A stretch of 64,000 nucleotides of DNA from Devosia sp. Leaf420 (GTDB taxonomy: Bacteria; Pseudomonadota; Alphaproteobacteria; Rhizobiales; Devosiaceae), in NCBI RefSeq assembly GCF_001425445.1, contig NZ_LMQU01000012.1, positions 454,278 through 518,277 on the forward strand. The letters are read 5' to 3'. Shown here piece after piece: positions 1-64,000 of the stretch. The translations under genes were made by a program, and so were the position numbers. Numbering within the stretch: position 1 is the first letter of the stretch; each line of letters begins with the position of its first letter. The notes beneath the pieces are model-generated. The model had not been told where the DNA came from. It worked only from the letters and a program-made list of their open reading frames with translations, and searched no databases.

Positions 1-325
1 GGACAAGGACCCAACCGGCGGTGAGGCCAAGCAGCGCGCCCACGGATTTGACCATGGCGTCGGAAAAGCGGCCGTGGCGATCTGGGCGAAGCTCCTGCAG
101 CCATTCGAGACCGAAAACACCAATGATGACGATCAGCAACGCGAGCCAGATTTTGCGCGGATAGGCGAGGGCGAAGAGGAGGCCAACGACCACGAAGGCT
201 GCGGACCGCTCGATGTCGACCGGGAGCATGGACAGGCGCGGGCGCAGGCCGATTGGCGAGAGCGTGGCAATGGCGATGCCGATGAGGGCGAGCCAGGCGA
301 GGGCCTGCAGAATGGTTCTGGTCAT
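1..325 (-). CDS. VanZ-like family membrane protein (3' end cut by window edge)
   Basis: Partial gene running off the left edge; about 108 codons are visible from an ATG at 325. The product has hydrophobic segments near residues 5-22, 36-52 and 54-72, and a further one at the cut end. Between them lies the VanZ signature of an acidic residue plus Gln (EWLQEL) followed by a conserved R..R.SD pattern (PDRHGRFSD) and a Gly-rich helix. VanZ-like proteins are small polytopic inner-membrane proteins; the founding member is linked to teicoplanin resistance, but most chromosomal homologues have no established role. The next gene (DUF1275) lies on the same strand 62 bp upstream, so cotranscription is possible. 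The family call is good; function is unknown. Confidence 0.7.
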   Translation of the reverse strand, partial: MTRTILQALAWLALIGIAIATLSPIGLRPRLSMLPVDIERSAAFVVVGLLFALAYPRKIWLALLIVIIGVFGLEWLQELRPDRHGRFSDAMVKSVGALLGLTAGWVLV

Positions 326-387
326 AAAACTGTCATACGCGCCGGAGGCGGAACTGGCCAGTGGTGGGGCGGCATGGCTGGTGCCCA

Positions 388-1122
388 TCATGCGCGGGCA
401 CGGCGGACCTCGGGGAGCGCGATGACCAGGAGAAGGAGCGCAGTGAGGAGGAAAAGCCAGCCGCCTATGGCGAGATAGATGACGACGCCGGCAATGCCGC
501 CCAAGAGAAAAGCGGCGAGGGTGCTGATATGGAGTTTCAAGCGCTGGGGGCCGTTGCCATAGGTGAGCGAGGCGAGGGCGAGGCCGATATCGGTGGCCAT
601 GCCGGAGACATGGGTGGTGCGGACGCGGGCATCGCTGATCCGCGTCGTCGCGGCGTTTTGGAGGCCCATGATGAAGCTGAGGCCGATGAGGAGGCCGGGG
701 CCGAAGCTCGGGATAGTGAGATCGGCGACGGCGAGGACGGCGAGCAGGGCGGCTTCGAGGAGGATGGAATAGGCATAGATGCCGCGAATGGCGTGACGGC
801 GGCCGGTTTCGATGAGAAGGCCGGAACAGAAGGCGCCGGTGATAAAGGCGACGATGAGCGCAAGGAAGATACCCGTCAGGCCGAAGCGGCCGAGGCCGAT
901 CTGATCGGAGAGGGCGGAGACATTGCCGGTCATATTGGCGGAGAAGAAGCCGACGGCTTGAAAACCTGATGCGTTGAGCGCGCCGGCGATACCGGCCAGA
1001 AGCACCGCCAGCTTGACGTCGATTGCGGGCGTTCGCTGATCGCCTTCATGGATAAGCACGGAAATTTGGCCGCCGGTTGAATTTGTGATCGCTGAAATTA
1101 CGAGGATTTCCGGGCTTTGCAA
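388..1122 (-). CDS. DUF1275 (YoaK-type) family membrane protein
   Basis: A 244-residue polytopic inner-membrane protein with about six hydrophobic helices from residue 38 onward. The family pattern is clear: an N-terminal helix with a G.(L/A)NA.GF motif, then the hallmark FFSANMTGN, and a later GLQNAA stretch followed by RTTHVSG. These Asn/Thr-Gly motifs define DUF1275/YoaK proteins, whose transport or signalling role is not established. The first ~27 residues are polar and weakly conserved, so translation could begin at an internal GTG near residue 23. The gene runs towards the VanZ gene and is divergent from the LTxxQ protein at 1249. Confidence 0.8.
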   Translation of the reverse strand: MQSPEILVISAITNSTGGQISVLIHEGDQRTPAIDVKLAVLLAGIAGALNASGFQAVGFFSANMTGNVSALSDQIGLGRFGLTGIFLALIVAFITGAFCSGLLIETGRRHAIRGIYAYSILLEAALLAVLAVADLTIPSFGPGLLIGLSFIMGLQNAATTRISDARVRTTHVSGMATDIGLALASLTYGNGPQRLKLHISTLAAFLLGGIAGVVIYLAIGGWLFLLTALLLLVIALPEVRRARA

Positions 1123-1248
1123 GCGGCGAGCGCGGCCAACATTACCGACCTTGCCAAGAGTTCATCCCCTCGCAACCTCAGGGCCAGCCCGTTGCCTGTA
1201 GGTTGGTGTCATTCCGGTTCGACCGGTTTCCCATGCAAGGAAAAAACC

Positions 1249-1956
1249 ATGACCTCGATTTCTAAAAAAGCCATCGTTGCTGCTGTGACCGCAGTGATCG
1301 GCCTGGGTGCCATTGCACCAGCCATGGCGCAGACGGCTCCAGCCGCTCCGCAGCCGCCGACGGCCGATGCGCCGATGCCGCCCGATGCCAATGGTCCGAT
1401 GGGTGGCCCCGGCCATCGTCCGCATGACGGCGGGCCGCGCCGTGGTGGTGGCGAAGGGTTTCTCGACTTTGGCCGTGGCGGCGAAGGCATCGAAATTGCC
1501 ATCGTGCGCCTCAGCCACCGTATCGACCTGACCGCTGAGCAGAAGACGCTGCTCGAGACCTTCAAGACCGACGCGCTGGCGGCGGCTGAAACATTCACTA
1601 CGGCCACCGAGGGTTTGCGTCCGACCCCGCCTGCTCAAGGCACGACCGCGACTGCACCGACGCCGCCGACGTTCACCGAACGGCTCGACAATCGCATTGC
1701 GATGGAAAAGGCGCAGCTTGCAGCGCTCGAAGCCGTGCAGCCGTCGGCGAAGGCTTTCTTCGATAGCCTGACCGCCGAACAGCAGGCCCAGCTTACGCCG
1801 CAGCGTGGCGAACCCGGCTTTGGTCCGCATGGCCGCCCTGGCCAGCATGGTGGGCCGAACGGCAAGGGTCAGCATGTGCGTCCGGGCCAGATGGGTGCGC
1901 CTGATCAGCCGGCCACTCCTGCCGAAGCACCGACAGAAGCGCTGCCGCAGACCTAA
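1249..1956 (+). CDS. Periplasmic LTxxQ-motif (Spy/CpxP-like) protein
   Basis: The start is ATG 1249, preceded by an AAGGAAA ribosome site; an in-frame upstream ATG at 1117 lacks one and overlaps the divergent gene. The 235-residue product has a Sec signal peptide (about residues 1-27, ending AMAQ), a Pro/Gly/His-rich stretch (30-70), then a helical core containing two LTAEQ motifs (around residues 89 and 175). It ends in a His/Gly/Pro-rich tail. Two LTxxQ motifs are the signature of the Spy/CpxP superfamily, periplasmic helical cradles that act as chaperones or modulate envelope-stress sensors. The His/Pro-rich extensions could bind metals (inference). No two-component system adjoins it, so the regulatory partner is unknown. 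Confidence 0.7.
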   Translation: MTSISKKAIVAAVTAVIGLGAIAPAMAQTAPAAPQPPTADAPMPPDANGPMGGPGHRPHDGGPRRGGGEGFLDFGRGGEGIEIAIVRLSHRIDLTAEQKTLLETFKTDALAAAETFTTATEGLRPTPPAQGTTATAPTPPTFTERLDNRIAMEKAQLAALEAVQPSAKAFFDSLTAEQQAQLTPQRGEPGFGPHGRPGQHGGPNGKGQHVRPGQMGAPDQPATPAEAPTEALPQT

Positions 1957-1973
1957 GCAGCAAACGCTTTTAC

Positions 1974-2001
1974 GGCTCCGCGCATCCTTCGGTGCGGAGC
2001 C
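1974..2001 (+). terminator. Hairpin after the LTxxQ gene
   Basis: GGCTCCGC pairs with GCGGAGCC around a 12-nt loop, 18 bp after the stop codon. It lacks a T run, so it may be an attenuating or RNA-end stabilising hairpin ahead of the canonical terminator at 2046. Confidence 0.45.
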
Positions 2002-2045
2002 GATGAGCGGCACGATTTGCCCCCGAAGTCCATCGCGTCCGCGGA

Positions 2046-2072
2046 CCCCGGCCCTCAACGGCCGGGGTTTTT
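2046..2072 (+). terminator. Rho-independent terminator
   Basis: An 8-bp perfect stem CCCCGGCC/GGCCGGGG with loop CTCAAC is followed directly by TTTTTC. It ends the LTxxQ gene transcript before the aminotransferase gene. Confidence 0.8.
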
Positions 2073-2128
2073 CGTTGCTGGTTGAGTGCGGCTCGACTAC
2101 CAATCGATCAGCCTTTGATGGATTGACC

Positions 2129-3349
2129 ATGACCCAGCTGCCACTCGACACCGCCCGCATTCGTGCGCTTTTTCCCGCTTTTGCCGAGCCGAGCCTAAAG
2201 GGGCTGGCGTTTTTCGAGAATGCCGGTGGGTCCTATACGGCCAAGGTAGTGCTCGATCGGCTGGAGCATTTTTATCGGGCGACCAAGGTGCAGCCCTATG
2301 GCGTTTATCCCGCTTCGATCGAGGCGGGCGAGGCGATGAACCTCAGCTACGAGCGGATCGCGGCGGCGCTGAATGTGACGGCGGACTGGATCCACTTTGG
2401 TCCATCGAGCTCGGCGAACAGCTATGTGCTGGGCAATGCTTTTGGCGGCTGGCTAAAGCCGGGTGATGCTGTTGTCGTGACCAATCAGGATCACGAGGCC
2501 AATACCGGCGCATGGCGGCGGTTGGCGCAGAAGGGCATCGAGGTGCGCGAGTGGAGCGTCGATCCGCGGACCGGGCGGCTGGCGCTCGGGGCGCTCGATG
2601 CTGTGCTCGATGACAAGGTGAAGCTCGTCGCGGCGACGCATTGTTCCAATGTGGTGGGCGAGATCAATCCGGTGGCGGAGGTCGCCAAGCGCGCGCACGC
2701 GGTTGGGGCCGTGGTGGCGATCGATGGCGTCAGCTATGCGCCGCATGGTTTGCCGGATCTGGCTGAGTTGGGCGCGGATATCTATTTGTTCTCGGCCTAT
2801 AAGACCTATGGCCCGCATCAGGGGGTGATGGCGGTGCGGCCGGAACTGGCGATGGCGTTGCCGAACCAGGGGCACTTTTTCAACGATGCCAAGCCGCGCT
2901 ATCGGTTGACGCCGGCCGGGCCGGATCATGCGCAGATCGCGGCTTGCGCGGGGATCGCGGATTATCTCGAGCAGGTGGCCGAGATCGACGGCGGCGAGGG
3001 CAATCCATTCAGGCGGGCGCATAAGGCGATGCGGGCGCAGGAGATCGAACTGGCGCGGCCGCTGCTCGATTATCTCAAGGGGCGAAACGATGTTTCGTTG
3101 GTGGGGCCGGACGATGCGGAACTGCGGGCGCCGACGATTGCGCTGCGGCATCGCGAGCCGGGGATCGACGTGGCGAAGCGCTTGGCCAAGCATGGCGTGA
3201 TGGCCTCGGGCGGTAATTTTTATGCTTGGCGGCTTATGGAGGCGCTGGGGATCGATCCGCACCATGGGGTGCTGCGATTGTCGTTCGTGCACTACACGAG
3301 CGAAGAGGAAATCCAGAGTCTGATCAAGGCACTAGATGCGGAATTGTAG
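2129..3349 (+). CDS. Class V aminotransferase, cysteine desulfurase-like
   Basis: PLP-dependent fold-type I enzyme of 406 residues. The start at ATG 2129 lies after the terminator at 2046; the frame is open further upstream but that region is occupied by the preceding gene. The PLP lysine is visible in FSAYKTYGPHQG (Lys225), and the cofactor-ring aspartate in VAIDG (Asp199). A FFENAGGSY motif at residues 28-36 is typical of the cysteine-desulfurase-like branch of class V aminotransferases (the VC1184-type family). That branch lacks demonstrated sulfur-transfer partners, and no isc/suf genes lie nearby, so the substrate is unknown. The fold assignment is firm; calling it a true cysteine desulfurase would not be. 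Confidence 0.8.
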   Translation: MTQLPLDTARIRALFPAFAEPSLKGLAFFENAGGSYTAKVVLDRLEHFYRATKVQPYGVYPASIEAGEAMNLSYERIAAALNVTADWIHFGPSSSANSYVLGNAFGGWLKPGDAVVVTNQDHEANTGAWRRLAQKGIEVREWSVDPRTGRLALGALDAVLDDKVKLVAATHCSNVVGEINPVAEVAKRAHAVGAVVAIDGVSYAPHGLPDLAELGADIYLFSAYKTYGPHQGVMAVRPELAMALPNQGHFFNDAKPRYRLTPAGPDHAQIAACAGIADYLEQVAEIDGGEGNPFRRAHKAMRAQEIELARPLLDYLKGRNDVSLVGPDDAELRAPTIALRHREPGIDVAKRLAKHGVMASGGNFYAWRLMEALGIDPHHGVLRLSFVHYTSEEEIQSLIKALDAEL

Positions 3350-3375
3350 AGACTGATTCATTTCTCACAACGTCG

Positions 3376-3472
3376 GATGTCATCCCGGCCTTGAGCCGGG
3401 ATCCATCTTGAGATCTTGGGTTAGGCCCCGGCTTTCGCCGGGGTGACAATCGAGTTCGTGACGGGCTCCGGG
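3376..3472. repeat. Dispersed palindromic intergenic repeat (REP-like), copy 1
   Basis: Two adjacent hairpins fill the gap after the aminotransferase. One is TCCCGGC/GCCGGGA (3383-3401); the other is CCCCGGC TTTC GCCGGGG (3426-3443), followed by GTGACAATCGAGTTCG. The second hairpin and tail recur at 12588-12635 and, less well, at 15203-15240. They sit only between genes, as expected of REP-type elements. Confidence 0.75.
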
Positions 3473-3499
3473 CCTAAACTAAAAAACGAGTTACAAAAA

Positions 3500-4405
3500 A
3501 TGTCGCGTCCACTTGCAGCTTTGCTTTTGCTGCTTTGCACCATGTTTTGGGGTTTTGCCTTTGTGGCGCAGAAGTCGGCCATGGGGACGATGGGGCCGCT
3601 GAGTTTTGCGGGGGTGCGGTATATCCTCGGCGGGCTATTGGTGCTGCCGTTGGCACTGGGGGAGTGGAAGCGGCGGAAGGTGACGTTGACGCGGAACAAC
3701 TGGCTGCTGATCGGTGTGCTGTGCTTTGCGTTTTTCATGGGGTCTTGGCTGCAGCAGGCGGGGCTGGCCCTGACGACGGCGACCAATGCCGGGTTTCTGA
3801 CCGGGCTCTATGTGTTCTTCGTGCCCTTGATCGGTCTGGTGTTTCTGCGGGTGCGGCCGCATCCGATTGTTTATGTCGGGGTGCCGATGGCGCTTGTGGG
3901 GATTTATTTCCTCAATGGCGGTGGGATTTCGGGCTTCAACCAGGGCGACTGGCTGATCGTGCTCAGTGCCGTGTTCTGGGCGATGCATGTGCTCTCGCTG
4001 GGGCATATCGCCAAGGAGACGGGCCTGCCGATCTTCGTTTCGGCCATCAGTTTCCTCGTGGCGGGTGTCGTGGCGCTCGCCATTGCCGTGCCGACCGAGG
4101 CGCTGACGCTGGCGCAGATTTCGGGCGTGTGGGTGCAGCTTGCCTATGCCGCGGTGCTGTCGACGGCTGTGGGATTCACCCTGCAGGCGGTGGGGCAGCA
4201 ATATGTGCCGCCGGCCAATGCGGCGATCATTCTTTCGGCGGAAAGTTTGTTTGCCGCGCTGGGTGGGGCAGTGGTGCTCGGCGATCGATTGCCGGCTGTG
4301 GGCTATGCCGGGGCAGCGCTGCTGTTTGCAGCAATTGTTCTGGTAGAGGCAGTGCCAGCACTTTTAGCGCGCCGGCAATTGCCTGAGGTCCGGGCCACGA
4401 ACTGA
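3500..4405 (+). CDS. DMT-superfamily (EamA) transporter
   Basis: The 301-residue protein from ATG 3500 has about ten transmembrane helices, arranged as two EamA repeats (roughly residues 5-135 and 145-285). Conserved features are the N-terminal MFWGFAFV helix, RYILGG at the start of helix 2, and the second-repeat pattern VLSTAVGFTLQ followed by SAESLFAALGG. Proteins of this kind export amino acids or other metabolites, but the substrate cannot be read from sequence. An in-frame ATG at 3443 lies inside the palindromic repeat and gives a polar, unconserved leader, so the later start is preferred. It stands alone, convergent with the DUF2147 gene. Confidence 0.85.
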   Translation: MSRPLAALLLLLCTMFWGFAFVAQKSAMGTMGPLSFAGVRYILGGLLVLPLALGEWKRRKVTLTRNNWLLIGVLCFAFFMGSWLQQAGLALTTATNAGFLTGLYVFFVPLIGLVFLRVRPHPIVYVGVPMALVGIYFLNGGGISGFNQGDWLIVLSAVFWAMHVLSLGHIAKETGLPIFVSAISFLVAGVVALAIAVPTEALTLAQISGVWVQLAYAAVLSTAVGFTLQAVGQQYVPPANAAIILSAESLFAALGGAVVLGDRLPAVGYAGAALLFAAIVLVEAVPALLARRQLPEVRATN

Positions 4406-4406
4406 G

Positions 4407-4793
4407 TTACTGGCTAACCCTATACATCTCGTAGCTCTTGCAGACGACGAGGACGGCGCAGCCTTGGAGGGTCATGTGGTCTTCGCTGTGCTGGGTGATG
4501 GTGCCCGACATGTTGAAGCCGAAGAGTTTGAGATTGCCCTTCCAGGCATTGCTGCCGGACGGGCGCAGGCGGTTGGCCATGGGCTTGTTGAGATAGGGCT
4601 TATACTGCTCGTTGTAGTCGACGTCGCTGAGCCAGACGAGCTGGCCGCAGAGCTGGTTGCCATCGCCGCAGAGTTCGAACTTGAAGCGAGTGTCCTTGCT
4701 ATCCAATTCCCAAACGCCATTGGGTGAGGCAAGGGCCGGGGTGGCGACGAAGGCGGCGAGGGCGAGTGGCAAAAGGGCAGACAAGCGGGGCAT
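4407..4793 (-). CDS. Secreted DUF2147-domain protein
   Basis: A 128-residue exported protein. ATG 4793 has a GGAGA ribosome site. A signal peptide covers residues 1-22 (ending ALAS). The mature domain begins with GVWELDSK and contains CGDGNQLCGQLVWL, a paired-cysteine lipocalin-like motif typical of DUF2147, then a C-terminal GCAVLVVCKSYEMYR segment. Four cysteines suggest two periplasmic disulfides. DUF2147 proteins are small beta-rich periplasmic proteins of unknown function. The stop codon lies 1 bp from that of the convergent EamA transporter gene. Confidence 0.8.
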   Translation of the reverse strand: MPRLSALLPLALAAFVATPALASPNGVWELDSKDTRFKFELCGDGNQLCGQLVWLSDVDYNEQYKPYLNKPMANRLRPSGSNAWKGNLKLFGFNMSGTITQHSEDHMTLQGCAVLVVCKSYEMYRVSQ

Positions 4794-4900
4794 GATGTTC
4801 TCCGGCAACTGAGGAAGAGTTTGCGGGCGCGGAGGTGAATGGCGGCTGAACGGTTTGCAACGCCGAAAGCGGTTCATCGGGATGTCACGCAGAGGGCCTA

Positions 4901-5036
4901 GGGTGAAGATGCTCCGGAGGCATCCCATGTATTGCCGGATGCGCCGCCCGCCTTCCCATAGCCCGGCGGGCGTTCCCCCGAGGTCCTCGACCTCACCGCA
5001 TCGTTGCTTTGGCCGCCTTCGGGCGGCCCTTTTTTG
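4901..5036 (+). ncRNA. Candidate structured RNA with intrinsic terminator upstream of tdk
   Basis: The gap before tdk folds well on the plus strand. Hairpin 1 is GATGC/GCATC (4908-4912 with 4920-4924). An outer stem GATGCG/CGCATC (4938-4943 with 4997-5002) closes a three-way junction. The junction holds GCCCGCC/GGCGGGC (4946-4952 with 4965-4971) and GAGGTC CTC GACCTC (4980-4994). A textbook terminator follows: GGCCGCC TTCG GGCGGCC then CTTTTTTG (5011-5035). It could be an independent small RNA or an attenuating leader of tdk. I do not recognise the family; it lacks the conserved SRP RNA GGAAG loop and does not look like 6S RNA. The promoter is not obvious. Confidence 0.45.
5011..5035 (+). terminator. 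Strong terminator ahead of tdk
   Basis: Perfect 7-bp GC stem GGCCGCC/GGCGGCC with a TTCG tetraloop, then CTTTTTTG. It lies 108 bp before the tdk start, so it ends a short upstream transcript (see candidate RNA). Confidence 0.8.
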
Positions 5037-5142
5037 TGGACCATTGGGAATAGTCCTCGCGCCGGCCTGCAGGCTGCGCCAAAAAGGGCTCGAACGCGCC
5101 TCGGCGGATTGCCAGAGTGGTTCGCAGCTTTTGGGGCGGACG

Positions 5143-5739
5143 ATGGCCAAACTCTATTTTTCCTATGCCGCGATGAATGCCGGCAAATCCACCTTGCTGC
5201 TGCAGGCTGCCTACAATTATCGCGAGCGCGGCATGCGGCCGCTGCTTTTTACCTCGGCGCTTTATGTCGAGGACGGGGTCGGGCTGATTTCGTCGCGCAT
5301 CGGCATCAGCGAGCCGGCCGAACTCTATTCGGCGGGAGACGATCTCTACCAATCGATCAAGGACCTCCACGAAGAGTCAAAGGTCGATTGCGTTTTCGTC
5401 GATGAGGCACAGTTTCTCGAGCGCGACCAGGTCTGGCAATTGGCACGGGTTGCCGACCGGTTACGCATTCCGGTGATGTGCTTTGGGCTGCGGACCGACT
5501 TCCAGGGCAAACTCTTTCCTGGCTCGATGGAACTGCTTGCCGTCGCCGACGTGATGCGGGAAATCCGCACCATCTGCACATGCGGCGCCAAGGCGACTAT
5601 GGTGGTGCGGCAAAGCATGGATGGGCGCGTGCTGACCGATGGCGATCAGGTATCGATCGAAAAATCGGTTTATCTCTCGCTCTGCCGCAAGCATTGGGAA
5701 GAAGCCGTGGGACGCTGGCCGGTGAAAGGACCGCGATGA
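5143..5739 (+). CDS. tdk: Thymidine kinase
   Basis: Phosphorylates thymidine to dTMP with ATP in the pyrimidine salvage pathway (cytosol). The 198-residue length fits type II (TK1-like) kinases. Visible features are the P-loop NAGKST (residues 12-17), the Walker B/catalytic segment VDEAQF with Asp87 and Glu88, and a zinc site formed by CTC (145-147) and CRKH (181-184). A thymidine-binding lasso precedes the latter. ATG 5143 has a GGGGCGGA ribosome site; the frame extends upstream but only through the structured RNA and terminator. Its stop codon overlaps the next ATG (ATGA), so it is translationally coupled to the thioesterase. Confidence 0.95.
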   Translation: MAKLYFSYAAMNAGKSTLLLQAAYNYRERGMRPLLFTSALYVEDGVGLISSRIGISEPAELYSAGDDLYQSIKDLHEESKVDCVFVDEAQFLERDQVWQLARVADRLRIPVMCFGLRTDFQGKLFPGSMELLAVADVMREIRTICTCGAKATMVVRQSMDGRVLTDGDQVSIEKSVYLSLCRKHWEEAVGRWPVKGPR

Positions 5740-6128
5740 TGGATGACGCAATGAACGAACCGCTGGGCCAATTGACCATTCGCACCATGGCGATGCCCGC
5801 CGACACCAATGCGGCAGGCGATATTTTCGGTGGTTGGGTAATGAGCCAGATGGACATCGCAGGGGCGATCGCGGCAGTCGAGCGGGTCAAGGGCCGCGTC
5901 GTGACGGTGGCGGTCGAGGCGATGACGTTTATCGCGCCGGTGAAGGTCGGCGACGTACTGTGCGTCTATACGAGCATCGAGCGGATCGGGAACACGTCGA
6001 TCACCATAGCGCTCGAAGCCTGGGTGCGGCGCAACAGGCTCGACGAACGCAAGAAGGTCACCGAGGGTCGGTTCGTCTATGTGTCGCTCGACGACAATGG
6101 ACAGAAGCGCCCGATCCCGCCCGCCTGA
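5736..6128 (+). CDS. YciA-type acyl-CoA thioesterase
   Basis: A 130-residue single hotdog-fold enzyme that hydrolyses acyl-CoA to free acid and CoA. The diagnostic segment TNAAGDIFGGWVMSQMD (residues 24-40) contains the Asn/Asp29 catalytic region and the GGW turn of YciA-like thioesterases, followed by the long hotdog helix. RGRVVTVAVEAMTF and the PVKVGD turn complete the fold. Start codons ATG 5736 and 5739 are adjacent; the first overlaps the tdk stop, indicating coupling in a two-gene operon. The actual acyl chain length preferred cannot be told from sequence. Confidence 0.88.
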   Translation: MMDDAMNEPLGQLTIRTMAMPADTNAAGDIFGGWVMSQMDIAGAIAAVERVKGRVVTVAVEAMTFIAPVKVGDVLCVYTSIERIGNTSITIALEAWVRRNRLDERKKVTEGRFVYVSLDDNGQKRPIPPA

Positions 6129-6207
6129 AGTCTGCATTCAGACTGCGTTCAGCCACGCCGCGCCAAAAAGGCAGCACGACATCGCCTTGCTCGTGGGGAG
6201 CCACACC

Positions 6208-6804
6208 ATGAAAGCCATTCTTCTCGCTGCCGCTGCTGCGCTCGGTCTTTTTGCCAGCGTTTCCAGCGCTCAGGCCGAACCTGCATTCGCGACAACGACC
6301 GTGGAAGTCTATAGCGGACCGGGCTGGCAATATGGCGCGACGGGCTACTATATGAATAGCGGCCTGACGGTGGACGCCAACTGCTTTGGACGCGGCTGGT
6401 GCCAGGTAAACGGCAATGGACCAAGTGGGCCATTCATCGGCTGGGTGGAAGAGGGCGCCTTGGCTTTTGGGGGCTATCAGCCGCAGCCGCCACGTCCGCA
6501 GCCTGTTCCGCAGCCGCCCCGGCCACAGCCGGTGCCGCCGCCTGACTATGAAGATGCCGGCGCTTGCTTTTACGCGCAGCGCAATTTCCGCGGCGACTCG
6601 TTCTGCGTCGATGTGGGCGAAGAGTATCCGCGCCTGCCGCGCGGCTGGGATCAGCGTATCCGCTCGGTCGAAGTTTTCGGCGATGCGGAGGTCGATCTCT
6701 GCACTGACAGCGACCTTTATGGACGCTGCGTGACGTTGCGCGCGGATTCCTCGCGATTGCCCTCTGGGCTCGACCGTCGCGTCCGCTCGCTGGAGGTTTA
6801 CTAG
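6208..6804 (+). CDS. Secreted SH3-like + beta/gamma-crystallin-like protein (copy 1 of 3)
   Basis: A 198-residue exported protein: signal peptide 1-23 (SSAQA), a bacterial SH3-like domain (about 27-88, with the VEVYSGPGWQY start and a Cys-x6-Cys pair), and a Pro/Gln-rich linker repeating RPQPVPQPP (about 92-113). A C-terminal beta/gamma-crystallin-like Greek-key domain follows (about 117-198). The crystallin part shows CFYAQRNFRGDSFCVDVGEE and an internal second half ending RRVRSLEVY. The same architecture recurs in the next two genes. Such domains bind Ca2+ or inhibit proteases in known proteins; here the role is unknown. Likely periplasmic or surface located, with disulfides between paired cysteines. 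Confidence 0.8.
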   Translation: MKAILLAAAAALGLFASVSSAQAEPAFATTTVEVYSGPGWQYGATGYYMNSGLTVDANCFGRGWCQVNGNGPSGPFIGWVEEGALAFGGYQPQPPRPQPVPQPPRPQPVPPPDYEDAGACFYAQRNFRGDSFCVDVGEEYPRLPRGWDQRIRSVEVFGDAEVDLCTDSDLYGRCVTLRADSSRLPSGLDRRVRSLEVY

Positions 6805-6922
6805 CATTCGGATTCCGATTTCGGCTCCGGAACTCTTTTTCAGGCCACTCCGTTTCTAGCTCATAACAATTCCGCACCGGGCACTGCGTCACCCGGGACG
6901 CGGCACACAGGGACTACTCACC

Positions 6923-7594
6923 ATGAACCGCCACACCCGCAAAATGCTGCTCAATGTGACCACTGCCGTTGCAGTGGGTGCAACAGCACTTGTCGTTTTC
7001 CTGCCTGCTGCGCAGGCTGCCCCAGGTACAGTGACGAGCAATGTCAATGTGCGGTCCGGTCCAGGCACCAATTACGCCGTCGTCGACACCGTGCGCCGCG
7101 GCCAGGCTGTCGATGTGCAGCAGTGCCAGGGTTCCTGGTGCTATATCGCCAAGCCGGGTCCGGATGGTTGGATTTCCGCCAGCTATCTCAGCGCTGATGG
7201 CGGCGCCGTGAACCCACAGCAGCCGGGCATTTCTTTCGGCTTCAACCTTGGCCCCAACGGCCCGAACGTCAATATCGGTGTCGGCAACCAGCAGCCGCCG
7301 CGTCCTCCGGTGACCCCGCCCGTCGTGCAGCCGCCGCGCCCGCAGCCGGTCAGCGATGACGTCTGCTTCTATGATGGCTCGCGCTATCGCGGCCCGAGCT
7401 TCTGCCTCGCACCGGGCGACAATATCCGTGACCTGCGGGAATGGACCGACCGTATCTCCTCGATCCAGAACGAAGGCGGTTACTCGGTTCAGGTCTGCTC
7501 GGAGCCGAACTATCGCAATTGCCGGACCTATACGACGAGCGCATCGAGCCTGAACGACTATGACGATTACGTCGCTTCGATCCGCATCCGCTAA
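6923..7594 (+). CDS. Secreted SH3 + beta/gamma-crystallin-like protein (copy 2 of 3)
   Basis: 223 residues from ATG 6923. The signal peptide (1-32) is followed by a well-formed bacterial SH3 domain, with the classic VNVRSGPGTNY start and a GWISASYL end (about 37-90). Then come a Gly/Asn/Pro-rich linker (95-145, with QPPRPPVTPP) and a crystallin-like domain (147-223) with CFYDGSRYRGPSFCLAPGD and a terminal YVASIRIR. It is the best-conserved member of the trio and carries the least ambiguous SH3_3 domain. SH3_3 domains usually bind peptidoglycan or cell-wall peptides, which would anchor the crystallin domain in the periplasm (inference). Flanked by paralogues on the same strand; a strong terminator follows. 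Confidence 0.82.
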   Translation: MNRHTRKMLLNVTTAVAVGATALVVFLPAAQAAPGTVTSNVNVRSGPGTNYAVVDTVRRGQAVDVQQCQGSWCYIAKPGPDGWISASYLSADGGAVNPQQPGISFGFNLGPNGPNVNIGVGNQQPPRPPVTPPVVQPPRPQPVSDDVCFYDGSRYRGPSFCLAPGDNIRDLREWTDRISSIQNEGGYSVQVCSEPNYRNCRTYTTSASSLNDYDDYVASIRIR

Positions 7595-7601
7595 ATGAAC
7601 C

Positions 7602-7633
7602 AACGGCGCCCTAAACACAGGGCGCCGTTTTTC
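7602..7633 (+). terminator. Rho-independent terminator
   Basis: Perfect 11-bp stem AACGGCGCCCT/AGGGCGCCGTT around a 6-nt loop, then TTTTCT. It separates copy 2 from copy 3 of the SH3/crystallin genes, so copy 3 probably has its own promoter. Confidence 0.88.
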
Positions 7634-7702
7634 TATTGGGAATTGGCTGGGCACAGGCGAATAGGCTAGTGTCCGGCCAAACAGTATTGGTGGACAGAAT
7701 CG

Positions 7703-8275
7703 ATGAAGCGACTGCTTGGGTTAGGACTGGCTGTGTTGATGGGTCTGGCGAGCTTTACGCCTGCCTCCGCTTTTTCCGACACCGGATCGCATGGCTGGGC
7801 GCTGGTCGACCTTTCCCTCTCCAATGGTCCCGGCGCGGCCTATGGTCCAGCCGGCAGCATTGCTGAAAATTCCGCCATCCGCGTCCTGCGCTGCCAGGTG
7901 AACTGGTGCCTCGTCGATAGCGGCCCGGAGCGCGGCTGGACGAGCCGTCAGTCTGTCGGCTTTGGCAAGACGCCGGAAGGCCCGTTGTTTTCAATTCAGC
8001 CCAATTACCCTGCCGGTGGGCCAGGGAGCGTCTGCTTCTATGAGGGGCGGAATTTCTCGGGTGCGTCGCTGTGTGCGGGTCCGGGGCAGGTCTTCACCGA
8101 TCTCAAGCTCTATGGCCATGATAACCGGTTCAGCTCGGTCGAGATCACCGGTGACGTGTCGGTTGCGGCCTGCCGGGATCGTGGCTTTCAGTCCTATTGC
8201 GAGCGGATCATCGAGAGCCAGCCGGTCATGGACCAATATCTCGTGCGCAATCTGTCCTCGATCCGCGTCTACTAA
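7703..8275 (+). CDS. Secreted SH3-like + beta/gamma-crystallin-like protein (copy 3 of 3)
   Basis: 190 residues: signal peptide 1-23 (TPASA), a diverged SH3-like domain (about 28-85; WALVDLSLSNGPG replaces the canonical NVRSGPG), a short linker with no Pro/Gln repeat, and a crystallin-like domain (about 107-190). The last shows CFYEGRNFSGASLCAGPG and ends NLSSIRVY. The C-terminal domain aligns throughout with copies 1 and 2, including the CFY-x(4)-F/Y-x-G-x(2)-x-C block. The shortened linker and drifted SH3 suggest it is the most diverged copy. It is separated from copy 2 by a terminator. Function unknown. Confidence 0.78.
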   Translation: MKRLLGLGLAVLMGLASFTPASAFSDTGSHGWALVDLSLSNGPGAAYGPAGSIAENSAIRVLRCQVNWCLVDSGPERGWTSRQSVGFGKTPEGPLFSIQPNYPAGGPGSVCFYEGRNFSGASLCAGPGQVFTDLKLYGHDNRFSSVEITGDVSVAACRDRGFQSYCERIIESQPVMDQYLVRNLSSIRVY

Positions 8276-8290
8276 AGCTGTCGTTCGCGC

Positions 8291-8316
8291 AAAAAAAAGG
8301 CCGGCTGAGCCGGCCT
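8291..8316 (-). terminator. Terminator of the small membrane protein gene
   Basis: On the minus strand AGGCCGGC TCA GCCGGCCT is followed by a run of eight Ts. The hairpin also lies 22 bp after the plus-strand stop at 8275, so it may protect that mRNA end too. Confidence 0.85.
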
Positions 8317-8366
8317 GAGGACTTTGGAGAAAAGCCGCGCAGAGGGCAACTCGCGGCAGGCACTGA

Positions 8367-8663
8367 TCAGCGTTTTTTGGGCGCTGACCAATTGGTGACG
8401 CGCCGACGGGGCGGCACGGAAGCAGGAATGCGGTTGCGCCAGACATAACGGCTGACTTCGAACATCATAGTCAAAACCAGAATGGTCAGCGGGACCATGA
8501 AGACGGCAACCTGCGCATCGGGTTGAGCCGCAAGATCTGCCGCCAAAGCGGGCGTTACACCGGCGAGGAGGGCGCCGGAGAGGCCGAGCGCAACAGCGAA
8601 ACCTGATGCAATTGCGACCTTGATCTTGAGGCTCTTACGACCGCGAGACGGAGTAGTTTGCAT
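8367..8663 (-). CDS. Small membrane protein, unrecognised
   Basis: 98 residues. A basic N-terminus (RGRKSLKIK) precedes a hydrophobic segment that reads as a signal peptide or first helix (about 14-42, ending ALAAD). A second hydrophobic stretch (about 52-68, VAVFMVPLTILVLTMMF) is followed by a strongly basic tail (PPRRRVTNW). The most likely topology is a small cleaved or double-spanning inner-membrane protein with a cytoplasmic basic tail. I do not recognise a family. A dedicated terminator lies 51 bp past the stop and it is transcribed away from the aminotransferase gene. Confidence 0.6.
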   Translation of the reverse strand: MQTTPSRGRKSLKIKVAIASGFAVALGLSGALLAGVTPALAADLAAQPDAQVAVFMVPLTILVLTMMFEVSRYVWRNRIPASVPPRRRVTNWSAPKKR

Positions 8664-8834
8664 GGGATAGGCGTCTCATCAGTGAAGATGCAGAAGCTAA
8701 CCATGCAAATGGGGTTCGAGTGTGACCGGTCGCCATGATGGCTTGACCATTTTCTGTCCGAAATGCGGCAGCGATTTCGCGTGCGGTGGGCAGTTGCCGG
8801 ACGTGGCGGCTTTGCTTATTCATGCCGGCATTGA

Positions 8835-10049
<1,215 letters not shown>

Positions 10050-10051
10050 GC

Positions 10052-10561
10052 GTGGCGGTTGCCGTAACGCTGCTGTTCGATCCGGTTGCCACCGCCTCGG
10101 TGCGGGAAATCTGGCATCGGATGGCGGAACTGGGGATCAGTTCGAGCATGCTCGATCTGCACTACCCGCCGCATCTGACGCTGATCGTGGTCGAGGATGA
10201 GGGGCTGGCGGGGCAGCTTGATCGCGCCTTGCCGGATCTGGCGCAAGATGCGCGGCTCAATTTGACGCTTGGGCCGCCGGGGCGGTTTGTAGACACCGAT
10301 GTCGTGTGGCTCGGCGTCGATGGTGCCGGATTGCGCGAGCTACAGGCCAAGGCGGCGACTTTGGTGGGTGATGCTGCCATTGCGCCGCACTATCGACCCG
10401 ACGGCTGGGTGCCGCATGTGACGCTGCAGACGGCGGGGCATGCGGATGCGGCGCTTGAGCTGGCGCATACGATGTGGCCAGCCCAACAGGCAGCGGAAGT
10501 GCGCACGATCGAGCTGGTGGGTTTTAGCCCGATCGTGACGCTCAAGCGTCTCGGGGTTTAA
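10052..10561 (+). CDS. 2H phosphoesterase (2'-5' RNA ligase-like family)
   Basis: 169 residues with a GTG start 2 bp after the aminotransferase stop. Both catalytic HxTx motifs of the 2H superfamily are present: HLTL (His41, Thr43) and HVTL (His122, Thr124), about 80 residues apart as expected for LigT-like enzymes. Members hydrolyse cyclic phosphodiesters, such as 2',3'-cyclic nucleotides or ADP-ribose 1'',2''-cyclic phosphate, and some ligate RNA ends. No RNA-repair partner genes lie beside it. The last bases overlap tail-to-tail with the minus-strand gene ending at 10558. Confidence 0.8.
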   Translation: MAVAVTLLFDPVATASVREIWHRMAELGISSSMLDLHYPPHLTLIVVEDEGLAGQLDRALPDLAQDARLNLTLGPPGRFVDTDVVWLGVDGAGLRELQAKAATLVGDAAIAPHYRPDGWVPHVTLQTAGHADAALELAHTMWPAQQAAEVRTIELVGFSPIVTLKRLGV

Positions 10562-11694
10562 CCGAGGAGGCCCGCAAGGCTAAAGCCTGGCGTGGACTTG
10601 CTGGAACTGCCGCTGCTGGCGCCCAGCTGGTTGAACATTTCCATGAGCTTGTTGGACGACGAATAATTAGCAACGGCCGCTTCATAGAGCTTGTCGGACC
10701 AGCCGGCGGCCTGGCGTTCCTCAGCGCTGAGCGAGGAGAATGCCGAGATGACATTCTGGCTGAAGGCGGTGGGGTCGGACGATTTGGACGCGGACTTGAG
10801 GCCCGCCATCAGTACTGCGCTCGATTTGGTGCGCAGCTCGGACTTTGCGGCCGCAACTTCTTGGGACGAGAACTGGCCTTCCTTGTCGAGCACGATGGAC
10901 GAGAGCGTGCGGCTCGATAGATCGGACAAATCGATAAGGGCGCCAGTGCCGTTTGGCTTCAAAGTCGGGACCTTGCCAGCGGCGGTGGCATCGGCATAGC
11001 GCTTGTCGATGGTGGTGCGGGCGTTGGTAGCAAGGCTGGCCATGGACTGGTCGAGCGCGCCGCGGGTTTCGAGCAACTTGATATAGGTTGCGACGGGATC
11101 ATTCTCGCCAGCTTGAGGCAAGGTTTTGGAATCGGTCTGGAGCTGCTTGAGGCCTTCGGTAACTGAGGCGCGCGAGGCCTGCCAATCGGCACTGACTTTT
11201 TCCTCGGGGCCCAGAGCGTCGAGGAAGGTCGCCGCGGCATTGTAGAGGCCGGTGTAATTGCCGGTTACCTTCGCAATGGATAGCGGGCCTGCGAGCGCCG
11301 CTTCCATGCGACGCTGCATTTCGAGCTTGGCGGCGTCGTTTTGGTCGGCGGCAAAACTCTTGTCGCTCGCCATCGCATAAAGCTCGCGAGAATCAAGGCT
11401 CGACATATCCAGCGCGAGTTCGCCGTTTTGGAGCGGCGATTTACGGCCGGCGGCTTCGAGCAATTCGGTCAGCTTGGTGCGCGCATCGGCGAGGACTGCG
11501 GCGAAGGAGCGCTCGGAGAGGGCTGCTTTCGCGGCGTCTGACAGTGTGATGGAGGTGGCGGAGGATGATGTGGCAGTTGCCGCGGCAGTCGTCTTCGTTT
11601 TGGCGCTGGCGGTTGTCGTCGTTGCGGCGGAGGCGCTGCCCGACGATGTCGCGGTCGAATAGGCGGTGTAATAGGAATTGGTGATAGCGACCAT
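10558..11694 (-). CDS. Unrecognised 378-residue protein with Ser/Thr/Ala-rich N-terminus
   Basis: Begins MVAITNSYYTAYSTAT and continues with about 45 residues of Ser/Thr/Ala/Lys low complexity. A Ser-Leu-Ser/Asp-Ala helix follows (ITLSDAAKAALSER), then alternating helical regions to residue ~355, and a Ser-rich tail. There is no signal peptide, no transmembrane segment and no cysteine. Its start (MVAITN..) and 'LSDAAKA' helix resemble flagellar/secreted axial-type proteins in style, but I cannot assign a family. The motA/motB genes lie 18 kb away. The minus-strand stop overlaps the phosphoesterase stop. Its upstream side faces the 3' end of the sRNA array, which is transcribed in the same direction. 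Confidence 0.65.
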   Translation of the reverse strand: MVAITNSYYTAYSTATSSGSASAATTTTASAKTKTTAAATATSSSATSITLSDAAKAALSERSFAAVLADARTKLTELLEAAGRKSPLQNGELALDMSSLDSRELYAMASDKSFAADQNDAAKLEMQRRMEAALAGPLSIAKVTGNYTGLYNAAATFLDALGPEEKVSADWQASRASVTEGLKQLQTDSKTLPQAGENDPVATYIKLLETRGALDQSMASLATNARTTIDKRYADATAAGKVPTLKPNGTGALIDLSDLSSRTLSSIVLDKEGQFSSQEVAAAKSELRTKSSAVLMAGLKSASKSSDPTAFSQNVISAFSSLSAEERQAAGWSDKLYEAAVANYSSSNKLMEMFNQLGASSGSSSKSTPGFSLAGLLG

Positions 11695-11840
11695 TGCAGC
11701 GTTCTCCTTGCTGCTAATGGTTAAGCAAACCTTGTGCCGTTTAATTTACGTGTGAAATCAATAGGGTGGCACTGTGCAATTTGGCCGGGCGGCATGTTTT
11801 GCCGAGTGCGCTGAGCAAATTGTATCGAGGGAGGGGGAGA
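11695..11840. other. Gap between sRNA copy D and the 10558 gene
   Basis: 146 bp carrying the promoter side of the minus-strand gene that starts at 11694. I see no ORF or clear hairpin. TTAA-N7-TTGT at 11721-11735 is a seven-of-eight match to a CtrA site, which I do not call. Confidence 0.4.
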
Positions 11841-11937
11841 AATAAAGAGGCCCCACCCGAGGGGATGGGTGGGGCCAGGGGTCTTCGGCAGAGCCGCTGA
11901 CCTTGGAGGGGTGGTACACCACGTACACCACCTTCAA
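11841..11937 (-). ncRNA. sRNA copy D of tandem anti-SD array (diverged)
   Basis: The start is inferred about 7 nt downstream of a -10-like AGATAG (11944-11949). The 3' end is a terminator with a 10-bp stem GGCCCCACCC/GGGTGGGGCC (11849-11876) followed by TCTTTATTT. The loop ATCCCCTC matches the terminator loop of copy C. Only a degenerate anti-SD motif remains (CCCCTCC, minus strand, near 11908). The promoter geometry is identical to the other three copies, so I treat it as a decayed or specialised member. The length is about 97 nt. Confidence 0.55.
11849..11876 (-). terminator. Terminator of sRNA copy D
   Basis: 10-bp perfect stem GGCCCCACCC/GGGTGGGGCC, 8-nt loop, then TCTTTATTT on the minus strand. 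Confidence 0.75.
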
Positions 11938-11943
11938 GACCGA

Positions 11944-11997
11944 CTATCTGACTTTGTCGGTTTGACGACAAACGCTCAATAAGAAGAGCTGCCATGC
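11944..11997 (-). promoter_or_regulatory. Promoter of sRNA copy D
   Basis: Minus strand: GCATGGC (11991-11997), 19 bp, TTGTCG (-35, 11966-11971), 16 bp, AGATAG (-10, 11944-11949). Spacings equal those of copies A-C. The palindrome CTGACATGTCAG is lost here. Confidence 0.6.
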
Positions 11998-12011
11998 AGA
12001 ATCGCTACAGC

Positions 12012-12043
12012 AAAAAAAGGGGCTCCAACCGAAGTTGGAGCCC
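12012..12043 (-). terminator. Terminator of sRNA copy A
   Basis: Minus strand: 10-bp stem GGGCTCCAAC/GTTGGAGCCC with a TTCG tetraloop, followed by CTTTTTTTG. Nearly identical to the copy B terminator. Confidence 0.9.
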
Positions 12044-12207
12044 GATGATAGGGCCGAAGCCAAATCGCAAGTGTTGGCCCGATGCAAGGGAGGAGGATTT
12101 GCACCAAACCGGTGGGCCATAACCGAGGGAGGAGGATACGGTTACAACCCGGTGTCGGGCGTCGCGGGTCCTTGGGAGGAGGATAAGGAGCGGCGTCGCA
12201 TCGACAA
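12012..12207 (-). ncRNA. sRNA copy A, three CCUCCUCCC hairpins (cuckoo/alpha-r14-like)
   Basis: About 196 nt on the minus strand. Three exact CCTCCTCCC motifs (plus-strand GGGAGGAGG at 12088-12096, 12127-12135 and 12174-12182) each sit in a hairpin loop. The stems are TGCAA/TTGCA (12083-12087 with 12099-12103, extended by GGCCC/GGGCC), TAACCG/CGGTTA (12120-12125 with 12139-12144) and TCCTT/AAGGA (12169-12173 with 12185-12189). GGCTTCGGCCC (12051-12061) precedes the terminator and is shared with copies B and C. The loop sequence is complementary to the Shine-Dalgarno GGAGG, so the RNA probably binds mRNA ribosome sites, as proposed for alphaproteobacterial cuckoo/CcsR and alpha-r14 RNAs. Confidence 0.82.
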
Positions 12208-12213
12208 GACCGA

Positions 12214-12267
12214 ATATAGATTTTGACCGTTTGGTCAGCAATACGAGTTCCAACATGTCAGCTATGC
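12214..12267 (-). promoter_or_regulatory. Promoter of sRNA copy A with upstream element
   Basis: Minus strand: GCATAGC (12261-12267) and the partly palindromic CTGACATGTTGG (12250-12261), then TTGCTG (-35, 12236-12241), 16 bp, CTATAT (-10, 12214-12219). CTATAT fits the alphaproteobacterial housekeeping -10. Confidence 0.7.
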
Positions 12268-12411
12268 AATAGGCACAGCGACATTCTGTCCAAAATTTGA
12301 GCAGCTTGTATGGAAGGGGTGTGGCGGAGGCGATGGAAGAGGTGGGGTCTGGCCAAGGCCGCTAGCTCCTTGAGCGGGTGTTTCCGCCTCCGGCGCACTC
12401 CGCTCACCGTG

Positions 12412-12499
12412 CTTCCCTCAGGCTTGACCCGAGGGGCACTCCGCTAGGCACTGATGTTCGTGGCTTCCGCGTGGGCCTTCGGGTCAAGCCCGAGGGAAG
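12412..12499. repeat. 88-bp palindromic-arm repeat, copy 1
   Basis: Inverted arms CTTCCCTCAGGCTTGACCCG and its near complement CGGGTCAAGCCCGAGGGAAG enclose about 42 bp. A second element of the same 88-bp length and arm sequence lies at 62635-62722. Located between sRNA copies A and B; no coding capacity. REP/BIME-like. Confidence 0.75.
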
Positions 12500-12587
12500 T
12501 TCGGTGGGTGGAAGAGTTGAGTGCCGGAAGGGACAAAGGGGAGTTGGCCCCGGACTGTACGGAGAGTGTTCGTGCTGGGTGACATCT

Positions 12588-12635
12588 CAGTATGGGCCCG
12601 GCTTTCGCCGGGGTGACAATTGAGTTCGAGATGGG
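12588..12635. repeat. REP-like palindromic repeat, copy 2
   Basis: GGGCCCGGC TTTC GCCGGGG followed by GTGACAATTGAGTTCGAGATGGG. Matches copy 1 (3418-3465) over about 40 bp, including the unpaired tail. Confidence 0.75.
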
Positions 12636-12693
12636 AACGGTAGGAGGAGGCTAGCGCCAGCGAGGTGGCTGGCATGTCTAAATGCATTTGGGC

Positions 12694-12725
12694 AAAAAAA
12701 GAGGCTCCAACCGAAGTTGGAGCCT
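12694..12725 (-). terminator. Terminator of sRNA copy B
   Basis: Minus strand: AGGCTCCAAC TTCG GTTGGAGCCT then CTTTTTTTG. It differs from the copy A stem only by one compensated pair. Confidence 0.9.
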
Positions 12726-12886
12726 GATGACTGGGCCGAAGCCAAATCGAAAGTGGGGCAGAGGCAAGGGAGGAGGATATGCCATCTGCCGTGAGCCTTG
12801 GGTCTAGGGAGGAGGAAAAGACCCTTAGCTCGGTGTCGCGATACGGGGTCCGAGGGAGGAGGAGTTCGGAGCGCGTCTCAGCGACA
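12694..12886 (-). ncRNA. sRNA copy B, three CCUCCUCCC hairpins (cuckoo/alpha-r14-like)
   Basis: About 193 nt on the minus strand. Three exact CCTCCTCCC motifs lie at 12768-12776, 12807-12815 and 12854-12862 (as GGGAGGAGG on plus). Each is looped out by a stem: GGCAGAGGCA/TGCC-A-TCTGCC (12757-12766 with 12780-12790), GGGTCT/AGACCC (12800-12805 with 12819-12824) and CCGA/TCGG (12850-12853 with 12866-12869). The stems differ in sequence from copy A but keep their positions, so pairing is conserved rather than primary sequence. The GGCTTCGGCCC element recurs at 12733-12743. Terminator and promoter are near-identical in layout to copy A. Confidence 0.82.
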
Positions 12887-12892
12887 CGACCT

Positions 12893-12946
12893 ATATGTAC
12901 TCTACTGACTTAGTCGGCAATACGGCCACTGACATGTCAGCCATGC
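12893..12946 (-). promoter_or_regulatory. Promoter of sRNA copy B with 12-bp palindrome
   Basis: Minus strand: GCATGGC (12940-12946), the perfect palindrome CTGACATGTCAG (12929-12940), TTGCCG (-35, 12915-12920), 16 bp, ACATAT (-10, 12893-12898). The palindrome is centred about 50 bp upstream of the inferred start, a position suited to an activator. Confidence 0.72.
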
Positions 12947-13030
12947 ATTTTTGCAAGGCTGCTGAAAAAATTGCAAACGCGTGCATTCGGCAAAAGCACA
13001 AGCGCCACGTTATCAAATCAGAAGGGGCGG

Positions 13031-13068
13031 AAAGAAAAAGGCTTCGCCCGAGGGGAGAGCGAAGCCTT
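13031..13068 (-). terminator. Terminator of sRNA copy C
   Basis: Minus strand: AAGGCTTCGC, 11-nt loop, GCGAAGCCTT, then TTTCTTT. Confidence 0.85.
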
Positions 13069-13144
13069 AGAGGGTCGGGCCGAAGCCCGAAGGAGGGAAC
13101 GCAGCGCGTTGCAAGGGAGGAGGAGAAACATCCGCGCTGTGATG
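13031..13144 (-). ncRNA. sRNA copy C, one CCUCCUCCC motif (cuckoo/alpha-r14-like)
   Basis: About 114 nt on the minus strand. It has one exact CCTCCTCCC motif (13115-13123) and one shortened motif (CCCTCC, 13092-13097). The shared GGCTTCGGCCC element (13077-13087) forms a small hairpin CGGGC/GCCCG. The terminator has a 10-bp stem AAGGCTTCGC/GCGAAGCCTT and an 11-nt loop TCTCCCCTCGG, unlike the TTCG loops of A and B but like copy D. C and D therefore form one sub-type, A and B another. It is the first copy in the direction of transcription. Confidence 0.75.
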
Positions 13145-13150
13145 TGCTCG

Positions 13151-13204
13151 ATATATGAGCGCCTTGCCCATTCGCCAACCAGGGTACTGACATGTCAGGC
13201 ATGC
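13151..13204 (-). promoter_or_regulatory. Promoter of sRNA copy C with 12-bp palindrome
   Basis: Minus strand: GCATGCC (13198-13204), perfect CTGACATGTCAG (13187-13198), TTGGCG (-35, 13173-13178), 16 bp, ATATAT (-10, 13151-13156). Same geometry as the other three copies. Confidence 0.72.
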
Positions 13205-13278
13205 GATATGCGCATGTCTCGCCGAATTTCCGAGTTGAATCAACGACAAAGGCTCAATCTGCGGCGTGCTGACGCAGC

Positions 13279-13764
13279 CTAATTTATGGGCTGATCGACG
13301 AAGGATGCTGCCAACGAAGTGCGCAGCGCGTCACCGGTGTCGTATTCGATATCGTCCAGAACCCAGCCTTTGTCGGTTTTTATGAGATTGAGACGGTCGG
13401 AATAGTTGGCGGCGGAATCGCTGGTAAAGCTGTAGTTGATCTCGACCTTTGCAGTGTCTGCATTGCTCTCGATTGCACCGACGTCGCAACCATCGGCATA
13501 GTCCTGCCAACTGCGCCAGGGGAGGCCATCGCCCAGAGGCGGTTTTTCGTCTGGCGCTGCTGCTTGCAGTGCATCGCTCTTGGCCCAGGCGTCGACGACG
13601 ATGATGGACAGGGCTGGAGACAGTGCGTCTTCGATCGGCGACATATCGCCATCAAGACTCGCGCGGCAAAAGGCATCGCCGAAGTCAGCGGGGGTAGTAG
13701 ATGCTGCCATGGCTGTTGCAGTGGTCAGCAACAGTCCTATGGCGGTGAGAACAAGACGCAGCAT
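13279..13764 (-). CDS. Secreted protein of unknown function
   Basis: 161 residues with a signal peptide (1-21, ATAMAAS). The mature part begins with a helical ADFGDAFCRAS segment, continues with a conserved-looking GDGLPWRSWQDYADGCDVG, and ends in beta strands NYSDRLNLIKTDKGWVLDDIEY. That last strand pair is typical of NTF2/DUF3828-like small periplasmic domains, where a conserved Trp closes the cone, but the assignment is only by style. Two cysteines (33 and ~93) could form a disulfide. The stop lies 75 bp beyond the sRNA copy C upstream element, and the gene is transcribed into the array. Confidence 0.65.
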   Translation of the reverse strand: MLRLVLTAIGLLLTTATAMAASTTPADFGDAFCRASLDGDMSPIEDALSPALSIIVVDAWAKSDALQAAAPDEKPPLGDGLPWRSWQDYADGCDVGAIESNADTAKVEINYSFTSDSAANYSDRLNLIKTDKGWVLDDIEYDTGDALRTSLAASFVDQPIN

Positions 13765-13797
13765 GATTGAACTCCGCTTGGCGTGGCGGCGCTAAAC

Positions 13798-14511
13798 CTA
13801 GCGCATTTGCTCGAAGGCGGCGATGGCGGCGTGCAACTCGCCGAGGTGCGGAATGCGGGCGTAGCGCGCTTCATCTGCCGGTTCATCGGCGTGTTCATAG
13901 GACCAGGTCAGGTCATGCGGAACGTAGACGGCGAAAGCGCCAGCTTCGAGAGCGGGAAGAATATCGGAGCGGAGCGAATTGCCGACCATGACGGTGTGCT
14001 CGGGGCCATCGGTATGGGAATCGAAAATGCGCGCATAGGTCTTCGCATCCTTATTGGCGACGATTTCGATGGCAGAGAAGACGTCAGCCAGACCGGAAGC
14101 GGCGAGCTTACGCTCCTGATCGAAGAGATCGCCCTTGGTCACAAGGATCAGGCGGTAGTTCTGCTGCAGATCGGCCAAGGCGGCATCGACATAGGGCAGG
14201 GTCTCAATGGGGTAGGTCAGCAGTTCGCGGCCGGCGGCGAGGAGCTCGGCGATCACCGTAGCGGGGACGCGGTGTTCGGTGATTTCAAGCGCGGTCTCGA
14301 TCATCGAGAGCGTAAAGCCCTTCATGCCGAAGCCATAGAACTGCAGGTTTTTGGCGCTCGAGGCGAGGAGGCGCTCACTGAGATTAGGCGCGTCGGTATA
14401 ATCCTTGAGAAGATCGATGAAGCGCTGTTCGGTGAGGCGGATGAACTGCTCGTTTTGCCAGAGCGTGTCGTCGGCATCGAGGGCAATCGTGGTGATGCGG
14501 GGTGGGTTCAT
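13798..14511 (-). CDS. HAD-superfamily hydrolase
   Basis: 237 residues with all HAD motifs. Motif I is LDADDTLW, with nucleophile Asp12 and acid/base Asp14. A helical cap follows (about 20-95). Motif II is LVTKGD, then a motif III Lys near KDAKTY, and motif IV is MVGNSLRSDI. The short C1 cap and DxDxTLW signature place it with phosphoglycolate phosphatase- or FMN phosphatase-like HAD enzymes. The physiological phosphate ester is not predictable. Its ATG overlaps the stop of the upstream S26-like gene by 4 bp, so the two are translationally coupled. Confidence 0.85.
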   Translation of the reverse strand: MNPPRITTIALDADDTLWQNEQFIRLTEQRFIDLLKDYTDAPNLSERLLASSAKNLQFYGFGMKGFTLSMIETALEITEHRVPATVIAELLAAGRELLTYPIETLPYVDAALADLQQNYRLILVTKGDLFDQERKLAASGLADVFSAIEIVANKDAKTYARIFDSHTDGPEHTVMVGNSLRSDILPALEAGAFAVYVPHDLTWSYEHADEPADEARYARIPHLGELHAAIAAFEQMR

Positions 14512-15116
14512 TTTGCGTCTGGAAAGCCTTCAATGCGGTCGGTCCACGAGCCGGGCCGAGGGCTAAAGGTGAGGTTATGAACAATGCCGAGAATGGCGCT
14601 TTCGTCGATCGGGCCGAAGAAGCGGCTATCGACGGCGTTGTCTCGATTATCGCTGAGGACGAAGTATTGGCCCTCGCCGACCGTTTGCGCTTGCGTGTTG
14701 TCGAAATGCGCGTCAGTCGCCGTGCTGATGATGACGTGGCTGGAACCGTCGGGGAGCGCTTCGCGATAAAAGGCGCATTTCTTCGCGGGAGGTCTGAGGT
14801 CTGGGCAGCCGGCCTCGATCGGCGTGACGAGTTGGGTGTGTGCGAGGGGCGTCCGGTCAAGAAAGACGATGCCGCCGATGACGGTGACTGTGTCGCCGGG
14901 AACGCCGATGATGCGGCTGACATGCACTTCAGTGCCCATCAAGAAGACGATGATATCGCCGCGCTGCTTGTCGGCCGCGTAGGGGACGGCAAGGAAGGTA
15001 TCGCCCTCGCCGAGGGTGGGCATCATCGAGGACCAGGGGACGGTATAGAAGGGCGCGGCGAGGGCCGGGGTCGCAAGGGTGCAGAGGGCGATCGTCAGGG
15101 CAAGACTGTGGCGCAT
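14508..15116 (-). CDS. S26 signal peptidase-like protein lacking the catalytic lysine
   Basis: 202 residues. The S26 fold is recognisable: PWSSMMPTL with the nucleophile position Ser30, RGDIIVF (box C), RIIGVPGD (box D) and LSDNRDNAVDSR (box E). In active type I signal peptidases the residue before the box D Arg is the general-base Lys (KR-x-x-G-x-PGD); here it is Ser67 (VSRIIGVPGD). The N-terminus is a cleavable-looking signal sequence (1-20, TPALAA) rather than the usual membrane anchor. The protein may therefore be a periplasmic, non-canonical or inactive homologue. It cannot be assumed to be the housekeeping lepB. Coupled to the HAD gene. Confidence 0.75.
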   Translation of the reverse strand: MRHSLALTIALCTLATPALAAPFYTVPWSSMMPTLGEGDTFLAVPYAADKQRGDIIVFLMGTEVHVSRIIGVPGDTVTVIGGIVFLDRTPLAHTQLVTPIEAGCPDLRPPAKKCAFYREALPDGSSHVIISTATDAHFDNTQAQTVGEGQYFVLSDNRDNAVDSRFFGPIDESAILGIVHNLTFSPRPGSWTDRIEGFPDAK

Positions 15117-15202
15117 TGCTGGGTCACCATTTTAGCGCAACGTGGTCGGGGTCAGCTTTCCGAGATGGGGTCGAGACAGGTGCCCGAGGTCCACTTGAGT
15201 CT

Positions 15203-15240
15203 CTCGGGATGGGCCTCGGCCTTCGCCGGGGTGACGGTCA
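15203..15240. repeat. REP-like palindromic repeat, copy 3 (diverged)
   Basis: ATGGGCCTCGGCCTTCGCCGGGGTGAC-type hairpin in the gap between the S26-like gene and LysR. The stem matches copies 1 and 2 with two changes; the tail after GTGAC is different. Confidence 0.6.
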
Positions 15241-15337
15241 GGGGGTTAAATGCCCGTTGTCATAACCGCCAATGCAGTAGCCATCATGCCCTTTGATCTC
15301 AAATCGCTCCATTCGGGCGATTTGCCGTTTGGGACGA

Positions 15338-16237
15338 TTAGAAGCTCCACTCTCTCGCCTTCGAGACCAAAAAGTCGCGGAAGACGCCGACGCGCTTGGA
15401 GTTTTTGAGGGCGGGTGGGTAGACGAAATAGGCTTCGTAGGCCGGGAGTTCGACTTCGGGAAGCACCTGGACGAGGCCGTCTTCCTTCTCGGTCACATAG
15501 GCCGGGAGCATGGCGAGGCCGATGCCGGCGCGGCAGGCTTGCATCATTCCGTAGATGGCATTGACCTTGAGGGAGGCGCGGCGCGGGCTCGATTCCGAGC
15601 GGCCCATGCGCTCGAGGAAGTTGATGTCGCCGAGATAAGACGGGACAGGCTCGCCGAAGCTGATGATGCGGTGATTGTCGAGATCGTCCAGCGAGCGCGG
15701 CATGCCGTGTTCGTCGATGTATGAATTGCTGGCGTAGAAGTAATTGTGGACCGTGAACAGCTTGCGCTGGATCATTTCCGACTGATTGGGGCGGTGGAGG
15801 CGGATGGCCACGTCGGCCTCGCGCATGGCGAGATCGAGTTCGGAGTCGTTGAGACGGATTTCGAGCTGGATCAGCGGATAGAGTTTCAAAAACTCATCAA
15901 GCCGCGAGGAGAGCCAGGTGGAGCCGATGCCGACTGTCGTGGTGACGATCAAGGGGCCGGTGGGCTCGTCCTGGCTTTCGGACATCTGCGTTTCCACCTG
16001 CTGCAGTTCCCAATGCATGCGATGGGCGGTGCGGAAGAGTTGCTCGCCGACTTCGGTGAGCACCAGGCCGCGCGCGTGGCGAATGAAGAGTTTCAGGCCG
16101 AGATCGTCTTCAAGCGCTGAAATCTGCCGGCTGACGGCCGACTGGCTCATGCCAAGCTTTTCAGCGGCATGGGTGAAACTGCCCGACTCGGCGGCCGTGT
16201 GGAAAATCCGAAGCTTGTCCCAATCGAGCATTTTCAT
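15338..16237 (-). CDS. LysR-family transcriptional regulator
   Basis: 299 residues. The N-terminal winged helix-turn-helix is textbook: WDKLRIFHTAAESGSFTHAAEKLGMSQSAVSRQISALEDDLGLKLF (about residues 5-52 overall). It is followed by a linker helix and a periplasmic-binding-like effector domain (about 92-295). Two ATGs, 16237 and 16231, are both possible starts. It lies just downstream of trxB on the same strand, an arrangement often seen in alphaproteobacteria. The regulated genes are unknown; the conserved neighbourhood hints at redox or envelope targets but that is inference. Confidence 0.88.
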   Translation of the reverse strand: MKMLDWDKLRIFHTAAESGSFTHAAEKLGMSQSAVSRQISALEDDLGLKLFIRHARGLVLTEVGEQLFRTAHRMHWELQQVETQMSESQDEPTGPLIVTTTVGIGSTWLSSRLDEFLKLYPLIQLEIRLNDSELDLAMREADVAIRLHRPNQSEMIQRKLFTVHNYFYASNSYIDEHGMPRSLDDLDNHRIISFGEPVPSYLGDINFLERMGRSESSPRRASLKVNAIYGMMQACRAGIGLAMLPAYVTEKEDGLVQVLPEVELPAYEAYFVYPPALKNSKRVGVFRDFLVSKAREWSF

Positions 16238-16348
16238 GACGCTTTCTCGTTAACGGTCAGCCGGTGAGCTGCAGCAGACCCGGCTTAGCCAAAAGTCGGG
16301 CATTCATTATGACGGTCGTGTCTTTTTCACAGAACATACTGACGCAGC

Positions 16349-17299
16349 CTACTCAGCCGCTTCGGCAAGTTCGTGTTCGGCAAGAAAGCGTTCCGCGTCG
16401 AGCGCGGCCATGCAGCCCATGCCGGCGGCAGTGACGGCCTGACGATAGACATCGTCTGTCACGTCGCCGGCGGCAAAGACGCCCGGAATGTTGGTTTCGG
16501 TGCTGCCGGGTTTGACCTGCAGGTAGCCGCCCGGCTTCATGTCGAGCTTGCCGGCAAAGATGGCGGTGGCAGGCGCGTGACCGATGGCGACGAAGACACC
16601 GTCGATGGGCTGCTCATAGACGCGGCCGGTGGCGTTGTCCTTGAGGGTGACCGCATTGACCGATGGCGGCATGGGCGTGCCGTTGACCTCGGCGATCTCG
16701 TGGTGCCAGCGCACCTCGATCTTGGGGTTCTTGAAGAGGCGTTCCTGAAGGATGCGTTCGGCGCGGAATTCGCCGCGGCGATGCACCATGATCACCTTCT
16801 CGGCGAAATTGGTGAGGAAGAGGGCTTCTTCGACAGCCGTGTTGCCGCCGCCGACAACGAGCACCTGCTTGCCACGATAGAAGAAGCCATCGCAGGTGGC
16901 GCAGGCAGAGACGCCAAAGCCCTGGAACTTCTGCTCGGACGGCAGGCCCAGCCACTTGGCCTGGGCGCCGGTGGAGATGATGATGCTGTCGGCGGTGTAG
17001 GTATCGCCGCTATCGCCGGTGAGGACGAAGGGGCGGCGGTCGAAATCGACATGGTTGATGATGTCGTTGACCATCTTGGTGCCGACATGCTCGGCTTGTG
17101 CCTTCATCTGGTCCATGAGCCAGGGGCCCTGGATGACGTCGGCGAAGCCGGGATAGTTTTCGACATCGGTGGTGATGGTCAGCTGGCCGCCCGGTTGAAG
17201 GCCCTGGATCATCACCGGCTCGAGCATGGCGCGCGCAGCGTAAATCGCGGCGGTATAGCCGGCAGGACCGGAGCCGATGATGATGACTTTCGCGTGCAT
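16349..17299 (-). CDS. trxB: Thioredoxin-disulfide reductase
   Basis: 316-residue cytosolic flavoenzyme that reduces thioredoxin with NADPH. Features in order: the FAD-binding GSGPAGYTAAIYAAR (9-23), the substrate-binding QPGGQLTITTDVENYPGF, the redox-active CATC (Cys133/Cys136) within SACATCDGFFYRG, the NADPH-binding GGGNTAVEEALFL with the HRRGEFRAE arginines, and the C-terminal FAAGDVTDDVYRQAVTAAGMGC. ATG 17299 is preceded by GAGAGG at good spacing; an in-frame TTG at 17314 is a weaker start. It is followed by the LysR gene on the same strand. Confidence 0.96.
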   Translation of the reverse strand: MHAKVIIIGSGPAGYTAAIYAARAMLEPVMIQGLQPGGQLTITTDVENYPGFADVIQGPWLMDQMKAQAEHVGTKMVNDIINHVDFDRRPFVLTGDSGDTYTADSIIISTGAQAKWLGLPSEQKFQGFGVSACATCDGFFYRGKQVLVVGGGNTAVEEALFLTNFAEKVIMVHRRGEFRAERILQERLFKNPKIEVRWHHEIAEVNGTPMPPSVNAVTLKDNATGRVYEQPIDGVFVAIGHAPATAIFAGKLDMKPGGYLQVKPGSTETNIPGVFAAGDVTDDVYRQAVTAAGMGCMAALDAERFLAEHELAEAAE

Positions 17300-17383
17300 C
17301 GCGACGCCTCTCAAATAAAAAAGGAAAACTCCCTCAGGGCCTAATTAAGAGCCGATGAGGTTCGGTTTCAAGGCACTATGACG

Positions 17384-17404
17384 ACGGGCCCCGTTCGGGG
17401 CCCG
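17384..17404. terminator. Hairpin between greA and trxB
   Basis: CGGGCCCC G TTC GGGGCCCG is a near-perfect GC palindrome downstream of greA (minus strand). There is no T run, so it may be an RNA-stabilising or factor-assisted termination hairpin. Confidence 0.4.
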
Positions 17405-17456
17405 TGAAAGTGCTGGAAAGACACAGTATATTGGGCCTCAGCCCGCAAAAACCGCG

Positions 17457-17930
17457 TCAGACGTACTTGATCTTGACGATCTCATAGCTACGCGAGCCGC
17501 CTGGCGCCGCAACCTCGAACGAATCGCCCTCGGATTTGCCGATCATGGCGCGGGCGATGGGCGAGGAAATTGAGATGCGGCCGGCCGAGGCATCGGCTTC
17601 CGGGTCGCCGACGACCTGGTAGGTCTTCTCCTCTTCGGTGTCCTCATCGACATAGGTCACGGTCGCGCCGAACTTGACGGACGAGCCCGAAAGCTTGCTA
17701 ACATCGATGATGTCGGCGAGCGCGAGCAGCGTTTCGAGCTCCTTGATGCGGCCCTCGTTGAGGCTCTGCTGTTCCTTGGCCGCCGAATATTCGGCGTTTT
17801 CAGAAAGGTCCCCGTGAGCGCGGGCTTCAGCGATGGCGTCGATGATGCGACGGCGCTCGTTGCTGGTGCGGTGCTCGAACTCTGCAGTCAGGGCCTTGTG
17901 TCCCTGGACGGTCATCGGGACCTTATCCAT
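17457..17930 (-). CDS. greA: Transcription elongation factor GreA
   Basis: 157 residues, the standard GreA length. Binds the RNA polymerase secondary channel and stimulates cleavage of backtracked transcripts. The N-terminal coiled coil is present with the acidic tip conserved as [13 protein letters not shown] (the two acidic residues that coordinate the catalytic Mg2+). It is followed by the C-terminal FKBP-like domain, with [23 protein letters not shown] 17930 has a GGAGGCGAG ribosome site; the frame is open 24 codons further upstream without one. Confidence 0.95.
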
Positions 17931-18231
17931 ATCGTCTCGCCTCCAATGGGCTTCAGGCAAATGAATCCGGCGCGCCCTGACGATTCCATATGGAAACGCC
18001 ACCGCGCGCCTTGATCAGGTTGTAGGTTGGGTCCGACCAGTGCGATCGCGACCCTGCATGATGTCTCCCGCCAAACGCCGTTCGGCCAAAGCTTCACGAT
18101 AAGTTTTGAGGGAGATGAGGCCAACTTGCCCGCGCGACGCGTTGCGGTCAAGCCAGTGTGTGTAGTGAGATATTCGCTTTATGCCACTGTTCAAGGGCAC
18201 ATTCCGCAAAACACCAGAAAGGCTATGCCTC
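17931..18231. other. Divergent promoter region between greA and the sugar dehydrogenase
   Basis: 301 bp between divergent genes. It must carry both promoters and the ribosome sites. I see no strong palindrome, hairpin terminator or coding frame in it. Confidence 0.4.
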
Positions 18232-19380
18232 ATGCGACATTCCCTGCCAGTTCTGCCGCTTGTTACCCTCTCCCTGATGCTTTCGGTCGCATCGAACGCA
18301 CAGGCACAGACTGTGGACAGCAGCGCCGGATCGCTCACTGCGACGGTGGTGGTCGATGGCTTGGAGCATCCGTGGGGATTGGCCTTCCTGCCTGATGGGC
18401 GGTTTCTCGTGACCGAGCGAAGCGGGCAATTGCTGGTCCTCGACGATGCCGGTGGGCGGATCACCGTCGATGGAGTGCCCGAAGTCGTGGCGCGCGGGCA
18501 GGGCGGCTTGCTTGATGTCGTTCTGGCACCTGACTTCGAGACGAGCGGCAGACTGTTCATGACCTACTCAGAGCCTGCGGAATCAGCAGGTTTGCAGCGG
18601 GGAACGGGGACGGCTGTGTTGGCGGCCAATCTTGTCTTGGAGGATGGCGCAGCGCGGTTGGGGGATCAGTCAGTGATCTTCCGCATGAACAACTTTGACA
18701 ATTCGACACGGCATTTCGGTTCGCGCATCGCCATCGGGCAGGACGGCAACCTCTTCGTTACGCTTGGCGACCGCGGAACGATGGACCGGGCGCAGGATGC
18801 TGAGGATCTTGCGGGTGGCGTGGTGCGGATCGGGCCCGAAGGGTCGGTGCCGGCGGACAATCCCCAGCCGGAAGGTTGGGCGCCCGAATTCTGGAGCATC
18901 GGTCATCGTAATCCGCAGGGCGCGACGATCAGGCCATCGGACGGTGCACTCTTTACCGTGGAGCACGGGGCGCGCGGCGGGGATGAGGTCAACATGCCCA
19001 CGGCGGGCGACAATTTCGGCTGGCCGATCATCACCTATGGTGTCGACTATTCGGGCCTGTCCATCGGCGAGGGAACCGAGAAGGAGGGGCTGGAGCAGCC
19101 GATCCACTATTGGGATCCATCCATTTCCCCGTCGGGCCTCGACTTCTATGAAGGCACGCTTTTGGCTGATTGGGAGGGTGACTTGCTACTTGGCGGCTTA
19201 AGCGGGCAGGTATTGGTGCGGCTCGATATGGATGGCGATGCCGTGGTGGGCGAAGAGCGGCTGTTCGAAGGACAACTCGGGCGCATCCGTGATGTGCGTG
19301 TGGCCGGAGATGGCGCGATTTATCTGCTGACCGACGCTGAAAACGGCAGGCTGATCCGCGTGGCGCCCGACGGGCAATAG
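18232..19380 (+). CDS. PQQ-dependent sugar dehydrogenase (soluble aldose dehydrogenase type)
   Basis: 382 residues. A Sec signal peptide (1-26, SNAQAQ) is followed by a six-bladed beta-propeller. Signature segments are LEHPWGLAFLPDGRFLVTER (about 43-62), GQGGLLDVVLAPDF, NTxRHFGSRIAIGQDGNLFVTLGDRG, WSIGHRNPQG and VEHGARGGDEVN. This last block carries the conserved residues of soluble glucose/aldose dehydrogenases (YliI-like). The enzyme oxidises aldoses in the periplasm, with PQQ as cofactor and electrons passing to the respiratory chain. No PQQ biosynthesis gene is nearby. An upstream in-frame ATG at 18181 would prepend 17 polar residues and spoil the signal peptide. Confidence 0.85.
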   Translation: MRHSLPVLPLVTLSLMLSVASNAQAQTVDSSAGSLTATVVVDGLEHPWGLAFLPDGRFLVTERSGQLLVLDDAGGRITVDGVPEVVARGQGGLLDVVLAPDFETSGRLFMTYSEPAESAGLQRGTGTAVLAANLVLEDGAARLGDQSVIFRMNNFDNSTRHFGSRIAIGQDGNLFVTLGDRGTMDRAQDAEDLAGGVVRIGPEGSVPADNPQPEGWAPEFWSIGHRNPQGATIRPSDGALFTVEHGARGGDEVNMPTAGDNFGWPIITYGVDYSGLSIGEGTEKEGLEQPIHYWDPSISPSGLDFYEGTLLADWEGDLLLGGLSGQVLVRLDMDGDAVVGEERLFEGQLGRIRDVRVAGDGAIYLLTDAENGRLIRVAPDGQ

Positions 19381-19394
19381 GCTTTCATCAACCC

Positions 19395-19426
19395 AAAACA
19401 AAAGCGCGCCCGCATGCGGACGCGCT
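19395..19426 (-). terminator. Terminator of the cold shock gene
   Basis: Minus strand: AGCGCGTCCGCATGCGGGCGCGCT (palindrome with one mismatch) followed by TTTGTTTTGG. It also lies just after the plus-strand sugar dehydrogenase stop, so it may serve both. Confidence 0.8.
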
Positions 19427-19449
19427 CCATCGATTGGACGAACCTTGGC

Positions 19450-19659
19450 TTAGCTGGCCACTAGATTGTCGGCGGCAGACTTGCCCGTCCGCTTGTCCTT
19501 GACGATTTCGTAGGTGATCTTCTGGCCTTCATCCAGGCCATTCAGGCCTGAACGCTGGACGGCGGAAATGTGGACGAAAACGTCCGCTCCACCTTCATCC
19601 GGCTGGATGAAGCCAAACCCTTTTTGGCCATTAAACCACTTAACGGTGCCCGTTGCCAT
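19450..19659 (-). CDS. Cold shock protein (CspA family)
   Basis: 69-residue single cold-shock domain, an OB fold that binds single-stranded RNA/DNA and melts mRNA structure. RNP1 (KGFGFI) and RNP2 (DVFVHI) are intact, with the N-terminal GTVKWFN strand and a C-terminal ADNLVAS typical of alphaproteobacterial CspA proteins. ATG 19659 is preceded by GAGGGAA at good spacing. The next gene upstream is divergent, leaving a long leader region as is usual for csp genes. Whether it is cold-induced or constitutive cannot be told. Confidence 0.93.
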
Positions 19660-20146
19660 GATGCGCGTTCCCTCGTGCAGTCGCTGCAATATGACCCCAA
19701 TCGATGCACCCGACCGGGATCTAGACGATATCGAATGTTCGGAAAGTGACGTCAGCATTAGCGAATGGCATTCGCGTCGTTAAATCAGTCGGCCGCAATA
19801 TTCGATCCGTTCACCCTAGCGTGAAACAAACCTTGCGACAATATGTGGTTTTTCCAACAAGTATGGCCCAGCAGAATTGAATTTCTGCCAGGCTGCAATC
19901 GATATCAATGGCGCAACGCTCCGGTTTCAGCGGAGCAATCCAGGACGTCAGGGAGGCTGGCGCGCCTGGAGAGGTTGAGGAGGGCTCCCCAAACTGGGCG
20001 TGTTGTAGCCTAGAGCCGTGCCGATAGAAAGCCTCGACGCAAGCAATCACGACTATGTTGCGCGCATTTATCTTGCCAAGACCCGGCTTTTCCGGCACAC
20101 CCCGCGCGCCGCGCAAGGTTGGCGGTTTTCTCGAAAGTTCCTCGTC
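19660..20146. other. Divergent region: csp leader and methyltransferase promoter
   Basis: About 490 bp between divergent starts. On the csp side an AT-rich leader contains the palindrome GCGAATGGCATTCGC (19760-19774), which could form a leader hairpin. The right part is open in the methyltransferase frame back to a GTG at 20018. Confidence 0.45.
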
Positions 20147-21124
20147 TTGACCAAGGCGTTTTACTCCTCCGGCGATGTCATTGCCGACCGACGGGCGGAC
20201 TATGCCCGCATGCTGGCCGAAGGTGGCGACTACGCCGCGGCGGCCGAACTGATGGGGCAGGCGCTGGAACTGGCGCCGGAATGGGCGGCCGGCTGGGACC
20301 TGCTCGGGACCTATAGCGAGAAAACCGGCGATGTTTCCGGCGCGATTTCTGCCTGGCGTCGGCTCGAAGCGCTCGATGACGAAGGTGTCTTCGGCGCGCG
20401 GCTGAAGCTCGCAGCTCATGACGCGGGCGCGGCGGGTGAGGGCACGGCGACGAGCTATGTCGAAGCGCTTTTCGACCAATATGCGCCGCAGTTCGAAGAC
20501 GCACTGGTCGGCAAGCTGGGCTACCGGGTGCCGGAAATTCTCGACGCCATGGTGGTCGAGGAAATGGCGCGTCTGGGGATCGCCCGTTTTTCCAAGGCGG
20601 TTGACCTTGGTTGCGGCACGGGCCTGATGGGCGAGCGGCTGCGGCAGAAGGTCGATTTCCTCGAAGGCGTCGACATTTCTGCAGCGATGATTGCCGAAAC
20701 AGCGCGCAAGGGAATTTATGACAGCCTGCAGAAGGCCGAGCTGGTGGCCGCGCTGAACACGCGACGCGCCGAGGCCGACCTGATGACCGCGGCGGATGTT
20801 TTTATCTATTGCGGTGCGCTGCAGCCTGTCTTGGCGGCTCTGGTGCCGGCGCTGAAGCCCGGCGGGCTCGTGGCCTTTTCGCTCGAGGCGCATGATGGGG
20901 AGGAAGCGCTCTTCCTCCGCCCAAGCCTGCGCTATGCGCATGGCGTTGCCGCGACGCGCGATGCGCTGGTGGTGGCGGGCCTCGATATCCTGCGGTTTGA
21001 GACCGCGGTCTTGCGGATGGACCGGGGAGCGCCGATTACGGGCATCCTGGTCGTGGCGCAGAAGCCGATGATCGAATTGACCGCGGCCAATGACGGCGAA
21101 TCCGGCGACCACGTCGCCGCCTAG
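20147..21124 (+). CDS. TPR-containing class I methyltransferase
   Basis: From TTG 20147 the product has 325 residues; the frame is open back to GTG 20018 (368 residues), but the extra part has weaker GC3 bias and no family features. N-terminal tetratricopeptide helices (DYAAAAELMGQALELAPEWAAGWDLLG, about 22-50) are followed by a Rossmann methyltransferase domain (about 120-320). The SAM motif I is VDLGCGTGLMGERL and motif II is LEGVDISAAMI. The fusion resembles the 'predicted methyltransferase, TPR' group of alphaproteobacteria. The methyl acceptor is unknown. The start choice is tentative. Confidence 0.75.
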   Translation: MTKAFYSSGDVIADRRADYARMLAEGGDYAAAAELMGQALELAPEWAAGWDLLGTYSEKTGDVSGAISAWRRLEALDDEGVFGARLKLAAHDAGAAGEGTATSYVEALFDQYAPQFEDALVGKLGYRVPEILDAMVVEEMARLGIARFSKAVDLGCGTGLMGERLRQKVDFLEGVDISAAMIAETARKGIYDSLQKAELVAALNTRRAEADLMTAADVFIYCGALQPVLAALVPALKPGGLVAFSLEAHDGEEALFLRPSLRYAHGVAATRDALVVAGLDILRFETAVLRMDRGAPITGILVVAQKPMIELTAANDGESGDHVAA

Positions 21125-21174
21125 CCAAATCTCTCCCGCCTTGGCACAAGGGGAGCGTCCGACTGGAGGCTCCC

Positions 21175-22194
21175 ATGAATAGCATTCGCCACGATTTTCG
21201 CTCCGACACAGTGACAAGGCCAAGCCAGGGCATGCGCGCCGCCATGGCTGCGGCCGAAGTGGGCGACGACGTTTTTGGCGATGATCCGACGGTCAATCTG
21301 CTCGAGCAGAAAATGGCGGGTCTCTTGAACAAGGAGGCCGCTATTTTCGTGCCTTCGGGGACGATGTCCAATCTTCTCGCCCTCATGAGCCATTGTGGGC
21401 GTGGCGAGGAGTTTATCGCTGGACAGAATGCCCATCTCTACAAATATGAGGCGGGCGGCGCTGCCGTGCTCGGCTCGATCCAGCCGCAGCCGATTGCGCA
21501 TCGGGCCGACGGCACGATGAACCCGAAGGAAATCGAGGCAGCGATCAAGGCGCCGGGCGATAGCCATTTTGCTGTTACGCGCGTCATTGCACTCGAGAAC
21601 ACCTTTGGGGGCCGTGTACTTCCCGTCGACTATATGCACGAAGTCGCTGGCATTGCGCGCAAGCACGGGCTTGGGCTGCATCTCGATGGCGCGCGGGCGT
21701 TCAATGCCGTGACGCAGTTGGGCTTGGGGATCGCCGAGTTTTCGGCGCCGTTCGATACGGTTTCCATCTGCCTTTCCAAAGGGTTGGGGGCGCCGGTTGG
21801 ATCGGTCCTCGTTGGGCGCAAAGATCTGATCGACACGGCACGGCGGCACCGGAAAATGCTGGGCGGGGGTATGCGGCAGGCAGGGATGCTGGCGGCGGCG
21901 GGGCTCTATGCGATCGAGAACAATGTGGTGCGCTTGGCCGAAGACCATCGCCGGGCAAAGCGGCTGGCCGAGGGGCTGGCAGGGCATAAGGCGCTAAAGT
22001 TGACGATGCCGGATACCAATATTCTCTGGGTGGAGGCGGAGCCCGAATTGGGCGATCGGCTTAGCCATTATCTTGGCGAGAATGGCGTCGGCATTACGGG
22101 GCGCTATGGACAGCAGCGTTGGGTGACGCATCTCGATGTCACCGATGAAGATATCGATGGCGCTTTGGCGCTGGTGGATCGGTTTTTCGCCTGA
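21175..22194 (+). CDS. ltaE: Low-specificity L-threonine aldolase
   Basis: 339-residue PLP enzyme cleaving L-threonine or allo-threonine to glycine and acetaldehyde. The family start FRSDTVTRPSQGM (8-20) is intact, followed by GDDVFGDDPTVNLLE, the substrate-loop FVPSGTMSN (58-66), the aspartate in LHLDGAR (Asp171) and the PLP lysine in ICLSKGLGAPVGS (Lys202). An RRHRKMLGGGMRQ segment follows, as in characterised aldolases. GGAGG lies just before ATG 21175. It follows the methyltransferase by 50 bp on the same strand. Confidence 0.92.
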   Translation: MNSIRHDFRSDTVTRPSQGMRAAMAAAEVGDDVFGDDPTVNLLEQKMAGLLNKEAAIFVPSGTMSNLLALMSHCGRGEEFIAGQNAHLYKYEAGGAAVLGSIQPQPIAHRADGTMNPKEIEAAIKAPGDSHFAVTRVIALENTFGGRVLPVDYMHEVAGIARKHGLGLHLDGARAFNAVTQLGLGIAEFSAPFDTVSICLSKGLGAPVGSVLVGRKDLIDTARRHRKMLGGGMRQAGMLAAAGLYAIENNVVRLAEDHRRAKRLAEGLAGHKALKLTMPDTNILWVEAEPELGDRLSHYLGENGVGITGRYGQQRWVTHLDVTDEDIDGALALVDRFFA

Positions 22195-22261
22195 TGGCAA
22201 ACGGGTTTGGCGGCAACCAGTGGGTGCGGTCTGCCATTAGGGGAGCACGGAGGAGCTGCCC

Positions 22262-22627
22262 ATGCTCAGGTCTGTTCTTGGCTATATCGGCGCGATCAAA
22301 TGGTCCGTGCTGGCCTTCGTGCTGTTTTTGATCGGCGGTTTTGCAAGCCTCGGCATGCTGGGCATGGCGCTTTATGGCGTCGTGTTTCCGGTAGTCTCGA
22401 TGTTTTATCCGCCGCTTGATGACTGGAACGGGCCCTGGGTCTGGCCGGTGCTGATCGCGGTGGGGCTGATCTGGCCGTTTAGCTTTCTCGTGGCGGGTCC
22501 CGTTGGCTATGCGCTCAAGCAGCGGGGCGTCGGGGATTGGCCGCGGCGACGGACCTATCTTGTCATTTTATGGATTGGCGCCGTTGTGAGCTGGCTGATC
22601 GTGCTCGCCACCAGTTTTCCGGGCTAG
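22262..22627 (+). CDS. Small polytopic membrane protein, unrecognised
   Basis: 121 residues with three predicted transmembrane helices (about 12-40, 58-80 and 97-116). Between them lie a periplasmic PPLDDWNGPWVWP loop and a cytoplasmic basic stretch (GDWPRRRTY). GGAGG precedes ATG 22262. No family signature was recognised. It lies in a same-strand series with ltaE and the following exported protein, but spacing is 55-67 bp so coupling is uncertain. Confidence 0.65.
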   Translation: MLRSVLGYIGAIKWSVLAFVLFLIGGFASLGMLGMALYGVVFPVVSMFYPPLDDWNGPWVWPVLIAVGLIWPFSFLVAGPVGYALKQRGVGDWPRRRTYLVILWIGAVVSWLIVLATSFPG

Positions 22628-22682
22628 CCTTGGTTTTGCCGCGCGGGTCCTCAAAGCTGAGCGAAAGATAGGGAGTAGCAAA

Positions 22683-23294
22683 ATGATGTTTCGTGCGACG
22701 ACGATCATAGTAGCGGCTGGTCTGTTGATCGGGCCAGCCTTGGCACAGGACCAGGTTGTGATCGATTATAATGACGGCAATGCCCTCGATATTGCCGATA
22801 CGGCGCAATGGAGTCCGATCGCAGAAAAGATCGGTGGCGGTGTCGAGGTGCTTGGTGAGGTGAAGGGGGCTTTCACCAAGGCCGGGGCGGACGAGATCGG
22901 CTATCTCGTGAGCAATGGATCGCCGGCTGCGGCCGATCCCTTCCCGAAGCTCGATCAGCGTCTCGTTGTGTTTGCTGGCGACGAACAGGTGGCCGATTGG
23001 GCATTGCCAGAGGATGCGGCGTTTTCACGGCCCGTGGTGGCGGTTGATCTCGATGGGGACGGGATCGATGAGCTCGTGGGCGAGGGGAGCTTTTACAATA
23101 TGGGGACGATGGCGATCGGGCTCAGTGCGGTCAAGCTCGGCGACGCGCCCGAGGTGATCCAGACGCTGCCCGATGTCTATATCGATAGTTGCGATGCCAG
23201 TGTGGGGCAGCGGAGCATCGAGGCTAGCGTCGTCAGTGTTGTCGATGGGAAGCTGACGTCGCAGACGACGACTGAAGATTGTCCGGCGAAGTAA
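22683..23294 (+). CDS. Exported FG-GAP-like repeat protein, unknown function
   Basis: 203 residues. The signal peptide (1-21, GPALAQ) is followed by a beta-rich domain. A calcium-binding-like VAVDLDGDGIDELVGEG (about 119-135) has the DxDGDGxDE spacing seen in FG-GAP/dockerin-type Ca2+ loops. Two late cysteines (SCD.. and DCPAK) could pair. Start codons at 22683 and 22686 are adjacent, with an AGGGAG ribosome site. It is probably periplasmic. A stem-loop follows at 23337, before the convergent carB. Confidence 0.65.
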   Translation: MMFRATTIIVAAGLLIGPALAQDQVVIDYNDGNALDIADTAQWSPIAEKIGGGVEVLGEVKGAFTKAGADEIGYLVSNGSPAAADPFPKLDQRLVVFAGDEQVADWALPEDAAFSRPVVAVDLDGDGIDELVGEGSFYNMGTMAIGLSAVKLGDAPEVIQTLPDVYIDSCDASVGQRSIEASVVSVVDGKLTSQTTTEDCPAK

Positions 23295-23336
23295 CGTGCG
23301 CCTAGCTTTGCTAAGCCTTCGGGCCTAGAGTCGCTA

Positions 23337-23358
23337 CCTCCCTCTATTTAGAGGGAGG
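23337..23358. terminator. Hairpin between converging genes
   Basis: Perfect 8-bp stem CCTCCCTC/GAGGGAGG with loop TATTTA, between the plus-strand exported protein and minus-strand carB. Without a T run it is a weak terminator candidate for either strand. Confidence 0.45.
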
Positions 23359-23374
23359 CACGATTGTGGCTGGA

Positions 23375-26300
23375 TTAGACCGCGAAATATTCCTGCAGGG
23401 CGCGGACCTGTAGGCTGCCTTGGCGGAGGGCAACTATGCCTTCTACGGCGGCGAGGGCGCCGTCGATGGTCGTGTAGTAGGGTATCTTCGCGTAGAGCGC
23501 CGTGCGGCGGATGTCGCGGCTGTCGGAGATCGACTTGAGGCCATCGGTCGTGTTGATCACCAGCTGCACGCCGCCATTTTTCATCGAGTCGACGATGTGC
23601 GGACGGCCTTCGAGGACCTTGTTGATCTTGGTCGCGGGCACATTGTTATCGACGAGATAGCGCTGGGTGCCGCCGGTCGCGAGGATTTCGAAGCCGGCTT
23701 CGACCAGATGGCGGGCCATATCGACGATGTATTGCTTGTCGTCATCGCGGACCGAGATGAAGGCCTTGCCTGAGGTTGGCACCTTCTGGCCGGCGCCCAT
23801 CTGGGATTTCGCAAAGGCGATGGCAAAATTGTTGTCGAGGCCGATGACTTCGCCGGTCGACTTCATTTCAGGGCCGAGCACCGTATCGACGCCGGGGAAG
23901 CGGTTGAACGGGAAGACGGCTTCCTTGACGGCGATGTGCTTGAGCTTCTTCTCGGTGAGATTGAAGCTCGCAAGGCTTTCGCCGGCCATGACGCGCGAAG
24001 CGATCTTGGCGATGGGTTCGCCGATGACCTTGGCGACGAAGGGCACGGTGCGCGAGGCGCGTGGGTTCACTTCGATCAGGTAGATCGTGCCATCCTTATA
24101 GGCGTATTGGACGTTCATCAGGCCGCCGACCTTGAGCGCGAAGGCCAGTTCGCGGGTCTGGCGCTTGAGTTCCTCGATGACTTCGGGCGGGAGGCTGCGC
24201 GGGGGCAGGGAGCAAGCGGAATCGCCGGAGTGAATGCCGGCCTCTTCGATGTGCTCCATGATGCCGGCAACGAAGACGTCCTTGCCGTCGCAGAGGGCGT
24301 CGACGTCGATTTCGATGGCGCCGGAAAGGTAGGCATCGAACAGCAGCGGGTTGTCGGAGAGGACAGAGTTGATCTGCCCGGTCCGATCATTGGGGTAGCG
24401 CTGGAGGATATCGGGCGGCACGAGGCCGGTCAGGGTATCCTGAATGTAACGCTCGAACTCGTTCGCGCTGTGCACGATCGCCATGGCACGGCCGCCGAGG
24501 ACATAGGACGGGCGGATGACCAGCGGATAGCCCAAGCGCTCGGCAACAAGGCGTGATTGTTCAAGGCTGTAGGCGATGCCGTTCTTGGGCTGAGTCAACT
24601 CGAGACGGTTGAGCAGCTTCATGAACAGATCGCGGTCTTCAGCGAGATCGATGGAGTCGGGCTGGGTGCCGAGGATCGGCACGCCGGCCTTCTGCACGGC
24701 CTCGGCGAGGTTGAGCGGGGTCTGGCCGCCGAACTGCACAATAACGCCATGGAGCGTGCCGTTCTGCTTTTCGCGCAGCAGGATTTCGATGACGTCTTCC
24801 TCGGTCAGCGGCTCGAAATAGAGGCGGTCGGAGGTGTCGTAGTCGGTCGAAACAGTTTCCGGATTGCAGTTGACCATGATGGTTTCGTACCCGGCATCGG
24901 CCAGCGCGAAGGCTGCATGGCAACAGCAATAATCGAACTCGATGCCTTGGCCGATGCGGTTGGGGCCGCCACCGAGGATGACGACCTTTTTACGGTCGGA
25001 CGGCCGGGACTCGTCTTCGACCTTGCCGCCGAAGGGGGCTTCGTAGGTCGAGTACATGTAAGCGGTTGGTGACGCGAATTCGGCGGCGGACGTGTCGATG
25101 CGCTTATAGGCGGGACGCACTTCGAGGCTATGGCGCAGCTTGCGGACATCCGAGGTCTTGACGCCAGCGAGCTGGGCGAGACGCGAGTCCGAAAAGCCCA
25201 TGGATTTGAGCTGGCGCAGGTTGGCGGCGTCCTGCGGGAGACCGAACTCCTTGACCTTGGCTTCCATGTCGACGATGCCGCGCATCTGTTCGAGGAACCA
25301 CGGGTCGATCTTGCAGGCCTCAAAGATTTCTTCGTTGGAAAGGCCAAGGCGCATGGCTTCGGCGACGTGGAGGAGGCGGTTTGGCGTCGGGGTGCCGAGG
25401 GCGGCCTTGATGGCGTTCTTGTCTTCGCCTTCGCCGAGGCCGGGAATGCCGATCTCGTTGAGACCGGTGAGGCCGGTTTCGAGCGAGCGCAGGGCCTTCT
25501 GGAGCGATTCCTGGAAGGTGCGGCCGATGGCCATGGCTTCGCCGACCGACTTCATCGAGGTGGTCAGGCGATTATCGGCACCCGGGAATTTTTCGAAAGC
25601 GAAGCGCGGGATCTTGGTGACGACATAGTCGATGGTCGGCTCGAACGAGGCCGGGGTGGCGCCGCCGGTGATGTCGTTTTCCAATTCGTCGAGCGTGTAG
25701 CCGACGGCGAGGCGGGCGGCGACCTTGGCGATCGGGAAGCCGGTGGCCTTCGATGCAAGAGCGGACGAGCGCGAGACGCGCGGGTTCATTTCGATGACGA
25801 CCATGCGGCCGTCGGCAGGGTTGATGCCGAACTGAACGTTGGAACCGCCGGTTTCAACACCGATCTCGCGCAGAACCGCCAGCGAGGCGTCGCGCATGAT
25901 CTGGTATTCCTTGTCGGTCAGGGTCAGGGCCGGGGCGACGGTGATGCTGTCGCCGGTGTGGACGCCCATGGGATCGATGTTCTCGATCGAGCAGATGATG
26001 ATGCAGTTGTCCTTTTTATCGCGGACAACCTCCATCTCGTATTCCTTCCAGCCGAGGACGGATTCTTCGACGAGGACTTCGTTGGTGGGAGAGGCGTCGA
26101 CGCCACTCTCGACGATGGCGAGATATTCTTCGCGGTTGTAGGCGATGCCGCCGCCGGTGCCGCCAAGGGTGAAGCTCGGGCGGATGATGCAGGGGAGGCC
26201 GATGACCTCAAGCGCCTGCAGGGCTTCGATGGTGTTGTGGGCGAGCATGGAGCGCGGGGTTTCGAGCCCGATCTTCTTCATGGCATCGCGGAAGAGTTCG

Positions 26301-26686
26301 CGGTCTTCGGCCTTGTCGATGGCTTCGGCAGTCGCGCCGATCATTTCAACGCCGAACTTTTCGAGGACGCCCATCTTGCGCAGCGACAGGGCGCAATTCA
26401 GCGCCGTCTGGCCGCCCATGGTGGGGAGGAGCGCGTCGGGGCGTTCCTTCTCGATGATCTTGGCGACCACTTCGGGGGTAATCGGCTCCATATAGGTCGC
26501 GTGGGCCAGATCCGGATCGGTCATGATCGTCGCGGGATTGGAGTTTACCAGAATGATCCGGTAGCCCTCTTCCTTCAGCGCCTTGCAGGCCTGAGTGCCG
26601 GAATAGTCGAACTCGCATGCCTGCCCAATGATGATGGGGCCCGCGCCGATGATCAGGATCGATTTGATGTCGGTACGTTTTGGCAT
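23375..26686 (-). CDS. carB: Carbamoyl-phosphate synthase large subunit
   Basis: 1103 residues. Makes carbamoyl phosphate from bicarbonate, ammonia (from CarA) and two ATP, feeding arginine and pyrimidine synthesis. Two homologous ATP-grasp halves are visible: the N-terminal carboxyphosphate domain with [15 protein letters not shown] and [12 protein letters not shown], and the carbamoyl-phosphate domain with [17 protein letters not shown] and SYVLGGRAM. They are separated by the oligomerisation region and followed by a C-terminal MGS-like allosteric domain (about 960-1103, with TGGTQRYL). carA lies 11.8 kb downstream in window coordinates on the same strand, so the two are not an operon here. 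Confidence 0.97.
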
Positions 26687-27133
26687 GGCGCTCGCTCTCT
26701 AACAATTTGGAAGCGGGCGAGGGGAGGAATCGCCCGGACACACCTGTCCGCGCGAAACCCGCACGGCAACTGAGCGCTGCAACGCGGGGAAGAAGACCGA
26801 ACATGGTGGTTAGGTGGGCTGTCTAACCGAAGAGTCGCGGGAAGGGAAGGGGCCGAGTGCTTTGCGGTGCGTTTGTCCATGGCTCTCCGCGTGCGGCGTG
26901 GAGAATGGATACTGCGGGACGATTGGAGAGCGCAGTGAAACTGCGTGTTGCGGTCTACTTCGGCAGCGAGTCGAGAATTCTATGTGCAGGATTTGCACGA
27001 CCACCGAGATTAGCTTCTGTCATCCTTGCCTAATCTTTGCCCAAGAATGACCCAAGAGTGGTCCAATACCTGCCTTGTTAGGCGCCTCACATGGGCGTGA
27101 TCAAAAGTCGATCATTCATTGTATGAGGTAGAT
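26687..27133. other. Gap between carB and a divergent lipoprotein gene
   Basis: 447 bp that must hold the carB promoter and leader (minus strand) and the lipoprotein promoter (plus strand). I see no recognisable riboswitch, PyrR-type attenuator, strong terminator or credible ORF. The region near 26950-27130 is AT-richer, as expected for promoters. Confidence 0.4.
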
Positions 27134-27313
27134 ATGAAGAACTTGCGATTTGCTGCTCTGGCAGTTGTCACGGCTATGGCTCTTGCGGCTTGTGGTGGGG
27201 ATGCTCCGCCGCCTGCAGATGCACCGTCGAACACCACGACCACTCCAGCACCTGCGACTACGCCAGCAACGCCTCCGGCCACGACGCCGGCGACACCGCC
27301 AGCTTCCCAGTAA
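27134..27313 (+). CDS. Small lipoprotein with Thr/Pro repeats
   Basis: 59 residues. A lipoprotein signal ends in the lipobox LAAC (Cys20). The mature part is only about 40 residues and consists of a Pro/Ala/Thr low-complexity stretch with TTPATPPAT repeated twice. ATG 27134 has a GAGG site; an upstream ATG at 27119 in frame is poorer. Such tiny lipoproteins are common in Hyphomicrobiales and have no known function. A strong terminator follows 14 bp after the stop. Confidence 0.75.
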   Translation: MKNLRFAALAVVTAMALAACGGDAPPPADAPSNTTTTPAPATTPATPPATTPATPPASQ

Positions 27314-27327
27314 GCGGCCTCCCATTT

Positions 27328-27359
27328 GCCCCGGCTTCGGCCGGGGCTTTTGCTTTTTT
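27328..27359 (+). terminator. Rho-independent terminator
   Basis: 8-bp perfect stem GCCCCGGC/GCCGGGGC with a TTCG loop, then TTTTGCTTTTTT. It ends the lipoprotein transcript just before the convergent response-regulator stop. Confidence 0.9.
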
Positions 27360-27726
27360 AGGCTGCTGTCGCCATTTTCTGGCTGTGAAGGGCGGCAAGA
27401 ACGGCATCGAGGCTGTAGGGCTTGGGCACGAAGGTGGCGCCCAAAGGCAGATCGGTTGCTGTCGGGATAACGCCGCCTGAGACGACCACGATCGGCAGGC
27501 CAGGTCGCGCCTGCGCGGCGAGCCGGGCGAGAGCCAGACCATCCGGTCCAAGCCCGAGTTCTATATCGGTGATCATTGCGGTGATCGTATCATCGACCAG
27601 ACGCGCGGCAGTTGCAGCGGTCGTCGCCGATACCGGGGTGTAACCCATCTCCTCAAGCTGATCGCACAGATCAAGCAGAAGCAGTGGACTGTCTTCGACT
27701 ACCAGGATCTTGGAAAGATTCGACAT
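27358..27726 (-). CDS. Single-domain response regulator (CheY-like receiver)
   Basis: 122 residues comprising only a receiver domain. The acidic pair is Glu11/Asp12 (VVEDSP), the phosphoacceptor is Asp54 (MITDIELG), the switch residue is Ser83 (VVSGG) and the lysine is Lys102 (FVPKPYS). There is no output domain, so it acts by protein contact, for example in a phosphorelay or as a phosphate sink. The start is ATG 27726 with GAGAGGGG ahead; the frame is open further but without a ribosome site. No kinase gene is adjacent. Confidence 0.88.
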   Translation of the reverse strand: MSNLSKILVVEDSPLLLLDLCDQLEEMGYTPVSATTAATAARLVDDTITAMITDIELGLGPDGLALARLAAQARPGLPIVVVSGGVIPTATDLPLGATFVPKPYSLDAVLAALHSQKMATAA

Positions 27727-27855
27727 CGGCTTCCCCTCTCGCACAGACATAAAGGGAAGCCCGTGGAAAGCTGAACGTTGCATGCGGTGATAGCATGGCT
27801 GTCAGTATGGTTAGGATTTTACTAAAATTGTATCGAATTGAACTTGCGGCTCTAC

Positions 27856-28959
27856 TTAGAGCTGCGATCGATAGAGTGCGACGCGAATGCCGCCATGGAG
27901 CACCGGGGCCAAGGCCGGCTCGAATTTGAGGCCGGTCGCCTGGGCGAGGGACTTGTCGGCGGTGATGATGCCGACGCGCCAGCCAGCAAAGCGTGTTTTG
28001 AGCACTTTGCCAAGGGTGCGGTGGAGGCTGACGAGCGGGGCTTTGTCGCCAATGCGCGTGCCATAGGGCGGGTTGAGGATCACGAGACCAGGCGGACCGG
28101 GCGGTGGCTCCAGTTCTTCGATGGATTTTTGCTCGAAGCGGGTGATGGCGTCGACGCCGGAGCGCGTGGCGTTTTCGTTCGCCATGCGAATGGCGCCAGC
28201 GTCGCGGTCCGAGCCGTGGAAGAGAACGGACGGCGTGATGCCAGGGGTGTGGGGGCGCAGTGCGGCGAAGGCCTTGGTGTCGAAGGAGGGGAGGCTTTCG
28301 AAGGCGAAGCTGCGTTGGCGGCCGGGGATGAGGCCAGAGGCGATTTCGGCGGCTTCGATGACGAAGGTACCGGAGCCGCACATGGGGTCGAGCACGGGCT
28401 CGATGCCATCAAAACCGCATTGGCGGAGGAACATGGCCGCCATGGTTTCGCGCATGGGGGCTTTGTTGACCGCTTCCTTGAAACCGCGCTTGTGGAGCGA
28501 CTCGCCGGTCGTGTCGATGCTGAGGGTGACGAGGTCGTCTTCGATGCGGACCATGACGCGGAGGGCGGCGTCCTCAGTGATCGGTGCGCCGAACTCTTCG
28601 GTAATGGCGATGGCGACACGTTGGGCGGCGGCGCCTGCGTGGTAGATGCGCGAGCGCTTGCAGCTGGCTTCGACGCGGAGGGGAACGTTGCGGCTGAGAA
28701 AATCACCCCAGGGGATTTTTCGCGAGCGTTTGTCGAGTTGAGCCAAGTGCATAGCGCGGAATTCAGCGAAGCGCGCAAGGATGCGGGTGGGGCCGCGGAG
28801 GACGAGATTGGCGCGCCAGACGTCGGCCCAGGTACCCTCGAAGGTGACGCCGCCATCGGTGACGCGCGACGAGGGGAAGCCATTTTCGAGCGCCTCTTCG
28901 CAAAGAGGCGCTTCAAGGCCGGGGGTCGAAACGAGATAGATGGGGAAGCTGGCGGTCAT
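27856..28959 (-). CDS. RlmL/RlmK-type 23S rRNA guanine methyltransferase family protein
   Basis: 367 residues. The N-terminal ferredoxin-like/THUMP region (about 1-160) has PIYLVSTPGLEAPL and SIDTTGESLHKRGFK, where LHKRGYR is the hallmark entry to the catalytic domain. Then comes the SAM-binding methyltransferase domain (about 165-367), with DPMCGSGTFVIEAA and the base-flipping catalytic motif NPPYGTRIG. By homology it makes N2-methylguanosine in 23S rRNA (the m2G2445 half of E. coli RlmL). It lacks the second (RlmK) methyltransferase domain, as is usual in alphaproteobacteria. Confidence 0.88.
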   Translation of the reverse strand: MTASFPIYLVSTPGLEAPLCEEALENGFPSSRVTDGGVTFEGTWADVWRANLVLRGPTRILARFAEFRAMHLAQLDKRSRKIPWGDFLSRNVPLRVEASCKRSRIYHAGAAAQRVAIAITEEFGAPITEDAALRVMVRIEDDLVTLSIDTTGESLHKRGFKEAVNKAPMRETMAAMFLRQCGFDGIEPVLDPMCGSGTFVIEAAEIASGLIPGRQRSFAFESLPSFDTKAFAALRPHTPGITPSVLFHGSDRDAGAIRMANENATRSGVDAITRFEQKSIEELEPPPGPPGLVILNPPYGTRIGDKAPLVSLHRTLGKVLKTRFAGWRVGIITADKSLAQATGLKFEPALAPVLHGGIRVALYRSQL

Positions 28960-28999
28960 CCGTCTGACCTAGCTTGCCCATCCCTTGGCTGCAATGGGC

Positions 29000-29425
29000 T
29001 CAGTTGTTGATCGAGAAGATGCCCCACTGCGTATCCGCGCAGGAGTCATCGAGGCAGACATTAGTGATCCACATGGCGCCGTTCGCGAGACCGACGCCTT
29101 CGCTGGTGACGATCAGATCATCGACATCCTGAGACGCGACGCCGTCGATCGTTTCCTGGGTGACGAGGGTATCGAAGTTGTCCTCGAAATCCTGCTGGCT
29201 GAGAATATCGTAGGTTTCGCCATTGGCATTGATGGTCAGCGGATAGATGGCGAAGGCAGCAAAATCGACCGGATTATAGGTGGATGCCTGCTGAACGTCC
29301 GAGAAAAGCTCGAAAAATCCGTCGGCATTGCCGTGAATATTCTCGATGTCGGCATAGACCTGCTCTTCGCTGGCAAAGGCTGGGCTGGAAATAAGCAGGG
29401 CGAGAGCCGCGATGGCGAGGCGCAT
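29000..29425 (-). CDS. Secreted acidic protein of unknown function
   Basis: 141 residues with a signal peptide (1-18, SPAFAS). The mature protein is acidic (pI low by composition) and rich in Asp/Asn/Gln. It ends WITNVCLDDSCADTQWGIFSINN, with a paired-cysteine CLDDSC near the terminus. I recognise no family. It is divergent from motA, and a perfect 8-bp hairpin lies between them (29493). Confidence 0.6.
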   Translation of the reverse strand: MRLAIAALALLISSPAFASEEQVYADIENIHGNADGFFELFSDVQQASTYNPVDFAAFAIYPLTINANGETYDILSQQDFEDNFDTLVTQETIDGVASQDVDDLIVTSEGVGLANGAMWITNVCLDDSCADTQWGIFSINN

Positions 29426-29492
29426 AAACTGTTCTCCGGGACCTATATCGGCTAGGTGCGGCAGATTTGCTTCAAATCACGGCGACTACAAG

Positions 29493-29517
29493 ACGGGCGG
29501 CAAAATATACCGCCCGT
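29493..29517. other. Inverted repeat in the divergent motA upstream region
   Basis: ACGGGCGG and CCGCCCGT form a perfect 8-bp inverted repeat around CAAAATATA. It sits upstream of both divergent genes, so it is not a terminator for either. It may be an operator or a leader hairpin of motA. Confidence 0.4.
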
Positions 29518-29607
29518 TAAGCGTAGACCGCCATTATGGCCCTGTCGGAGATGGCAGGCCTGGTCTGCTCCCCCCGCGAGTTTCAGTATTGCGTCAGGTC
29601 GGGTTCG

Positions 29608-30471
29608 ATGCGTCTCATTATCGGTGTTATCTTTGTCTTTGCCTGCGTTCTCGGCGGCTATGCCGCAATGGGCGGGCACGTCGAAGTTCTCTGGCAGCCC
29701 TTCGAATTCGTCATCATTCTGGGTGCCGCGATCGGCGCCTACATCATCGGCAATAGTGGCCGGGTGCTGAAGTCGACCATCGGCATTTTCGGCACGCTGT
29801 TCAAAGGGCCGCGCTACAACAAGGCGGCCTACGTAGAATTGCTTGGCCTGCAGTTCAGCCTTTACAAGCTGATCCAGGCCAAGGGTGTGCTGGCGATCGA
29901 ACCGCATATCGAAAATCCGCACGATTCCGAGCTGTTCAACCGCTTCCCGACCTTTGCCAAGAACCACCACGCGGTGGAATTCATGTGCGACTATCTGCGC
30001 ATGGTGACCATGGGCACGAACAATGCCCATGAAATGGAAGCGCTGATGGACGAGGAACTCGAAACCCATCACCAGGAGCAGGAACAGCTCGTCGGCGCCA
30101 TGCAGGCCCTGGCTGACGGTACGCCGGCTCTTGGCATCGTGGCCGCCGTGCTTGGCGTTATCAAGACTATGGGCGCCATCACCGAGCCGCCGGAAGTTCT
30201 CGGCCACCTCATCGGCGGCGCTCTCGTCGGTACCTTCTTCGGCGTGTTCGTCGCTTACGGTTTCTTTGGCCCGATGGCGCAGTCGCTGCGCGGCATCTTC
30301 GAAGCTGAATCCAAGTATTTCCTCTCGATGAAGGTCGGCCTTCTCGCCCATATCAGCGGCCAGCCGCCTGTTATGGCGGTGGAATTTGCCCGCAAAGCTC
30401 TGATGAGCGATGTGCGCCCGACCTTCAACGAGGTCGAAGAGGCTACTGCGGCCCTCCCGGCTGCGACCTGA
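29608..30471 (+). CDS. motA: Flagellar motor stator protein MotA
   Basis: 287-residue inner-membrane stator subunit that conducts protons with MotB and pushes on FliG. Four transmembrane helices are visible (about 2-22, 30-48, and the pair near 170-230). The conserved helix-3 block DGTPALGIVAAVLGVIKTMG contains the functional proline. A large cytoplasmic loop (about 60-165) carries the FliG-contacting charges. ATG 29608 begins MRLIIGVIF, the normal MotA N-terminus; an upstream ATG at 29536 would add an unrelated 24-residue leader. motB follows after a hairpin-containing 63-bp gap. Confidence 0.93.
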   Translation: MRLIIGVIFVFACVLGGYAAMGGHVEVLWQPFEFVIILGAAIGAYIIGNSGRVLKSTIGIFGTLFKGPRYNKAAYVELLGLQFSLYKLIQAKGVLAIEPHIENPHDSELFNRFPTFAKNHHAVEFMCDYLRMVTMGTNNAHEMEALMDEELETHHQEQEQLVGAMQALADGTPALGIVAAVLGVIKTMGAITEPPEVLGHLIGGALVGTFFGVFVAYGFFGPMAQSLRGIFEAESKYFLSMKVGLLAHISGQPPVMAVEFARKALMSDVRPTFNEVEEATAALPAAT

Positions 30472-30492
30472 TCTGATTTTTTCGAGTAACGT

Positions 30493-30510
30493 GCCGCCCC
30501 GAGGGGCGGC
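30493..30510 (+). other. Hairpin in the motA-motB gap
   Basis: GCCGCCC CGAG GGGCGGC lies between motA and motB with no T run directly after it. It could set relative expression by stabilising motA mRNA ends. Confidence 0.4.
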
Positions 30511-30534
30511 GCAGTAGTTTTCTGCGGGGCGGCC

Positions 30535-31455
30535 ATGGCCAATTTCGAACAGCCAATCATCATCAAGAAGGTCAAGAAGGGTGGCCACGGCCACCATGGC
30601 GGGGCGTGGAAGATCGCCTATGCCGACTTCGTGACGGCCATGATGGCCTTCTTCCTCCTCATGTGGCTCATCAACATGACGACGGCAGAGCAAAAGCAGG
30701 GTCTCGCCGACTACTTCTCGCCACCATCGATCAGCCTTTCCTCCAGCGGGGCAGGCGGGGTCATGGGCGGGCAGGCGATGGACAACGAAGGCGCGAGCAT
30801 GTCCGGCTCGGCTTCCGACATCACGGCCAAGGAGCCGGCATCGCCCTCTGACGCCACCACGGGTGAAGCCGAGAAGGCTGTGGGCGGGCAGGCCAAAGAG
30901 AATGGTAGCGAATTGCAGGCGACGAGCGATTCTGAATTCAATCTCAAATCGGTGGATTCGCAGGAATTCCACTCGGCTGCGGCGAGCATTCGCCAGGCCT
31001 GGCAGTCTATGCCTGAGCTGACCCCGTTCATGGACAATCTGATGATCGAAGAGACCGAAGATGGTCTCGATATCCAGATCGTCGACCAGCAGGGCCGTCG
31101 CATGTTCCCCGAGGGTTCGAAATATCCGCTGGAAACGACGCGCGCAGCGATCGCTGCAATGGCGCCCTATCTGCAGCAGCTCAATGCGCAGATGTCGATA
31201 TCGGGATATACGGCCGCTGGTGGGCGCTATGAAAATCCGCGCTATGGCGCCTGGGAGCTTTCGGCTGATCGCGCCAATGTCGTGCGGTCGACGTTGGGTG
31301 AATTTGGGCTGAGCGATGATCGCATCAAGTCGGTGTCCGGCCGGGCGACGGATGAACCCTTCTTCCCGAACGATCCCTATATGGCGGCCAATGAGCGCGT
31401 GAAGATCACTGTGATCAAGACAGCGCCGCCAGTACCGATGAGCCTCAAGCCATAG
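30535..31455 (+). CDS. motB: Flagellar motor protein MotB
   Basis: 306 residues. The N-terminal cytoplasmic tail is Lys/His/Gly-rich (KKVKKGGHGHHGG). It is followed by a single transmembrane helix with the proton-binding aspartate in YADFVTAMMAFF (Asp31). Then come a plug/linker region rich in Ser/Gly/Ala (about 62-140) and a C-terminal OmpA-like peptidoglycan-binding domain (about 165-300), with SISGYTAAGG and SADRANVVR. The tail and linker are the alphaproteobacterial form. Follows motA, with which it forms the stator. Confidence 0.92.
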   Translation: MANFEQPIIIKKVKKGGHGHHGGAWKIAYADFVTAMMAFFLLMWLINMTTAEQKQGLADYFSPPSISLSSSGAGGVMGGQAMDNEGASMSGSASDITAKEPASPSDATTGEAEKAVGGQAKENGSELQATSDSEFNLKSVDSQEFHSAAASIRQAWQSMPELTPFMDNLMIEETEDGLDIQIVDQQGRRMFPEGSKYPLETTRAAIAAMAPYLQQLNAQMSISGYTAAGGRYENPRYGAWELSADRANVVRSTLGEFGLSDDRIKSVSGRATDEPFFPNDPYMAANERVKITVIKTAPPVPMSLKP

Positions 31456-31473
31456 GACTGTGGCGTCTCTATT

Positions 31474-31499
31474 TTCCTGAGCCTTTTGCGGCTCAGGAA
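31474..31499 (+). terminator. Hairpin after motB
   Basis: 10-bp perfect stem TTCCTGAGCC/GGCTCAGGAA around TTTTGC, 19 bp past the motB stop. A second, stronger terminator follows at 31514. Confidence 0.6.
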
Positions 31500-31513
31500 C
31501 GATAACATGCTGG

Positions 31514-31543
31514 AACGCCGCGCAGTGCGCGGCGTTCTTCTTT
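31514..31543 (+). terminator. Rho-independent terminator after motB
   Basis: 10-bp perfect stem AACGCCGCGC/GCGCGGCGTT with a 3-nt loop, then CTTCTTTG. It separates motB from the DUF1328 gene. Confidence 0.75.
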
Positions 31544-31570
31544 GCAGAGTTCTATTCTGCGAGAAGCGTC

Positions 31571-31744
31571 ATGTTGCAGTTGTTGCTTATTCTGATCGTT
31601 GTCGCCGTCGTATCGGGCGCCATGGGCTTTACCGGCGTCGCAGCTGGCGCGGCAGGCCTTGCCAAGATCATCTTCGTTTTGATGCTGCTCGGCATCGGTC
31701 TCATCGTCATTCTGACGATGATGGGGCTAGCCATTTTGTTCTGA
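31571..31744 (+). CDS. DUF1328 (YtjA-like) small membrane protein
   Basis: 57 residues, MLQLLLILIVVAVV.., with two hydrophobic helices separated by a short Gly/Ala turn (GFTGVAAGAAGLAKI). The GFTG-x-A-x(4)-A motif followed by an I/L-rich second helix is the DUF1328/YtjA signature. A GAGAAG ribosome site precedes ATG 31571. Function is unknown; homologues are stress- or stationary-phase-related small membrane proteins in other bacteria. A hairpin at 31770 follows. Confidence 0.85.
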   Translation: MLQLLLILIVVAVVSGAMGFTGVAAGAAGLAKIIFVLMLLGIGLIVILTMMGLAILF

Positions 31745-31769
31745 AAATTAGCTGCAGCCGGAGAGAAGA

Positions 31770-31791
31770 AAGGGCGCCTTGCGGCGCCCTT
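31770..31791. terminator. Bidirectional terminator between DUF1328 gene and ohr
   Basis: 9-bp perfect stem AAGGGCGCC/GGCGCCCTT with loop TTGC, flanked by TTTCTTCTC on the minus side. It sits between converging genes. Confidence 0.75.
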
Positions 31792-31797
31792 GGTGTT

Positions 31798-32235
31798 TTA
31801 GGCAACGGTCAGCGTGACGTCGACATTGCCGCGGGTGGCGTTGGAATAGGGGCAGACTTCGTGGGCCTTGTGGACCAAGGATTCTGCGTCTTCCTTGGAA
31901 AAGCCGGGGAGGTTGACCTTGAGCTCGACCGCAATGTTGAAGCCCTTGGCGCCTTCATTGGCGTTTTCGCCGAACGAAACGGAAGCGTCGATCGTGGTTT
32001 CGTCGGGAACCTTGATTTTTTCGCCGCGGGCGACGGCCTTCAGCGCGCCGAGGAAGCAGGCGGAATAGCCGGCGGCAAAGAGCTGCTCAGGGTTGGTGCC
32101 CGGGCCATCATTGCCGCCCATGGCCTTGGGGGTGTCGAGCGTTACGGCAAGACGACCGTCATCGGTCTTGCTGGTGCCGGTGCGGCCGCCGGTGGTGTGG
32201 GCGTGGGCGGTATAGACTGCAGACTTGATCGACAT
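31798..32235 (-). CDS. ohr: Organic hydroperoxide resistance protein Ohr
   Basis: 145-residue thiol peroxidase of the OsmC/Ohr family that reduces organic (lipid) hydroperoxides using lipoylated proteins. The two redox cysteines are in GYSACFLGAL (Cys60) and HEVCPYSNATRGN (Cys128), with the TGGRTG start and the GTNPEQLFAAG motif characteristic of Ohr rather than OsmC. It is divergent from ohrR with a palindromic operator between, so it is predicted to be repressed until peroxide oxidises OhrR. Confidence 0.95.
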   Translation of the reverse strand: MSIKSAVYTAHAHTTGGRTGTSKTDDGRLAVTLDTPKAMGGNDGPGTNPEQLFAAGYSACFLGALKAVARGEKIKVPDETTIDASVSFGENANEGAKGFNIAVELKVNLPGFSKEDAESLVHKAHEVCPYSNATRGNVDVTLTVA

Positions 32236-32283
32236 GTTTTGCTCCTGTGAGAGGGCTGAAATCTCGTGACACGGAATTCAATA

Positions 32284-32304
32284 GCGCACAATTAAATTGC
32301 GCGC
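32284..32304. promoter_or_regulatory. Predicted OhrR operator
   Basis: Imperfect 21-bp palindrome: arms GCGC.CAATT and AATTG.GCGC about a central A, with one mismatched pair. It lies between divergent ohr and ohrR and resembles the CAATT/AATTG core of known OhrR sites. An incomplete second half-site, GCGCAATAGAAATTTGTG, follows to the right. Confidence 0.7.
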
Positions 32305-32349
32305 AATAGAAATTTGTGGGATAGGTTGGATCGAAGTTGGAGAGGGCGC

Positions 32350-32793
32350 ATGGTTATTAAAAAGATGCCGACGATCGACCAGATGCTGTGCTTTGCCATT
32401 TATTCGGCCGGACACGCCTTCACGCGTTTCTATAAGCCGCGGCTGGACGCGCTCGATCTCACCTATCCGCAATATCTCGTCTTCCTCGTGCTCTGGGAGA
32501 AGGACGACATCACGGTAAAGACCTTGGGCGAGCGATTGTTCCTCGATTCCGGCACGATCACCCCATTGGTGAAGCGGCTTGAGGCGCGGGGGCTGGTGAG
32601 CCGCGAGCGCGATAAGGTCGATGAGCGGCAGGTGCGGATCAAGCTGACGGACGAGGGGCGGGAGATGGAAACCAAGGCATTGGCCATCCCGCTGGCGGTC
32701 GTCGAGGGGACCGGTGGATCGCTCGAAAGTATCGACGCGCTCCGGCAAGAGCTGGATTCACTGCGCGAGCGGCTCGACGCCGCGGTGCGATAG
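32350..32793 (+). CDS. ohrR: OhrR, MarR-family organic peroxide sensor/repressor
   Basis: 147-residue winged-helix repressor. The peroxide-sensing cysteine is Cys14 in DQMLCFAIYSAGH, the position conserved in OhrR. LTYPQYLVFLVLWEKD and the wing/recognition helix LFLDSGTITPLVKRLEARGLVSRERD are typical of the family. The conserved Tyr residues that hydrogen-bond the reactive thiolate are present (Tyr18 and Tyr28). Divergent from ohr. ATG 32350 has GAGAGGG ahead. A strong terminator follows the stop. Confidence 0.92.
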   Translation: MVIKKMPTIDQMLCFAIYSAGHAFTRFYKPRLDALDLTYPQYLVFLVLWEKDDITVKTLGERLFLDSGTITPLVKRLEARGLVSRERDKVDERQVRIKLTDEGREMETKALAIPLAVVEGTGGSLESIDALRQELDSLRERLDAAVR

Positions 32794-32796
32794 GGG

Positions 32797-32823
32797 AAGG
32801 GGAGCCAGCGGCTCCCCTTTTTG
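32797..32823 (+). terminator. Rho-independent terminator of ohrR
   Basis: 10-bp perfect stem AAGGGGAGCC/GGCTCCCCTT, loop AGC, then TTTTTG. Confidence 0.88.
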
Positions 32824-32828
32824 TTGGC

Positions 32829-34805
<1,977 letters not shown>

Positions 34806-34853
34806 CGACTTCTCCAAGTATTTGCCATTGTTTCCGGAAGTGCACCTCCGGTT

Positions 34854-34867
34854 GCCGGTTAACCGGC
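34854..34867. promoter_or_regulatory. Palindrome upstream of cpdB
   Basis: GCCGGTTAACCGGC is a perfect 14-bp palindrome, with CCGGTT repeated just to its left. It lies in the cpdB leader, about 50 bp before the start codon. It may be an operator or a leader hairpin. Confidence 0.4.
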
Positions 34868-34974
34868 TATGGCCGCTCCCAAAAAAGGGCGAGACCTGCT
34901 CTTGCCTCCGTTCGGTGACGGTGCCGTGACGGCGGCGGAGGGAGGCTAGGATTGTTTTACCAGGCGGTCAATTT

Positions 34975-34992
34975 ATGACATTGCGATGACAG
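34975..34992 (-). promoter_or_regulatory. Predicted PHO box for cpdB
   Basis: Minus strand CTGTCAT-CGCA-ATGTCAT: two 7-mers with 4-bp spacing, differing from the PhoB consensus (CTGTCAT twice) by one base. It lies 170 bp upstream of cpdB and is oriented towards it. Confidence 0.65.
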
Positions 34993-35069
34993 CGAACGAC
35001 AGGATGCAACCTGTTCCCACCCTTGTCTCTTGTTGGTAGCAATAACAGCGTTGTGAAGGGGCAATCTCC

Positions 35070-35993
35070 ATGAAATGGCGTGGGCGCGAGCGCAGCAGCA
35101 ATATCGAAGACAGACGCGGGCAGGCGGGTAGTTCCGGCGGCTTTGGCAGCTCGCCATTCGGCCGTGGTGGTGGCATCCGACTGCCGACGGGTGGCGGCGG
35201 TGGCTCGCGCGGCGGCATCGGTGGCATCATTGGGATCGTTGTGTTGCTCGGCATCGTCTGGCTGGTCACGGGACAGAACCCGATGGACATGCTGGGCGGC
35301 AGTTCGGGCGCCGCGCCATCGAGCACGACATCACGCCAATTGCCGGCCGAAGGTCAGGACGAGATGGCCGATTTCGTCGGCGTCGTCGTCAAGGAGAACG
35401 AAGATCTCTGGAACCAGGTGTTTGCCGCTGCGGGCGAGACATACACCGAGCCGCAGGTGGTGCTTTACACCAACCAGACGGATTCCGGTTGCGGCACTGC
35501 GGATTCGCGGATGGGTCCGTTCTACTGCCCGGTCGATTCCAAGGTCTATATCGATCTCAGTTTCTACGATGAGCTGCGCCAGCAGTTTGGCGCGCCCGGC
35601 GATTTTGCGCAGGCCTATGTGCTTGCCCATGAAATCGGGCATCATGTGCAGAACCTGACCGGCGTGCTGCCTGACTTCAACGAGCGTCGGCAGAGCATGA
35701 GCGAAGAAGAAGCCAATGCCTATTCGGTGCGCGTGGAACTGCAGGCCGACTGCTACGCTGGCGTTTGGGCGAACTTTGCCGGCGAGCAGAACCTCCTGGA
35801 ATCTGGCGATATTGACGAAGCGCTGAACGCTGCCGAGCAGATCGGCGACGACAAGCTGCAGGAGCGGATGCAGGGCTATGCCGTGCCCAAGACGTTTACG
35901 CACGGCACGTCAGCGCAGCGCCGCACCTGGTTCGAGCGCGGGTATCGGTCGGGCGAGCCCAACCAGTGCGATACGTTCTCGGGCAATATCTAG
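35070..35993 (+). CDS. Neutral zinc metallopeptidase (YpfJ/KPN_02809 family)
   Basis: 307 residues. The N-terminal cytoplasmic region is Gly/Ser/Arg-rich (to about 50), followed by one transmembrane helix (GIIGIVVLLGIVWLV). The extracytoplasmic peptidase domain has HEIGHH (187-192) as the zinc motif and a downstream glutamate-bearing RVELQADCYAGVWA that supplies the third ligand. CGTADSRMGPFYCP is another family hallmark. It probably sits in the inner membrane facing the periplasm; substrates are unknown. Divergent from cpdB. Confidence 0.85.
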   Translation: MKWRGRERSSNIEDRRGQAGSSGGFGSSPFGRGGGIRLPTGGGGGSRGGIGGIIGIVVLLGIVWLVTGQNPMDMLGGSSGAAPSSTTSRQLPAEGQDEMADFVGVVVKENEDLWNQVFAAAGETYTEPQVVLYTNQTDSGCGTADSRMGPFYCPVDSKVYIDLSFYDELRQQFGAPGDFAQAYVLAHEIGHHVQNLTGVLPDFNERRQSMSEEEANAYSVRVELQADCYAGVWANFAGEQNLLESGDIDEALNAAEQIGDDKLQERMQGYAVPKTFTHGTSAQRRTWFERGYRSGEPNQCDTFSGNI

Positions 35994-36043
35994 GCGAACC
36001 CTTGGCCGGGAGACGCGTTGCGTCCTCGGCCAAGGAGTTTTGA

Positions 36044-36550
36044 ATGCAGGGCAATCTTGCTGACATCGCCATCAAGCATTTTGCCGATGATGGGACATTT
36101 CCCAACAACAGCCTGCCGGTGATCATCTATCGGCGGGCGGTCGCCGAGCCGTCGCCGGAGGCGATGGAGGCGCTCTTCGATCAGAATGGCTGGCCGAGTG
36201 CCTGGCGCTATGGCGTCTATGACTTTCACCATTTCCATTCGACGGCGCATGAGTGTCTTGGCGTGGCACGCGGTTCGGCGCGGCTGCAATTTGGCGGTCC
36301 AGAGGGACGAGTGTTCGAGGTGGTGGCTGGCGATGTTATGGTTCTTCCAGCGGGCATCGGGCACAAAAATGTCGGATCGAGCGCGGACTTTCTGGTGGTG
36401 GGGGCATATCCGCCGGGGATGAGCGCCGATCGATTGAAGGGCGAGCCTGGCGAGCGGCCGGGGGCGGATGAACGGATCGCCCAGGTGGCCTTGCCAAAGA
36501 CCGATCCGGTCGGCGGTCAGGCCGGTCCGCTGCTGAGCAAATGGGGATGA
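36044..36550 (+). CDS. Cupin-domain protein (YjlB-like)
   Basis: 168 residues, single RmlC-type cupin. The first cupin motif is visible as FHHFHSTAHECLGVARGSARLQFGG (metal-binding His residues and the Glu), and the second as VVAGDVMVLPAGIGHKNVG. The DNGTFPNNSLPVIIY-like start is characteristic of YjlB-type bacterial cupins. The function is unknown; cupins of this size are often sugar isomerases or dioxygenases. It follows the peptidase gene by 50 bp on the same strand. Confidence 0.82.
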   Translation: MQGNLADIAIKHFADDGTFPNNSLPVIIYRRAVAEPSPEAMEALFDQNGWPSAWRYGVYDFHHFHSTAHECLGVARGSARLQFGGPEGRVFEVVAGDVMVLPAGIGHKNVGSSADFLVVGAYPPGMSADRLKGEPGERPGADERIAQVALPKTDPVGGQAGPLLSKWG

Positions 36551-36621
36551 ACTAGGAGCGCATTCGTGATGGACCGCTTTGGGTGGCTCAAGCATTTCCT
36601 TCAGACTGAAGGAGATTGCAA

Positions 36622-36798
36622 ATGAGCAAACCTAAAGAGACGAATACCGCTCAAGCCAATGCCACTCATCGCGCCGAGGCTGACCGCCGGCCAGTGCCTG
36701 ACAAGGACAAGAAGGCCGCGACTGGATCGCGCGACGAGGATCTGCCAGGGGCCGAGGGTCCGCTGTCGGCTGGCGCGAATGAAGATACGTATGACTAG
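36622..36798 (+). CDS. Short hydrophilic, probably disordered protein
   Basis: 58 residues, rich in Ala, Asp, Glu, Lys and Asn, with no hydrophobic segment. ATG 36622 has an excellent AAGGAG site, which argues that it is a real gene despite its size. The sequence ends AGANEDTYD. I recognise no family; composition is like small stress-associated hydrophilic proteins, which is only a style comparison. Confidence 0.6.
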   Translation: MSKPKETNTAQANATHRAEADRRPVPDKDKKAATGSRDEDLPGAEGPLSAGANEDTYD

Positions 36799-36911
36799 CG
36801 TGATGACGTGAGAGGGTCGACTGAGACCGGTTGAGCGCTCACGGGTGAGATAGGGGTGGCCGCGTAGGGCAGGGTTGGGTAAACCCTGCCTAGTTTTACG
36901 CATGGGCCGCC

Positions 36912-38450
36912 ATGATCCCCAAAATCCTGCACTTCACCTGGAAATCCACTGACCTGCCGCGGCAGATGCAAACCTATTACGATGCGTGGCGCAGCCTGCA
37001 TCCGGATTGGGATATCCGGCTCTGGACCGACGAGACCATGCGGGGTTTCGTTGAAGAAACATATCCCGATTTTCTCGCCACCTATGACGCCTATCCCAAG
37101 ATGATCCAGCGAGCGGACGCGTTTCGCTATCTCGTGCTTGGAGCGCTGGGTGGCGTTTATGCAGACCTCGATGTCGAGCCATTCCGGCCCATCGATGAAC
37201 TGCTTCAGCATGAGTGTTTCCTTGGGATTGAACCGCTCGAGCACATCTTTCCCGATCGCCATCATCAGGGCGTGCCGTTCCTGATCACCAACGCCTTTAT
37301 GGGCTCGGTCCCGAGGCATCGGCTTTGGCTGGATATCATCGCGAGAATGCCGTCGCTGTTGGATCAGGAGACGTTTTATTCTACGGGTCCATCCATGGTG
37401 ACGGCAGCGGTTTTGCGGCTGCCGCGTAACGAGCGGCCGACATTGCTGTCGCCAAGGGTGTGGTCGCCATTGCTCGTTGATGGGCGGAAGACTGGGACAG
37501 ATGCCGAAGCCGTCGCCTTGCTCGATCCGGTCGCGCCAGTGGTTTCGAAGGCGGAGCCGCTGGTGTCCCATGTCTGGATGACGACCTGGGTGCCTTGGCA
37601 CAAGCGGAGCAAGCGCTTCAATGCGTTGTTTCAGGCGCCGACGCGGGCCAAATGGCAGTTCAGGCAGTTGGCCAATCCGTCCTTGGCCAAGGTGGTCATT
37701 GCCGATCCGCTGCATCTCTATATCGATCAGAACATCCGTCCGTCGGCGGATCGACCGAGTGTTAACGTGGCCGTTCGGCTCGAAGATGGCGCCCTGTCGA
37801 CGGGATTGGCTGACGCCTTGATGCGCCTCGATTATCCGCGTGATCGCTTGACCATCACGCTGCATGTTCCGGGTCGTGCCGATGTGAAAGGTTTGGACGC
37901 GCTGGTGGCCGAGAAGGGGCTGAACGCGGTGATCGTAGCCGGAGATTATGCAAGCGTCGCGGCGCGGGACAATGACATTTTGGACAGCCATGGGCCGTGC
38001 GCTGACTGGGTGCTGCTGATCGATGGATCTATTCAGGACTTCCCGCCGGATGTGATCCAGAGGATGCTGGGCGCAGAGCGGCCTGTGGTCTCAGCCAATG
38101 TCGTCGACGAAACCGGGACGCCGGGCGACGACCAATTGTTCCGATATGAAAAAGCGGCGCCCTTCAAGGTGCTTTACAAGGATCGCGGCAGAGATGGCGC
38201 GGTGCGCCGTGACCGGGCGTTCCGGACTTATCTCGGGCGTCAAAAGGCGTTTGCCGTCTTGCCGTTGGATGGAGTCGGAGAAAGCTTTGTCCTGATCGAG
38301 CGGGCGGTGATTGAGGCGGGCGTACGCTTCGCGGAGACGCCTTACAAGCTGCACCTTGGCGCCGAGGCGTTTGGCATCATGGCGCGGGATCGGGGCTTTG
38401 AAGTTTGCGGGCTGACCGAGCTCGAAGTCGTACGCAGCAACCAGAATTGA
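36912..38450 (+). CDS. Glycosyltransferase with DXD sugar-binding domain
   Basis: 512 residues. The N-terminal half (1-250) matches the Gly_transf_sug / Och1-like family: it starts IPKILHFTWKS, then DWDIRLWTDE, then RADAFRYLVLGALGGVYADLDVEPF, where DLD is the metal-binding DXD motif. The C-terminal half (about 270-512) reads as a second glycosyltransferase-like domain (VNVAVRLEDGALSTGL.., DWVLLIDGS), so this may be a two-domain transferase. It is cytosolic and has no neighbours for polysaccharide synthesis. It ends at a shared bidirectional terminator. Confidence 0.75.
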   Translation: MIPKILHFTWKSTDLPRQMQTYYDAWRSLHPDWDIRLWTDETMRGFVEETYPDFLATYDAYPKMIQRADAFRYLVLGALGGVYADLDVEPFRPIDELLQHECFLGIEPLEHIFPDRHHQGVPFLITNAFMGSVPRHRLWLDIIARMPSLLDQETFYSTGPSMVTAAVLRLPRNERPTLLSPRVWSPLLVDGRKTGTDAEAVALLDPVAPVVSKAEPLVSHVWMTTWVPWHKRSKRFNALFQAPTRAKWQFRQLANPSLAKVVIADPLHLYIDQNIRPSADRPSVNVAVRLEDGALSTGLADALMRLDYPRDRLTITLHVPGRADVKGLDALVAEKGLNAVIVAGDYASVAARDNDILDSHGPCADWVLLIDGSIQDFPPDVIQRMLGAERPVVSANVVDETGTPGDDQLFRYEKAAPFKVLYKDRGRDGAVRRDRAFRTYLGRQKAFAVLPLDGVGESFVLIERAVIEAGVRFAETPYKLHLGAEAFGIMARDRGFEVCGLTELEVVRSNQN

Positions 38451-38484
38451 AAAGGGCAGCGCTTTTGGCGCTGCCCTTTTCAAT
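38446..38484. terminator. Bidirectional terminator shared by the glycosyltransferase gene and carA
   Basis: A 17-bp perfect stem (AAAAGGGCAGCGC and its complement, with an AT-rich base) and a 5-nt loop, with A and T runs on both sides. It lies between converging stops (38450 and 38488). Confidence 0.92.
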
Positions 38485-38487
38485 GCT

Positions 38488-39699
38488 TTAGGCGGCTTCG
38501 CCGGGTGCCTTGTGCTCGGGCAGCTCTGCCAAGCCCTTTTCCTTGCGCACCAGATTGAGGAAGCGCGTGAAGAGGTAGTGGCTGTCCTGTGGGCCGGGGC
38601 TGGCTTCAGGGTGGTACTGCACCGAGAAGATCGGCTTGCCATCGACCGCGAGGCCGGCATTGGAATTGTCGAACAGCGAGATATGGGTCTGGGTGACGCC
38701 AGCCGGCAGGCTTTCGGTGTCTACGGCAAAACCATGGTTCATCGAGGTGATTTCCACCTTGCCCGTCGTCAGATCCTTCACCGGGTGATTGGCGCCATGG
38801 TGGCCCTGGTGCATCTTGCTGGTCGTGCCGCCGAGGGCAAGGCCGAGCAACTGGTGACCGAGGCAAATGCCGAACATGGGCTTTCCCGTTTCCATCAGCT
38901 TCTGAATGGTCGGGACGGCATATTTGCCCGTCGCCGCCGGATCGCCAGGGCCGTTGGACAGGAATATGGCGTCGGGATTGTGCGCGAGCACGTCGGCAGC
39001 TGTCGCCGTGGCCGGGACGACGGTGACCTTGGCCCCTTGATCGGCGAGGCAGCGGAGGATGTTGCGCTTCGCGCCGTAGTCGATGGCGACGACGTGGAAA
39101 TCTGGCTTCTCGACTGTGCCGTAGCCCTTGTTCCACTGCCAGCTGGTCTGGTCCCAGTGGTAGGTCTGGGCCGTGGTGACTTCTTTGGCGAGGTCGAGGC
39201 CTTCAAGGCCCGGAAACGCATTGAGTTCGGCCTTGATGGAGCCTTCGTCGAACTGGCCGGTGGGCTCATGGGCGATGACGCCATTGGGCATGCCGTTTTC
39301 ACGGATGCGCGCGGTCAGGGCGCGGGTGTCGACGCCGGCAATGCCGATAATGTTGCGCTTCTTGAGCCAGGCATCGAGCTTTTCGGCGGCGCGGTAGTTC
39401 GAGGGGTTGGTGATGTCTGCCTTGAGGACGACACCCCGGACGCCCGAGAGCGCGGCCATGTTCACCGTTTCGATGTCTTCATCGTTGGTGCCGACATTGC
39501 CGATATGGGGGAAGGTGAAGGTGATGATCTGGCCGGCATAGGAGGGGTCGGTGAGGACTTCCTGGTAGCCGGTCATCGCCGTATTGAAGCACACTTCGCC
39601 TGCGGCATGGCCAACTGCACCAATGCCATGGCCCTCAAGGCGCGTGCCGTCAGCCAGAATAAGAACTGCGGTCGCGGGGGATTGCTGCCAGCGGGTCAC
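38488..39699 (-). CDS. carA: Carbamoyl-phosphate synthase small subunit
   Basis: 403 residues. A class I glutamine amidotransferase that supplies ammonia to CarB. The N-terminal CPSase_sm domain (about 8-145) has FNTAMTGYQE and SYAGQIITFTFPHIGN. The amidotransferase domain has the nucleophile in MFGICLGHQLLG and the His/Glu pair in VQYHPEASPGP. The upstream carB-like partner is 11.8 kb away, also minus strand. It is divergent from yqeY, an adjacency common in alphaproteobacteria. Confidence 0.97.
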   Translation of the reverse strand: MTRWQQSPATAVLILADGTRLEGHGIGAVGHAAGEVCFNTAMTGYQEVLTDPSYAGQIITFTFPHIGNVGTNDEDIETVNMAALSGVRGVVLKADITNPSNYRAAEKLDAWLKKRNIIGIAGVDTRALTARIRENGMPNGVIAHEPTGQFDEGSIKAELNAFPGLEGLDLAKEVTTAQTYHWDQTSWQWNKGYGTVEKPDFHVVAIDYGAKRNILRCLADQGAKVTVVPATATAADVLAHNPDAIFLSNGPGDPAATGKYAVPTIQKLMETGKPMFGICLGHQLLGLALGGTTSKMHQGHHGANHPVKDLTTGKVEITSMNHGFAVDTESLPAGVTQTHISLFDNSNAGLAVDGKPIFSVQYHPEASPGPQDSHYLFTRFLNLVRKEKGLAELPEHKAPGEAA

Positions 39700-39885
39700 G
39701 GTCGGTCTCCATGCTTGGTTCGTCGGTTCGCGCGCACAGGCAAACGGGGTGAGCCGCTACAGTGGGTGCGAGGGATGTCGGTTGAGGCCTCCTCTTAGAA
39801 GGCCAAGCCGGAGAGCGCAAGTGGCGCAGTCCGCGTTTCATGCCTATATGGGGGCAAGAATCTGCATGGCAAGGAGCACACCAAG

Positions 39886-40344
39886 ATGCGCGAAACGATC
39901 AGCGAAGGCCTCAAAACCGCACTAAAAGCCCGGGATCAGCGGCGTACGGCGACGCTGCGCGCCATCAATGCGGCCATCAAGGACCGCGATATTGCCAATC
40001 GCGGCGATGGCAAGGGGCCGGCGACCAACGACGAAGTCCTCGCGATGATTCAGAAGATGGTGAAGCAGCGCGAAGAGAGCTTTGCCATCTATGCCCAGGC
40101 CGGCCGCGCCGATCTCGCGACGGTGGAAAAGGAAGAGATCGATATTCTCAACGAGTTTCTGCCCAAGCCACTGACCGAGGAAGAAGTCGCTGCGGCCATC
40201 ACTGCTGCTATTTCCTCCAGCGGCGCCGAGGGGCCGAAGGACATGGGCAAGGTGATTGCTGAGCTCAAGGCGAACTATCCGGGGCGAATCGACTTCGGGA
40301 AGGTGAGCCAGCAGGTGCGGAGCGCACTCGCAGCGCAGGGTTGA
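39886..40344 (+). CDS. GatB/YqeY domain protein
   Basis: 152-residue YqeY-type protein resembling the C-terminal helical domain of the amidotransferase subunit GatB. Features are RDQRRTATLRAINAAIKDRD near the start, QKMVKQREESFAIYAQAGR in the middle, EIDILNEFLPKPLTEEE, and the end GKVSQQVRSAL. A role in tRNA-linked amidation or quality control is suggested from the fold but not proven. In related genomes it precedes dnaG-rpoD; here five genes intervene. Confidence 0.88.
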   Translation: MRETISEGLKTALKARDQRRTATLRAINAAIKDRDIANRGDGKGPATNDEVLAMIQKMVKQREESFAIYAQAGRADLATVEKEEIDILNEFLPKPLTEEEVAAAITAAISSSGAEGPKDMGKVIAELKANYPGRIDFGKVSQQVRSALAAQG

Positions 40345-40352
40345 TCGAATGT

Positions 40353-40372
40353 GGGGCGCCGAGAGGCGCCCC
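40353..40372 (+). terminator. Hairpin after yqeY
   Basis: 8-bp perfect stem GGGGCGCC/GGCGCCCC with loop GAGA, then GTTCGTTT. It separates yqeY from the convergent GST gene. Confidence 0.65.
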
Positions 40373-40379
40373 GTTCGTT

Positions 40380-40991
40380 TCAGGAAAGGCCTGCAAATGG
40401 GTCGCGCCAGGCATCGATCTCGTCGAGGCGGTCGTGCCAGGCATGGATGTTGGGGAAGAGATCGAGCGGGATCAGGCCGCGCTCGGCATAGGGCAGGGCC
40501 GAAGCGACGCGGAAATCGGCATAGGTCAGTTTGTTGCCAACGAGCCAAGCGCGGTCTGCAAGCGTTGAATCGAGGATCGCGGCGAAGCGCTTGAAATCAT
40601 TCGTCGTATCTTCAACGACCTGCGGATCCGGATCGCCCATGAACGACTTTGCGGTGTGGTTGTGCCAGACGAGGGCCGCACCGGCATTGGTGAAATGGTG
40701 GGCGCTCCAACTCACCCACATCATGATCTCGACAGCGAACTCATCGGGCCAGAAGGCACCACCGGCAAGGCGCGAAAGGCGCAGCGAAATGGCATCGGCT
40801 TCCCAGAGCCGCTTGCCATCTTCGACGAGCAGCGGGGCAAGCGAATTGGGATTGAGCGGCAAGAATTTCTCGCGGTCGGCGCCCATCGGCTCGTAGCGGA
40901 TGTAGCCGACTGGCGACTTGAGATGGCGCGCGACGGCGACCGCGACGCGCGGGTTGATGTTGTGCGTGTAGTAGAGCGTTCTTTCAGTCAT
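40380..40991 (-). CDS. Glutathione S-transferase family protein
   Basis: 203 residues. A thioredoxin-like N-terminal domain (1-75: RTLYYTHNINPRVAVAVARHLKS, then NSLAPLLVEDGKRLWEADAIS, where the cis-Pro and the Glu-Ala/Ser-Asp glutathione site fall) precedes an all-helical C-terminal domain. That domain has LADRAWLVGNKLTYADFRVAS, the N-capping box common to GSTs. The class is uncertain and the substrate unknown. Minus strand, convergent with yqeY. Confidence 0.85.
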   Translation of the reverse strand: MTERTLYYTHNINPRVAVAVARHLKSPVGYIRYEPMGADREKFLPLNPNSLAPLLVEDGKRLWEADAISLRLSRLAGGAFWPDEFAVEIMMWVSWSAHHFTNAGAALVWHNHTAKSFMGDPDPQVVEDTTNDFKRFAAILDSTLADRAWLVGNKLTYADFRVASALPYAERGLIPLDLFPNIHAWHDRLDEIDAWRDPFAGLS

Positions 40992-41109
40992 AAAATCCTC
41001 CTAGTGCCGCCTCTTCAGAGCTCGCTTTGCACAAGCTTACTCCATGCGGATGTGAGGACGACGCCTCTGCCGACAGGCGATCGACTATTTTTCTGAGATT
41101 TTTTTGGCG

Positions 41110-42258
41110 TTACGCGACAAGCCGAAGCGCGGCGAGTTTTACTTGGTTTCGCCCATTGTGCTTGGCTTGGTAAAGCGCCGCGTCGGCGCGGTTGAGGAGG
41201 GCGGGGAAGTCTTCATCGCCCTCGAACATGGCAAGGCCCACGCTGACGGTGGCGTGCAGCTGGCCTTGCTCGATGACGAGCGTCAAATCGGCAAAGACAC
41301 TGCGCACGCGTTCGGCAACTGCCTTGGCCTTTTCCTGATCGACGTCGATCAGAACAGCGCAGAATTCTTCGCCGCCGATCCTGGAAATGACATCGAGAGG
41401 TCCGAGCTCGCGCTGCAATACATCGGAAAAGAGTTTTAGGACGCGATCACCTTCGGCGTGGCCAAGCCGGTCGTTGATCTGCTTGAAATGATCGAGATCG
41501 AACATCAACACGGCGCTGTTGCGACTGGGCGGCGCGTTGCCGAAGCGATCGAAAAGCGCCCGGCGATTGAGCACGCCGGTCAGGGAATCGGTGTTTGCTG
41601 CCTGGTGATGGTGGTGGGCGGCGCGCGCGTGGTGAAGGGTCAGGGTGATGGCACCGATGCCCGTCAGTCCCACCAGCGACATGATGGAATTGAAGTCTTC
41701 AGCCCAGTTCTTTGGCGGCGCGGAGAGTACCCAATTGCCGTCAAGGGCCAGCATGAGGGCGCAACAGGCGAATGAGATGGCGGTGACGGCGTAAAGTGTG
41801 CCGATTGCGGCAAGCGCAAAGCGAAGCTGGTCGTCGCTGCGGATATGCTCATAGGCACATAGGAGCATAAGAACGGCGGCGGTGGCCTTAAGCATCAGTG
41901 TGCCCAGGCCCGATAGCCCAAGAAGAAGGGGTACCGCGGTCGCAATGGCCGAAAGAGCGCCTACCACAGCGGCGGGCCAAAGGGACGCCTTGCTGTTTCT
42001 GAAGCGACGGGCGCCCGCGTAGACGCAACTGAAACCGATCAGGATCAGCGCGAAGGGCACAAGCTGGAAGAAGAGCGTGTAGGCGCCGTTGCGCAGGCCC
42101 ATAAGCATAAGGGCGACGACGATGAGCGCCATGCCGGTGGCGCCAAGAACGAGATAGGTCTCGCTGCGAGAGTTGAACCAGCCGATCAAAAGCGCGAGCA
42201 GCAATGAGGCGCTCGAAAAGCCGATGCCGATCAGTAGAGTTGCATTGTCGATGATCAT
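41110..42258 (-). CDS. Membrane-bound diguanylate cyclase (GGDEF) without I-site
   Basis: 382 residues. About six transmembrane helices cover residues 8-210, followed by a GGDEF domain (about 220-382). The active site is GGEEF (295-299), with the upstream LMFDLDHFKQINDRLGHAEGD metal and substrate motifs intact. The product-inhibition I-site (RxxD five residues before GGEEF) reads GPLD (286-289): the Arg is absent. The enzyme is therefore predicted to make c-di-GMP without that feedback. ATG 42258; an in-frame GTG at 42270 adds four residues. Confidence 0.88.
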   Translation of the reverse strand: MIIDNATLLIGIGFSSASLLLALLIGWFNSRSETYLVLGATGMALIVVALMLMGLRNGAYTLFFQLVPFALILIGFSCVYAGARRFRNSKASLWPAAVVGALSAIATAVPLLLGLSGLGTLMLKATAAVLMLLCAYEHIRSDDQLRFALAAIGTLYAVTAISFACCALMLALDGNWVLSAPPKNWAEDFNSIMSLVGLTGIGAITLTLHHARAAHHHHQAANTDSLTGVLNRRALFDRFGNAPPSRNSAVLMFDLDHFKQINDRLGHAEGDRVLKLFSDVLQRELGPLDVISRIGGEEFCAVLIDVDQEKAKAVAERVRSVFADLTLVIEQGQLHATVSVGLAMFEGDEDFPALLNRADAALYQAKHNGRNQVKLAALRLVA

Positions 42259-42354
42259 GGTGCACCCCACGACGGTCGGGCAGTCATAAAGTCAAATTTG
42301 ACAACGCTCCCTTACATTTCCGTTTCAATTCTATCGACTGCTTTTTCCCGGGCC

Positions 42355-43539
42355 TTATTCCGCGGCGACAGCGACGGGCGGCAAAAGACCCTGGCGTTTA
42401 TCGAGCATGTTGGAGACGACCGCGACAAAAGCGGCGAGCGCCGAGCTGATGGCACCAATGAGGGGCAGGTAAGCGTATCCGGGGCCCGATGCGATAACGT
42501 TGGCGCCGAGAATGGCGCCGACGGCTATGCCGATGTTGAAGCCGGTGGGAATGAGGGCTGAAGCGAGGTTCGGCGCATCGGCGGCCCAGGCGAGCACGCG
42601 CGACTGCACCGGTGAACCGAAGGCAAAGTTGACGCCGCCCCACAGGATCGTCGCGATGGCCATAACGATGGGGTAGGGGCTCACGAAGAAGATCGTCGCA
42701 AACATCACCGCCTGTAGCGCGAGGATCGCGATCAGCGAAGGCATGAGCTTCCAATCGGCCAATCTGCCACCGACAAAGACACCTATGGTTGAGCCGACAC
42801 CATAGAGCAGCAAGAGCCATGGGACGGTCGCCGTGGGCAGACCGGTAATATTGGTCAGGAGCGGGGTGATGTAGGTGAAGAGGCTATACTGGCCGATCAT
42901 CACCAGGATCACGATGAGCAGCGAGGCGACAATCTGTTGCCGTCCCAGCACTTTGAATTCACGCTTGAAGTCTCCGGCGGTGGTGGCGGAAGCGGCACTG
43001 CGCGGCAGGAAAACGGCCACAGTCAACGTCGCCAGCAGTCCGATAATTCCGACCGCCCAGAACGTGGCGCGCCAACCCAGAACATTGCCGATGGCCGTGC
43101 CGCCGGGTACGCCGAGGATATTAGAAACGGTGAGGCCCGAGAGGATGAGTGCAACCGCGAAGCCGCGTTTTTCCGGCGGCACGAGGCTGACAGCCACGAT
43201 TGCTGCGATGCCGAAATAGGTGCCGTGGACAACAGCGACGATGACACGGGCGGCCATCAGCAGTTCAAAACTCGGAGCAATGGCGCAGAGCACTTGGCCC
43301 AGGGTAAAAATGCCGCCCAGCAGCAGGATCAGCGACTTTCGCGTCATCTTCTTGGTGGCAACGGCGAGAAGTGGGCCGCCAACGGCGATGCCGATCGCAT
43401 AGCCGGAGATGAGATAACCAGCCACTGGCACGGTTACGCCTAGACCGGTGGCGACTTCGGGAAGAATGCCGGCGATGACGAACTCGGCAGTGCCAAAAGC
43501 AAAGGCTGCGAGGAAAAGCGCGATAAGGGGGAGGGACAT
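42355..43539 (-). CDS. MFS transporter (AraJ/PbuE-type)
   Basis: 394 residues with twelve predicted transmembrane helices. The start MSLPLIALFLAAFAFGTAEFVIAGILPEVA is the signature of the AraJ/YdhP drug or purine efflux group. The loop 2-3 motif is GGPLLAVATKKMTRKSL and the helix 4 region is RVIVAVVHGTYFG. Likely an H+-coupled exporter of nucleosides, sugars or drugs; the substrate is unknown. The frame is open upstream to 43770, but the added residues are Pro/Arg-rich and unlike the family. Confidence 0.85.
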   Translation of the reverse strand: MSLPLIALFLAAFAFGTAEFVIAGILPEVATGLGVTVPVAGYLISGYAIGIAVGGPLLAVATKKMTRKSLILLLGGIFTLGQVLCAIAPSFELLMAARVIVAVVHGTYFGIAAIVAVSLVPPEKRGFAVALILSGLTVSNILGVPGGTAIGNVLGWRATFWAVGIIGLLATLTVAVFLPRSAASATTAGDFKREFKVLGRQQIVASLLIVILVMIGQYSLFTYITPLLTNITGLPTATVPWLLLLYGVGSTIGVFVGGRLADWKLMPSLIAILALQAVMFATIFFVSPYPIVMAIATILWGGVNFAFGSPVQSRVLAWAADAPNLASALIPTGFNIGIAVGAILGANVIASGPGYAYLPLIGAISSALAAFVAVVSNMLDKRQGLLPPVAVAAE

Positions 43540-43721
43540 GCAGTATTCGCCGGGAGGCGGCCTCGGTGGAGGGCGTGTCTTTCCATAGGCCCGAAAGGGG
43601 CACAATCTATATTTTGCGCGGGCCATTTCAGAAAAGCTCAACCCATGGTGCTGGCGTGACCGCAGAGCTGGCGCTAACGTTCTCTTTGGCGGGCTGTTGA
43701 GTCCCATGGAGGGCAAGTGAA

Positions 43722-44282
43722 ATGGCGGTTTCTTCGGGTACCAAAAGGCGTTTTGCGGCGGCGACGGCATTGCGCGGCGTGCTGATGCTGATTGCGGGGC
43801 TCTATGCTCTGATCTTCCCCGGCGATGCGCTCACGGTTCTGGTGCTGTTCGGTGGCGTGTTGCTGATCGTTGATGGCGCCTTGGGGCTCTGGAGCCTGAC
43901 GTTTGGTGGCGGCAAGAGTGGCAATTATTGGTTCGATATCATCGCCAATGCCGCGTCACTGATCCTCGGTGTGCTGTTCTTCATCCAGCCGTTTATCGCG
44001 ACGATCTTTACGGCAACTTTCCTCGGCACGATCGTGGGGCTCGCCGCGCTTTTCGTAGGCGCCATGCAGATATTCGTCGTGGTCCGCGAGCGTGAGAGCT
44101 ATGCGCGGATCTGGCCGGTGGTGCTGTCCGGCGCGTCCTATGTGCTGCTCGGGCTGGTCTTCCTGCTGTTTCCGGTTTTGACCGCAGCGGTGGGCGTGAT
44201 GCTTGGCGGCATCCTGCTGATCTTTTTTGCCATTGGCCTCTTTGGTTGGGCTTGGCGGCTTTATCAGTCGAGCAAGGTTTAG
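43722..44282 (+). CDS. HdeD-family membrane protein (DUF308)
   Basis: 186 residues with about six short hydrophobic helices in three repeated pairs, as in HdeD/DUF308 proteins. Motifs seen: LRGVLMLIAGLYALIFPGDAL, LLIVDGALGLWSL, and the repeat LLGLVFLLFPVLTAAVGVMLGG. HdeD is linked to acid resistance in E. coli; here only the family is supported. Its stop overlaps that of the convergent gene at 44279. Confidence 0.82.
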   Translation: MAVSSGTKRRFAAATALRGVLMLIAGLYALIFPGDALTVLVLFGGVLLIVDGALGLWSLTFGGGKSGNYWFDIIANAASLILGVLFFIQPFIATIFTATFLGTIVGLAALFVGAMQIFVVVRERESYARIWPVVLSGASYVLLGLVFLLFPVLTAAVGVMLGGILLIFFAIGLFGWAWRLYQSSKV

Positions 44283-44680
44283 GTTGCGGGCTTGTAGGTC
44301 ACCGAGACGCCGGCCACGGTCGCGTCATTCCGATAGATCGTTGCCTTGGGCGGCGCAGTGATCTCGATTGCGGTGGCCGAGAGCCAGCGGGGATCAGGAT
44401 CAGCGCCTGCGCCGACGGAATAGAAGCTTGCGGCGTCGAATGGCACGTCTTCGCCCGGTGGCACCAGCGCTGCCTGGGTATTTTGGTCGGTGTCGCCGCA
44501 GTCCCTGGAGAAAATGACGAGGTCAAATTGACCATCTGGCGAGGGCAGGCGCTCGGTTTCGTTGACCGAGCACTCTGGAATAGCCTCTGCCACGAACCAA
44601 AGCGTCGCGCCGATGGCGATAGCCGGCCCAATGGTTAGCGTGAGCAACACGGCCATTGGCATTTTCGTCGTCTTGGGCAT
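44279..44680 (-). CDS. Single-span membrane protein of unknown function
   Basis: 133 residues. A short basic N-terminus (MPKTTK) precedes one hydrophobic helix (about 8-30). An extracytoplasmic domain with ECSVNETERLPSPDGQFDLVIFSRDCGDTD follows. The 'SPDG-x-D-x-VIF-x-RDCG' stretch resembles small periplasmic proteins of the DUF5412/lipoprotein kind, with two cysteines in position for a disulfide. ATG 44680 is chosen because the longer frame to 45259 only runs antisense to dnaG. Confidence 0.6.
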   Translation of the reverse strand: MPKTTKMPMAVLLTLTIGPAIAIGATLWFVAEAIPECSVNETERLPSPDGQFDLVIFSRDCGDTDQNTQAALVPPGEDVPFDAASFYSVGAGADPDPRWLSATAIEITAPPKATIYRNDATVAGVSVTYKPAT

Positions 44681-44743
44681 GGCTGTGGATAAGCTCCTAG
44701 GTCGTGAGGTGACTTCGGCCCTGGGAGTGCTTAGGTAACACCC

Positions 44744-46678
44744 ATGCGCTTTACCGATACGTTCCTGGATGAAATCCGCCAGCGCCTGCCGATTACGCAG
44801 GTTGTGGGCGAACACGTGCTTTGGGACAAGCGCAAATCGCAGCCGGGCAAGGGCGACATGTGGGCCTGTTGCCCCTTCCACGCCGAGAAAAGCCCGAGCT
44901 TTCATGCCGATGACCGGCGCGGCATCTATCACTGCTTTGGCTGTGGCGCGACGGGCGATCATTTCCGGTTCCTGACCGAAAAAGCCGGGATGAGCTTTCC
45001 CGAGGCGGTCGAAAAGCTTGCCGGCATGGCCGGTGTGCCGATGCCGGCGCGCGATGAGCGCAGCGAAAAACGCGAGGCCGCGCAAAAGGGCCTCGTCGAG
45101 GTCATGGAACTCGCGACCAAATATTTCGAGGCGGCGCTGGCGCATAATATCGGCGCGCGGGCTCGCGGCTATCTCTTTGACCGCGGCGTGTCGCCGACGA
45201 GCCAGACGCGCTTTCGCATCGGCTTTGCGCCCGATAGCCGCAATGGACTCAAGGAGCATCTCGCCGCGAATGGTGTCTCGGCGCAGGCGATGCTCGATGC
45301 GGGGCTAGTTACCAGTCGTGACGACGATCCGCTGACCTATGACCGGTTCCGCAACCGCGTGATGTTTCCGATCATGGATTTTCGAGGCCGGATCATCGCC
45401 TTTGGTGGCCGGGCGCTGAGCGCCGATGTGCCGGCAAAATATCTCAACTCGCCGGAGACGAGCCTCTTTTCCAAGCGGCAGACGCTTTACAATGGGCAAT
45501 CGGCGCGGGCGGCGGCGCGGGACGGAGCCACGGTTATCGTGGTGGAAGGCTATCTCGATGTTATTGCCGCTGTTTCTGCGGGTTTCGAAGGGACAGTGGC
45601 GCCACTTGGCACCGCGCTGACCGAGGAGCATCTGCAGTTGGTCTGGCGGATGGCGGAGGTGCCAGTTCTCTGCTTTGACGGCGACAAGGCGGGTTTGAAG
45701 GCTGCCGAGCGGGCCATGGATCTGGTCATGCCGCATCTCAAACCGGGGCAGACGGTGAAGATCGCGACACTGCCTGAGGGGCAGGACCCCGATGATCTGA
45801 TCAAGGCGCAGGGCCGGCAGGCGTTTGCCGACGTGATCGAGAAGGCGCGCAGCCTTTCCGATATGCTCTGGAGCCTCGAGACCGGCGGATTGGTGCCCGA
45901 TGCGCCGGAAGAGCGCGCCGCTTTGCAAGCGCGGCTGCGGGAGCGGGCCAATTCGATCCAGGACCAGACTGTCCGCTTTCACTATCAGCAGGCGTTTGAT
46001 GAAAAGCTGAAAGCATTCTTTGCGCCGATCCGGAAGCCTTGGGATGGGCAGCGCGGCGGGCGGCCGAACTATGGTCAGAGCGGCGCCTATGGATTTCCCG
46101 CACGCGGGACGCCGCGTCTCGTCGTGTCCGATACGCTGAGGAACTCGCGACTGATGCGCGGTTCGACAGGCATGGAAGCAACGCCGCGCGAGGCGACGAT
46201 CATCCAGACCTTGGTCAACCATCCGGCACTGGTCGAAGACAAGTTTGAAATTCTCGCCGCGCTCGACTGCGATACGCAGACTGCGCAGAAGGTTTTGAGC
46301 GACATACTGGCCCTCGTCGTACGGCACCACGATATTTCGGCGCCGGATTTGCAGGACGCGCTTGGCGTGCGCGGGCATGGACCGACGCTGGCCAGAATGG
46401 CCGAGACACTGGTGCGGCAGGGGGTATGGCAGGTGGGGCCGGATACGGCGCTAACCGACGCGGAAACAGGATTAAGTCATGCGCTGGCCTTGCATAACAA
46501 GAAAGTTCAGCTAAATAGGGAACTCAAGGCAGCCGAAGCGGCGCTGGGCGAAGACCCGAGCGATGAAACCTTTGAAAGGCTGCGAGACATCAAGAACCAG
46601 ATTACCACTGTCGATGGCACAGAGGCATTGATCGAAGGATTTGGTTCGCTATCTGGACGCGCGACTCGCAGTTTTTAG
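44744..46678 (+). CDS. dnaG: DNA primase
   Basis: 644 residues. Synthesises RNA primers at the replication fork. The N-terminal CHC2 zinc ribbon (about 40-65) is visible as CCPFHAEKSPSF and YHCFGCGATGDHF. The Toprim core follows, with VVEGYLDVIAA and the metal aspartates in FDGDKAGLKAA. The C-terminal DnaB-interaction region is longer and less conserved (about 430-644). The start MRFTDTFLDEIRQRLPI is the usual DnaG N-terminus. rpoD follows 189 bp downstream, as in the macromolecular synthesis operon, though rpsU is absent. Confidence 0.96.
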   Translation: MRFTDTFLDEIRQRLPITQVVGEHVLWDKRKSQPGKGDMWACCPFHAEKSPSFHADDRRGIYHCFGCGATGDHFRFLTEKAGMSFPEAVEKLAGMAGVPMPARDERSEKREAAQKGLVEVMELATKYFEAALAHNIGARARGYLFDRGVSPTSQTRFRIGFAPDSRNGLKEHLAANGVSAQAMLDAGLVTSRDDDPLTYDRFRNRVMFPIMDFRGRIIAFGGRALSADVPAKYLNSPETSLFSKRQTLYNGQSARAAARDGATVIVVEGYLDVIAAVSAGFEGTVAPLGTALTEEHLQLVWRMAEVPVLCFDGDKAGLKAAERAMDLVMPHLKPGQTVKIATLPEGQDPDDLIKAQGRQAFADVIEKARSLSDMLWSLETGGLVPDAPEERAALQARLRERANSIQDQTVRFHYQQAFDEKLKAFFAPIRKPWDGQRGGRPNYGQSGAYGFPARGTPRLVVSDTLRNSRLMRGSTGMEATPREATIIQTLVNHPALVEDKFEILAALDCDTQTAQKVLSDILALVVRHHDISAPDLQDALGVRGHGPTLARMAETLVRQGVWQVGPDTALTDAETGLSHALALHNKKVQLNRELKAAEAALGEDPSDETFERLRDIKNQITTVDGTEALIEGFGSLSGRATRSF

Positions 46679-46867
46679 AGAAAACTCTAAAGACCGGCGA
46701 AGACGCGCGATTTCGCATATGGCGGTTACGTCATGTCGTCCCGAAGCGAACCATCATGATGCTGAGGTGTTAACGCCTTGGTGACCAAACCTTTACCTTG
46801 TCTTGAGCTGTCACCACCTATGACAAGTCCGGCGCCCGAGATGCCCGCGGGTCCCGAGGAGTAGCAT

Positions 46868-48925
<2,058 letters not shown>

Positions 48926-48934
48926 GAGCAGCTC

Positions 48935-49222
48935 ATGGCTGCTCCTCGCCTCAAGATAACGGCTATTCGCGCGTCTGTTCCGTTCAAGCTGGCGGTGACT
49001 TTTTCCGATGGGACGCATGGCGTGTTCAACGCCGCGCCTATGCTGGCTGAGCGCGGAGAGGGGACGGAGCCGCTGCGGGATCGGGCCTATTTTGCCAAGG
49101 TGGAGCTCGCCAATGGCAAGCCGATCTGGCCGAACTATTTTGACATCTCGCCGCAATGGCTGCAGGAGGAGATGGACAAGCGCGGCGAGTTGGTACGGCC
49201 CCGGCCGCCGAGACGAAGTTAA
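48935..49222 (+). CDS. DUF2442 family protein
   Basis: 95 residues. A short all-beta protein with the DUF2442 pattern: KITAIRASVPFKLAVTFSDGTHGVFN, then AYFAKVELANGKPIWPNYFDISPQWL. This family often sits beside toxin-antitoxin or sigma genes, but its function is not known. It follows rpoD by 9 bp and may be cotranscribed. Confidence 0.8.
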   Translation: MAAPRLKITAIRASVPFKLAVTFSDGTHGVFNAAPMLAERGEGTEPLRDRAYFAKVELANGKPIWPNYFDISPQWLQEEMDKRGELVRPRPPRRS

Positions 49223-49233
49223 GGGAGTTTTCG

Positions 49234-49527
49234 ATGTCGTTTTGGAAAAAGCTTTTTGGTGGTGGCGGCGCTGACGAGGCGACACCAGCCGGCGACAAGT
49301 CCCTCGGCGAAGAAAGCTACAAGGGGCATCTGATCAAGGCCATCGAGATGCGCGTCGGCAGCGAATATCAGTTGGCCGGGACGATCGAGAAAGAAATCGG
49401 TGGCGAACAGAAGAGCTACAAGTTCATCCGCGCCGACCGCATGGGCTCCAAAGATGATCTTACCGCGCTGGCTCTTAACAAGGGCCGCCAAATCATCGAC
49501 GAACAAGGCGACGGCATCTACCGCTAA
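49234..49527 (+). CDS. HlyU-family protein
   Basis: 97 residues from ATG 49234 (AAGGGAG ribosome site). The start MSFWKKLFGGG is shared with HlyU-like proteins of alphaproteobacteria. The body has YKGHLIKAIEMRVGSEYQLAG, KSYKFIRADRMGSKDDLTALAL and KGRQIIDEQGDGIY, the family's C-terminal tag. The family name comes from Vibrio HlyU, a regulator, but this branch has no shown DNA binding. It lies in a row with the DUF2442 gene. Confidence 0.8.
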   Translation: MSFWKKLFGGGGADEATPAGDKSLGEESYKGHLIKAIEMRVGSEYQLAGTIEKEIGGEQKSYKFIRADRMGSKDDLTALALNKGRQIIDEQGDGIYR

Positions 49528-49550
49528 GCCGAGCCAGTATTTTTAGTTAT

Positions 49551-49584
49551 GACCGCGGGCCAATCGGCTCGCGGTCCTGTTTTT
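49551..49584 (+). terminator. Terminator after the HlyU-family gene
   Basis: 11-bp stem GACCGCGGGCC/GGCTCGCGGTC with one G-U pair and loop AATC, then CTGTTTTTG. Confidence 0.75.
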
Positions 49585-49598
49585 GAAGGATTGTCGTC

Positions 49599-49820
49599 AT
49601 GGCAAAGAAGCCAACCGCCCGCAGTGAATTCGTGATGTTCGACATCGTCTATGAAGACGGCTCGCAGCGCTCAAACCGCAAGGTGGATGCCAATCTGCTG
49701 GGTGGGCTTGATGGCGACGAACCAGCCAAGGCTGCGATCGAAGAGCAGGACCGCGCCATCTCCGAAAAGTCCGGCATGCCGCCGCTGGCGATCAAGTCGA
49801 TCAAGCGCTCGGGCAAGTAA
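49599..49820 (+). CDS. Small conserved-looking protein, unrecognised
   Basis: 73 residues. [34 protein letters not shown] reads as a compact beta-hairpin protein with a conserved acidic turn. No signal peptide or membrane segment is seen. A start after AAGGATTGTCGTC and a good ribosome site support a real gene. Adjacent to queF with 1 bp spacing, so it is probably cotranscribed with it; function unknown. Confidence 0.65.
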
Positions 49821-49821
49821 G

Positions 49822-50274
49822 ATGAATTCGGAAACCCTGCAGCTTGGCAAGGATGTGGAGGTGCCGCAGCATCCGGACGAGGCTGTGCTGGACCCGGTGC
49901 CCAATCCGCATCCGGATGTGAATTATGTCGCGCGCTATGTGGCGCCGGAATTCACCTCGCTCTGTCCGGTGACGGGCCAGCCGGATTTCGCCCATCTGGT
50001 CATCGACTATGTGCCCGATCAGTTTCTGGTGGAATCAAAGTCGCTTAAACTGTTTCTGACCTCGTTCCGCAATCACGGCGCCTTCCATGAAGGTTGCACG
50101 ATCGATGTGGCCATGCGGATCGTCGCGGCGATCAAGCCACGCTGGCTACGGATCGGCGGCTACTGGTATCCGCGTGGCGGCATCCCCATCGATGTGTTCT
50201 GGCAGACGGGGCCCGTGCCTGACGGTGTCTGGTTGCCCGATCAGGGCGTGCCGCCCTATCGCGGTCGCGGCTAG
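49822..50274 (+). CDS. queF: NADPH-dependent 7-cyano-7-deazaguanine reductase
   Basis: 150 residues. Reduces preQ0 to preQ1 in queuosine synthesis. This is the short, unimodular type (B. subtilis-like): the catalytic cysteine is Cys48 in [14 protein letters not shown], with Asp55 seven residues on, matching the Cys55/Asp62 spacing of the B. subtilis enzyme. The conserved FHEGC and NADPH-side [15 protein letters not shown] are present. Stands next to a small unknown gene; no other queuosine gene is nearby. Confidence 0.92.
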
Positions 50275-50816
50275 AAAGCGGCCTCAAGAGCGGCTGCAAG
50301 CTTTTCGGCGCGCGCAGCAAAGCTGAGCCCTCGGGCGCTGAGATGCGGGATGCGCTGATGAGGAATGGCGTGGCGGCTGCATTGGCGGCTGGCCGCGTCG
50401 CCCAGGGCGATGACTCGACGATCCACCAGCTCATGGCGTGCGATGGCGTCGAAAGAAGCGTCCAGCGCTGCGTTGGGAATTCGCTCAGAGCGTGCGCGGG
50501 CGAGGAGGTGGAACGCATGGGTGACGTAAATGTCGGTGCGCTTGAGGCCTGCGAGCGCCAGACCCAGATCCAGAACACGATTGAACGGCATTTCGGCGAG
50601 ATAGCCGGTTTCGCGCAAGCGCGAGCGTTCGGCTATGGCGGTTGGAGCGTCGAGGAAATTATAGGTCAGTAGTATCGGGCCGGTAAAGCTGGCCGAGGAC
50701 AGGTGGTAGGGCGTGATCCAGTCGCCTTCCAATCCAGCGTCGGCATAGCTCTCGTAGCCGGGCCAGGAAAACTGACGGCGGCGCTCGACGATTTCTGCGT
50801 AGAGCGCCGCGTCCAT
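50271..50816 (-). CDS. Possible uracil-DNA glycosylase-like protein
   Basis: 181 residues. Central segments [28 protein letters not shown] and [31 protein letters not shown] are in the style of UDG-superfamily proteins (a strand/turn N.V, then ..ALG..A.., then a late H-P-H). The N-terminal [10 protein letters not shown] part is not typical. I cannot confirm the catalytic residues, so function stays open. The stop overlaps the queF stop tail-to-tail, and the start lies just behind the LLM monooxygenase stop, on the same strand. Confidence 0.5.
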
Positions 50817-51857
50817 TTAGGTGCCGAGGGCCTTATCGATGGCCGGCTTCACGACAGTGCCGTAAAGCTCGATTGCCTTCATGACCTTGTCATGGGGCAG
50901 GGTGCCGACGCTCAGTTGTAGGCCGAAGCGATCGTGCTTGAACCACTCGTGCTGCATTAGGATCTTGTCGATGACTTCCTGCGGCGAGCCCATGTAGTAG
51001 GCGCCTTCCGGCGTTGCGCCGCCATCGAACTGGGCGCGGGTGGTCGGCGGCCAGCCACGTTCGGCGCCGATGCGGCTCATGGTGGCGCTGTGGGCGGGAA
51101 AAGCAATATCGCGCGCCGATTGGCTGTCTTCGGCGATGAAGCCGTGGCCAGAGACCCCAATTTTGAGGAGCGAGGCGTCGTGGCCCATCTTGTTGCCTGT
51201 GTCTCGGTAGAGATCGACCAGCGGCGCGAACTGACGCGGGCGGCCGCCGATGATCGCGATCATGAGCGGGAGGCCATAATAGGCAGCGCGGGCGACCGAA
51301 TTCGGTGTTCCGCCGACGGCGATCCAGAGCGGCAGCGGGCTCTGCACGGGCTCGGGATAGACGGCGATATTGTTGATCGCCTGGGTGTGCTTGCTACCAG
51401 CCCAATTGACCTTGCCGCCCTTGCGCAGGGTCAGCAGCATTTCGAGCTTTTCTTCGAAGAGATCGTCGTAGTCGTTGAGATCGTAGCCGAAGAGCGGGAA
51501 GCTTTCGATGAACGAGCCGCGGCCGGCCATGATCTCGGCGCGGCCATTGCTCAGGAGATCGAGCGTTGCGAACTGCTGCCAGACGCGGACGGGATCTTCC
51601 GAACTGAGCACCGTGACGGCGGTCGAGAGTTTGATCGACTTCGTGCGTGCGGCCGCAGCGGCGAGGATGGTGACGGGCGAGGACGCGACATAATCTGGGC
51701 GGTGATGTTCGCCAAGGCCATAGAAAGCCAGTCCCAATTGATCGGCGAGCTCGATCTCTTCGATCAGGTCGCGCAGACGTTCGGCGGGTGACTGGACGTG
51801 TCCGCCGTTAAGGGGATCGGGGGTGTTTTCAGCGAAAGAATAAAGTCCGAGTTCCAT
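50817..51857 (-). CDS. LLM-class flavin-dependent monooxygenase
   Basis: 346 residues, bacterial luciferase-like TIM barrel. MELGLYSFAENTPDP, LADQLGLAFYGLGEHHRPDYVASSP, ILAAAAARTKSIKLSTAVTVLSSEDPVRVWQQFATLDLLSNGRAEIMAGRGSFIESF-type segments define the group, with the flavin-phosphate region near GGTPNSVARAAYYGLPLM. It would oxidise an unknown substrate with reduced FMN. AAGGAG precedes ATG 51857. The UDG-like gene begins immediately after its stop, so the two are likely cotranscribed. Confidence 0.85.
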   Translation of the reverse strand: MELGLYSFAENTPDPLNGGHVQSPAERLRDLIEEIELADQLGLAFYGLGEHHRPDYVASSPVTILAAAAARTKSIKLSTAVTVLSSEDPVRVWQQFATLDLLSNGRAEIMAGRGSFIESFPLFGYDLNDYDDLFEEKLEMLLTLRKGGKVNWAGSKHTQAINNIAVYPEPVQSPLPLWIAVGGTPNSVARAAYYGLPLMIAIIGGRPRQFAPLVDLYRDTGNKMGHDASLLKIGVSGHGFIAEDSQSARDIAFPAHSATMSRIGAERGWPPTTRAQFDGGATPEGAYYMGSPQEVIDKILMQHEWFKHDRFGLQLSVGTLPHDKVMKAIELYGTVVKPAIDKALGT

Positions 51858-51954
51858 GGCATTCTCCTTGCGGAAAGACATGGCGGCGCTGCGGGCGAGC
51901 ATCAAGAACGCACATGGGTGATACCGCGCCCGGAGAGGCGCGGCATCTCGATAA

Positions 51955-52653
51955 TTAGCGGTTGACCGTCGTGGGTGTGTAGGCCCAAGGCTGCGGCGGG
52001 GTGGGTGCCGGCTGAGGGGCCTTTTCGCCTGCAGCCTTATGGATCTCGGTGACGAGAGCGGGATCCAAGCGCAGCTTGGCGGCGAGAGCTTCGAGGTAGG
52101 CTTGCTCTGCCGGAGTGTCCGCCGTGATGGCGACAAGCGAGGCTGCATAGATTTCGGCCGCGTGCTCGGGCGTATCGGCGCGGCCGGCGACGGCATTGAT
52201 GTCGAGCGGGGTCGAAAGTTCGTCAAAGACCCAGGCCTTTTCCTCGGCGGAAAGCGGCATGGCCTTCAGGCGTTCAAAAATGGCGTCTTTCTCTTCGGCA
52301 TCGATCTTGCCGTCGGCCTTGGCCGCAGCGATCATCGCGCGCACCAGAGTTTTGCCGAGCTCTTCCTGCGCGGCCTCATTGCCTGGCGCTGGAATGAAGG
52401 CGTCTTCGCGCACGGGGTGCGCGGCGCTACCGCTCTGATTGGTCTGGTTGGCCTGATAGGACTGCCAAGCCTTGTAGGCGAGGCCACCAACAGCTGCGAG
52501 CGCGCCGAGCTTAGGCGCATTGCCCAGAAGCTTGGTGGGCTTCCCGCCCGACATCAGCAAGCCGGCCGCGAGGCCAGCTGCTCCCGTCATCGCGGTGCGC
52601 TTGCTATTGGGATCGGTCTGGATGGCTTTGATAATCTGATCGATATTGAACAT
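51955..52653 (-). CDS. DUF533 (TerB-like) membrane-associated protein
   Basis: 232 residues. Gly/Ala-rich hydrophobic stretches at about 22-35 and 49-62 suggest membrane association. The main domain (about 90-205) is TerB-like: LVRAMIAAAKADGKIDAEEKDAIFERL, which has the acidic DGKID.EE calcium-like loop, then AAEIYAASLVAITADTPAEQAYLEALAAKLRL. A Pro-rich tail (APTPPQPWAYTPTT) closes it. DUF533 proteins are of unknown function, with a tellurite-resistance-type fold. Confidence 0.85.
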   Translation of the reverse strand: MFNIDQIIKAIQTDPNSKRTAMTGAAGLAAGLLMSGGKPTKLLGNAPKLGALAAVGGLAYKAWQSYQANQTNQSGSAAHPVREDAFIPAPGNEAAQEELGKTLVRAMIAAAKADGKIDAEEKDAIFERLKAMPLSAEEKAWVFDELSTPLDINAVAGRADTPEHAAEIYAASLVAITADTPAEQAYLEALAAKLRLDPALVTEIHKAAGEKAPQPAPTPPQPWAYTPTTVNR

Positions 52654-52743
52654 TGGCGCTCCCGTGTTGCTGGTTTGGAAATGGGTATCAGCGCTGTGCC
52701 TTGCAAGTTTGGCGCGAATGCCATTGTGCCGCAGGCAGCAAAA

Positions 52744-52768
52744 AGCCCCGGTTGCGTGAACCGGGGCT
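52744..52768 (-). terminator. Terminator of the 52813 gene
   Basis: Minus strand: AGCCCCGGTT, 5-nt loop, AACCGGGGCT, then TTTTGC. Confidence 0.85.
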
Positions 52769-52812
52769 CGAAGGGCCTCAAGGGGAGGGGGTCGAGGCCG
52801 TTAGGTGCTTTA

Positions 52813-53178
52813 TTAGTTAGCCGGCGTCGTGGCTGGGGCCGTTGTCGTGGTTGTCGAAGCTGGTGCTTCAACAGCAGGAGCGGCTTCAGTTGCCGGGGCC
52901 GGAGTAGCGGCTGGAGCTTCGGTCATTGGGGCAGCGCTAGGCGTTGCGGCCGGAGCTTCAGTCATCGGCGCGGTGGTCTCAACGGCTGGTGTCGTGCTGT
53001 TCACGTCAACCGAAGTGGACGGGCCCGAGTTGGCCGAGAAGACGAGATAGCCAATGGCGAGCAGAGCCAAGGCGACGATGATGCCGACAAACCAACCTGT
53101 ACCATTGCTTTCGCGGGTGTAGACAGTGCGGTTACCGTCGTTGGTATAGATAGTATCACGTTCTGGGGTAGCCATCAT
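52813..53178 (-). CDS. Single-span membrane protein with Ala/Pro/Thr repeats
   Basis: 121 residues. A polar N-terminus (TIYTNDGNRTVYTRES) is followed by one transmembrane helix (about 30-48) and a long Ala/Pro/Thr/Glu low-complexity tail in which APMTEAPAATP-type units repeat. Start codons 53178 and 53175 are adjacent with an AAGGAG site; either is possible. Likely an inner-membrane anchor with an extended periplasmic tail. No family recognised. A strong terminator follows. Confidence 0.65.
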   Translation of the reverse strand: MMATPERDTIYTNDGNRTVYTRESNGTGWFVGIIVALALLAIGYLVFSANSGPSTSVDVNSTTPAVETTAPMTEAPAATPSAAPMTEAPAATPAPATEAAPAVEAPASTTTTTAPATTPAN

Positions 53179-53311
53179 TTGCTCCTTGCAAGTGAAATTC
53201 TGGGTGAAGAACGCCCGCAGTTCGCAGTCAGTTCCCCATTCCGTGATCACAAACCAAAAACAATTGTGGCGCTGAAAAGACCTCGAAAGATCAGATGGTT
53301 GCTATGGCCTA

Positions 53312-53827
53312 TTAGAGATCGAGCTCTTTGGACTTGCTATCTTTCTTCGAAATCTTGTCGATCAGCGCGAGAAATAGCGCCGATAGTATGAAGGTGCAGT
53401 GCAGCACGGTGTACCAGAAAATCTGCTCATTGGTGTAATGCGGCACGTTGAGGAAGATCTGGAGCAGGTGGATCGAGGAGATGGCGACGATGGTCGAGGC
53501 TACCTTGATCTTGAGCGATCCGGCATCGATCTGGCCCAGCCAGTGCACATCACGCTCATTGTCGAAGCGCGAGACGAAATTCTCGTAGCCCGAGATGATT
53601 ACCATCACGACGAGGCTTGCAATCAGCGCGGCATCGATAAGGCCGAGGATTTTGAGGATCACCTCAGTTTCGTCCATGCCGACGAGATGGGTGGCAAAAT
53701 CCCAGAGTTTTAAGCCGAATGTCGCAGCGTAGAGGGCAAGGGCGAGCCCGAGGCCGATATAGAACACCACCAGCAGCCAGCGCGACGCGAGGATGAGGCT
53801 TTCAACGAAGATTTCCAGGCGTTTCAT
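53312..53827 (-). CDS. YqhA (UPF0114) family membrane protein
   Basis: 171 residues with four transmembrane segments (about 12-38, 60-82, 108-125, 138-160). Conserved features are LASRWLLVVFYIGLGLALALYA, the membrane-edge EVILKILGLIDAALIASLVVMVIISGYENFVSRFD block and VHWLGQIDAGSLKIKVASTIVAISSIHLLQIF. UPF0114 function is unknown; the second block is the family's most conserved stretch. Charged tail KISKKDSKSKELDL at the C-terminus. Confidence 0.88.
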   Translation of the reverse strand: MKRLEIFVESLILASRWLLVVFYIGLGLALALYAATFGLKLWDFATHLVGMDETEVILKILGLIDAALIASLVVMVIISGYENFVSRFDNERDVHWLGQIDAGSLKIKVASTIVAISSIHLLQIFLNVPHYTNEQIFWYTVLHCTFILSALFLALIDKISKKDSKSKELDL

Positions 53828-53900
53828 GGCGCGCTCCAGAAGGACCGCGCACGGATATCAAGTCCATGACGGCTGGCAAGCAGCCTCAATGACGCAGCCA

Positions 53901-53933
53901 TAAAAAAGGGGCCGGACTTGCGTCCGGCCCCTT
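53901..53933 (-). terminator. Terminator of the OmpA-family gene
   Basis: Minus strand: 12-bp perfect stem AAGGGGCCGGAC/GTCCGGCCCCTT with a 4-nt loop, then TTTTTATGG. Confidence 0.88.
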
Positions 53934-53950
53934 CGCGGTAATTGGTTTGC

Positions 53951-56266
53951 TTAGCCGTTGCTTGCCACAGTCACAAGCGGGGTGATGCGGCGGATGGTGA
54001 CGCGGCGATTTTCGCGCTCGGCCGTTTCCGTGCGGATCTTCAGGTAGCGCTCGCCATAACCCTGGGTGGCCAGGTTTTCGGCTGGGACGCCATAGAAGTC
54101 CGTCAGGATGCGGGCGACGGTTGCGGCACGCAAATCCGAGAGGCGCAGGTTCGAGATGTCCGAACCGACGGCATCGGTGTGACCTTCGATCAGGAAGGTT
54201 TCGGCCGGGTTGGCGGCCAGCAGATCCAGCATGCCCTTGGCAACGTTGGACAGCGAAGCAACCTGGTTGCGATCGATGGTGGCAGCACCGGTATCGAAGG
54301 TCAGATTACCGACTTCGAGACGGCGGACGCTGTCACGAACGCGAGCCGAACGCTTGACTTCGTCGATCGAGTAGAGGCGCTGAACCTGTTCCACCGGCGG
54401 CTGGCGGAAGAAGCTAGAAACTTCGTTCTCATCGGCATAAGCGGCATCGAGCACGTAGTCACGGGCCGGGATGTTGAGACGCAGCGGGGGCAGGTCAAGG
54501 CCCGGGTCACGCCAGGAAAGCAACTGGTCGTCATAGCGATCGTCGAACGATGCAAGGACGATTTCACGGCCATCGGGCGTGATACGCGAGCGACGCAGAA
54601 TGTCGCCGTTGCGGTTGCGGACAGTTACGACCTGGCTGCCATCGGGACGCGACACCACTTCACGGACGCGGCCATTGGAGAGGTTTTCGTAGTAAACTTC
54701 GTCCTGCTGCGGATCATAGAAGCGGTCGGTATCCTGGCCGATCGAATTGACGATCAACTGGGTGCCAACCTGCAGGATCACCTGGGTCACCAGATCACCG
54801 GCAGTCGCTTCGCGCACCGGCACCTGCTCGACAACGGTGATGTTGTTCTGCTGGCCGATATTCGTCTGCGAATTGTCCACGACCGTCGTGTTGTTGTTGA
54901 TGGTCGTGTTGTTGGTCGTGCCGGAATTGTTGTTGGTGATATTGGTGATGTTGGTGATGTAGTTGTTCACCACGGTCTGGTTGACCGTCGTGTTTTCAGT
55001 CGCCGTAACTTCGGTACCCTGTTCGGCAGTGGCCGACATGGCAGCGGCGTCGACAGCCATAGTGCGAATTTCTTCGGACTGAGCGGCCTGGTCATTTTCA
55101 GGCACAGCCATGCGTGCCGACGCGTTGGCGTCGGTCGTGGCTTCGGCATTCGCATCGACTGCCGGCTCAGCAGGAGCCTGGCCATCGGGCGACAGCACGA
55201 CATCCTTGGCGCTATCGAGAACCGGAGCGATCTGGTCCTGGGTTACGCCTTCTGGAAGATCTTCGATAACTTCGGCAGGCTGGCCATCGACGGTGACTTC
55301 ACCTTCGGCAGCAGGCGCTGCGTTGGGATCGACCGTGCCGTCAGCAGGGGCAGTCTGGTCAGCAGGCTGGCCTTCAACTGGAGCCGCTGGGGTCACGTCC
55401 TGCACGTCTGGCAGCGGGTTGAGGCTCAGGCCAAGCGGAGCAAGGCACGAGTCAACATCGGGCAGGCCGGCGTTGGAACAGATCGAATTGATCTCGGCGA
55501 GTGCTGCGTCAATGCGCGACTGGGCACCGGCGGCATCGCCACCTGCGGACAGTTCGGCAACGGCAGCATTATAGGCATCGACCTGAGCGGTGAGCTGGCC
55601 GGCGATGTCGGAAGCAGGGGCGCGTTCTTCGGCAGCCGGAGCGGGCTGTTCTGGCGCACGTTCTTCGGCGGCAGGGGCAACTTCTTCCGGAGCCTGCTGC
55701 TGTGCTTCAACAGGGGCTTCAGGCTGAGCTTCGGGAGCCTGTTCAGCTTCAGGGGCTACCTGGCGCTGTGCGGGCTCTGGAGCAGCTTCTGGTGCCACTT
55801 CAGGTTCGGCTTCGGTCTGCATGGTCTGAGCTTCTGGCTCAGGTGCCACTTCGGCAGGTGCCGGCTCTTCAGGAGCAGCTTCCGGTGCTGGCGCGCGCTC
55901 GGCAGGTGCAGCCTCAGGCTGGGGTTCCGGCTCGGGAGCAGCCTCGGGCTGCGGTTCTGGTTCAGGGGCCGCTTCAGGCTGCGGCTCAGGGGCAGGGGCT
56001 GCCTCTTCCGGAGCGGGAGCGGGTTCTTCTGCTGCGGGGGGCGCAGCTTCTTCGGCCGGAGCTTCAGGAGCCGGGGCAGCTTCTTCCGGTGCAGCGGGGG
56101 CGGCACCAGCGGGCTGAGCGGCGATACATTCTTCCAGCGTTGCAAAGCCCTGGTCGATACAGACCTGGGGCAATTCGGCAGGCGCATCCTGTGCAAAGCC
56201 CACATTCGGGACCATGCTGATCAGCGTCATGCTGGTGCCGGCGAAGAGCCAATTTCTGAGGCGCAT
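53951..56266 (-). CDS. Large OmpA-family outer-membrane/peptidoglycan-linking protein
   Basis: 771 residues. A signal peptide (1-25, VGFAQ) is followed by an Ala/Pro/Glu-rich region (about 50-245) containing three tandem PEPEPQPEAA units. After a linker comes an Asn/Thr-rich block (about 445-495, with NITNITNNNS and TTINNNTTVV). Next is a conserved helical-beta region with VREVVSRPDGSQVVTVRNRNGD and PDGREIVLASFDDRY. The C-terminal OmpA domain (about 645-760) holds IEGHTDAVGSDISNLRLSDLRA, the peptidoglycan-binding signature, and a terminal RITPLVTVASNG. ATG 56266 is taken as the start. Probably tethers the envelope. A convergent terminator follows. Confidence 0.85.
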   Translation of the reverse strand: MRLRNWLFAGTSMTLISMVPNVGFAQDAPAELPQVCIDQGFATLEECIAAQPAGAAPAAPEEAAPAPEAPAEEAAPPAAEEPAPAPEEAAPAPEPQPEAAPEPEPQPEAAPEPEPQPEAAPAERAPAPEAAPEEPAPAEVAPEPEAQTMQTEAEPEVAPEAAPEPAQRQVAPEAEQAPEAQPEAPVEAQQQAPEEVAPAAEERAPEQPAPAAEERAPASDIAGQLTAQVDAYNAAVAELSAGGDAAGAQSRIDAALAEINSICSNAGLPDVDSCLAPLGLSLNPLPDVQDVTPAAPVEGQPADQTAPADGTVDPNAAPAAEGEVTVDGQPAEVIEDLPEGVTQDQIAPVLDSAKDVVLSPDGQAPAEPAVDANAEATTDANASARMAVPENDQAAQSEEIRTMAVDAAAMSATAEQGTEVTATENTTVNQTVVNNYITNITNITNNNSGTTNNTTINNNTTVVDNSQTNIGQQNNITVVEQVPVREATAGDLVTQVILQVGTQLIVNSIGQDTDRFYDPQQDEVYYENLSNGRVREVVSRPDGSQVVTVRNRNGDILRRSRITPDGREIVLASFDDRYDDQLLSWRDPGLDLPPLRLNIPARDYVLDAAYADENEVSSFFRQPPVEQVQRLYSIDEVKRSARVRDSVRRLEVGNLTFDTGAATIDRNQVASLSNVAKGMLDLLAANPAETFLIEGHTDAVGSDISNLRLSDLRAATVARILTDFYGVPAENLATQGYGERYLKIRTETAERENRRVTIRRITPLVTVASNG

Positions 56267-56522
56267 TATTTTATCCTTCGTCGTGTGTGCCACGTTGTGC
56301 TGAGCATCGTGGGAGCTATCTGAACGGAGGCTGAATGATCAGCCGAGCGTCATACCGCGGCCCAGCATCCCCGCAAAGCCCCAAACGCCGGAGGTTTCCG
56401 GACGGTTCCGCAGATCGAACGACGAAGTTGCGCGTGGCAGATTTTGGCTGGATTGCGGCATGGATAGCCGGTTGCAGCGGGAGCGCTCGCGGTCCCAGCC
56501 GCTTCGTGCTAGGCCCGATTGC

Positions 56523-56942
56523 ATGCACCAGGCGATCGAACACCTCACCATCAGAACCGACGGGCAGGCTCTTTACGAGTTCACCCGGCAGATGCAGGCT
56601 GCCATCGGGAAGGCGGGCATCGACATCGGGCTCGTGACAGCGTTTGTGCGCCATACATCCTGTTCGCTGCTGATCCAGGAAAATGCCGATCCGGATGTGC
56701 AGGTCGATCTTGTCGGCTATTTCCGTCGGCTGGTGCCCGAAGGCATGGACTGGCTGGTCCATACGCTTGAGGGGCCGGACGATATGCCGGCGCATATCAA
56801 ATCGGCGCTGACGCAGACCTCGATTGCCATCCCCATTGTCGATGGGCGCGCGGTGCTTGGCACCTGGCAGGGCATCTATCTTTTTGAGCACAGGCGCCGG
56901 CCCCATAGCCGGGACGTCGTGCTGCATATTTTGGGGGAATGA
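56523..56942 (+). CDS. YjbQ/UPF0047-family protein
   Basis: 139 residues from ATG 56523, the usual length for YjbQ. Sequences FVRHTSCSLLIQENADPDVQVDL and GTWQGIYLFEHRRRPHSRDVVLHI carry the conserved HTS and E-H-R residues of the family. E. coli YjbQ has weak thiamine-phosphate synthase activity; the physiological role is unsettled. The frame is open upstream to 56460. The stop overlaps the next ATG (ATGA), so it is translationally coupled to the TauE/SafE transporter. Confidence 0.85.
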   Translation: MHQAIEHLTIRTDGQALYEFTRQMQAAIGKAGIDIGLVTAFVRHTSCSLLIQENADPDVQVDLVGYFRRLVPEGMDWLVHTLEGPDDMPAHIKSALTQTSIAIPIVDGRAVLGTWQGIYLFEHRRRPHSRDVVLHILGE

Positions 56943-57775
56943 GCATGGATTGGGCAATGATGGCCAGTTACTGGCCGTTCGTCTTGAGCATGCTCGCGAC
57001 GGGCGTCGTTTCGGGTATTGCGGCGGGCCTGCTCGGCATAGGGGGCGGCGCCGTGATTGTGCCGGCGCTCAGCACCGCGCTGTCGCTAATGGGATATGAT
57101 TCCGATGTGGTGCAGCATGTGGCGGTCGGTACGTCGCTCGCTATCATCATTCCCACGGGCATCATGAGCGCGCGGTCGCACCAGAAGCGTGGGGCGCTCG
57201 ATATGGCGGTGCTGAAGCTTTGGACGCCGTTCATCGTGGCCGGTACCTTTGTCGGCGGGCTGATGGCTGGCTTGTACTCGGGCGACGTGCTGCGTGTGGT
57301 CTTTGCGGTGATGGCCTTTCTCATCGCGGCCAATATCATCTTCTCGTTTCAGACGAGGCTGATGGGGCACCTCAAGGAATCAAAGGCCGTGCACCGGACC
57401 GCGGCGGCAATCGTTGGCTATATCTCGTCGCTGATGGGCGTGGGCGGCGGGTCGCTGACCGTGCCGACGCTCGTGGCGTTCGGCAAGACGATGCATGCAG
57501 CTGTCGGTACGTCGGCGGCAATCGGCGTCGCGATCGCGCTTTCGGGCACGCTGGGTTTCGTCATTTTGGGATGGGGCAGGGCAGAGTTGCCGCCGTTCAG
57601 CCTCGGCTATGTCAACGGCATTGCGTTGGTGCTGGTCGGAGTGACGGCCGCCGCCTTTGCGCCTTTGGGCGCGGCGCTGGCGCACCGGATGGACCAGCGA
57701 ACGCTCAAATATGTCTTTGCCGCATTCCTCGTCGTCGTGGGGCTCAACATGCTCTGGAAAGTGATGGCAGGATAG
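56939..57775 (+). CDS. TauE/SafE (TSUP) family anion exporter
   Basis: 278 residues, about eight transmembrane helices in two repeats. Each repeat shows the family's Gly-rich signature: GVVSGIAAGLLGIGGGAVIVPAL (near 20) and GYISSLMGVGGGSLTVPTLVAFG (near 170). TSUP proteins move sulfite, sulfonate or other sulfur compounds across the inner membrane; the substrate here is not known. ATG 56939 overlaps the YjbQ stop. The C-terminus HRMDQRTLKYVFAAFLVVVGLNML is typical. Confidence 0.9.
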   Translation: MSMDWAMMASYWPFVLSMLATGVVSGIAAGLLGIGGGAVIVPALSTALSLMGYDSDVVQHVAVGTSLAIIIPTGIMSARSHQKRGALDMAVLKLWTPFIVAGTFVGGLMAGLYSGDVLRVVFAVMAFLIAANIIFSFQTRLMGHLKESKAVHRTAAAIVGYISSLMGVGGGSLTVPTLVAFGKTMHAAVGTSAAIGVAIALSGTLGFVILGWGRAELPPFSLGYVNGIALVLVGVTAAAFAPLGAALAHRMDQRTLKYVFAAFLVVVGLNMLWKVMAG

Positions 57776-57945
57776 ACTGGTGGGGGCGGGTGACTACGGT
57801 TTGGGGCCGCCCCCACCGTCCAAGCTCCGCAAAAAGAGGAGCCCGGAAAACTCGACGCCTTAAAGGCTCGAAAGCCTAAACCGGTGGCGCCGGTTCAGGC
57901 TGGACGTCGGTCATCAAGGTGGCCGGTTCAAGGCCTTTGAGAAGA
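57776..57945. other. Hairpin-rich gap between converging genes
   Basis: 170 bp between the TauE/SafE stop and the SIMPL stop. It contains three hairpins: GGGGGCGG/CCGCCCCC (about 57782-57818), GCTCC/GGAGC and AACCGG/CCGGTT (about 57878-57894). They probably terminate both transcripts; none has a strong T run. Confidence 0.5.
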
Positions 57946-58659
57946 TTAGTTGGTCTTGTTGTCCAGTTCCCACTGAACGTTGACGCCGATTTCGAAGGTC
58001 ATTTCGCCCGCTTCTACCGGCACGGCAGCCTGTGCTACATCAGCACGGGCGTACATCGGCATCTGAATCGGGCTGTTGATATTCTGGCTTTCCGAGATGG
58101 CTTCGAGCTCACCGAGCGTCGCGTTGGCGGCGGTGGCATAGAGCTCGGCCTTTTCGCGGGCATCGGCGAAGGCCTGCTTGCGGGCTTCGTTGTAAAGATC
58201 GGTCGGGTCGGCGACGGAGAAGTTCACGCCATTGATGGTGTTGGCGCCGACATTGACGGCCATATCGAGGATATTGCCAAGTTCCTTGAGATCGCGGACG
58301 GCAACGGTGACCGTGTTGGACACCTGATAGCCATTGATCTTGGGCGGGAGGGTGTAGCCCATATCGTCGCGGGTTTCGGAATAGACATAGTTCGGATTGA
58401 CCGAGAAGCCCGAAGTCTGGATATCGCGCGGCTCGATGCCGGCTTCCTTGAGGGTCGATATCAGCTCGGCCATGGCAGCCGTATTGGCATCGAGCGCGGC
58501 GCGGGCAGTTTCGGCTTGGGTCGTGACGCCGGAATTGATGAGGGCCATGTCGGGAGCCGCGCGGACCTCGCCACGCCCTTCGATGGTGATGGTGCCGGCA
58601 TAGGCCGGGACGGCAGCGGCGAGGAGGGCGAAGGGGGCAAGGGCAGTCGCGAAACGCAT
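57946..58659 (-). CDS. SIMPL-domain (DUF541) periplasmic protein
   Basis: 237 residues with a signal peptide (1-21, VPAYAG). The SIMPL domain starts ITIEGRGEVRAAPDMALINSGV and continues with TAAMAELISTLKEAGIEPRDIQTSGFSVNPNYVY and DPTDLYNEARKQAFADAREKAELYA, all conserved in the family. These proteins are often oligomeric and linked to envelope or oxidative stress; the exact role here is unknown. The start is ATG 58659 with CAGGAG; an upstream frame to 58704 lacks support. Confidence 0.9.
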   Translation of the reverse strand: MRFATALAPFALLAAAVPAYAGTITIEGRGEVRAAPDMALINSGVTTQAETARAALDANTAAMAELISTLKEAGIEPRDIQTSGFSVNPNYVYSETRDDMGYTLPPKINGYQVSNTVTVAVRDLKELGNILDMAVNVGANTINGVNFSVADPTDLYNEARKQAFADAREKAELYATAANATLGELEAISESQNINSPIQMPMYARADVAQAAVPVEAGEMTFEIGVNVQWELDNKTN

Positions 58660-58810
58660 GGCAAACTCCTGAGTGTTCGGTGGGGTCATCCATACCCCAG
58701 CCAATGCGTCAGTATTGCGGCGCAGATGAACGGGACTTGAACCTGTCCAAAGCTTTCCGTTCAGCCAATCGAAAGCTACCGCTTAAACCCGCGGCGGCCC
58801 TTGGCATGGC

Positions 58811-58829
58811 CAATAAGTATGATTATTTG
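58811..58829. promoter_or_regulatory. Candidate operator upstream of the xylX-like gene
   Basis: CAATAAGTATGATTATTTG is an AT-rich imperfect palindrome in an otherwise GC-rich gap, 71 bp before the FAH-family start. It looks like a regulator binding site for the pentose genes; the regulator is unknown. Confidence 0.4.
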
Positions 58830-58899
58830 TTTCTCAAGGGTTGCGTCCGGCCGTTCTGGCGGGGTAGTCACAGCCATGATCTCAGCAGAGGGCGGCACG

Positions 58900-60051
58900 A
58901 TGAACGTGACTATCATTCCCGAAGGTATTCTGCTTGGGCGTGCCAAAGTCCCCGGCTTTGCAGAGCCTCGGATTGTCACGGTTCGCGATGGTCACGTGGT
59001 TGATATCACGGCCAAGGGCATGGCGACGGTGCGCGATATCGCCGAGAGCGGCCGTGCGGCCGAGCATGTTCGCTCGGCAAGCGGCACTGTGCTCGGCGCT
59101 GTCGATGCGATCGTTGATAATTCGCGCACTGGTCAGACCAGTGAAAATTTGCCGGTTCTGCTTTCTCCCATCGATCTCCAGGCCATCAAGGCTTCGGGGG
59201 TTACGTTCGTCGTTTCGCTGCTCGAAAGAGTAATCGAAGAACAGGCCCGCGGGGATAAGTCGCGCGCCGATGCGCTGCGGACGGAAATTCTCGACCTCAT
59301 CGGGACCGATCTGTCCCAGCTTGTGCCGGGCTCGGAGCCGGCGATGAAGGTCAAGGCGGCGCTGATCGAAAAGGGCGTTTGGAGCCAGTATCTCGAAGTG
59401 GGGATTGGGCCGGACGCCGAGATTTTCACCAAGAGCCAGACGATGAGCTCGGTTGGCTTTGGCGCGGAGGTCGGGCTGCATCCGATTTCGAGCTGGAACA
59501 ATCCGGAACCGGAAGTGGCGCTGCTGGTGACGAGCAAGGGCGAGATCGTCGGTGCAACGCTCGGCAATGACGTCAATCTGCGCGATGTCGAAGGGCGCTC
59601 GGCGCTGCTATTAGGCAAGGCCAAGGACAACAATGCCTCGGCTTCGCTTGGGCCATTTGTGCGGCTCTTCGATGGTGATTTCACGCTCGAAACCATCAAG
59701 AATTCTGAGATCGCGCTGCGCGTCGAAGGTACGGATGGCTTTGTACTCGAGGGCGCTTCGAACATGGCGCAGATTTCGCGGACGCCGGAATCCCTGGTGG
59801 CAGCGACGATCGGCAGCCACCATCAATATCCGGACGGGCTAGTGCTTTACCTCGGCACGATGTTCGCGCCGGTGAAGGATCGCGACGGCGCAGGCAAGGG
59901 CTTTACCCACAAGCTCGGGGACATAGTCTCCATTTCGACGCCTTCGCTCGGTACGCTGACCAATACCGTCAACCTCTCCACCAAGTGTCCGCCCTGGACC
60001 TATGGCACCAGCCATCTGCTGCGGGATCTTGCCCGCGCTGACCTCCTCTAG
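58900..60051 (+). CDS. FAH-family 2-keto-3-deoxy-pentonate dehydratase (XylX-like)
   Basis: 383 residues. Fumarylacetoacetate hydrolase-fold enzyme with the metal-binding blocks SSVGFGAEVGLHPISSWNNPEPEVALLV and GATLGNDVNLRDVEGRSALLLGKAKDNNA. The Glu/Asp pair after WNNPEPE and the GND are ligand positions. Its length and partner match Caulobacter XylX, which removes water from 2-keto-3-deoxy-xylonate, giving 2-oxoglutarate semialdehyde. ATG 58900 has GAGGGCGG ahead. The aldehyde dehydrogenase gene follows after 48 bp, so this is a two-gene unit for the end of an oxidative pentose route. Confidence 0.78.
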   Translation: MNVTIIPEGILLGRAKVPGFAEPRIVTVRDGHVVDITAKGMATVRDIAESGRAAEHVRSASGTVLGAVDAIVDNSRTGQTSENLPVLLSPIDLQAIKASGVTFVVSLLERVIEEQARGDKSRADALRTEILDLIGTDLSQLVPGSEPAMKVKAALIEKGVWSQYLEVGIGPDAEIFTKSQTMSSVGFGAEVGLHPISSWNNPEPEVALLVTSKGEIVGATLGNDVNLRDVEGRSALLLGKAKDNNASASLGPFVRLFDGDFTLETIKNSEIALRVEGTDGFVLEGASNMAQISRTPESLVAATIGSHHQYPDGLVLYLGTMFAPVKDRDGAGKGFTHKLGDIVSISTPSLGTLTNTVNLSTKCPPWTYGTSHLLRDLARADLL

Positions 60052-60099
60052 CTGCCGCGTTTCTGCCGGCAGAACCTGAATAACCCGAAAGGCCTCGAT

Positions 60100-61539
60100 A
60101 TGAGCGAACTGCACAAGAACCTGATCAATGGTGAGTGGGTCGGCGCCGATGGTGTCGAAAACATCAATCCGTCCAATATCAACGAAGTGGTTGGCGTCTA
60201 TGCACGCGCGACTGCCGAAGAAACCAAGCAGGCCATCGCTGCCGCCAAGGCCGCCTTCCCGGCATGGTCGCGCTCGGGCATTCTTGAGCGCCATGCAATC
60301 CTCTCCAAGGCAAGCCAGGAAATCCTCGCGCGCAAGCAGGAACTGGGCGAGTTGCTGAGCCGCGAAGAAGGCAAGACGCTGCCTGAAGGCATTGGCGAAG
60401 TGACACGCGCTGCGCAGATTTTTGACTTCTTTGCCGGCGAAACGCTGCGCCTGGCGGGGGAAATTCTCCCCAGCGCGCGTCCGGGTCTGACGGTCGAAAT
60501 CACCCGTGAGCCGGTCGGCGTTATCGGCATCATCACGCCGTGGAATTTCCCGATCGCCATCCCATCCTGGAAGATGGCGCCGGCTCTTGCCTATGGCAAC
60601 ACGGTCGTCATCAAGCCTGCCGATCTCGTGCCGGGTTCGACCTGGGCGATCGTCGATATTCTCGTGCGCGCCGGACTGCCCAAGGGCGTCGTCAACCTCG
60701 TGATGGGCAAGGGTTCGGTGGTCGGCCAGACCATGCTGGACAGCCCCGATGTCAACGCGATTTCGTTCACCGGTTCGGTGGGGACGGGCAAGCGGGTTGC
60801 CGAGGCTTCGGTCAAGGTTGGCCGCAAGTTCCAGCTCGAAATGGGCGGCAAGAACCCGACCATCGTGCTCGACGATGCCGATCTCAAGATTGCCGTCGAA
60901 AGCGTTGCGCAGTCGGCATTTTTCTCGACCGGCCAGCGCTGCACGGCGTCGAGCCGCGTGATCGTGACGGAAGGCATCCACGACAAGTTCGTCGAGGCGC
61001 TTGCCGAGCGCACGCGCAACCTGCGCGTGGGCGATGCTCTTGATAAAAATACGGAAATCGGGCCGGTGGTCGATCCCGGCCAGCTCAAGCAGGACACCGA
61101 TTACATCGAAATCGGCAAAGGCGAGGGCGCCAAGATTGCCGCTGGTGGCGAGCGCGTGACCAAGGACACGGAAGGCTACTTCTTGCAGCCGACACTCTTT
61201 ACTGAAGCGACCAATTCCATGCGGATTGCGCGCGAAGAGATCTTTGGGCCCGTGGCTGCCGTCATTCGCGTGAAGGATTATGAAGAGGCGCTAGCGACCG
61301 CAAACGACACCGAATTTGGTCTGTCGGCTGGTATCGTCACGACCTCGCTCAAGTACGCGACACACTTCAAGCGCAACTCGGAAGCCGGCATGGTCATGGT
61401 CAATGTGCCGACCGCCGGCGTCGATTTCCACGTGCCGTTCGGCGGGCGCAAGGGCTCGTCTTATGGTTCGCGCGAGCAGGGCAAGTATGCTGCCGAATTC
61501 TTCACCATCGTGAAGACGGCTTACACCGCAGCCGGCTAA
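60100..61539 (+). CDS. 2-oxoglutarate semialdehyde (aldehyde) dehydrogenase
   Basis: 479 residues, NAD(P)-dependent aldehyde dehydrogenase. Motifs: VGVIGIITPWNFPIAIP, the cofactor-binding SFTGSVGTGKRVAEASVK, the general-base ELEMGGKNPTIV, and the nucleophile Cys in FFSTGQRCTASSR. The EIFGPVAAVIRVKDYEEAL block follows. Placed with the XylX-like enzyme it is expected to oxidise 2-oxoglutarate semialdehyde to 2-oxoglutarate. Without the neighbour, succinate-semialdehyde dehydrogenase would be an equal guess. A terminator follows 22 bp after the stop. Confidence 0.88.
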   Translation: MSELHKNLINGEWVGADGVENINPSNINEVVGVYARATAEETKQAIAAAKAAFPAWSRSGILERHAILSKASQEILARKQELGELLSREEGKTLPEGIGEVTRAAQIFDFFAGETLRLAGEILPSARPGLTVEITREPVGVIGIITPWNFPIAIPSWKMAPALAYGNTVVIKPADLVPGSTWAIVDILVRAGLPKGVVNLVMGKGSVVGQTMLDSPDVNAISFTGSVGTGKRVAEASVKVGRKFQLEMGGKNPTIVLDDADLKIAVESVAQSAFFSTGQRCTASSRVIVTEGIHDKFVEALAERTRNLRVGDALDKNTEIGPVVDPGQLKQDTDYIEIGKGEGAKIAAGGERVTKDTEGYFLQPTLFTEATNSMRIAREEIFGPVAAVIRVKDYEEALATANDTEFGLSAGIVTTSLKYATHFKRNSEAGMVMVNVPTAGVDFHVPFGGRKGSSYGSREQGKYAAEFFTIVKTAYTAAG

Positions 61540-61561
61540 AGGCTGGAAAATCTGGATGTGA

Positions 61562-61588
61562 AACCGGGGCCGATTGGCCCCGTTTTTG
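61562..61588 (+). terminator. Rho-independent terminator
   Basis: 7-bp stem CGGGGCC/GGCCCCG with loop GATT, then TTTTTG. Ends the aldehyde dehydrogenase transcript. Confidence 0.82.
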
Positions 61589-61599
61589 TTAGCATTCCG

Positions 61600-62022
61600 T
61601 TAGCGCCGACGTTGCGTAAGCGCCATTCCCGCTAAAATCAGGACGATGCCGAGGGCCGACGCCCAGATCGTTACGGGTGCGCCGCGCAGGAGATCGAAGA
61701 TGACGCCAAAGACCATCTGGCCGGCGATGACGAGGAGCGTCGAATTGACGGCGCCGATGCGGGTGATGAGCCAGGAGCCCGAAGCGACGAAGACGACGCC
61801 GATGGCGCCGCCGGTGAAAATCCACCATGGCATCTCACTAATATTGGCGGGGATAAGTCCGCCGACGAGGAGCCCAATCAGGGTGAGGACGACGAAGCCT
61901 ACGACGTGATTCCAGAAGGACGAAATCATCGGTGTCGAAGACATCGACATGCGGCCATTGACCTGGCGGCTGAGGATGACGAGGACACCGGCGGAGAAGG
62001 CGGCGATGAGCGGCAGGATCAT
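61600..62022 (-). CDS. YdcZ-type (DUF606) small DMT transporter subunit 2
   Basis: 140 residues with about five transmembrane helices. Starts MILPLIAAFSAGVLVILSRQVNGRM, where the 'RQVNGRM' turn is the DUF606/YdcZ signature, then SSFWNHVVGFVVL. Members act singly or as pairs. The ATG overlaps the preceding gene's stop (ATGA), so this is the second gene of a translationally coupled pair of homologous half-size transporters. Substrate unknown. Confidence 0.85.
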   Translation of the reverse strand: MILPLIAAFSAGVLVILSRQVNGRMSMSSTPMISSFWNHVVGFVVLTLIGLLVGGLIPANISEMPWWIFTGGAIGVVFVASGSWLITRIGAVNSTLLVIAGQMVFGVIFDLLRGAPVTIWASALGIVLILAGMALTQRRR

Positions 62023-62516
62023 GCGGAACCAAATCCGAAGAGGATGATGAGGAGGCTCCCGCCGGCGATGAGGATGACGGCTCCTGCATCGCGTAGGTCG
62101 AGGCGGCGGCGGGCGAGGCCGAGGAGCCCCCAATAATCGGCGGCGAGGCTGAGGACGACCTGGCCTGCGAGACCAAGCGCAAGGGTGCCGGCCAAAGCGA
62201 GGGGCGAATTGACGGCGGTCGAGGTCAGCATGACGGTAACGGCGCCGAAGATGCCGCCGAGATAGGCCCAGAGCGGAGCCTTGCCGTGCTGGGCCTCGGC
62301 GATCTTGGTTGCGGCACGTTCGCGGCGCCAGATGAGGGCGAGGACGGCGACGGCGACGACGGTGCCGACGCCGTGGGCCAGCCACGACGAGAAGAGTGCG
62401 CCGCCCAGACGCCCGGCTTCGCCATTGACGAAGATGGCGAGGGTCAGAAGGCCGCCGCTGGCAAAGGCCGCAAGGAGGTGCAGCGGGTTTGGCCGCTGGG
62501 TCTGGGATGGGGTCAT
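62019..62516 (-). CDS. YdcZ-type (DUF606) small DMT transporter subunit 1
   Basis: 165 residues, five predicted transmembrane helices. LAAFASGGLLTLAIFVNGEAGRLGGALFSSWLAHGVGTVVAV carries the same VNG.x.G/SS.(W) pattern as its partner, with a longer N-terminus and a charged cytoplasmic loop (IWRRERAATKIAEAQHGKAPLWAYLGG). ATG 62516. Together the two genes encode a probable heterodimer of the kind described for some paired small DMT transporters. No other operon genes are seen. Confidence 0.82.
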   Translation of the reverse strand: MTPSQTQRPNPLHLLAAFASGGLLTLAIFVNGEAGRLGGALFSSWLAHGVGTVVAVAVLALIWRRERAATKIAEAQHGKAPLWAYLGGIFGAVTVMLTSTAVNSPLALAGTLALGLAGQVVLSLAADYWGLLGLARRRLDLRDAGAVILIAGGSLLIILFGFGSA

Positions 62517-62928
62517 GGGCGCGATTCGAGTGAGGATGGTTCTAGGAAGTGTATGCGTTTGTGGGTTGGGGTTCATCCCCGCTGTGGGGTCACTTCTCCA
62601 CGTGCCGTTTAGATGTACTAGCCAAACCACTGGTCTTCCCTCGGGCTTGACCCGAGGGTCTCTGGTCGCGGTCAAAACCCTTGCGGCTCCTGCATTGGCC
62701 CTCGGGTCGAGCCCGAGGGAAGGATGGTGGTTGGTGAGGCTTTGGAAGACCAACAGCATCCTCAGAAAGAGATTGCCCGCTCTGCGCAGAAAGATCGCGT
62801 TTGTGGCCGGATCGTTTCCGCCTAGCGCTGCTTTATGGAGGAGGGAGGGGCGGGTGATGGGGCGGTGCCGAGTTTGGTCTTGCCTTGGTCAACCGGCTGG
62901 CTCATGAACGGGCGAGGAGCTGAATCAT
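62517..62928. other. Gap between divergent transporter genes
   Basis: 412 bp between divergent genes. It contains the 88-bp palindromic-arm repeat (62635-62722) and otherwise only promoter sequence. I see no credible ORF. Confidence 0.5.
62635..62722. repeat. 88-bp palindromic-arm repeat, copy 2
   Basis: Arms CTTCCCTCGGGCTTGACCCG and CGGGTCGAGCCCGAGGGAAG, with 40-odd bp between them. Same total length and near-identical arms as 12412-12499. The interior keeps a weak match on the right side (TTGCGGCTCCTGC against TTCGTGGCTTCCGC). Confidence 0.75.
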
Positions 62929-64000
62929 ATGGCTGAGCGCACATCTATCCTGGCGCCCTTTCGTCACGAGACTTTCCGGACGCTTTGGGCTGCAACGCTG
63001 ATGTCCAACCTGGGTGGGTTGGTGCAGTCGGTAGGCGCGGGGTGGATGATGACGACGCTGACCACCTCGCACAATATGGTGGCGCTGGTGCAGGCCTCGA
63101 CGACGCTGCCGATCATGGTCTTTTCGATCGCGGCGGGCGCACTGGCCGATAATTTCGACCGGCGGAGCGTGATGCTCGTGGCGCAGGCCGGGATGGCGCT
63201 CGTATCATTGTCGCTGGCCATAACGGCCTGGATGGGGCTGCTCAATCCCTGGCTGCTGCTGACCTTTACCTTTCTCATCGGTTGCGGCACGGCTTTGTTC
63301 AATCCGTCCTGGCAGGCCTCTATGGGCGATATCGTGCCGCGCGAGGATTTGCCCGGGGCAGTGACGCTCAACTCCATGGGCTTCAACATGATGCGCAGCG
63401 TCGGGCCGGCTGTCGGCGGCCTGATCGTTGCTGTCGCGGGAGCGAGCGCGGCCTTTGCGGTCAATGCCTTTTCCTACCTGACCCTGATTGCGGCGCTGTG
63501 GCGCTGGCAGCCCAAGCGGGTGAAATCGCGCTTGCCGCGCGAAAAGTTCGGCAGCGCCATGTGGGCGGGGGTGCGCTACATGTCGCTCTCGCCGAACCTG
63601 CTGACCGTGCTATTTCGCGGGTTTTTGTTCGGTTTTGCCGCCATCGTCATCATGGCACTGCTGCCTTCGGTCGCCGAGGAATATGTGGGTGGCGGCGCGC
63701 TGGTCTATGGCACATTGCTCGGCTGTTTCGGGCTTGGCGCCATTGGCGGGGCGTTTCTCAATGGCCGCATCCGGCAGCGGTTTTCCAATGAGGTGATCGT
63801 GCGCATCGCCTGTCTCGGCTTTGCCGCGAGCTGTCTGGGACTCGCCTTCAGTCGCGATATCGCCCTGAGCCATCTGGTACTGCTGCCGGCGGGCGCGTGC
63901 TGGGTGTTGTCGCTGTCGCTGTTCAATGTATCGATCCAGCTATCATCGCCGCGTTGGGTCGTCGGGCGGGCGTTGTCGCTTTATCAGACGGCGACCTTTG
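62929..64000 (+). CDS. MFS exporter (EntS/MFS_3-like), 3' end cut by window edge
   Basis: At least 357 residues, cut at the right edge. Major-facilitator transporter with the start RHETFRTLWAATLMSNLGGLVQSVGAGWMM, the loop 2-3 motif GALADNFDRRSVML, and the helix 5 block GAVTLNSMGFNMMRSVGPAVGG characteristic of the MFS_3/EntS branch. That branch includes siderophore and drug exporters; the substrate is unknown. ATG 62929 follows GGCGAGGAGC. Confidence 0.82.
   Translation, partial: MAERTSILAPFRHETFRTLWAATLMSNLGGLVQSVGAGWMMTTLTTSHNMVALVQASTTLPIMVFSIAAGALADNFDRRSVMLVAQAGMALVSLSLAITAWMGLLNPWLLLTFTFLIGCGTALFNPSWQASMGDIVPREDLPGAVTLNSMGFNMMRSVGPAVGGLIVAVAGASAAFAVNAFSYLTLIAALWRWQPKRVKSRLPREKFGSAMWAGVRYMSLSPNLLTVLFRGFLFGFAAIVIMALLPSVAEEYVGGGALVYGTLLGCFGLGAIGGAFLNGRIRQRFSNEVIVRIACLGFAASCLGLAFSRDIALSHLVLLPAGACWVLSLSLFNVSIQLSSPRWVVGRALSLYQTATF

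Follow-up and report, generated by a model that had tools for sequence, protein, structure and literature searches.

A conserved minus-strand array of RNA-like units with anti-Shine-Dalgarno loops at the lsrB locus of Devosia

What kind of element occupies positions 11840-13150 (minus strand) of the window, that is, of the whole 64,000-nucleotide stretch of Devosia sp. Leaf420 DNA that was analysed, and how might it be controlled and act? A preliminary description had read it as a tandem array of small RNA genes with anti-Shine-Dalgarno (anti-SD) hairpins. The array is confirmed here: it is real and conserved, its functional kind is a known one, and it consists of four minus-strand RNA-like units with anti-SD loops, in the transcription order C, A, B, D.

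13035..13146, minus strand: unit C, single-loop anti-SD RNA with a CUCCUCCUCCC loop, GCUGCGUUCCCUCC, a small hairpin and a terminator (ends predicted from the promoter and the T-run)
12694..12886, minus strand: unit A (unit 1 of the relatives), three-loop anti-SD RNA (by fold, covariation and an ar14 match of 35.0 bits)
12887-12833, 12831-12793 and 12790-12757, minus strand: hairpins of unit A (predicted fold)
12748-12729 and 12725-12702, minus strand: UUCG hairpin and terminator of unit A (predicted fold)
12012..12207, minus strand: unit B (unit 2 of the relatives), three-loop anti-SD RNA (by fold, covariation and an ar14 match of 36.2 bits)
12182-12174, 12135-12127 and 12096-12088, minus strand: motifs of unit B, with its terminator at 12043-12020 (predicted fold)
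11841..11937, minus strand: unit D, the fourth RNA-like unit; CCCCTCC lies between hairpins, and the terminator is strong (predicted ends)

The seven exact minus-strand copies of CCTCCTCCC that had been claimed are present (unit B, 12088, 12127 and 12174; unit A, 12768, 12807 and 12854; unit C, 13115), and there are none elsewhere in the window. Shuffling the window 100 times gave a mean of 1.01 copies, and no shuffle reached 7. Pairs of the motif at the array spacing number four in the whole 4.22-Mb genome, all of them in the array, against 0 in the backward control. Compared with 200 dinucleotide shuffles, units A (z=-7.7), B (z=-5.3) and C (z=-4.8) fold better than any shuffle, and unit D (z=-3.9) is equalled by one. 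Folding each unit also bore out the claim that the six motifs of A and B lie in the loops of independently sequenced stems: in the predicted folds all three motifs of either unit are unpaired, in separate hairpins, with a GGCUUCGGCC hairpin and then a terminator downstream. Unit C had been credited with one motif plus a shortened one; the single exact copy stands, and the second is corrected to TTCCCTCCT. Unit D, to which a degenerate loop had been ascribed, has only its CCCCTCC stretch, but in 30 of 39 loci the array is succeeded by a D-like unit, with a box-like GCAT element and a CCAAGG core. In the window, units A and B are spaced by 680 bp; over 34 loci, the spacing of the two three-loop units is 295-695 bp. 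Between A and B there is an inverted repeat (12399-12512; 37-nt arms, 84% complementary), which sits in extra sequence that widens the unit spacing to 680 bp.

The preliminary description had further claimed that the stems stay paired although their bases change, and had made its reading depend on the conservation of these stems in related genomes. Within the family (136 genomes including Leaf420's own, from 16 genera), motif pairs 20-50 nt apart occur in 114 genomes, and in 104 of the 119 good assemblies. The loci of 38 relatives (L038-L075, those with coordinates among the matches listed) together with the window contain 100 motif clusters, of which 72 have three motifs, 5 have two and 23 have one; in the three-motif clusters the spacings are 45-49 nt and 37-41 nt. 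Covariation was assessed in an alignment of 56 of the 72 three-loop units, from 31 of the 38 genomes that have them (16 units were omitted by hand for brevity, including the first units of L049, L056 and L062, whose 3' part is truncated or deleted). Its consensus has 43 pairs, with 95.8% of cells paired versus 84.2% in shuffles. Both sides have changed with pairing kept in 29 of the 43 pairs (19.2 in shuffles) and in 336 cells (109.5 in shuffles), the covariation score is 0.421 versus 0.206, and none of 500 shuffles reached any of the five measures. Sliding the pairing partners lowered the paired fraction to 28-53%. The stems are thus conserved as pairs in the relatives, with two-sided changes in sequence. 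In a tree of all 72 units, in which two labels were assigned by hand, 31 of the 34 first units split from all 38 second units with support of 0.82; therefore, the two copies are old and, over most of the genus, have stayed separate. Of 39 loci, 35 show the unit C layout.

Two genes on the same strand lie upstream of the array.

15338..16237, minus strand: lsrB/vtlR ortholog, LysR regulator of 299 aa (best PDB match 9HH1, deposited as A. tumefaciens LsrB, E=2e-112)
16349..17314, minus strand: trxB, thioredoxin reductase (TIGR01292 above cut-off)

An lsrB-like gene at E<=1e-90 is present in 190 of 219 genomes of the order, one per genome among the matches listed. In the window, lsrB adjoins trxB, which is upstream of lsrB in 40 of 40 loci of the order. 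The named relatives of the window's lsrB are mainly from Devosia (D. soli and D. riboflavina are close ones), then Pelagibacterium, Maritalea and Arsenicitalea (its own record may be absent). In all 38 Devosiaceae loci, which were chosen by their motif pairs, the array is downstream of trxB-lsrB on the same strand, and the distance from the start of lsrB to the first multi-motif cluster is 1.1-4.0 kb. When loci of other Devosiaceae genera were chosen by lsrB instead, motifs were found 0.3-3.8 kb downstream in 4 of 4. In other families, no multi-motif unit was found near lsrB in 36 loci of 10 kb each, and a single motif was found in 5; an AbcR-like layout follows lsrB in 20 of the 36, as judged by a loose text pattern used without a control. 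At L111, L134 and L141, from some of the other families, the AbcR-like unit by eye appears two to three times, each with a box-like promoter. Multi-motif RNAs are present in 9 of the 36 other-family genomes (G177 is one in which the backward control matches once too), and where they share a contig with lsrB they are never closer than about 186 kb. The proteins flanking the array (10558-11694, 378 aa; 13279-13764, 161 aa) are common in the relatives' loci and have no Pfam or NCBIfam match. The preliminary description had missed that the array sits at the lsrB (AbcR) locus, and had noted neither its LsrB-type boxes nor the dyad of unit B nor the likeness of the lead unit to AbcR; an anti-SD array at the lsrB locus, with its AbcR-like lead unit and its second, unit-B dyad, is new. 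No description of the array in Devosia was found in the literature, in a search that did not cover the cuckoo family paper PMC4615179.

According to PMC7486931, the VtlR/LsrB box GCAT-N3-TG-N3-T has been confirmed in Brucella and is hypothesised for Agrobacterium; in S. meliloti, NfeR1 is reported to carry TGCA-N6-GCAT (PMC10746234). Elements of the same type precede the units of the array.

13190..13204, minus strand: LsrB/VtlR-type box of unit C, GCATGCCTGACATGT, which fits GCAT-N3-TG-N3-T
12932..12946, minus strand: LsrB/VtlR-type box of unit A, GCATGGCTGACATGT
12892..12920, minus strand: predicted core promoter of unit A, TTGCCG, 17-nt spacer, CATATA (from sequence and spacing in relatives)
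12253..12267, minus strand: LsrB/VtlR-type box of unit B, GCATAGCTGACATGT
12224..12237, minus strand: operator-like dyad TGACC-N4-GGTCA of the unit B promoter, between its -35 and -10
11985..11997, minus strand: degenerate LsrB-type box of unit D, GCATGGCAGCTCT (from sequence)

The extended box GCATNNCTGACATGT has exactly three matches in the 4.2-Mb genome, one each before units A, B and C; a single one-mismatch match lies elsewhere. For the promoter counts, 99 units were used after a stray single motif (the second of L046) had been excluded. The strict box is found before 68 of these and is absent before 31, compared with 7 of 4048 background windows, and a bare GCAT is found before 98 of 99, compared with 916 of 4048; the distance from GCAT to TTG is 26 in 68 of the 84 units in which it was measured. 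Among 75 genomes of the genus Devosia, exact GCATRGCTGACATG has 85 matches in 55 genomes (20 genomes are without it, and the backward control has 1 match). Placed by hand, 74 of these are at arrays, 9 are elsewhere and 2 are unplaced. The nine off-array boxes (G015:C61:78208, G025:C1:1862897, G036:C80:67298, G045:C13:286632, G047:C2:299040, G053:C38:13652, G054:C1:725812, G061:C1:2439598 and G073:C1:538807) could mark further LsrB targets. The dyad TGACC-N4-GGTCA is present in 33 of 38 second-unit promoters, with only 34 copies in total over the 39 loci (about 780 kb), and is likely to be the operator of a second regulator. By eye, C-type units often have a similar TGAGC-N4-GCTCA.

A signal reaching LsrB through redox was also considered. 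The redox cysteines C144 and C273 of A. tumefaciens LsrB are absent from Devosiaceae LsrB, with Val at both positions in 43 of 43, and in the 36 other-family lsrB loci Cys is found at these positions in only 3 and 1, respectively. The candidate is weakened by the missing residues, and the known LsrB signal may therefore not apply.

Family membership was assessed with Rfam covariance models, as the preliminary description had proposed. The alpha-r14 model (ar14, RF02344) matches A and B at 35-37 bits, which is below the Rfam gathering score of 58.8. At E<=0.001 it matches 114 of the 136 family genomes, yet it exceeds 58.8 in only 5, all from sibling genera (59-68 bits), leaving 131 of 136 with none; in one of the five (G130), the above-cut-off unit is 3.4 kb downstream of lsrB. 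The gathering threshold would miss the array units, and the sub-threshold matches were checked against the relatives. Matches to Pxr and suhB, below cut-off at E 0.2 to 0.94, were dropped as chance. Units A and B are best called divergent alpha-r14/cuckoo relatives that fall below Rfam membership.

Alternatively, A, B, C and D could all be sequence-changed AbcR RNAs (alpha-r15), the three-loop form having arisen by convergence with alpha-r14. The locus and the promoter-box type are the same as those of AbcR, and unit C shares its anti-SD hairpin, GCUG(C)GUUCCC(C)UC and terminator layout. In contrast, A and B match ar14 and not ar15, and ar15 has no match in the 136 family genomes, which is weak evidence, as 14 controls are equally silent; at E<=1, ar15 is also absent from the window units and 19 relatives' loci. 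Among 40 lsrB loci one (L122) has an ar15 match above cut-off, and in 17 partly overlapping loci 3 are above it and 5 are below it at E<=0.3. An AbcR covariance model, R1 (8 pairs, from the terminator only, and mostly finding terminators), placed the lead unit of L143 best (E=2e-5), ahead of off-array matches (E=1e-4 to 3e-4) and of other C units (0.046 or weaker). Descent of all four units from AbcR is improbable. Lead unit C by itself resembles AbcR in place and layout, a likeness that falls short of proof.

What the RNAs might act on is suggested by S. meliloti, where LsrB is reported to activate AbcR1 and the alpha-r14 RNA NfeR1, and NfeR1 is reported to silence ntrB and two solute-binding-protein mRNAs through loops that are redundant and interchangeable (PMC10746234, PMC8844928). 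By analogy with this pairing, the Devosia RNAs should mask strong Shine-Dalgarno sites. The Leaf420 genome has 82 occurrences of GGAGGAG-N4-10-ATG, at 80 distinct sites, versus 30 in the backward control; a longer complement, GGGAGGAG-N4-12-ATG, is not enriched there (17 versus 15). Behind the GGAGGAG sites are 27 ORFs of at least 100 aa, at least three of which (L332, L343 and L195) resemble wrong-frame reads and are still counted. The ten that resembled transporters or a sugar kinase were scanned by Pfam, and nine ABC-transporter parts were identified (6 solute-binding proteins, 2 ATPases and 1 permease). No such part is found among 39 window ORFs (Fisher 1e-4, or 0.006 against the 20 with a Pfam match at E<=1e-10), a background that is one contiguous, small and non-random window, includes wrong-frame ORFs and covers 39 of 43 ORFs, 4 being omitted. 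For one solute-binding protein, chosen because its own site matched, GGAGGAG precedes 12 of 12 other-species orthologs (the ortholog is present in 13 of 61 genomes, including Leaf420's own), versus 0 of 607 gene-like ORFs from the array loci and the window, which are mostly orthologs of few genes.

In a different role, the RNAs would serve mainly as sponges of a DUF1127/CcaF1-type RNA-binding protein and would not act by mRNA pairing. CcaF1 is reported to bind RNA and to help mature the CcsR RNAs in Rhodobacter (PMC10253847), the Leaf420 genome has three DUF1127 genes, and in other families a DUF1127 ORF lies just upstream of multi-motif RNAs in 8 of 12 loci, from 6 genomes (the frame was chosen by eye where two were open). 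However, none of the three genes is on the array contig, the loop is complementary to Shine-Dalgarno sites, and NfeR1 acts by pairing according to PMC10746234. We regard the sponge role as quite unlikely. Less probable still is that the hairpins are processed or attenuating parts of one long transcript from lsrB onwards, since, although trxB, lsrB, the next three genes and the array are all readable on the minus strand of the window, each three-loop or C unit comes with its own terminator and conserved -35/-10 elements, and the genes between lsrB and the array vary between genomes while the units are constant.

From the computed sequence features, covariation, promoter boxes, linkage and distribution, we infer transcription, LsrB binding, pairing, targets and a second regulator, and consider it probable that the array forms a bank of anti-SD small RNAs, each transcribed on its own, which is activated by LsrB and represses nutrient-uptake (ABC-transporter) genes. 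In this bank, A and B would be divergent alpha-r14/cuckoo RNAs, C an AbcR-like single-loop RNA and D another conserved unit, whose motif is weak. From its gene 2.2 kb upstream, LsrB would be made, bind the GCAT-N3-TG-N3-T box that starts about 26 nt before the -35 element and recruit polymerase. The RNAs would then expose CCUCCUCCC in open loops and pair with GGGAGGAGG-like Shine-Dalgarno sequences, and this pairing would keep mRNAs whose sites are unusually strong from being translated, chiefly those for solute-binding proteins and further ABC-transporter components. With three loops, one transcript may have several interchangeable seeds. Unit B, because of its extra operator-like dyad, probably answers to a second regulator as well. 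If so, the array would be a compact soil-bacterial system, in which the extended LsrB-type box is found almost only at these RNAs and the predicted targets are ABC transporters, and it would allow one-loop and three-loop designs to be compared as they occur in nature.

In comparison to known systems, the preliminary assignment to an alpha-r14/cuckoo-type anti-SD array stands, but kinship with the CcsR/CIN1 locus is not supported. Like CcsR1-4 of Rhodobacter (RF02791) and CIN1, the units are tandem RNAs with CCUCCUCCC; however, the CcsR RNAs reportedly arise by processing of the ccaF1 (DUF1127) 3' UTR, transcribed from an RpoHI/RpoHII promoter, whereas the array units have separate predicted promoters, and because there is no DUF1127 link the units are not assigned to CcsR/CIN1. 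The three-loop layout, previously thought unusual, is the norm of its family, as alpha-r14 RNAs are described with three hairpins that each carry CCUCCUCCC (PMC10746234, PMC7143759; SmelA075/SmelA099, PMC3927594). Units A and B have this in common with alpha-r14/NfeR1 (Smr14C2), namely three hairpins, CCUCCUCCC loops and variable stems, together with several copies per genome, predicted ABC-transporter targets and, by sequence match, an LsrB-type box upstream of a sigma-70-like promoter. They differ in forming part of a four-unit array at the lsrB locus, and in that the third motif hairpin, which is the terminator in the Rfam model, is in A and B followed by a separate UUCG hairpin and terminator. 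With AbcR1/AbcR2 (alpha-r15, RF02345), reported to be located beside lsrB/vtlR (PMC8844928), the array shares that location, the tandem arrangement, the LsrB-type box and the anti-SD motif; in contrast, the ar15 model has no match, and A and B have three full motifs. Two well-known alphaproteobacterial RNA families that are separate in Rfam appear to meet at one locus, under apparently one regulator, which makes a common origin testable. More speculatively, alpha-r14/cuckoo/CcsR and alpha-r15/AbcR may be one superfamily, expanded at an ancestral lsrB locus as loops multiplied, a tentative scheme in which Devosiaceae would have kept both forms side by side and the last three-loop copy would have been recruited by a second regulator through TGACC-N4-GGTCA.
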